Shown piece by piece: positions 1 through 24,911 of a DNA stretch of 24,911 nucleotides. The stretch is from a virus. Each line of letters starts with the position of its first letter. The stretch's first letter is position 1. The notes under the pieces were generated by a model that saw only the letters and a list, made by a program, of their open reading frames with translations, had not been told where the DNA came from and made no database searches. Made by a program: the position numbers and the translations under genes. The stretch covers positions 1 through 24,911 of IMG/VR virus record IMGVR_UViG_3300042564_001249. One strand, 5' to 3'.

Positions 1-29
1 CGATGTAGGTTCAACTCCTACTGTTGTTA
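1..29 (+). tRNA. 3' end of a tRNA (partial, cut by window edge)
   Basis: A perfect T arm is visible: stem GTAGG at 5-9, seven-base loop TTCAACT at 10-16, stem CCTAC at 17-21. It is followed by a seven-base acceptor strand TGTTGTT (22-28) and discriminator A29. CCA is not encoded directly after it. The anticodon lies outside the window, so the amino acid is unknown. It is the first member of the tRNA block that runs to base 994. Confidence 0.75.
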
Positions 30-480
30 AACAAAAGCGAAAGACTGTCCCGGTACGTTGTGAAAGGTGGTTAATGCCACACTCGCAAGAGAATGTGGTC
101 TACGGATGCTCGCAAGGCTGATGTAGTTGTTCGGAAAGATAGCGTAAGGGTTTAGCGACTCTGAACTGCTCGCAAGGCAGACGAAGGATAGAAGGACGAG
201 TAGCAACGTGCGACGAGAGAAACGCCACTCTCCAAAAAAGGCACCACTGGGAGATACAGGATGACCGTAAAAGGCTTCTGTGGATAACGAGAGAACGTGG
301 CTCGCAAGGCTAACGGTAATGCTCAAAGGCTCCTAACGCAAGGCATAATCTCAGCCTATGCAAAAGTTTAAGTTTTAACTAACTTAACTTGTTGAACAGT
401 TTTCGAGTTCCGACCCACTTGGAAGTAGGCGACTACTCCATTTCCGAGACTGTTCAACTAGTTAAGTTTCTACTTTAAAC
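30..480 (+). ncRNA. Candidate large structured non-coding RNA between tRNAs
   Basis: About 450 bases carry no plausible gene on the plus strand but are dense in hairpins. Seen directly: a GNRA-capped hairpin (CCACA 77-81 with TGTGG 94-98, inner CTC-GCAA-GAG 82-91); three exact copies of GCTCGCAAGGC (108-118, 168-178, 300-310) plus related CGCAAG sites at 84 and 337, each able to form a short GCAA-loop hairpin; and a 20-base arm 381-400 pairing with 449-468 with one T-T mismatch. Inside that long stem is AGTAG-GCGA-CTACT (424-437), extended by GG/CC across a bulged A. The base composition is more G-rich than the surrounding genes. Large ornate phage RNAs beside tRNA genes are known (GOLLD and ROOL families), and position and size fit that type; membership is inference. 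Strand is inferred from the flanking tRNAs. Confidence 0.55.
81..344 (+). repeat. Dispersed GCTCGCAAGGC hairpin repeats
   Basis: The 11-mer GCTCGCAAGGC occurs at 108-118, 168-178 and 300-310. CGCAAG cores also occur at 84-89 and 337-342, and a weaker relative GCTCAAAGGC at 321-330. Each exact copy can fold as GC-bulged U-C, loop GCAA, G-GC, a GNRA-type cap. The spacing (60 and 132 bases) is irregular and the flanks differ, so this is a repeated structural element rather than a CRISPR-like array. Confidence 0.6.
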
Positions 481-571
481 AATACACAAGGCGTAGGCCA
501 CGCCGATGTTATGGTAACAGGTTTGCCTTGTGGCAGGCTCGGTGGTTCGATTCCACAGTGTATTGTTTAAA
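474..571 (+). ncRNA. tRNA-like element with an over-long closing helix
   Basis: The ends 474-487 and 558-571 are perfect 14-base inverted repeats, so the helix is twice the length of a tRNA acceptor stem. The core 481-565 resembles a tRNA: AATACAC/GTGTATT acceptor-like pairing, a T arm with loop TTCGATT (546-552) and stem GTGG/CCAC, and a D-arm-like hairpin around ATGGTA (507-519). However, an extra hairpin GGCG-TAGGCCA-CGCC (490-504) sits between acceptor and D arm, and the place of the anticodon arm is taken by TGCC-TTGT-GGCA (524-535), whose loop is four bases. I cannot draw a normal 5-bp/7-base anticodon arm. It may be a degenerate tRNA, or the tRNA-like 3' domain of the upstream structured RNA. 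Confidence 0.55.
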
Positions 572-581
572 ATAGAATTAT

Positions 582-657
582 TGCGGGGTAGAGAAGCGGC
601 ATCTCGTTTGGCTCATAACCAAAAGATCGTGGGTTCGAGTCCCACCCATCGCAACCA
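582..657 (+). tRNA. tRNA-Met (anticodon CAU)
   Basis: The anticodon arm is perfect: TTTGG, loop CTCATAA (612-618), CCAAA, with anticodon CAT at 614-616. The D stem GAGA/TCTC (591-594 and 602-605) and T arm GTGGG-TTCGAGT-CCCAC are clear, and CCA is encoded at 655-657. The acceptor stem has one G-U pair and one G-A mismatch, and one extra base lies between T and acceptor stems. The first pair is T-A, so the mismatch typical of bacterial initiator tRNA is not seen. A CAU anticodon could also be an Ile tRNA read after lysidine modification. Confidence 0.87.
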
Positions 658-660
658 AAA

Positions 661-676
661 TTTAGCTTAAGCTAAA
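661..676. other. Small AT-rich hairpin after tRNA-Met
   Basis: TTTAGC-TTAA-GCTAAA forms a perfect 6-bp hairpin four bases after the tRNA-Met CCA end, with weak further pairing by flanking A and T runs. It could mark a processing or weak termination site. It has no GC-rich stem, so I do not call it a terminator. Confidence 0.35.
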
Positions 677-682
677 ATTTAT

Positions 683-815
683 ATTATTTAAAGAAGTGAG
701 ATTTAAAAACATTCTAGTTCTCACTATAGGCGTAAAAAGAAACACATAGTTGTTTGAAGGCAGCTGGGCCCGTTAAAGTTGTACTAGACAAATGCTGATG
801 CCATCTTTAAATAAT
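683..815 (+). ncRNA. Candidate small structured RNA between tRNA genes
   Basis: The interval is closed by a perfect 12-bp helix (683-694 with 804-815) that ends just before tRNA-Leu(CAA). Stacked on it is hairpin AGTGAG/CTCACT (695-700 with 720-725). A second hairpin is AAACA/TGTTT (740-744 with 751-755). A third arm is GGCAGC (759-764) with GCT and GCC (794-796 and 800-802), and within it TTGT/ACAA (779-782 with 788-791) presents loop ACTAG. That loop complements CTAGT (714-718) in the first hairpin loop, so a 5-base loop-loop contact is possible. No open reading frame is plausible here. I do not recognise the family. Strand is inferred from the neighbouring tRNAs. Confidence 0.5.
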
Positions 816-817
816 TT

Positions 818-901
818 GCCCTAGTGGTGTAATGGTAGCCACGGAAGACTCAAAATCTTTTGCCGCAAGGCGTGGGGGTTCAAGTCCCTCCTGGGGCACC
901 A
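818..901 (+). tRNA. tRNA-Leu (anticodon CAA)
   Basis: The acceptor stem GCCCTAG pairs with CTGGGGC through one G-U pair, followed by A and an encoded CCA (899-901). The anticodon arm GAAGA-CTCAAAA-TCTTT puts anticodon CAA at 851-853. The long variable arm GCC-GCAA-GGC (type II) and the T loop TTCAAGT support leucine. It lies nine bases upstream of a second leucine tRNA. Confidence 0.93.
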
Positions 902-910
902 ATTCTTTAT

Positions 911-994
911 GCCCGCTTGGTGAAATTGGTAGCCGCGGCAGACTTAAAATTTGTTTCCTCTGGAGTGCCGGTTCGAGTCCGGCAGCGGGCACCA
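911..994 (+). tRNA. tRNA-Leu (anticodon UAA)
   Basis: The acceptor stem GCCCGCT/AGCGGGC is perfect, with discriminator A and encoded CCA (992-994). The anticodon loop CTTAAAA (943-949) gives anticodon TAA. A long variable arm and T arm GCCGG-TTCGAGT-CCGGC identify a type II leucine tRNA. UAA reads the A/T-rich TTA codon, which is abundant in the phage genes here. Confidence 0.94.
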
Positions 995-1007
995 ATAAAA
1001 AACAATC

Positions 1008-1033
1008 AAAAGGCACCCTAGGGTGCCTTTTCT
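1008..1033 (+). terminator. Intrinsic terminator closing the tRNA block
   Basis: AAAAGGCACCC (1008-1018) and GGGTGCCTTTT (1021-1031) form a perfect 11-bp hairpin around a TA loop, with a T run on the 3' side. It sits 13 bases after the last tRNA and directly before the ligase promoter, so it separates the RNA block from the early operon. It is symmetrical and could work on both strands. Confidence 0.85.
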
Positions 1034-1034
1034 C

Positions 1035-1062
1035 TTGACTAGGACTTGCAAACTGTTATACT
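1035..1062 (+). promoter_or_regulatory. Sigma70-type promoter of the ligase operon
   Basis: TTGACT (1035-1040) and TATACT (1057-1062) are spaced by 16 bases, close to the bacterial housekeeping consensus. The predicted start lies about 15 bases before the ligase ATG, which has a Shine-Dalgarno AGAGGAG. The promoter begins immediately after the terminator. Confidence 0.7.
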
Positions 1063-1084
1063 ATCTGCAATCAGAGGAGATACT

Positions 1085-2410
1085 ATGCGAACACAACCTG
1101 ACTTTATTATTCGTGATCTTGAAAATCACAATAGTCGCCTTGATAAAGAGGCAATTCTTGCTGACGCAGTTAAAGAAGGACTAAACGAGTTTTTTGATGG
1201 CGTTCGTATGGCCCTCGACTCACTAGTTACATTTGGTGTAAAACAGGTGCCGATTAAAGAGAAGGATGAAGGACAAGGGTTGGCTTGGACGGTGTTTTTG
1301 CATCTTGCAAACGACCTTCAGTATCGTAATCTAACTGGTCATGCAGCACGTGATGCAATCAATCTTGCTATGGAGGTTGCTACACAACGTCAGTGGAACG
1401 ATTGGTACCGTCGTATTCTTATTAAGGATCTACGCTGCGGTGTTTCAGAAAAAACTGTTAATAAAGTTTGCAAAAATCATCCGCAATATCAGGTTCCGGT
1501 TTTTGAATGTCAACTTGCACATGATAGTGCAAATCATGAAGACAAAATGAAGGGCAAAAAACAAATCGAAGTCAAGCTCGACGGCGTTCGTGTAATTACT
1601 GTGATCAACGACATTCACGGCAAAAGCATCGAAATGTTTAGCCGCAACGGCAAACAGTTTCATAACTTTGATCACATCATTGAAGAAATTCGTGCTGTGC
1701 TCAAAGACAATCCCACTCCATATCCGCTTGTTCTAGATGGCGAAATTATGAGTGCTACGTTTCAAGATCTTATGAAGCAAGTGCAGCGTAAGTCGAACGT
1801 AAACGCAAAAGATGCAGTGCTAAACTTGTTTGATATTATTCCACTTGGTTGTTTCAAGAATAAGAAGTGGGACAAGCCACAGAACTTCCGTAGTGAACTT
1901 GTTAATCATTGGGTAGAAGACCATGCAGAGACGCTACAGCACGTTACAGCACTAGGTTGGGAAACTGTAGATCTAGACACAGCAGAAGGCTATCGACGCT
2001 TTGTAGAGCTTAATAAGACGGCTGTAGACGGTGGGTATGAGGGCGTTATGATCAAGGACGTGGATGCACCCTATGAATGTAAACGTAGCCATAGTTGGCT
2101 TAAAGCAAAACCATTTATTGAAGTAACATTGGAGATTGTAGGAGTTGAAGAAGGAACAGGACGAAATGAAGGAAGACTCGGGGCTATGGTATGCTCTGGG
2201 CAAGATGACGGGAAGGATATTAGGGTCAACGTTGGCAGTGGTTTTACAGATGATCAACGATCCCAATTTTGGAATGCTCGGGATGCTGCTATTGGTAATC
2301 TTGTTGAAGTTCGGGCAGATGCTGTAACACAGAATCAAGACGGCACTTACAGCCTACGATTTCCACGTTTTAAAACGTTCCGTGGTTTTGAGAAGGGTGA
2401 AAAACTATGA
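1085..2410 (+). CDS. ATP-dependent DNA ligase (T4 gp30 type)
   Basis: The product (441 residues) would seal nicks during replication and repair through a ligase-AMP intermediate. The nucleotidyltransferase motif I, EVKLDGVRV, puts the AMP-accepting lysine at residue 164, close to K159 of T4 ligase. Further family motifs follow in order: FSRNGKQF, LDGEIM, EGVMIKD and SWLKAKP. The C-terminal third fits the OB-fold domain (EGTGRNEGRLGAM, VGSGF). I chose the ATG at 1085 because AGAGGAG lies just upstream; an in-frame TTG at 1046 falls inside the promoter spacer. Its stop overlaps the next gene by four bases (ATGA), so the two are probably translationally coupled. It leads an operon of five genes. 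Family call is firm; orthology with gp30 is inferred from phage type and size. Confidence 0.96.
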   Translation: MRTQPDFIIRDLENHNSRLDKEAILADAVKEGLNEFFDGVRMALDSLVTFGVKQVPIKEKDEGQGLAWTVFLHLANDLQYRNLTGHAARDAINLAMEVATQRQWNDWYRRILIKDLRCGVSEKTVNKVCKNHPQYQVPVFECQLAHDSANHEDKMKGKKQIEVKLDGVRVITVINDIHGKSIEMFSRNGKQFHNFDHIIEEIRAVLKDNPTPYPLVLDGEIMSATFQDLMKQVQRKSNVNAKDAVLNLFDIIPLGCFKNKKWDKPQNFRSELVNHWVEDHAETLQHVTALGWETVDLDTAEGYRRFVELNKTAVDGGYEGVMIKDVDAPYECKRSHSWLKAKPFIEVTLEIVGVEEGTGRNEGRLGAMVCSGQDDGKDIRVNVGSGFTDDQRSQFWNARDAAIGNLVEVRADAVTQNQDGTYSLRFPRFKTFRGFEKGEKL

Positions 2411-2682
2411 AAATTATTGCAACTACAACCAGCGGCTATATTTGCGAAATTTCTCGTAGAGAGGTATCTTTGCTTGGCGGCGGATCAAACATCGGTGATG
2501 AAGTTCCACTTGACCGTGCGTTTGATACACTAGACAGTTTGCGTAGCATTAGTCGTACAAACTTAAATTACTTAGGTGATCAAATAAACAAACTACAAGC
2601 AAAGTACAAAGACGTAGAAGAAATGTACAACAAAACTATGATATTTGACTCGATTAAAAACAGCAAAAAAAATGATCTATAA
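2407..2682 (+). CDS. Small protein of unknown function
   Basis: This 91-residue product is not recognised. The first 30 residues look like a small beta unit (IIATTTSGYICEISRREVSLL) with a Gly-rich turn; residues about 45-85 are charged and probably helical, with coiled-coil character (DQINKLQAKYKDVEEMYNK). The start overlaps the ligase stop as ATGA, typical of coupled translation. It belongs to the same early operon. Function cannot be inferred beyond a likely early role. Confidence 0.75.
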   Translation: MKIIATTTSGYICEISRREVSLLGGGSNIGDEVPLDRAFDTLDSLRSISRTNLNYLGDQINKLQAKYKDVEEMYNKTMIFDSIKNSKKNDL

Positions 2683-2941
2683 ACTTGGAAAAGTAATGGG
2701 ACACCTCGGACATGCTCCTCCTGAAGCAGAGCCTTGGGCTATTCTTAAAACGCTGGGGATTGATGTAGCACTAGCAAAACGAGCAGTAAAAAAACTCTAT
2801 TTCGAACCTGTGACTGTAGTAGATAAGCTTGGCAGATCTGTGCCAAGCTACGAAACATATCACAATGTGTTTTTTATACCAAACGATACTAAGCACGGTA
2901 GTTTATTTGCTATGAAATACGGAACAAAGATTAATGGATGA
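2672..2941 (+). CDS. Small protein of unknown function
   Basis: The reading frame gives 89 residues from ATG 2672, which overlaps the previous gene by 11 bases. A second ATG at 2696, preceded by a GGAA, would give an 81-residue product starting MGHLGHAPPE; the choice is uncertain. The sequence is mixed helix and strand with no transmembrane segment and no recognisable motif. It ends with an 8-base overlap onto the next gene, continuing the tightly packed early operon behind the ligase. Confidence 0.65.
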   Translation: MIYKLGKVMGHLGHAPPEAEPWAILKTLGIDVALAKRAVKKLYFEPVTVVDKLGRSVPSYETYHNVFFIPNDTKHGSLFAMKYGTKING

Positions 2942-3314
2942 CGAACTAGAAAATTTTAAACAAAAATATCGTGCTCACGTTCAACCTGGACATAGACGCT
3001 ATGCTGTACCTAAACGTATAAGCATGGATCCGTTATCACCTGACAAAGATATGCCTTGGGATCTTAACTTTGAATACGAAAGCAGTGTTCAAATTGATAT
3101 GAGCAAGCGTGACTTCGAAACACTAATCGGTATGGAAGCTTATTTTGAGTCTCAGCTAAAAGATCGTGACTGGGAGAATTTTAGTGGATACGCTAAATCG
3201 ATCGTAGATAAGTATGAACGTGAAGTTCGTATTCGAAACAACAATCCCGCGGCAAAACTTGCGTATGAAAAATATCAAACAGTATTACGCATGGTAGACA
3301 GTTACTATGATTGA
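2934..3314 (+). CDS. Hypothetical protein, early operon
   Basis: This 126-residue product is not recognised. It is strongly charged and probably soluble: an N-terminal basic segment (KQKYRAHVQPGHRRYAVPKR), a central acidic stretch and a helical C-terminal half rich in Tyr, Glu and Arg (YAKSIVDKYEREVRIRNNN). The gene overlaps both neighbours by eight bases, which supports a real, translationally coupled gene. The motif MPWDLNFEYE here and MPWLNYLLEH in the next product share MPW, but I see no wider similarity. Confidence 0.72.
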   Translation: MDDELENFKQKYRAHVQPGHRRYAVPKRISMDPLSPDKDMPWDLNFEYESSVQIDMSKRDFETLIGMEAYFESQLKDRDWENFSGYAKSIVDKYEREVRIRNNNPAAKLAYEKYQTVLRMVDSYYD

Positions 3315-3540
3315 AGTTCCTTTTCAAATAGACAGGCACGATGCTGAAAGTTCTAACCCTTTGAGCACCTGGATTCAGCGTAACTGGGATATGCCTTGGC
3401 TAAACTATTTGCTAGAACACACTGACGGTATTGAAACAGAACATTTCTATGATCCACCTACTGATATGTACCGTGTGAATTTTAAGTTTAAATTGGACCC
3501 AAAAAAAGAAACATATTATCGGCTTAAATACGGTGCTTGA
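3307..3540 (+). CDS. Hypothetical small acidic protein, early operon
   Basis: This 77-residue product ends the ligase operon. It is rich in aromatic and acidic residues (STWIQRNWDMPWLNYLLEHTDG) and ends in a probable beta segment (YRVNFKFKLDPKKETYYRL). No family is recognised. Its start overlaps the preceding stop by eight bases. The promoter of the following gene overlaps its last codon and stop (TTGACA at 3537-3542). Confidence 0.7.
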   Translation: MIEVPFQIDRHDAESSNPLSTWIQRNWDMPWLNYLLEHTDGIETEHFYDPPTDMYRVNFKFKLDPKKETYYRLKYGA

Positions 3541-3565
3541 CAATCACAGTGATATGTCGTATAGT
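3537..3565 (+). promoter_or_regulatory. Near-consensus sigma70 promoter
   Basis: TTGACA (3537-3542), a 17-base spacer and TATAGT (3560-3565) form a near-consensus housekeeping promoter. The gene start follows 27 bases after the -10 box with Shine-Dalgarno AGAGGA at 3581-3586. This should give strong early expression by unmodified host RNA polymerase. Confidence 0.82.
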
Positions 3566-3591
3566 TAATTGTAAAAACACAGAGGACCACT

Positions 3592-4782
3592 ATGGCTCGC
3601 ACCGCAGTACTTAAACCTAAAAAAAAAGCAACCGTTCGGGCAACTCGACGTCTTAGCGGATTTTCTCTTGCCCCGACTGATAGCTTTTGGAAAGCAAAAC
3701 ATTTTGTGCATTACGAAATTGAAAGCAGAGAATGGGCCAGCAAGATTACAGATTATGTAAAGCGGTTTCTTCCTAAAACTGATGCTGCACACATTAATCG
3801 TTTGCCTGATTGGAAAATATCTAACTACAGCCATTGGGCTATTACTGCTCATTGGCTACTAAATAACCTCGAACCTCCCGAAGATTATGTAAACGGCTTT
3901 AAGCGATACCTTGATGGCCTTGTTGAAGAAGGCAAAGAACTTGCTAAAAAAGACAAAGTTGCGGAAAAAATTGCAAAGTCTGCGGCACCGGTTCCTACTA
4001 TTCAAGAGCGTATTTCCGAACAAGCCGCAGAAGCAATGGAAGACATTGAAGAATGGCTCGAAGTTTTTGTCAAAGACAAAACTGCGTTTGATCCTAAAGG
4101 ATTTGACTTTACAGCTCACTTTGCTAAGTTTAAAATTTCGCAGGCACACGCTCGTAAAATTATGTCTAACTATCAAAGCGAAATCGAAGAAGCACGTTTA
4201 ATTCAAAACTTGCCTACTCCGCAAAGTATTGCTAAGATCAAAGACGAACGTGAAAAAGACATGGCACAACAGCTACGCGAAGGTTATAGCCATCTCTCTA
4301 AAAAGGATGCAGCGGCATACCTTGCAGCACTAGAGACGTTACAAGGTGCTTGTATGCTAGTTATAGATTCAAGTAAAGCTAATCGCAAGCCTCGTGCTAA
4401 AAAAGCACCTAGCAAAGAAAAAATTGTTGCAGGACTGAAATATAAACTTGTTGACGACAAGTATCAAATTGCAAGTATTAATCCTCTTGAATTGTTACAA
4501 AGCACTGAAATTTGGGTATTTAATACTAAAACTAGAAAACTTGGAAAATACGTAGCGGCTGCCGATGCTTCTATTATGACTGTCAAAGGTAATACACTTA
4601 TTGGGTATGATGAAACAAAGTCGGTACAGAAAACCTTGCGTAAACCCGAAGAAACATTAAAAGAATTCAAGTCTGCAGGAAAAATCAAGTTAAGAAAGTT
4701 TTTAGAGGAAATTAATACCACTGAAACTGTTCTTAGTGGAAGATTTAACACAGATATAGTCATTCTTAAAGCTGCTCATTAA
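3592..4782 (+). CDS. Basic, helical protein of unknown function
   Basis: This 396-residue product is not recognised. It begins with a basic, lysine/arginine-rich tail ([14 protein letters not shown]), followed by a long helical region. A second basic linker lies near residues 260-277 ([16 protein letters not shown]) and separates it from a C-terminal, more beta-rich domain of about 120 residues ([24 protein letters not shown]). The layout of basic tails around helical and beta domains would suit nucleic-acid binding, but this is inference. It is a single-gene unit with its own near-consensus promoter, separate from the ligase operon and followed by the equally strong clpP promoter, which suggests high early expression. 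Confidence 0.85.
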
Positions 4783-4784
4783 GA

Positions 4785-4813
4785 TTGACAAAGTAATAAT
4801 AATAGCATATAAT
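4785..4813 (+). promoter_or_regulatory. Perfect consensus sigma70 promoter of clpP
   Basis: TTGACA (4785-4790), a 17-base spacer and TATAAT (4808-4813) match the housekeeping consensus at every position. The ClpP ATG is 25 bases downstream of the -10 box, behind Shine-Dalgarno AAGAAGGA. Confidence 0.9.
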
Positions 4814-4837
4814 AAGATTTATAAAGAAGGAAAAAAC

Positions 4838-5425
4838 ATGCCCTTAGTACCTATTGTAATTGAACAGGAATCTCGTGGAGAGAGGTCTTATGATATTTAC
4901 AGCAGACTTTTAAAAGACAGGATTGTTATGTTAAATGGTCCTGTTGAAGATAATGGAGCAAACTTAATTGTTGCTCAGATGCTTTTCTTAGAATCTCAAG
5001 ACTCTGAAAAACCTATTAAATTTTATATTAATAGTCCTGGTGGCGTTATTACTGCTGGCATGAGTATTTACGATACTATGCAGTTCATTAAACCTGAAGT
5101 ACACACTATTGTAATGGGCCAAGCGTGTAGTATGGGATCTTTCCTTGCACAAGCCGGTGCAAAAGGCAAACGCTATCTGTTGCCTAATGCAAGACACATG
5201 ATTCACCAGCCGAGCGGCGGTGCAAGAGGTATGGCTAGCGACATTGAAATTTCTTATCGAGAAATTATGTACTGGAAAAAGCGTTTAACAGAACTGTATG
5301 TTCATCATAACAGTGCAGAAAAAACGTACGAAGATTTCGAGCGTGACATGGATCGAGACACTTTCTTGAGTGCTAAAGAAGCAGTAGAATATGGTCTTGC
5401 TGATTCAATAATCACTACTCGTTAA
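4838..5425 (+). CDS. clpP: ClpP-type ATP-dependent protease proteolytic subunit
   Basis: This 195-residue product is a serine peptidase of family S14, full-length for bacterial ClpP. The catalytic triad is intact: Ser98 in GQACSMGSF, His123 in HMIHQPSGG and Asp174 in MDRDTFLSA. The oxyanion-side motif INSPGG and the handle-region helix are present. Bacterial ClpP forms a tetradecamer and needs an AAA+ partner such as ClpX or ClpA for protein substrates; none is encoded in the window, so it would have to use the host unfoldase or act on peptides. It has a perfect early promoter. An AT-rich 7-bp hairpin (5420-5426 with 5434-5440) overlaps its stop but lacks a T tail. Viral ClpP homologues are known in marine myoviruses; what they cleave is not evident from sequence. 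Confidence 0.96.
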
Positions 5426-5453
5426 ATGTGTTTTTTAACGGAATCTACCCCTT

Positions 5454-5461
5454 TATAAATA
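5454..5461 (+). promoter_or_regulatory. T4-type late promoter box
   Basis: TATAAATA matches the T4 late promoter consensus exactly. The next ATG (5466) begins five bases after it, where the transcript itself would be expected to start, and there is no Shine-Dalgarno between them. Confidence 0.6.
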
Positions 5462-5465
5462 ATAT

Positions 5466-5756
5466 ATGAAAGAACATATTAATAATATAAAAAAACAAAT
5501 AACAACATGGTTAAAATGGATAAATTTTATGCCAATTTTAATCATGTTGTTTGTTTTGACTGTTTATGTATTAGAATCATTAGGGTTAGATAGATTTGTT
5601 AACGTTGCAATATTTACATGGGTTATTGCTATTTCAGCATGGTGGATTTGGGCATTAAGATGTATTATAAAATTAACTAAATTATTAAGTTTTACTGTAG
5701 ATGAATTAGAAGACATTAAAACTGAAGTTGAGAAAATTAGAAAAGACATTATTTAA
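5466..5756 (+). CDS. Small two-span membrane protein
   Basis: This 96-residue product has two hydrophobic segments, about residues 22-38 (FMPILIMLFVLTVYVLE) and 47-68 (VAIFTWVIAISAWWIWALRCII), followed by a charged coiled-coil-like tail (VDELEDIKTEVEKIRKDII). The short N-terminus and the tail probably lie on the same side of the membrane. No family is recognised; holin-like or membrane-anchor roles are possible but not shown. There is no Shine-Dalgarno, and a late box ends five bases before the start codon, suggesting a leaderless late transcript. Confidence 0.75.
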   Translation: MKEHINNIKKQITTWLKWINFMPILIMLFVLTVYVLESLGLDRFVNVAIFTWVIAISAWWIWALRCIIKLTKLLSFTVDELEDIKTEVEKIRKDII

Positions 5757-5776
5757 TTTTGTATAAGTAATGTTAT

Positions 5777-5838
5777 AGAGGACTACAATGGGATCGCCCC
5801 TCTTTAAATATTCCGCACCCTCATAAAGCGAGGATGTA
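5777..5838 (+). promoter_or_regulatory. Leader with two hairpins masking Shine-Dalgarno sites
   Basis: AGAGG (5777-5781), the Shine-Dalgarno of a 12-codon ORF, can pair with CCTCT (5799-5803) inside that ORF. GAGG (5830-5833), the Shine-Dalgarno of the QueD-like gene, can pair with CCTC (5819-5822), with the small ORF stop codon in the loop. CCTC 5799-5802 could pair with the second site instead, giving alternative folds. The second hairpin has only four base pairs, so this is a hypothesis from pairing alone. Confidence 0.4.
5788..5826 (+). CDS. Possible 12-residue leader peptide
   Basis: An ATG with AGAGG seven bases upstream opens a 12-codon frame (MGSPLFKYSAPS) that stops 13 bases before the QueD-like start. 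It contains one Tyr TAT codon, which is of the type read by queuosine-carrying tRNAs. Its start and stop are both placed within potential hairpins that mask ribosome sites. Such a short frame may arise by chance; the call rests on its ribosome site and placement. Confidence 0.4.
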   Translation: MGSPLFKYSAPS

Positions 5839-6312
5839 ATGGTTAAAAAGTATGTTAGCACAAAAGAATACAAAGAATTAGGACCGGTAGCTTATAGACA
5901 ATGGAGAGCTGATTCTCATTGCAGACTGATACATGGTTATGCATTGTCATTTAAGTTTGAATTTGAAACAGATCATCTTGATGCAAGAAATTGGGCAATG
6001 GATTATGGTGGCTTAAAGCCGCTTAAAGCATTGCTAGAAGAGTGGTTTGATCATACACTTCTAGTTGCACAGGATGACCCTCAAAGAGATGAGTTGCTAA
6101 GACTCGGAGAACTTAAACTAGCAAAGATTACAGAAGTAGAAAAAACTGGATGCGAAGGTATTGCAGATTTTCTTTATGAATACGTGAATACAGTATTCTT
6201 AAAAGACTACGGCGAACAAGACCGTCTATGGTGTAGTCGAGTTGAAGTTCGCGAAACCGGAGCAAACATGGCATATCGCCAAGGTCACAGAGAAGACGGT
6301 GAATTCTTATAA
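5839..6312 (+). CDS. QueD / 6-pyruvoyl-tetrahydropterin synthase-like enzyme
   Basis: The 157-residue product belongs to the PTPS/QueD fold, which converts dihydroneopterin triphosphate to 6-carboxy-tetrahydropterin (QueD, 7-deazaguanine route) or 6-pyruvoyl-tetrahydropterin. Family landmarks are SHCRLIHGYALSF (His27, candidate catalytic Cys28, His32), NWAMDYGGLK (50s), WFDHTLL (Asp71-His72) and VEVRETGANMA (Glu139). The usual HGH zinc motif reads HGY here, so one zinc ligand is a tyrosine. No folE, queC, queE or transglycosylase gene is in the window. In phages such genes can serve queuosine in tRNA or deazaguanine in DNA; the window does not decide. Shine-Dalgarno GCGAGGA precedes the ATG, and the stop overlaps the next start (TAATG). 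Confidence 0.85.
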   Translation: MVKKYVSTKEYKELGPVAYRQWRADSHCRLIHGYALSFKFEFETDHLDARNWAMDYGGLKPLKALLEEWFDHTLLVAQDDPQRDELLRLGELKLAKITEVEKTGCEGIADFLYEYVNTVFLKDYGEQDRLWCSRVEVRETGANMAYRQGHREDGEFL

Positions 6313-7127
6313 TGAAAACATATCTGCCTAACGAAACTAAAGAAGGCAGAAAAGCAAGAAAGGCCCTCGAAAAGCAGGGCCTTTCTTCTGTCATAGTACC
6401 TGAAACAAATCAAATTCCTAGTAAAGAAAATAAAAATTATGTTGTGTGCCTAAAGTGGGGTACAAAATATGGATCCGAATATGTGAATAAATTAAAATCT
6501 ATGGTTTCTCGTAATTTAACTATAGATCATGAATTTATTTGCTTTACAGACAATCGTGCAGGTATAGATCCATCAATACGAGTTGAACCGTTGCCAAATA
6601 TTCCTGTATCGGGGTGGTGGTATAAAGTTTGGTTTTTGAGCAACGAACTTCCTATTCAAGGAACCTTGCTTTTTTTAGATCTTGATCTTATAGTATTTAA
6701 AAATATCGATAATTTGTTCACCTATAAACCAGAAAAAAACTTTTGTATAATAAGAGATTTTAATAGAAATATTAGGCAAAGTTGGGATAGAATGAACAGC
6801 AGTGTTTTTAGAACAAAAATAGGACACTACAATAAAGAATATCAAATTTTTAAAAACGATCCGCAACAGTTTACAAGAAGATTACACGGCGATCAGGATT
6901 GGATGTTTAAATATGTAAAAGATTTTTCTTTTTGGCCAGACGAGTGGATTCAAAGTTATAAATGGGAAATGCGTAGCAGAAATGATTTAGGAGTTGTTAA
7001 CGGTAAAAGAAACTTTAGACATCCTGGAACTCCTAAAATACTAGAACAGACAAGTATTGCAGTATTTCACGGAGAGCCTAACATTCCGGACTGCAATGAC
7101 AAATGGCCAATAGAAAACTGGGGTTGA
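6312..7127 (+). CDS. Glycosyltransferase, GT-A type with DxD motif
   Basis: The 271-residue product resembles small nucleotide-sugar glycosyltransferases of the GT8-like GT-A kind. The conserved body starts near residue 43 (NYVVCLKWGTKYG) and contains the metal-binding DLDL within LFLDLDLIVF at about residue 122, a SSVFR segment, a GDQDWMF stretch and a late His in VFHGEPNIPD that fits the second metal site. The target could be DNA, virion or host surface glycan; nothing here decides. The first 40 residues are charged and encode a perfect 11-bp terminator-like hairpin (6357-6386). The start overlaps the QueD-like stop by one base, so translation is probably coupled. Its own stop overlaps a possible promoter for the UV endonuclease. 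Confidence 0.87.
   Translation: MKTYLPNETKEGRKARKALEKQGLSSVIVPETNQIPSKENKNYVVCLKWGTKYGSEYVNKLKSMVSRNLTIDHEFICFTDNRAGIDPSIRVEPLPNIPVSGWWYKVWFLSNELPIQGTLLFLDLDLIVFKNIDNLFTYKPEKNFCIIRDFNRNIRQSWDRMNSSVFRTKIGHYNKEYQIFKNDPQQFTRRLHGDQDWMFKYVKDFSFWPDEWIQSYKWEMRSRNDLGVVNGKRNFRHPGTPKILEQTSIAVFHGEPNIPDCNDKWPIENWG
6357..6390 (+). terminator. Terminator-like hairpin inside the glycosyltransferase gene
   Basis: AGAAAGGCCCT (6357-6367) and AGGGCCTTTCT (6376-6386) form a perfect 11-bp stem with an 8-base loop, followed by TCTG. The 3' arm and tail are T-rich but interrupted by C. It lies 45-75 bases into the coding sequence, so it could attenuate transcription when the gene is not translated. It could also be an RNA processing site. 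Confidence 0.5.
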
Positions 7128-7152
7128 CCTGCTGGTATATTTTATGTATGTT
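7124..7152 (+). promoter_or_regulatory. Possible sigma70 promoter of the UV endonuclease
   Basis: TTGACC (7124-7129), 17 bases, TATGTT (7147-7152). The -35 overlaps the preceding stop codon. The expected transcript start falls at about 7159, the second possible ATG of the downstream gene. The -10 box is weak. Confidence 0.45.
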
Positions 7153-7158
7153 GTAAAC

Positions 7159-8193
7159 ATGACAAACAATCTTATCACCCAACGCATCGGCTTTGCCTGC
7201 AAATATCTTTATCGTGATCAGTCGCTGAAAAAGCGTATCCTCGAAGATTACGAGCGTCCTCTTAACACCCGTGCAACAACTGTTGCTTGGCTTAATAGGC
7301 AAAAACTTTCTGAAGCTGAAGATCGGCTTTGGGAGATTATGGTTCACAATATCAAATCTGTCGAAAGGTTAGTTGAATATGTTGGAAGTCTTCCTCCAGA
7401 ATTACGTATGGTACGTATTGGCAGTGATATCTTGCCTGTTTATACTGAGTCTAATTGGAGTTACTATTGGAAGAGACCGGATGTCGTCCAGTACTGCGAA
7501 CGAGAATTTGCTCGAGTGGGTGATACTGCACGTAGGCTTGATGTTCGCTTGTCTTTTCACCCTGGCCAGTTTACCGTTTTGGCTTCCGATAGTGACGACA
7601 TTGTAAGTCGCAGTATTGAGGAGTTTGAATATCATGTTGATATGGCAAGATGGATGGGCTACGGCAAGACATTCCAGGACTTTAAAATTAATGTCCACAT
7701 ATCGGGTCGTAGAGGTCCAGCCGGCATCCAAGCAGTTCTCCCAAGACTCTCGCCAGAGGCCCGCAACACCATTACCATCGAAAACGACGAAAACAGCTGG
7801 GGACTTGACGCAAGTCTCGAACTTGAGAAAGACGTTGCCCTTGTACTCGACATACATCACCACTGGATTCGCACAGGAGAATACATTCAGCCCACAGATG
7901 ATAGATATCGTCGTATAATTGACAGCTGGCGCGGTCAACGTCCTGTTATACATTACAGTCTTAGCAGAGAAGATGTGCTAGTCAATTTCAACCCTAATAA
8001 ACTTCCTGTAATGGATGATCTTCTAACAGAAGGCTACAAGAAACAAAAACTTAGAGCACACAGTGACTACATGTGGAACCATACTGCAAACGAATGGGCA
8101 CTGAGCTTTTTGCCCTATGCCGATATTATGGTAGAAAGCAAGATGAAAAATCTTGCTAGTATTAAGTTGTACGAACATGCTAGACGTGTATAA
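7159..8193 (+). CDS. uvsE: UV-damage endonuclease (UvdE/UvsE family)
   Basis: The 344-residue product is an AP-endonuclease-2-like TIM barrel that nicks 5' of pyrimidine dimers and other lesions. Family motifs are in order: RIGFACK near residue 9, RIGSDILP near 85, the signature SFHPGQF near 132, NVHISG near 177, ENDE near 207, DIHHHW near 230, HSDYMWN near 299 and ESKMKN near 325. The His, Glu and Asp residues of these motifs supply the metal ligands. ATG 7144 gives five more residues but lies upstream of the possible -10 box; neither start has a clear Shine-Dalgarno. Its codons are less A/T-biased than its neighbours, hinting at a separate origin. Such an enzyme would protect genomes of sunlight-exposed marine phage. 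Confidence 0.95.
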   Translation: MTNNLITQRIGFACKYLYRDQSLKKRILEDYERPLNTRATTVAWLNRQKLSEAEDRLWEIMVHNIKSVERLVEYVGSLPPELRMVRIGSDILPVYTESNWSYYWKRPDVVQYCEREFARVGDTARRLDVRLSFHPGQFTVLASDSDDIVSRSIEEFEYHVDMARWMGYGKTFQDFKINVHISGRRGPAGIQAVLPRLSPEARNTITIENDENSWGLDASLELEKDVALVLDIHHHWIRTGEYIQPTDDRYRRIIDSWRGQRPVIHYSLSREDVLVNFNPNKLPVMDDLLTEGYKKQKLRAHSDYMWNHTANEWALSFLPYADIMVESKMKNLASIKLYEHARRV

Positions 8194-8425
8194 CGAAAGA
8201 GAAGATCCTAGAGTTTACGGGGAAATAGATCTTGAACGTAGGGTAATTTACACTCGAGAAATAACGTGTTTAATTCCGTGGAAACGTTGCTGGGATTCGA
8301 AAAAAAGTTTGTTTTTGAAACAGTGTATACGTGTAACATGCGGATTAAACGGTCCTGGAGATACAATCATTACCAATTACTATTTTGAACCTAAACGATG
8401 GACACTAAGACTTCTTAGAAAATAA
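8177..8425 (+). CDS. Small conserved-type phage protein, unknown function
   Basis: The frame gives 82 residues from ATG 8177, overlapping the UV endonuclease end by 17 bases; no Shine-Dalgarno is seen and GTG 8186 is an alternative start. The pattern PWKRCWDSKKSLFLK, then GLNGPGD, then an aromatic/basic C-terminus (WTLRLLRK) recalls a small protein family I have seen in marine T4-like phages; this is from memory and unverified. Four cysteines are present but not in a clear zinc-binding spacing. Its stop codon lies within the late box of the next gene. Confidence 0.65.
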   Translation: MLDVYNEREDPRVYGEIDLERRVIYTREITCLIPWKRCWDSKKSLFLKQCIRVTCGLNGPGDTIITNYYFEPKRWTLRLLRK

Positions 8426-8428
8426 ATA
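8421..8428 (+). promoter_or_regulatory. Late promoter box just before 8433
   Basis: AATAAATA differs from the T4 late consensus at the first base. It contains the stop codon of the preceding gene and ends five bases before the next ATG, which has no Shine-Dalgarno. This repeats the arrangement seen at 5454-5466. Confidence 0.5.
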
Positions 8429-8432
8429 CTGT

Positions 8433-8714
8433 ATGAGTTATTTAAATCGTATGTATGGCGGTACAAGATCCGCCCCCGAATCAAACAAAAATACAAATCG
8501 TGTTCTCGGTGGTTTAAGAGGCCAAGGTGCAGATCATTATTCAGTACTCGGTGAAGACGGGGTTGAGCGTAATGTACCTACACAAAAGTATGTTCAAAGT
8601 CTTGAACAAAAATTAAGAGAACAGGATACAAGAATATCTGTATTAGAAAAAAAGTTGAGAAGTATGTCTACAGATCAGCGATTAATTTCGCAGGCTGTAT
8701 CAAAAAAGTTATAA
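8433..8714 (+). CDS. Small coiled-coil protein, unknown function
   Basis: This 93-residue product has a flexible Gly/Asn-rich N-terminal half (YLNRMYGGTRSAPESN) and a C-terminal coiled coil of about 45 residues (YVQSLEQKLREQDTRISVLE). The build would suit a small structural or scaffolding component, but no family is recognised. It has a late-type box immediately upstream and no Shine-Dalgarno. Its end overlaps by six bases with a convergent gene on the other strand. Confidence 0.75.
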   Translation: MSYLNRMYGGTRSAPESNKNTNRVLGGLRGQGADHYSVLGEDGVERNVPTQKYVQSLEQKLREQDTRISVLEKKLRSMSTDQRLISQAVSKKL

Positions 8715-8996
8715 CTTTCCTATACCTAAGTTAGAACTAGCACTCAAATTCCATACTTTTTTACGCTCAACGCCCTTGCGTTGGGCGAATTTTTTTGAGT
8801 TACAGTAATCGCAAACATGAAAATAGTTATTGCTTAATCTTTTTGGATCCATTGATCCTCTTTCTCTATGGAATTCTTTAGAACAATTGTCACACCTAAA
8901 ATGCACAAGTGTTTTTTTTCTAGTATAAGTATGCTCGATTCCGAGTTTACTTTTTCTCACGTGTGAAGTCTCTACTATGCTTTGTTTGATAAACAT
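8709..8996 (-). CDS. Small zinc-ribbon protein on the minus strand
   Basis: This 95-residue product has two CxxC pairs: CDNC near residue 35 and CDYC near residue 62, separated by FHRERGSMDPKRL and NNYFHV, then FAQRKGVERKKVWN. The four cysteines fit a C4 zinc ribbon, and the basic surroundings would suit nucleic-acid binding. I recall similar small proteins in marine myoviruses but cannot verify this. It is the only minus-strand gene of the window. No Shine-Dalgarno is seen; on its strand a TAAATA ends six bases before the ATG, like the late boxes at 5454 and 8421. Function unknown. Confidence 0.78.
   Translation of the reverse strand: MFIKQSIVETSHVRKSKLGIEHTYTRKKTLVHFRCDNCSKEFHRERGSMDPKRLSNNYFHVCDYCNSKKFAQRKGVERKKVWNLSASSNLGIGKL
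8771..8796 (+). terminator. Possible intrinsic terminator within the minus-strand gene
   Basis: CGCCC (8771-8775), loop TTGCGTT, GGGCG (8783-8787), then AATTTTTTT. A 5-bp GC-rich stem with a seven-T tail lies 57 bases after the end of the plus-strand gene. It would end plus-strand transcription inside the convergent gene. An alternative stem CAACGC/GCGTTG competes. Confidence 0.5.
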
Positions 8997-9033
8997 ATAT
9001 GTATTTAGTTACATTAAGATTATAAAAAATACC

Positions 9034-9041
9034 TATAAATA
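9034..9041 (+). promoter_or_regulatory. T4-type late promoter box before the Fe-S gene
   Basis: TATAAATA is an exact match to the late consensus. The gene start at 9058 follows at normal distance, with GAAAGGGAA as Shine-Dalgarno. It could also drive the fibre genes downstream, as no terminator intervenes. Confidence 0.65.
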
Positions 9042-9057
9042 TTAGAAAGGGAATATC

Positions 9058-9423
9058 ATGGAAGTTTGCACTCTTACAGAATCTGCTAAAAAACAAATAG
9101 ATACTCTATGTCAAGAAAACAATTGCTATGCAATTACATTAAATCTTCGAGGCGGCGGGTGTGCAGGATTTGAATACGATTGGGGAACAATCTCTCATCC
9201 GTCGGAATTAAATCCGGGAGATATTGTTGTAAAAACTGACAATGCAGGACGTTTTGTTATCGGAGCACATAGTCTTATGTTTTTGATAGGAACAGAAGTA
9301 GATTACATTCGCAGTTTAGTAGGTAGTAATTTTGAAATTCGTAACCCAAATGCAAAAAGCAGTTGTGGATGCGGAGTAAGTGTAAATTTTGATTTTGACG
9401 ATTTAGCATCGTCTCACATATAA
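9058..9423 (+). CDS. IscA/HesB-type iron-sulfur carrier
   Basis: The 121-residue product has the three conserved cysteines of A-type Fe-S carriers: Cys35 in GGGCAGFEY and Cys103 and Cys105 in SSCGCGVSV. These ligate Fe or an Fe-S cluster for delivery to apo-proteins. Length is close to the bacterial norm (about 107-115), with a short acidic tail (FDFDDLASSHI). HesB-like genes are common in marine T4-like phages, where they sit near structural genes; a virion role has been discussed but is not shown here. The late box at 9034 implies late expression. The fibre gene starts 15 bases downstream with Shine-Dalgarno ACGGAG. Confidence 0.92.
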   Translation: MEVCTLTESAKKQIDTLCQENNCYAITLNLRGGGCAGFEYDWGTISHPSELNPGDIVVKTDNAGRFVIGAHSLMFLIGTEVDYIRSLVGSNFEIRNPNAKSSCGCGVSVNFDFDDLASSHI

Positions 9424-9438
9424 CGGAGTTTAAGTATA

Positions 9439-12400
9439 ATGGCACAACAGATAGTTAATATTGGCGTAGAAGGAAATGACGGTACTGGTGATAGTATTCG
9501 TGAATCCTTTCGTAAAGTTAATGAAAATCTCAACGAACTTTACGCAGTATTTGGACTTGGCGGCCAAATTAGCTTTACAACACTAGGCGATGTGCCACAA
9601 GAGTATGTTGTAGGACAAGATGAAAATAAAGTTTTACTTGTTAACAACGATGCATCTGGAATATCTTTCTATTCATTTGTTTCTGACGCTGGCACAAATG
9701 ATCCACTAGATCCTGCTAACACTGTTGCATTTTCTGTTGCTGATGGTAAATTAACAATTAGAACTGTTAACACTAAGTTAAGTCAAGATCCGGCACCTTT
9801 TACTATACAACCTGTAAAACTAGGTGCAGCAATTGCATACGACAACACAACTCAAGCCAGATTGTTAGATACAGCAAGCATCAACTTGCTTATTAACGAC
9901 TGGAATACTGTACACGGTTCAGGAAGTCCAATTTCCGCAGACAACTTACTTGTAAGTAAAGGTTATACTGATGCAAATTACTTACAGCCTTCTGGACCTA
10001 TACGTGTTAGAGAAGAACCAACTAGCTTTGCAGAATATACAAAAACTATTGATAGTTTTACTAGCGGAAATGCTGTAATTACAGATCACGGATTTAACAG
10101 TGGTATTAACGGAGTTGGATTTTTATACAACAGTACCGGTACCAATGCAACACCTTTATTAGAAAATGTTAATGCAGTTAGTTTTGTTTCCGGAAGAACA
10201 TACGAAATTGTAACTGTAGGAGATACAAATTGGTCTGCTATAGGAGCATCGACATATGAAGTAGGAGATCGATTTGTTGCAACTGGTGTAGGTTCTGGGA
10301 CCGGTGTTGCTGCGGCAGTTTACTTTGTAAGATATGTCAATTCTACTCAACTAAGTTTCCATTATACAATTGCAGATGCTAAATCAGGATCAAACAAGAT
10401 TTCTCTTAGCGGCGGATCTGGAACACAAACTATAACCGATACCGGAATAAACAACTTACTAGATGGTTATTGGTTAGAAAACGAAGCAGTTCCAAGAAAA
10501 GCAACTGTTCGTCGTCAAGGGGATACAATGCAAGGTCCACTTTACCTTGCAGACCATCCATACCCTTTTAATGGTGTAGGTACTCCTAACACAGAATTTG
10601 ACTTACAGGCTGCAACTAAGTTATATGTTGACTCTTCGTCATTTGCAAGTATTATTAACTTATTTGTAGCTACATCCGGGTCTGACGTTCAACCTAACAC
10701 ACCTCCAGGTAAAACTGGAAGATCGTTTAGCTATGCATACAGAACAATATCAGCCGCTTGTCAAAAAGCAGAAAGATTGCAATTAGCAAGTGAACCAGAA
10801 TTAGGACCGTATGTACAAACTATAACTTTCGGAAGTGGTGCTACAAATGCAACAGTTAATAGTACTCCTGGATATAACACAGATGTTGATCAAGACCTAG
10901 TAGTTTCGACTATAAATAGTCAAAAATCATCAATCATTGACGCAGCAATTGCAGCAGTTAACGCTGAATATCCTACATTTATTTTTGATGAAAATCAATG
11001 GAGAGATGACTTAGAGTACATACTCGATGCTATTAACTTAGACATACAAGCAAGTGTATCTAGCGGAACTAAACACAACTATCTATCAAGATATGCAGGA
11101 TTAAGATATTTTAGAAATCCTACTACAGAAATAGCAGTTGATACAAATGGTCAGTATACTCAAACATCCTATGCTATTACACAAGCTCGTGCTGCAACAG
11201 TTGCAGAATTAGTTTCTGCATCAATACTTGAAAGTACAGAATGGAACGATGCAGTCAAAGACTTGTTCGAGGTAGTACTTGATGTTATTAATCCAAGTGT
11301 TAGCGATCCGGCACTTGTTGAAAGTACAAACTATTATACATTTAGAATCAATAGCGGCCCAAGTAGTTACGTTGACCAAGCTATTTCAACTAATCCCGAC
11401 ATTTTTCCTGGAAAATTAATAAGAGGAAAAACATCAGGTGCAATAGGAAGAATTGTTACATATACTAGAGGTGAAGACATTGTTGGAACTCCTACTTATG
11501 ACGAAGTAACCATGCAACTTCTTGCACCTATAGAATTCAGTCTAACTGAAGAACTAGAATATGGCAACTTATCTAACATTCAACAAGTTACAATCAATGT
11601 TGAAACTGGTATTTACGAAGAGCATTTGCCAATACGTGTTCCTAACAATACATCTATCATAGGCGACGACTTTAGAAGAACTATTGTGAGACCAGCAGCT
11701 GGACCAAGCCAATCACCTTGGGCTGATATATGGTTTTATAGAGATGCTGACATTGACGGCAATATAACTGCTTCTGGAGGATTAGAAGGAAAGTACGGAA
11801 GCGATAGCACATTAGTTGGCTATTATGGACATCACTATTTAACTGATCCAAGTAATGCTAATAGTACACCTAAAAACAATAACGAACTAGACATGTTTAT
11901 GATGAACGACGGTACTATTTTACGTAGTTTAACATTTCAGCGACATGGAGGATTCGGTGTTGTACTAGATCCCGAAGGACAAATACTTACACGATCACCA
12001 TTTATACAATCATGTTCGAGTTTTTCTAGAAGTAGAAATGCTAAAGCCTTTACCGGTGGTGCGTACATTGACGGGTATAGTGGAAACATGTCTGTTAGAG
12101 TAGTTGGAAAAAACGGAAACTTCGAAGTTGACGTTGAAACACCAACATATACAGCTCTAGGTATTCGTAGACCAACATTGCCAACTAGCTTTTTTATCGA
12201 CGGAGTAAGATATCAAGTTAATGCAATTAAAGATTATGAACCGTCTGCTGTAAGTGTCGACGGATCAACAACTGTTGCAAAAGCAACACTTATACTCGAC
12301 GAAACCAGTAACGAAGGCAACGGGTTAACTGTTTCAGTTGTAACAAATAGCCAGTATTTTGATATCACATTATTAACAGGCGGTAATAAATCCGTTCTTG

Positions 12401-15400
12401 CAAACGACTTTACAAACTTAAATGACTTAGGATATGCCGTTGTAGCAAATAACAATGCTACCACCGAACTCGTTTCGGTATTTACATATTACTGTCATAT
12501 AGGCTATTATGCGTTAAACGGATCTCAAATTAGATCTTTAACAGGAAATAACAGCTACGGAACATTTGGTCTTGTAGCAGAAGGATCAGATCCTGACGAA
12601 AAAGCATCAACTGTTATACTAACTCAAGACTTGGCTCAACCTGTAAAAATTTATAACGTTGATCAGATTGTTGAATTAACTGGTACTAGCCTTGGAATTT
12701 TAGATGGCGACACGCTAACACAAGTTCAAGGTGCAATAAGTGTAACCGGTGTTGTTGCATACACAGAAGAAAGCGGCGGAAACACATTTGCATATTTACA
12801 AACATTAGTAAATGGTGCATTTAATGCTATTGACAGTGTAACTACATACGGAGTTCCAGAATCTGTAGACAACTTAGGATATACTGCAAACGAAGAAGAC
12901 TCATCGTTATTTGTTTTCGATCTAACATTTTATCCTATGAACGGTGCCGAGGTTGAAATATTACACTCAACTGGGTTGTATTATCCATATGGTGTTATAT
13001 CGGCGTCATCAACAGACATAGAAGTTCCTGTAGCATATTGCGACTCGACTAATACAGCAATAAGAAGAAAAGTTTGGAGACTAGATTTATCAAGCGGCGT
13101 TTCTGCAGGAGCATCGGGCGTACAAGTTAATACTACATTTGGTACTTTTGGAAATTACAGAGATAAACAGAGCTTCTTGCTTGATGGATTGCCTGCGTCA
13201 CTGTCAACTAGACCTAGTACTGCATTGGTTTTTGATGAGCAACCTACACAAACTTACAGAACTATTTCGTTTGATAACACTATTGTTTCTGCCATTCCAA
13301 CTCCTGCAGGAGTTAAAAGAATTGGTATTGATGCAAACTACGATGCTATTGATCTGACTGTTAGTAACCTTTATGCAGGAGATGCAAACTTAGATACCGC
13401 TATAGGAACTATGGGTGCTAATGCCGGCGATACTATGATTGCTATAGAATTGCTTGATGCCGGTGATGTAAATAGAATCAACAACGGCAACATGATATTT
13501 ACATGGGCAGGTGTAACTCACAGAATTACAGAATACGAAGTAGATTCAAGTGGAGCATACGGTGTAGTTAAGTTTACTGATTTATATAGTATTAACGATG
13601 CCTATACAAGTGGGCTTGCTTCGCGAGCTGATAATACTATAGGAAGTACAAACACACTTAAAGCTGTTTTAAGAGCAAATGAAACAGCAAATATTACTGT
13701 AAATATTTCTACAACTCGTGCAACCAGCCACGACTTCTTATACATTGGTACAGGCGGCTACAACAGTACAAATTATCCAAACAGAATTTATGGTGCACCG
13801 ACTAGCGATTGGGTATCAGACGAACAAGCAATTGACGAGAATGGTACTAGCAGTAAAGCACAAGTTCAAGAAAGATTAAAAGGACGTTGCTTCTTTTCAA
13901 GTACAGACCAAGATGGTTTCTTCCGTGTAGGACGTTTCTTTACAGTTGACCAAGGTACTGGCTCTGTTACTTTTAACGCTTCTCTTGTATTAACTAATAT
14001 CGATGGTATCGGTTTTAAACGTGGTGTTAGAGTTAACGAATTTAGTCCCGACGACAGTTTTACAGATGCAAAAGGCGATGCAGTACCAACAGAAACAGCA
14101 ACCGAAGGCTATATTAACCGTCGCCTTGGCTGGAACCGTAATGGCACTAATCTCGATCCTGGCGATATAATAAGTAGTGGAGCACTTAGACTCGACGGCG
14201 GCAACTCCATGGCTGGCGAATTAAACATGGGTTCCAACAAAATTACAAACGTTGCAACGCCAACAAACGGAACAGATGCTGTTAACAAAGATTATGTTGA
14301 TGCAAATAACGAATTGAGTGAACTTGTGGACGTTGCTATTGCTACACCAGTAGAAGGCCAAGTGTTAACATATGTAGGCGGAGCAACTAATAAATGGGTT
14401 AACGTACCTTTTGACACTAGTGCAGCTACTACAGACATTACATTTAGCTATACATCAGGTGAACTAAGAGCAGCAATTGCATCTGAAGTAATCATGGATG
14501 CAGATGTTAATTTAAATGCTGGTATTCAACAACGCAAATTAAGTATGAATGCTGCAACTACTAGAGCAAATGCTACTGGTATTACACAGGCAGATTTAGG
14601 GCTTGCAAGTTTTAATAGCAGCGTGTTTACATCAACAGATGGATGGTTAACAGTTAGTACTAGCGGTATTACAAACGCAATGTTAGCAGGGTCTATTGCA
14701 AATAACAAACTTTCAAATAGTTCTATAACATTCGGTGACGGTTCTACTACTAGTGCAGTATCGTTAGGTGGAACTTTAACAGTACAAGGTACAGCAAACG
14801 AAGTTGAAGTTGGATACAGTGCCGGCGTATTTACTGTAGGGTTACCATCTACTATAACAGCAACACTAAGTGGAAATGCATCGAGTGCTACAGTTGCAAC
14901 TACGACAACTATTACAGCAAAAAATACTGACGCAGCACCAAACTTTATTACTTTTGTTGCTAGTCAGTCTGGAAACTTGTCAACATTTACCGACAGCGGA
15001 TTAACTTGGACCCCTACTACTAACACTCTTGGATTTACAACTGGTTTAATTACAGGCCTAAATAAAGCTACATTTAGCGGTGCTACAACTGTTAATGAAA
15101 TTATACTGCCTACAAATCTTTCAGATGCATTAACTATAAGAGATAACGCAGGTACAGCAGTTGACATTTTAGATATAACAACCACTACTGGTGCTCCGTC
15201 ATTTAACGTTAAAACAAACATGACCATCACTGGTAATATACTTCCGGGTGCAAACAGTCCAACTGATAGTGGTCAAATGCTAGGTGGTAGTGGAAATCGA
15301 TGGAATACTGTTTATGCAACTACCTTTAACGGTACTGCAACAGAAGCACTATACGCCGACTTAGCTGAAAACTATCTAGGAGATGCAGACTATGAACCAG

Positions 15401-15732
15401 GAACAGTTCTAGTATTTGGCGGAAATTGTGAAGTTACACTAACTAATGTAAAAGGTGATCGCAGAGTTGCCGGTGTTGTAACTACAAATCCTGCACACTT
15501 AATGAACAGTGCGTTAGAAGGTGATTTTGTAACTGGAATAGCACTACAAGGCCGTGTTCCTGTTAAGGTATTGGGTAGAGTACAAAAAGGTGATCTAGTT
15601 GTTACAAGTGCAATACCAGGGTATGGCATAGTTGATAATGACCCACGGGTTGGCACTGTTATAGGTAAAGCAGTTGCTGAAAAATTAGATGACGGTAAGG
15701 GCGTTGTCGAAGTAGTAGTAGGAAGAGTATAA
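9439..15732 (+). CDS. Giant tail-fibre / virion adhesin protein
   Basis: This 2097-residue product is the largest in the window. Residues 1-40 are an N-terminal module (VNIGVEGNDGTGDSIRESFR) shared with three downstream proteins. GDTMQGPLYL and GGNSMAGELNMGSNKITNV (about 1587), each followed by a YVD(A/S) segment, are typical tail-fibre motifs. From about residue 409 (VATSGSDV) to about 760 lies a pectate-lyase-like beta-helix start, whose second half (EEHLPIRVPNNTSIIGDDFR, about 727) is separated by a mostly helical insertion. A small module, TYEIVTVGDTNWSAIGAS, lies at about 250. The Ser/Thr/Ala-rich C-terminal third is low-complexity. The end (ALYADLAENY, about 1969 onward, with PGTVLVFGG and RRVAGVVTTNPAH) resembles C-terminal chaperone-type domains of phage fibres, possibly self-cleaving. 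Role: host recognition, inferred. Confidence 0.9.
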   Translation: MAQQIVNIGVEGNDGTGDSIRESFRKVNENLNELYAVFGLGGQISFTTLGDVPQEYVVGQDENKVLLVNNDASGISFYSFVSDAGTNDPLDPANTVAFSVADGKLTIRTVNTKLSQDPAPFTIQPVKLGAAIAYDNTTQARLLDTASINLLINDWNTVHGSGSPISADNLLVSKGYTDANYLQPSGPIRVREEPTSFAEYTKTIDSFTSGNAVITDHGFNSGINGVGFLYNSTGTNATPLLENVNAVSFVSGRTYEIVTVGDTNWSAIGASTYEVGDRFVATGVGSGTGVAAAVYFVRYVNSTQLSFHYTIADAKSGSNKISLSGGSGTQTITDTGINNLLDGYWLENEAVPRKATVRRQGDTMQGPLYLADHPYPFNGVGTPNTEFDLQAATKLYVDSSSFASIINLFVATSGSDVQPNTPPGKTGRSFSYAYRTISAACQKAERLQLASEPELGPYVQTITFGSGATNATVNSTPGYNTDVDQDLVVSTINSQKSSIIDAAIAAVNAEYPTFIFDENQWRDDLEYILDAINLDIQASVSSGTKHNYLSRYAGLRYFRNPTTEIAVDTNGQYTQTSYAITQARAATVAELVSASILESTEWNDAVKDLFEVVLDVINPSVSDPALVESTNYYTFRINSGPSSYVDQAISTNPDIFPGKLIRGKTSGAIGRIVTYTRGEDIVGTPTYDEVTMQLLAPIEFSLTEELEYGNLSNIQQVTINVETGIYEEHLPIRVPNNTSIIGDDFRRTIVRPAAGPSQSPWADIWFYRDADIDGNITASGGLEGKYGSDSTLVGYYGHHYLTDPSNANSTPKNNNELDMFMMNDGTILRSLTFQRHGGFGVVLDPEGQILTRSPFIQSCSSFSRSRNAKAFTGGAYIDGYSGNMSVRVVGKNGNFEVDVETPTYTALGIRRPTLPTSFFIDGVRYQVNAIKDYEPSAVSVDGSTTVAKATLILDETSNEGNGLTVSVVTNSQYFDITLLTGGNKSVLANDFTNLNDLGYAVVANNNATTELVSVFTYYCHIGYYALNGSQIRSLTGNNSYGTFGLVAEGSDPDEKASTVILTQDLAQPVKIYNVDQIVELTGTSLGILDGDTLTQVQGAISVTGVVAYTEESGGNTFAYLQTLVNGAFNAIDSVTTYGVPESVDNLGYTANEEDSSLFVFDLTFYPMNGAEVEILHSTGLYYPYGVISASSTDIEVPVAYCDSTNTAIRRKVWRLDLSSGVSAGASGVQVNTTFGTFGNYRDKQSFLLDGLPASLSTRPSTALVFDEQPTQTYRTISFDNTIVSAIPTPAGVKRIGIDANYDAIDLTVSNLYAGDANLDTAIGTMGANAGDTMIAIELLDAGDVNRINNGNMIFTWAGVTHRITEYEVDSSGAYGVVKFTDLYSINDAYTSGLASRADNTIGSTNTLKAVLRANETANITVNISTTRATSHDFLYIGTGGYNSTNYPNRIYGAPTSDWVSDEQAIDENGTSSKAQVQERLKGRCFFSSTDQDGFFRVGRFFTVDQGTGSVTFNASLVLTNIDGIGFKRGVRVNEFSPDDSFTDAKGDAVPTETATEGYINRRLGWNRNGTNLDPGDIISSGALRLDGGNSMAGELNMGSNKITNVATPTNGTDAVNKDYVDANNELSELVDVAIATPVEGQVLTYVGGATNKWVNVPFDTSAATTDITFSYTSGELRAAIASEVIMDADVNLNAGIQQRKLSMNAATTRANATGITQADLGLASFNSSVFTSTDGWLTVSTSGITNAMLAGSIANNKLSNSSITFGDGSTTSAVSLGGTLTVQGTANEVEVGYSAGVFTVGLPSTITATLSGNASSATVATTTTITAKNTDAAPNFITFVASQSGNLSTFTDSGLTWTPTTNTLGFTTGLITGLNKATFSGATTVNEIILPTNLSDALTIRDNAGTAVDILDITTTTGAPSFNVKTNMTITGNILPGANSPTDSGQMLGGSGNRWNTVYATTFNGTATEALYADLAENYLGDADYEPGTVLVFGGNCEVTLTNVKGDRRVAGVVTTNPAHLMNSALEGDFVTGIALQGRVPVKVLGRVQKGDLVVTSAIPGYGIVDNDPRVGTVIGKAVAEKLDDGKGVVEVVVGRV

Positions 15733-15983
15733 TGACAAAACAAACTATTAACATAGGTAGCAGTCCTAACAAAGGCGACGGCGATCCGTTACGCACCGCT
15801 TTTACAAAAATAAACAACAATTTTAACGAGTTGTATGTTGGACCACCTACATATTCACAGGAAGAAATAGATTTGTTAACACCAACGTTTGGAATGTTTT
15901 TATATAATTCTACCACTGGAAAATTTCAAGGATACGTTGCAGATTCGGGAGATAGCACACCTGGCTGGGTTGATTTGCACTAA
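15732..15983 (+). CDS. Short virion protein with fibre N-terminal module
   Basis: The 83-residue product consists almost only of the shared N-terminal module (INIGSSPNKGDGDPLRTAF, then KINNNFNELYVG) plus a short tail resembling the start of a fibre repeat (MFLYNSTTGKFQGYV, ending PGWVDLH). Its ATG overlaps the stop of the giant fibre by one base (TAATG), so it depends on fibre translation. It may be a small capping or linking subunit that uses the same docking site as the long fibre, or the remnant of a shortened fibre; sequence does not decide. Confidence 0.8.
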   Translation: MTKQTINIGSSPNKGDGDPLRTAFTKINNNFNELYVGPPTYSQEEIDLLTPTFGMFLYNSTTGKFQGYVADSGDSTPGWVDLH

Positions 15984-16004
15984 ATATATAAAACGGAGAA
16001 TAAT

Positions 16005-16715
16005 ATGTCAATTGTATCAATTAACGTAGGTAATGCAGCTAATGACGGCACTGGTGACGATCTTCGAGAAGCATTTATTAAAATAAATCAAAACTTCCAG
16101 CTTCTTGATGGTATTGCAGAACAAGAAGGAAGTAACCTAGGGTCTTCTGGGGCAGAAGTTTATTCGAACACAGCTAATAATACACTTTATTTTAGAAGAC
16201 TTGTCGCTGGCAACAACATGCAATTAACGCAACTAGATAATACAATTGTTGTTGAAAACACAATGCCTGAAAGCAGATTTACTATTGTTACAAATTCAGG
16301 TAGCTTAATATCCGGTGCCGGAATTAATTATAATATTTTAGGTGCAGATGCTATTACTGTAACTGCAAATGAAAATACAAAAACTATAACTATTACTGGA
16401 AGTTTATTACAAGATACAACTCCAGAACTTGGCGGAAACTTAGTAGGCAACAATAGAAATATAACAGGAATTAATAACTTAACAGCTACTTCAATAACTG
16501 GAACAACTATTAATGCAACAAACTTATTAACAACTAACATAGGCGGGGTTAATTATCAAGAAAGACTTGGTAGATACATTTCTGGGTTCGACTTAGGCGA
16601 TATAGATCAACCAGTGGAAAGTATTCTAGATTGGGTAATATTACAAGTAGGACTGGATTTTGGATCGTTTACTACACCAGCATCCGGGGATGTTGACTTT
16701 GGCAGCATCGTATAA
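16005..16715 (+). CDS. Virion structural protein with fibre N-terminal module
   Basis: The 236-residue product starts with the shared module (SINVGNAANDGTGDDLREAF, then KINQNFQLLDG). The middle is Thr/Asn/Ile-rich with short strand repeats (AITVTANENTKTITITGSL, INNLTATSITGTTINATNL), as in trimeric beta fibres. A short conserved phrase TTPELGGNLVGNNRNITG also occurs in fibre proteins of T4-like marine phages. The C-terminus (LDFGSFTTPASGDVDFGSI) is acidic. Shine-Dalgarno ACGGAG lies 8 bases before the ATG. The gap to the next gene is nine bases. Confidence 0.85.
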   Translation: MSIVSINVGNAANDGTGDDLREAFIKINQNFQLLDGIAEQEGSNLGSSGAEVYSNTANNTLYFRRLVAGNNMQLTQLDNTIVVENTMPESRFTIVTNSGSLISGAGINYNILGADAITVTANENTKTITITGSLLQDTTPELGGNLVGNNRNITGINNLTATSITGTTINATNLLTTNIGGVNYQERLGRYISGFDLGDIDQPVESILDWVILQVGLDFGSFTTPASGDVDFGSIV

Positions 16716-16724
16716 GGGGATAAA

Positions 16725-19700
16725 ATGTTACCACAATGGACTGTTCCAACAAATACAACTCTTGCAAGAATTCCAGAAAATGCAATAGTTTACCTACCGT
16801 TGCCGTTGGATCCTACCGTAGTTGCAACGACTTCTATAATTTCAGGATCTTTGCCACAAGGTCTAACATTAGCAAATAATATAATTACGGGATCACCATT
16901 TCCTGTAAACGAAGTAACAGTAAATACATTTGTTGTACGAGCGTCGAATTCATCCGGAGTACTAGACAGAACCTTTTCTATATATATAGAAAACTATCCA
17001 ACTTGGACTGCTGAAAATAATTATGACTTTGGAATATTTGAAGAAAGAAATACTATCGATATTCCGCTGCCTATATCTAATGTGCAAAGCTTAAGCACAT
17101 CGGTTATTAGTGGATCATTGCCTCCGGGATTGAGATTGGTTGAAAATAGAATCAAAGGTACAATTTTAGAAGTTGCTCGAGATACAATATTTACTTTTGT
17201 AATTAGAGCAAACCTTGGTGGTGCAGTGTTAGATAGAACTTTTGTTATGACTGTTCAAGGACCTGATAACCCACAATGGGTTACTCCTGAAGGAAAATTA
17301 CCAGTTGGTTCTAATGAAGCGTTATTTATTCTCGACAACAGTTTAATAAATTATCAGCTTGTTGCTACTGATACAGATTTGCCTGCGGGCGATTCTTTGC
17401 AGTATTATATAGCAGACGGCGAAGGAGAATTGCCTCCTGGTATTAGTTTAACAACAGATGGACGTATAACAGGCATAGTAGATCCTATTTTAGCATTAGA
17501 CATAAATGCCGACTCGGGCGGATACGATGTTGGGCAATATGGACTTTACCCATTTGATTTTGGAATTGTTAGTGGCAGTGGTTTAGATACCTATTATTAT
17601 GACACTAAAGTTTATGACTATAGTGTTCCGACTAGAGCACCTAAAAAACTAAATAGAACTTATGAATTTATAGTAACTGTAACTGATAACGTTGCATTTG
17701 CAAAAAGAAAGTTTTCAATATATGTAGTTAGCGACGACTTCTTGAGAGCTGACAACACTATAATGAAAGCTGCCGACGGCGTCTTTACAGCAGACAATAC
17801 ATATTCTAGAGTTCCATTGTGGTTAACTCCTTCCGATCTAGGAATCAAACGTGCAAATAACTTTATTACAATATACTTAGATGTACTAGATACTTACACC
17901 CTAGAAGGCGACATACTCTTTTTTCAAGAGCCGGTTAATCCTGGAGTTTATAAATTAAAATCCACTGGAGAAATTATTGAAAATGGCAGTTATGAAATTG
18001 GTGGTGTTCTTCCATACTTTCCAAAATCTAACTATCAAACAACAAGTATTTTAGATTTTGAGGTTGTGTATCCGGAATCAGAAAGTAAATTTCCACCAGG
18101 TGTAACATTAGATTCAGAAACTGGAGAAATAGCCGGAATTGTTCCTTATCAACCAGCAGTTACAACAGATTATAGATTTACTGTTAGAGCCGATCGTTTT
18201 GACATTGGCGAAGGTTTTGTAAAAGTCTTTGGCACATACAACGCCGAAGTACTAAGTGGAAATACTAGATTTAGAATAGCAAAGCTTCCTAGAGGAACTC
18301 AAGACGGCATTGACGACTTGCAATCGTTAATTGGAAAAGAAATACCAATTGAGCAACGATATTACACAGTTAAAAACGTGTTTGGCGATAACGAGTTTTG
18401 GGACGAGATAGAAATTTCTGCTCCGTTGTCTCCTACTCCTGTAGCAACTCCGATCACAGTTAAAAAGTCTGCTACTACTAGTCAAAACTACATCTTTGCA
18501 AATACAATGCTAGAAGCAGACAAAAAGTTTTATATAGGAAAAAGTATAAGATATTCTGATTTAGAATACTATCCTATTACCGCAATATATCCTTATATAG
18601 AATACAAAGTATATCTTGACGATAGCACAGTTGGTATTGAGTTAGTTACAAATATAACTGGTCCGGTTGTTGGAACTATAGAAGAAACACTAGAGTCATT
18701 TTTAGGTTCTGCCGAGTTACCGGCGTATGTATCAAGTGTTTCAAATATTCACGGAATAGTTGAGTTAACATTGGTTATACCTGCTACTTCAACAAATAGA
18801 AATACTAATTTTATCAAGAGCTTATTCCATACAGCAGATAGTTCTCCAATAATTCTTCAAGAAATAGATAACTATGATAGAATACAATTGTCTACACCGT
18901 TGTCAAGATCTTATTCTCAAACTATTCAAATAAGTTTTGGAACATACACAGGTGGATCCTTTAATGTTACGTTTCCTAGAGCCGAAGTGGATGTTGCATC
19001 GAAGAAAAAAACATTTACTATTAAACTACTAGGCGAAGTTGATAGTACTATTACTTGGCTTACAGACTCAGACCTAGGAACACTCAATGCTAATAGAATA
19101 AGTACGCTTTTTGTTAAAGCAGAAACTACTGTTCCAAACGCTGTGCTAATTTATAATGTAGTTTCAGGAAAATTACCTTACGGTCTATCTTTAAAGAATG
19201 ACGGAGAAATTATTGGAAAAGTTCCTATAAACGGAACAGAGTCTTCTCCAGGATTAACTTTCTTTGATTCAGGAAACACAACATTTGACGGTGCAACTAC
19301 TACAATGGATAGAGTGTATAACTTTACAGTACTAGCTCGCGATCGCTTTGGGTTTAGTGCAGTTAGCAAAGAATTTACATTAGTTATAAGTGATGCAGAC
19401 AACTTAACCTACAGCAACATCTATATGAAACCATTTTTACCAACAATTCAACGAGAATTATTTTTAAATTTAATGGACAATGCGAAGGTTATATCGCCTA
19501 AGTTAGTTTATAGACCAAACGATCCTAGTTTTGGAATACAAAAAGATCTTAAATGCCTTGTGTTTTCTGGAATTGAAACACAAAACATTGAAAAATTTGT
19601 CGGGGCCGCAGCTAGAAATCATAAAAGAAAGCGTTACTTACTCGGAGATGTTAAAACTGCTATCGCTAAAAAAGAAGGAACAAATGAAGTTATATACGAG

Positions 19701-20285
19701 ATTGTGTATGTTGAACTAAAAGATCCTGCAAAACCAACATCAGGAAAAACTAGAACATTCTTTAATACACTTAATATGACTGGTAAGATAACTGCTGACA
19801 GCATTCGCTACGAAGCAAACGACGACACGTTTAAAAATGATGATAAAAGTCCTTGGAGATTTAGACCAAACACAAATACTATAACTGCTGATAGCAACGC
19901 AGTTAATGTATCTCAAAATAGAGATAGTAAAAAATATATTTCAAATATCGATAACATGCGAGATCGTATAAGAGAAATGGAAATTAACGAAGACGACAGT
20001 ACAAACAGACTTGCTAAAACAAGTAGAGACTTTTTACCTTTATGGATGAGAACTGCTCAGGGTAGTAGTTTTTCTGAAATAGATTATGTATTAGCACTAC
20101 CGTTAGTTTACTGTAAACCGGGTCAATCTGAGATCATAAAGGATAATATAATTAATTATATGTCAACTACAGGATTTTCGTTTACACAACTAGATTTTGA
20201 CATTGATAGATACATTATAGATACCACAACTGGCAACAGCCAAGAACAATATATTCTATTCGCAAATTATACATTTAACGTTTAA
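16725..20285 (+). CDS. Large virion protein with Ig-like repeats
   Basis: This 1186-residue product carries at least five copies of a putative Ig (He_PIG-like) motif of the form G-L-P-G-L: SGSLPQGLTL (about 39), SGSLPPGLRL (about 128), GELPPGISL (about 233), SKFPPGVTL (about 454) and GKLPYGLSL (about 814). Each is followed by an I-x-G segment and a strand such as YRFTVRA or YNFTVLARD. From about residue 905 the sequence changes to a distinct C-terminal domain (YMKPFLPTIQRELFLNLM, KRKRYLLGDVKTAI, RDFLPLWMRTAQG), which I do not recognise and which may be the virion-binding or assembly part. Ig-like folds in phage structural proteins often mediate weak surface adhesion. Shine-Dalgarno AAGGGGA precedes the ATG. 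Confidence 0.88.
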   Translation: MLPQWTVPTNTTLARIPENAIVYLPLPLDPTVVATTSIISGSLPQGLTLANNIITGSPFPVNEVTVNTFVVRASNSSGVLDRTFSIYIENYPTWTAENNYDFGIFEERNTIDIPLPISNVQSLSTSVISGSLPPGLRLVENRIKGTILEVARDTIFTFVIRANLGGAVLDRTFVMTVQGPDNPQWVTPEGKLPVGSNEALFILDNSLINYQLVATDTDLPAGDSLQYYIADGEGELPPGISLTTDGRITGIVDPILALDINADSGGYDVGQYGLYPFDFGIVSGSGLDTYYYDTKVYDYSVPTRAPKKLNRTYEFIVTVTDNVAFAKRKFSIYVVSDDFLRADNTIMKAADGVFTADNTYSRVPLWLTPSDLGIKRANNFITIYLDVLDTYTLEGDILFFQEPVNPGVYKLKSTGEIIENGSYEIGGVLPYFPKSNYQTTSILDFEVVYPESESKFPPGVTLDSETGEIAGIVPYQPAVTTDYRFTVRADRFDIGEGFVKVFGTYNAEVLSGNTRFRIAKLPRGTQDGIDDLQSLIGKEIPIEQRYYTVKNVFGDNEFWDEIEISAPLSPTPVATPITVKKSATTSQNYIFANTMLEADKKFYIGKSIRYSDLEYYPITAIYPYIEYKVYLDDSTVGIELVTNITGPVVGTIEETLESFLGSAELPAYVSSVSNIHGIVELTLVIPATSTNRNTNFIKSLFHTADSSPIILQEIDNYDRIQLSTPLSRSYSQTIQISFGTYTGGSFNVTFPRAEVDVASKKKTFTIKLLGEVDSTITWLTDSDLGTLNANRISTLFVKAETTVPNAVLIYNVVSGKLPYGLSLKNDGEIIGKVPINGTESSPGLTFFDSGNTTFDGATTTMDRVYNFTVLARDRFGFSAVSKEFTLVISDADNLTYSNIYMKPFLPTIQRELFLNLMDNAKVISPKLVYRPNDPSFGIQKDLKCLVFSGIETQNIEKFVGAAARNHKRKRYLLGDVKTAIAKKEGTNEVIYEIVYVELKDPAKPTSGKTRTFFNTLNMTGKITADSIRYEANDDTFKNDDKSPWRFRPNTNTITADSNAVNVSQNRDSKKYISNIDNMRDRIREMEINEDDSTNRLAKTSRDFLPLWMRTAQGSSFSEIDYVLALPLVYCKPGQSEIIKDNIINYMSTTGFSFTQLDFDIDRYIIDTTTGNSQEQYILFANYTFNV

Positions 20286-20289
20286 CGAC

Positions 20290-20297
20290 GATAAATA
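20290..20297 (+). promoter_or_regulatory. Late promoter box before 20319
   Basis: GATAAATA differs from the T4 late consensus only in the first base. The gene start follows 22 bases later with Shine-Dalgarno TTAAGGA. It could drive the following two overlapping genes as well. Confidence 0.55.
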
Positions 20298-20318
20298 ATA
20301 CAAATTAAGGATTAAAAA

Positions 20319-20888
20319 ATGACTAGTGCAATTATTAGTACAACAATTGATGAAAATTTTCCAGTTGCTGGACAAGACAACGATAGCCAAGGGTTTAGAG
20401 ATAATTTTAACATTATTAAAACTGCGTTATCTGTAGCCAAAGAAGAAATAAGCGATCTTCAAGAAGGAGTTGCTAGAATCGATGGCGACAATAATTTTGA
20501 TTATAATGCTATTATAAATGCTGAGTTTCGTGGGTGTGTTCAATTAGTCGAAGAAACTAATGCAACAGGAACAAGTGATAACGAAAATCTTGATTACAAT
20601 CAAGGAAGTGTGTTTGTTGTAAAAGCAACCGGTAATATTTCTCTTAACTTCCAAAATTGGCCAAATGACGGATACGCACAAAGTAGAATTTTTTTAACAG
20701 CTGACGGAACTGCACGAACTGTTTCGTTTATCAGTGAAAATAGCGGAACAGTAAAAACTGACGGCAACGTTGCTTGGTCAGGAGACACATTATCTGTTAC
20801 TTCTGCTACAAACGCAACTGTTGTCGAAGCATTTACATACGACAACGGAGTTACTGTATATCTAAGATATTTAGGAATTTTTAGCTAA
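20319..20888 (+). CDS. Virion structural protein with divergent N-terminal module
   Basis: The 189-residue product begins with a divergent form of the module seen in the other fibre-cluster proteins (NFPVAGQDNDSQGFRDNFN, then IIKTALSVAKEEISDLQEG), followed by a probable coiled coil and a beta-rich C-terminal domain (FVVKATGNISLNFQNWP, FLTADGTARTVSFIS, TVYLRYLGIFS). The pattern of G-x-D-N-x-x-x-FR-x-NF at the start points to the same docking function. A late box and a good Shine-Dalgarno precede it. Its stop overlaps the next start by one base (TAATG). Confidence 0.82.
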   Translation: MTSAIISTTIDENFPVAGQDNDSQGFRDNFNIIKTALSVAKEEISDLQEGVARIDGDNNFDYNAIINAEFRGCVQLVEETNATGTSDNENLDYNQGSVFVVKATGNISLNFQNWPNDGYAQSRIFLTADGTARTVSFISENSGTVKTDGNVAWSGDTLSVTSATNATVVEAFTYDNGVTVYLRYLGIFS

Positions 20889-21118
20889 TGCATCCAGTTG
20901 GGGAAGATTTAACAAAATTAACAGATTCCCAATTAGAGTCTAAGCTTTATAAACTCAACTCATTATACTTTATGACTGAAAATCCATCAGTGCGACATCA
21001 AATGATACTATTGATGGACACTTACAAACTTGAATTAGATGAACGAAGAACTGCTGCAAGAATAAAACAAGCTGCCCAAGGCAACGATGATCTTGACAGT
21101 TTAATAAAAGTAAGCTAA
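20888..21118 (+). CDS. Small helical protein of unknown function
   Basis: The 76-residue product is predicted to be almost entirely helical and charged (DLTKLTDSQLESKLYKLNSLY, LDERRTAARIKQAAQG). It contains no membrane segment or cysteine. Its start overlaps the stop of the preceding virion gene by one base, so it is coupled to it and probably late. Such short helical proteins next to virion genes may be assembly helpers, but no family is recognised. Confidence 0.75.
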   Translation: MHPVGEDLTKLTDSQLESKLYKLNSLYFMTENPSVRHQMILLMDTYKLELDERRTAARIKQAAQGNDDLDSLIKVS

Positions 21119-21127
21119 ACTATTTAA

Positions 21128-21649
21128 ATGCTCATGAAGACTGACGAACTAGGTATACCACGGTTTACAAATCGTGATTTGATAGATATGATCTATTCCG
21201 GTCATGCGGATAAAATTCATGTGGTATTATGTGATGCCAATGACGAAGTTGACCGATTTAATGAAATTATGAAAGAACAAGGTCTTTCATCACTTCAAAA
21301 ATATATTCCTATAGATGTAGATCAAAAAACGTTTGACGGTGTATGTCAAAGCGAATGGTATATGCCAAAAGAATACAAATGCATGAATGTGCATGATTAT
21401 TTGATCGAAAAATGTAATACACAAGAAGAAAAAGATCGTGTGTATGACGAAGTCATGGAATATGATCGTCGTGGTATGATAAACTTGTTACGCTATATGA
21501 TCTATCTTGTAGACTTTATGCGTGAAAATAACATTGTTTGGGGTGTTGGCCGCGGAAGTTCAGTTGCAAGTTATGTGTTGTATCTAATAGGTGTGCATCG
21601 AATAGATTCTATTCAGTACGACCTTGACTGGCGTGAATTTTTAAAATAG
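21128..21649 (+). CDS. Truncated DnaE-like (DNA polymerase III alpha) protein
   Basis: The C-terminal 60 residues of this 173-residue product match the palm entry of bacterial DnaE: YMIYLVDFMRENNIVWGVG, then RGSSVASYVLYLIG and IDSIQYDLDWREFL, compare the family pattern VGPGRGSGAGSLVAYALGI with D-P-L-Y-L-F-E-R-F-L. The part before it (YMPKEYKCMNVHDYLIEKC) also fits the DnaE region ahead of the palm. The product ends where DnaE would continue to its catalytic aspartates (PDFDVDF), so it cannot polymerise as such. It has no PHP domain. It may be an independent module, for example nucleotide or DNA binding, or a decayed gene with an intact frame. The first ATG has no good Shine-Dalgarno; ATG 21134 is possible. 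Confidence 0.75.
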   Translation: MLMKTDELGIPRFTNRDLIDMIYSGHADKIHVVLCDANDEVDRFNEIMKEQGLSSLQKYIPIDVDQKTFDGVCQSEWYMPKEYKCMNVHDYLIEKCNTQEEKDRVYDEVMEYDRRGMINLLRYMIYLVDFMRENNIVWGVGRGSSVASYVLYLIGVHRIDSIQYDLDWREFLK

Positions 21650-21678
21650 TTGTCAAATAATATTTTTTTAGAAAATAT
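21650..21678 (+). promoter_or_regulatory. Weak possible sigma70 promoter
   Basis: TTGTCA (21650-21655), 17 bases, AAATAT (21673-21678), with TATAAG overlapping at 21676. The 66-base gap before the next gene, its AT-rich content and the good Shine-Dalgarno AAGGAGAG suggest a promoter here, but the -10 match is poor. Confidence 0.3.
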
Positions 21679-21715
21679 AAGTCATAAGTATTAATGGTGA
21701 TATAAGGAGAGCAAT

Positions 21716-22051
21716 ATGGCAATGAAACAACCAGGCCGTAAGATTTATAGATCAGCTAACGGAAAGAATGTTGATTTAGATCTACTCATTTCAAGAAATG
21801 AGTTAACTCCAGCTGTTGGTAATGCAAAAGTTAATGCAAGAGGTGACGAACTTGGACCGGGCGGAAAAATAGTGCGTAAAAAAGAAGATATTCTAAAAGA
21901 TTATTATGACAAAAGCACTGGATTAAGATCCGAATCTGTAGTTAAAAACGATAAAAAATCCGACACAGCAGGAGTTGTTGGTGCAACAGCCGCAGAAGCA
22001 GCTGAATGGGAAGAAGACGAAGACGGCAATTTTATTAGAAAAGGTAAGTAA
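21716..22051 (+). CDS. Conserved-type small protein of unknown function
   Basis: The 111-residue product has a basic N-terminal half with a distinctive segment (RNELTPAVGNAKVNARGDEL, then GPGGKIVRKKED) and an acidic tail (AAEAAEWEEDEDGNFIRKGK). I recall similar proteins in marine T4-like phages without a known role; this is unverified. It is probably largely unstructured, with charge separation between its ends. Shine-Dalgarno AAGGAGAG is strong. The stop overlaps the start of the co-chaperonin gene by one base (TAATG), which suggests the two are made together. Confidence 0.8.
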   Translation: MAMKQPGRKIYRSANGKNVDLDLLISRNELTPAVGNAKVNARGDELGPGGKIVRKKEDILKDYYDKSTGLRSESVVKNDKKSDTAGVVGATAAEAAEWEEDEDGNFIRKGK

Positions 22052-22455
22052 TGTCTCTAACAATTAATACTATTAAAGGTACACTTACACCTATTGGTAA
22101 TAGAGTGTTAGTGTCTGACATGTATTTTGGAGAACAAAAAACAAAGTCAGGATTGATTATTCGAAACGACGACGGCACTACTAGAGGAATTTATCCTAGG
22201 TGGGGCAAAGTCTATGCTAAAGGTCCAATTAATACAGACGAATACAATGTAGGAGACTGGGTATTAGTTGAACACGGTAGATGGACTAGATCTGTAAACA
22301 TTGACGGCGGCGATGGTGAAAAAGAAGTTCGCATGGTAGAAGCTGAAAGTATACTTATGTGGAGTGATGAAAAACCAGAAGGTGCTGTTTTTGGTAAAGA
22401 ATACGAAAATGGTTCAGGCGTAGACATTCGCCCAGATGACTTTATTAACAGATAA
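22051..22455 (+). CDS. GroES-like co-chaperonin (T4 gp31 analogue)
   Basis: The 134-residue product has a GroES-fold core: TPIGNRVLVSDMYFGEQKT at the start of the barrel, the mobile-loop-like KSGLIIRNDDGTTRGI, the GKVYAKGP strand and VGDWVLVEHGRWTRSV. GroES co-chaperonins cap GroEL; T4 gp31 replaces GroES to fold the large capsid protein, and a similar job with the host GroEL is the likely function. It is longer than host GroES (about 97 residues), with an extra acidic C-terminal extension (GAVFGKEYENGSGVDIRPDD). Its start is coupled to the previous gene, and it is followed after nine bases by MazG. Confidence 0.85.
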   Translation: MSLTINTIKGTLTPIGNRVLVSDMYFGEQKTKSGLIIRNDDGTTRGIYPRWGKVYAKGPINTDEYNVGDWVLVEHGRWTRSVNIDGGDGEKEVRMVEAESILMWSDEKPEGAVFGKEYENGSGVDIRPDDFINR

Positions 22456-22464
22456 GAGGACAAT

Positions 22465-22869
22465 TTGACACAAGTCGACCTAAATAAATATCGTGATTTT
22501 GTAGAAGAAGTCACAAGCGATGCTTCTAATGATTTAGAAGCAATGATTACAAGGCTTCGCGAATTAAATGAAGTAGTTAATATAGCACTGCTAATGACTG
22601 GAAGTACAGGAGTAGCAGCAGAAGGCGGCGAATTTGCCGAAATTGTAAAGAAGTGTGTATTCCAAGGCAAGCCTATGAACGAAGACACAATCTTTCATAT
22701 GAAACGTGAGTTAGGAGATATTGCTTGGTATTGGGTTAATGCATGTAGAGCAATTGGCGTAGACCCTAATGAAGTAATTGCTGAAAATGTACGTAAACTA
22801 GAAGCACGTTACCCTGGTGGTGAATTCAATGTACACTATAGTGAAAATCGCAAAGAAGGCGATTTGTAA
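22465..22869 (+). CDS. MazG-like nucleotide pyrophosphohydrolase
   Basis: The 134-residue product is an all-alpha NTP pyrophosphatase of the MazG type. The metal-binding helices are visible: EGGEFAEIVKK (a variant of the E-E-x-x-E motif) and ELGDIAWYWVNA (the E-x-x-D motif), with NVRKLEARYPGG near the end, as in phage MazG proteins. The enzyme hydrolyses nucleoside triphosphates and has been proposed to affect ppGpp or nucleotide pools in marine phage infections; that role is debated. The start is a TTG with Shine-Dalgarno AGAGGA six to eleven bases upstream; no better ATG exists before the first motif. Confidence 0.9.
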   Translation: MTQVDLNKYRDFVEEVTSDASNDLEAMITRLRELNEVVNIALLMTGSTGVAAEGGEFAEIVKKCVFQGKPMNEDTIFHMKRELGDIAWYWVNACRAIGVDPNEVIAENVRKLEARYPGGEFNVHYSENRKEGDL

Positions 22870-22888
22870 ATTTTATAAAGGAAAAAAC

Positions 22889-23125
22889 ATGGAAGAATTT
22901 TTTGGAGCAATAAAACTTGTTGCATTTAGCTACGATCCTGTTGGATTTATGGCATGTGACGGAAGATTATTAAACATTAATCAGTATCAAGCACTATTTG
23001 CATTACTAGGATGCACATTCGGTGGCGATGGACGCACTACATTTGCGTTGCCAAAGTTAGAAAGTCCAGCCAAAGGACTACACTATATTATCTGCACTGA
23101 AGGTTTGTGGCCTTCTCGTCCATAA
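22889..23125 (+). CDS. Single-domain phage tail-collar protein
   Basis: The 78-residue product consists of one tail-collar domain (Phage_Tail_Collar, PF07484 type): GAIKLVAFSYDPVGFMACDG, then LLNINQYQALFALLG and TFGGDGRTTFALPKL. In other phages this domain sits near the end of tail fibres and short tail fibres such as T4 gp12. Here it stands alone, without a fibre shaft and away from the fibre cluster. ATG 22889 follows Shine-Dalgarno AAAGGA; earlier in-frame ATGs lie inside the MazG gene. Similar single-domain forms occur in bacterial microcystin-dependent-protein relatives. Likely a virion component or fibre cap. Confidence 0.88.
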   Translation: MEEFFGAIKLVAFSYDPVGFMACDGRLLNINQYQALFALLGCTFGGDGRTTFALPKLESPAKGLHYIICTEGLWPSRP

Positions 23126-23130
23126 AAACA

Positions 23131-23159
23131 TTGACTCCTTGCTATTTTTGTGCTATTGT
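23131..23159 (+). promoter_or_regulatory. Sigma70-type promoter of the exonuclease gene
   Basis: TTGACT (23131-23136), a 17-base spacer and TATTGT (23154-23159). The downstream gene has a strong Shine-Dalgarno AAGGAG (23173-23178) before ATG 23186. An in-frame upstream start at 23150 would fall before the -10 box and is rejected. Confidence 0.75.
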
Positions 23160-23185
23160 GCATAAGAATAACAAGGAGTTTTTTT

Positions 23186-23722
23186 ATGGCCACACACGGC
23201 ATGATCGACCTAGAGACACTAGATGTCAGACCGACTGCAACAGTTCTTAGCTTAGGTGCAGTTAAATTTAACCCATTTAACAACGACGAACCTCACAGCG
23301 AACTTTACCTAAAGATCCTTGTGGATGATCAAGATCGTCTTGGGCGTACTACCAGTGATAGTACTGTTGAATGGTGGGGGAAACAAGATCCTGCTATTAT
23401 GGAAGAAGCATTTGATCAAACCGGTGCTGTTACCGTAGAAGAAGCACTTGCACAACTTAACAAATGGGTTGTAGGTGTTGACGAAATCTGGGGGCAAGGC
23501 TATGGATTTGATATTACAATGCTCGAAGATATGTATCGTAGCATCGGTAAACCTATTCCGTGGCAGTTCTGGCAGATTTCGGATGCTCGAACTATTACCA
23601 AGCGTATGCCAAAAGATCCACGCAAAGACATGCAAACTGATTTGCACAATGCACTTGCAGATGCATATTTCCAAGCCAAGAGTGTTCAGATTATCTTTAA
23701 GCACCATGGTTGGACAAAGTGA
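23186..23722 (+). CDS. DexA-like 3'-5' exonuclease (DEDD family)
   Basis: The 178-residue product is a DnaQ-fold exonuclease. The first acidic pair is Asp8 and Glu10 in MIDLETLDVRPTATVLSLGA, a middle Asp lies in IWGQGYGFDITMLEDMY, and the C-terminal motif is HNALADAYFQA (H-x-A-x-x-D). T4 DexA (exonuclease A) and related RNase T-like proteins share this layout; it is shorter than T4 DexA (227 residues) but has all four acidic residues. It degrades DNA or RNA from the 3' end; the substrate is not decided here. Its stop TGA overlaps a GTG start of the next gene (GTGA). It leads a small operon that ends with the clamp loader. Confidence 0.9.
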   Translation: MATHGMIDLETLDVRPTATVLSLGAVKFNPFNNDEPHSELYLKILVDDQDRLGRTTSDSTVEWWGKQDPAIMEEAFDQTGAVTVEEALAQLNKWVVGVDEIWGQGYGFDITMLEDMYRSIGKPIPWQFWQISDARTITKRMPKDPRKDMQTDLHNALADAYFQAKSVQIIFKHHGWTK

Positions 23723-23895
23723 CAACTGTTGATCTCGACCATATAGGTGTGGAGATCCCTCACAGACGAGCAGCTATTGATTGGTTGTACAATCGTTATG
23801 GACCTGCTGGCGATATTTGGTCAATAGAACAATTAACGTATGTTAATTTTAAAAACGATAAAGACGCAACATTTTTTATATTGAGGTGGACGTGA
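23719..23895 (+). CDS. Tiny protein of unknown function
   Basis: The 58-residue product begins at a GTG that overlaps the exonuclease stop (GTGA); an in-frame TTG at 23710 is an alternative. It has a helix (HRRAAIDWLYNRYG) and ends in strands (YVNFKNDKDATFFILRWT). No family is recognised. It is coupled at both ends: the next gene begins with another GTGA overlap. Early expression behind the exonuclease promoter is likely. Confidence 0.65.
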   Translation: MTTVDLDHIGVEIPHRRAAIDWLYNRYGPAGDIWSIEQLTYVNFKNDKDATFFILRWT

Positions 23896-24092
23896 TACGT
23901 TGGTATGATTGGGCATTTGCTTTCATTACCGCTGACCTTATGTTGGCGTTTGTAATAAGTAGTTTGACCGCAGAAAACATGCTTTGGAATATGTTATACG
24001 GTTTTTGTGCAGGATTGATGTATTCTATTTGGAGTCAAGATTACTGTAGGTTTAGATTAATACAAGAAAAAAACAAAGGTAAAGGCAAATAA
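23892..24092 (+). CDS. Tiny two-span membrane protein
   Basis: The 66-residue product starts at GTG 23892, overlapping the preceding stop (GTGA), with GAGGTGG as Shine-Dalgarno; GTG 23886 is possible. Two hydrophobic segments span about residues 5-25 (YDWAFAFITADLMLAFVISS) and 33-49 (LWNMLYGFCAGLMYSIW), followed by a basic tail (RFRLIQEKNKGKGK) that should lie in the cytoplasm. No family is recognised. It ends one base before the clamp-loader gene. Confidence 0.65.
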   Translation: MIRWYDWAFAFITADLMLAFVISSLTAENMLWNMLYGFCAGLMYSIWSQDYCRFRLIQEKNKGKGK

Positions 24093-24093
24093 A

Positions 24094-24911
24094 ATGAAAG
24101 AACTATGGGTAGAAAAATACAGACCTAAAACAGTTACCGGATACGTGTTCCGTGACGAAGCACAAAAAGCACAGGTAATGCAATGGATTAAAGAAAAAAC
24201 TATTCCTCATCTATTATTGAGCGGAAATGCTGGGATCGGTAAGACTACATTAGCAAAACTTTTGCTTAATGAGCTAGGAGTTAATCCAATGGACATACTA
24301 GAAATTAACGCTAGTCGAGATAACGGTGTTGATTTTATTCGATTTAAAATTGAGTCTTTTGTTCAGATGATTCCGTTTGGCGACTTTAAAGTAGTACTGT
24401 TAGACGAAGCAGATTACTTAAGCGGATCTGCACAAGCTGTTCTAAGAGGAATCATGGAAACGTATGCAGATCACTCTCGATTCATATTAACATGTAACTA
24501 TCCTAATAAAATTATTCCTGCAATACATAGCAGATGCCAAAATTTTCATATTGCAAAAACAGATCAAGTTGAATTCACTGCAAGAGTTGCAGAAATATTA
24601 ATTACTGAAGAAATAGACTTTGACATTGACACATTGGATACATATGTTAAAGCAACTTATCCAGACTTGCGTAAATGTATCAACATGGTTCAACAGAACT
24701 CTGCTAATAGCAAACTTGCGTCACCTAACAAAGGAGATGTAAATGATGCAGACTGGCGGATTGAGATGGTCGAACTGTTTAAGGCTGGAAAGATTCATGA
24801 GGCTAGAAAGTTAGTGTGCGGAACTATACGTGCTGAAGAAATGGAAGACATTTATAGATGGTTGTATGACAATCTAGAGCTATTTGGTGATTCCGAAAAG
24901 CAAGATTCTGC
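24094..24911 (+). CDS. Sliding-clamp loader ATPase, T4 gp44 type (partial)
   Basis: The visible 272 residues belong to a replication-factor-C-like AAA+ ATPase that opens the phage sliding clamp for loading on DNA. The N-terminal box LWVEKYRPKTV, Walker A GNAGIGKTT (residues 44-52), Walker B VVLLDEADYL, sensor 1 (FILTCNYPNKI) and the SRC arginine finger in HSRCQNFHI are present, followed by the lid domain (LRKCINMVQQNS). The coding region runs off the right edge of the window; T4 gp44 has 319 residues, so about 50 residues are missing. It starts one base after the tiny membrane gene, with AAAGG upstream. In T4 the gp45 clamp, gp44, gp62 and gp43 polymerase genes are neighbours, so the next genes may be of that set. 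Confidence 0.95.
   Translation, partial: MKELWVEKYRPKTVTGYVFRDEAQKAQVMQWIKEKTIPHLLLSGNAGIGKTTLAKLLLNELGVNPMDILEINASRDNGVDFIRFKIESFVQMIPFGDFKVVLLDEADYLSGSAQAVLRGIMETYADHSRFILTCNYPNKIIPAIHSRCQNFHIAKTDQVEFTARVAEILITEEIDFDIDTLDTYVKATYPDLRKCINMVQQNSANSKLASPNKGDVNDADWRIEMVELFKAGKIHEARKLVCGTIRAEEMEDIYRWLYDNLELFGDSEKQDS

Follow-up and report, generated by a model that had tools for sequence, protein, structure and literature searches.

Few natural RNAs are known to form cages; GOLLD RNAs are among them. The env-38 GOLLD RNA (RF02032), which is 833 nt in length, was resolved by cryo-EM as a 14-mer cage (PMC12286853). In tRNA clusters of Mycobacterium, GOLLD is located between tRNA genes and contains an inactive-looking tRNA, described as a pseudo-tRNA gene, and its measured expression is low (PMC6582537). 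The GOLLD RNA of a Lactobacillus brevis prophage, cited in PMC7567579, accumulated in lytic growth yet was dispensable for phage production. ROOL, which is also a large phage RNA found near tRNAs, features GNRA loops and forms an RNA cage.

We analysed the left end of a 24,911-base virus record, referred to in its full length as the window. The RNA encoded there shares with env-38 the helices of the 3′ domain, a length of approximately 840 nt in relatives, a position among clustered phage tRNA genes, a linker that contains a tRNA and an invariant GC at the presumed L21a loop. In contrast to env-38, the acceptor stem of the linker tRNA is eroded in this lineage and its anticodons change quickly; the 3′ end is followed by two additional RNA modules, and the 5′ domain lies outside the window. 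As in Mycobacterium, GOLLD is flanked by tRNA genes and carries an inactive-looking tRNA, but the RNA analysed here belongs to a phage. ROOL differs in both sequence and fold.

Organization of the locus

The window derives from a tailed phage, the genes of which include a DNA ligase, a ClpP-like protease, a tail fibre and a clamp loader. At the left end, the 3′ end of a tRNA is followed by the GOLLD block (30-357), a long hairpin, an element at 467-578, a tRNA-Met gene, a spacer, two tRNA-Leu genes, a terminator-like hairpin and the promoter-like site of the ligase gene (Table 1). The presumed transcript encompassing GOLLD and the tRNAs probably ends at the terminator-like hairpin. The initial annotation had described the block as lying between tRNA genes. 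This holds for the right side; on the left, only the 3′ end of a tRNA is present, and this sequence is part of the GOLLD linker.

Table 1. Features of the GOLLD locus and members of the putative tRNA-headed helix family. Positions refer to the window unless a contig is named.
Feature	Position	Strand	Remarks
3′ end of the tRNA-like insert in the GOLLD linker	1-29	+	T arm 5-21, acceptor 3′ strand 22-28
GOLLD RNA, conserved 3′ domain	36-357	+	Rfam match itself 1-357; RF02032, 150.7 bits; covariation in 20 homologues
3′ strand of the 9-bp linker-closing helix	45-53	+	CTGTCCCGG; 5′ strand CTGGGACAG off the window, in the twin contig
GCTCGCAAGGC hairpin motif, copy 1	108-118	+	
GOLLD hairpin with pair 148-161	147-162	+	invariant GC 155-156 in the loop
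GCTCGCAAGGC hairpin motif, copy 2	168-178	+	
GCTCGCAAGGC hairpin motif, copy 3	300-310	+	inside a GOLLD insertion near the 3′ end
Long hairpin	376-468	+	near-invariant internal loop (TTTTCGAGTTCCGACCCA / TTCCGAGA), apical GNRA-type hairpin
tRNA-headed helix	467-578	+	~21-bp helix, D arm, stub anticodon arm, 7-bp variable arm, T arm TTCGATT
tRNA-Met (CAT)	582-657	+	ARAGORN and Rfam
Conserved spacer, tRNA-Met to tRNA-Leu	680-816	+	stem GTGAGA../..TCTCAC vs GTAAGG../..CCTTAC; alignment A7; z -2.2
tRNA-Leu (CAA)	818-901	+	
tRNA-Leu (TAA)	911-994	+	
Terminator-like hairpin	1008-1031	.	
Promoter-like site, ligase gene	1035-1062		
tRNA-headed helix, L281	1501-1611	-	
tRNA-headed helix, L284	1501-1610		
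tRNA-headed helix, L285	1501-1610		
tRNA-headed helix, L286	1501-1616	-	
tRNA-headed helix, L287	1501-1616	-	
tRNA-headed helix, L289	1501-1616		

Bases 1-357 matched the Rfam GOLLD model with an E value of 6e-42 (model positions 63-416), the 5′ side of the match being cut by the left edge of the window. The match is barely above the gathering score of RF02032, which is 150, and falls below it (142.4) in a search with the whole record. The score is low because the left (5′) part of the RNA is missing beyond the edge. A twin contig (L143/L023), which extends beyond the left edge and shares 99.2% identity across the first 1,100 bases, attains 193.8 bits, and phage relatives score from 151 to 234 bits. 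In the twin, the GOLLD RNA runs on intact to the left, and part of the 5′ domain is present. Three relatives (L060, L064 and L063, in the last at 2924-3769) contain the full RNA; its length, counted from where the 5′ domain begins through to the 3′ end, is 844-846 nt. As in RF02032, the RNA is encoded in a phage, is close to tRNAs and has a tRNA in the linker.

The block had been suggested to be possibly a GOLLD- or ROOL-type RNA, which could be a new member or a new class. GOLLD is the type found; since GOLLD is a known class, the window RNA is an additional member of a previously known kind, and the suggestion of a new class is not supported for 30-357. Taking identity, fold and modular layout jointly, it is highly probable that a GOLLD RNA residing in a tailed-phage tRNA cluster contributes its 3′ domain to this block. 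GOLLD is also present in jumbo phages, on the very long contigs G009 (382 kb), G026 (519 kb) and G065 (344 kb). A divergent GOLLD group was considered and discarded: among 47 contigs carrying a GOLLD 3′-end pattern, 24 have no GOLLD match and a few more match weakly. The contigs inspected from this group, among them the sets in which long stretches of the surroundings are identical, resemble conserved coding sequence, and eight of those inspected have no Rfam match.

The spacer between tRNA-Met and tRNA-Leu is 93% conserved among the window and contigs L060, L029, L039 and L065, and the stem around AAACATTCTAG features two compensatory changes. Rfam gives no match for the spacer, and nearly all of the 67 hits of a pattern scan with it are chance matches. 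BLAST comparison of the three elements downstream of GOLLD with isolate phages returned none. The tRNA clusters of these phages also contain tRNAs with a CTA anticodon, called Pyl by ARAGORN (L030 1697-1773, L033 4667-4743, L048 3194-3270 and L157 1007-1081), which are possible amber suppressors. Permuted tmRNA genes (RF04321, RF01849) are found just downstream of GOLLD in two roseophages, in L140 (2022-2438; phage DSS3_MAL1) and L142 (2105-2491; DSS3P8); in the DSS3P8 record, neither the permuted tmRNA nor GOLLD is annotated. Relatives available in culture include Ruegeria phage DSS3P8 and Phaeobacter phage MD18.

A separate hairpin module

The near-perfect long-range stem enclosing a GCGA hairpin, which the initial annotation had assigned to the giant RNA, is a real structure. 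The predicted fold of 376-468 has an energy of -34.4 kcal/mol (z -5.6); 382-400 pairs with 449-467, and the GCGA-capped hairpin occupies approximately 420-440. In five distinct sequences, 8 of the 26 pairs change on both sides, with a covariation score of 0.238, compared with at most 0.046 when partners are slid.

In the window, the hairpin starts only about 20 nt after GOLLD, and the two therefore seemed one structure. Pattern scans found it beside GOLLD only, in 9 contigs; an additional match in L156 was rejected, as it lies in a GC-rich context and the L156 record contains no GOLLD. A model of the hairpin (R2) added G009, where the hairpin is located 634 nt downstream of GOLLD and a protein-coding stretch lies in between. 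The hairpin is therefore a separate module and not GOLLD, and the assignment of the stem to the giant RNA does not stand. The coding stretch in G009 (L149, ~800 to 1480, minus strand) looks methyltransferase-like by eye.

A tRNA-headed helix

The element at 467-578, which lies between the long stem and tRNA-Met, had gone unmentioned in the initial annotation. Free folding predicts a 21-bp helix topped by a tRNA-like head with five arms (-44.8 kcal/mol, z -6.5). At the place where an anticodon arm is expected, there is a stub with a 4-bp stem and a loop of 4-6 nt across members (5 nt in the window), which differs from the 7-nt loop of a tRNA. ARAGORN made no call at 467-578 in the window, and at E values up to 1 the Rfam tRNA model made none in any of the seven members, the window included. 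Class-II tRNAs, including tRNA-Sec, also feature a long variable arm, the T loop TTCGATT, a D loop with GG and a multi-arm head. In contrast to these tRNAs, the element has the stub in place of the anticodon arm, and its acceptor extends into the helix of approximately 21 bp.

A model (R1) built from four members retrieved three more distinct ones, at E values from 1e-11 to 1e-14. In the seven members, both partners vary in 28 of the 40 pairs, with a covariation score of 0.658, compared with at most 0.111 for slid partners; the alignment was fitted to the model and leans to it, although the model was built without the helices of the added members. A scan anchored on the T arm, which gave one match in 233 kb of control sequence, revealed more heads on similar helices, some of which have two T arms (L060 3446-3583, L305 and L310); of the 16 array matches, a few represent ordinary tRNAs or fall within a permuted tmRNA. 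Structured heads on such helices include L060 3446-3583, L305 120-250 and 250-402, L310 140-268 (minus strand), L158 3712-3847 and L157 2055-2167. Several of these have in common TTCTGTTTTCACAT../..TGAAAACAGAA and a small internal loop approximately 8 bp below the head.

Known RNAs were compared with the element. A tmRNA reading was discarded, as there is no Rfam tmRNA match; the real permuted tmRNAs sit in roseophages. The species 1 RNA of phage T4 (rnaC) is small, lies in a phage tRNA cluster and has a T arm preceded by a long arm. It differs in predicted architecture, and R1 returned nothing from the tRNA region of T4 at E values up to 10; T4 species 1 and species 2 RNAs were thus rejected as homologues, and species 1 is the nearest analogue. 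A weak R1 match in DSS3P8 (5048-5138) is a simple palindromic GCCATG repeat and was also discarded. The tRNA-like pattern was not found in bacterial genomes, and no description of an RNA of this type was found in the literature searched; the element is apparently undescribed so far.

The location of the module relative to GOLLD varies: it is 3′ in the window, 5′ in L060 and L061 (directly so in L060), and 21 kb away in G026. In G094 (123 kb), a tRNA-headed helix is present without a GOLLD match, although the records may be fragments. This distribution bears on whether the long hairpin and the tRNA-headed helix are 3′ extensions of the GOLLD molecule, making one larger RNA. Both modules occur within 20-110 nt after GOLLD in the window, and every true match of the hairpin in the pattern scans adjoins GOLLD. 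However, a single larger RNA is improbable given the varied location of the tRNA-headed helix, the coding stretch separating GOLLD from the hairpin in G009 by approximately 630 nt, and the many GOLLDs that lack both modules.

The reading that we moderately favour is that these phage tRNA clusters host an undescribed family of non-decoding tRNA-like RNAs, in which a conserved helix of approximately 21 bp carries a tRNA-shaped head that has a T arm and, in many cases, a stub where the anticodon arm would be. Such RNAs would have been shuffled between the flanks of GOLLD and other tRNA genes, and may serve as structured signals for processing or mimic tRNAs to divert host enzymes, beside a GOLLD cage with a non-decoding linker tRNA.

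Conservation of the GOLLD fold

Covariation was analysed in an alignment of 20 homologous 3′ domains, using base pairs taken from outside, from the Rfam model, and not derived from these sequences. Standard pairs are formed in 87.6% of the cells, and both sides change in 58 of the 75 pairs, so that compensatory changes, which had been proposed as a check on the initial annotation, are abundant in homologues. The covariation score is 0.561, compared with at most 0.082 when partners are slid. Nearly all GOLLD helices are retained in the sequence of the window itself.

Outside the linker tRNA, the window and the twin contig differ at only two sites in 1,067 nt, position 148 (G for C) and position 161 (C for G). 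The two sites are partners in one GOLLD base pair, which is G-C in the window and C-G in the twin. A self-complementary GC in the loop of this hairpin (G116 and C117 of alignment A1) is invariant in the 20 sequences. Judged by position, the loop is probably the self-kissing loop L21a (bridge B8).

A decayed, functionless GOLLD copy might show a score barely over the gathering score, as seen here, and the tRNA 3′ end at the window edge could resemble truncation. This reading is very unlikely: the twin carries the RNA onward intact to the left, nearly all helices are kept, and the only differences between the two contigs outside the linker make up one compensatory pair.

By size, tRNA neighbourhood and GNRA loops, a ROOL RNA would fit equally well. 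However, among 4227 Rfam families searched at E values up to 1, ROOL has no match, and GOLLD and the partial tRNA at the edge alone match 1-357, so that almost no credence is left for ROOL or for a new giant RNA unrelated to either family. The sequence motifs that had drawn attention to the block are present. The window contains exactly three copies of the 11-mer GCTCGCAAGGC, all on the plus strand and none on the minus strand, and the two weaker GNRA copies are CACTCGCAAGAG near 80 and CTAACGCAAGG near 335.

No plausible plus-strand gene had been recognized, and there is indeed no plus-strand ORF of 60 amino acids in 30-480. The sole ORF of the region is a 99-residue frame with a TTG start on the minus strand (27-326), and a protein-coding origin of the block can be practically dismissed, as this frame, although open in the window, is frameshifted or stopped in 14 of the 20 homologues, where changes follow the base pairs.

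The linker and its tRNA-like insert

Bases 1-29 give a partial match to the Rfam tRNA model (model positions 43-71, 18.4 bits, E 0.87), and the full tRNA-like sequence is called in the twin contig and in relatives. The insert is enclosed by the linker-closing helix, which joins the 5′ and 3′ domains. The 9-mers flanking the linker pair at 9/9 positions in 17 of 19 homologues, with both strands changing; versions found among homologues include CTGAGGTAG/CTACCTCGG, CCGAGCCAG/CTGGCTCGG and CTGGAGCAG/CTGCTCCGG. Because the 9-mers are complementary and covary, the linker tRNA belongs to the same RNA as GOLLD.

Linker tRNAs differ from ordinary tRNAs. Among those called, 13 of 16 have 5-6 acceptor pairs, whereas 123 of the 136 other tRNAs at the same loci have at least 7 (Mann-Whitney p 2e-13, an optimistic value since the tRNAs are related). 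Anticodon loops of abnormal length are found in three linker tRNAs (L148, L149 and L222), in which ARAGORN reports 4- or 2-base anticodons, and linker tRNAs called as tRNA-Ser have no long variable arm. L027 is a counter-example, as its linker tRNA has a full acceptor stem and CCA. No linker tRNA was found in DSS3P8 or L086.

In our reading, the linker tRNA has become part of the cage RNA. As the insert has lost much of the acceptor stem, it is likelier to be a part of the cage that is structural or contacts cargo than a working tRNA. Whether the linker tRNA has a non-decoding role in this sense is evenly balanced.

Proposed assembly and implications

GOLLD, the hairpin, the tRNA-like module and the tRNAs may be transcribed as one RNA ending near 1031. 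Processing of the tRNAs, together with cleavage at the long hairpins, would set the ends of an RNA of approximately 845 nt. Homology to env-38 (PMC12286853) suggests that 14 copies of this RNA would subsequently form a hollow cage held together by loop-loop and A-minor contacts, and that the linker with its tRNA-like insert would be located inside the cage. We consider cage formation by this RNA likely, because of the homology to env-38 and of the conserved 3′ domain, which includes the invariant GC in the presumed L21a loop. A strong role for the RNA is not assured, since the GOLLD of L. brevis is dispensable.

Near-identical natural variants that differ by one swapped base pair and by the linker tRNA offer a handle on GOLLD. 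Linker tRNAs are available at every stage of decay, from an intact one with CCA (L027) to none (DSS3P8), and would allow the importance of the caged tRNA to be tested. The more surprising part of the locus is the tRNA-headed helix rather than GOLLD itself. If confirmed as RNAs, the tRNA-headed helices would constitute a new family of phage tRNA mimics.
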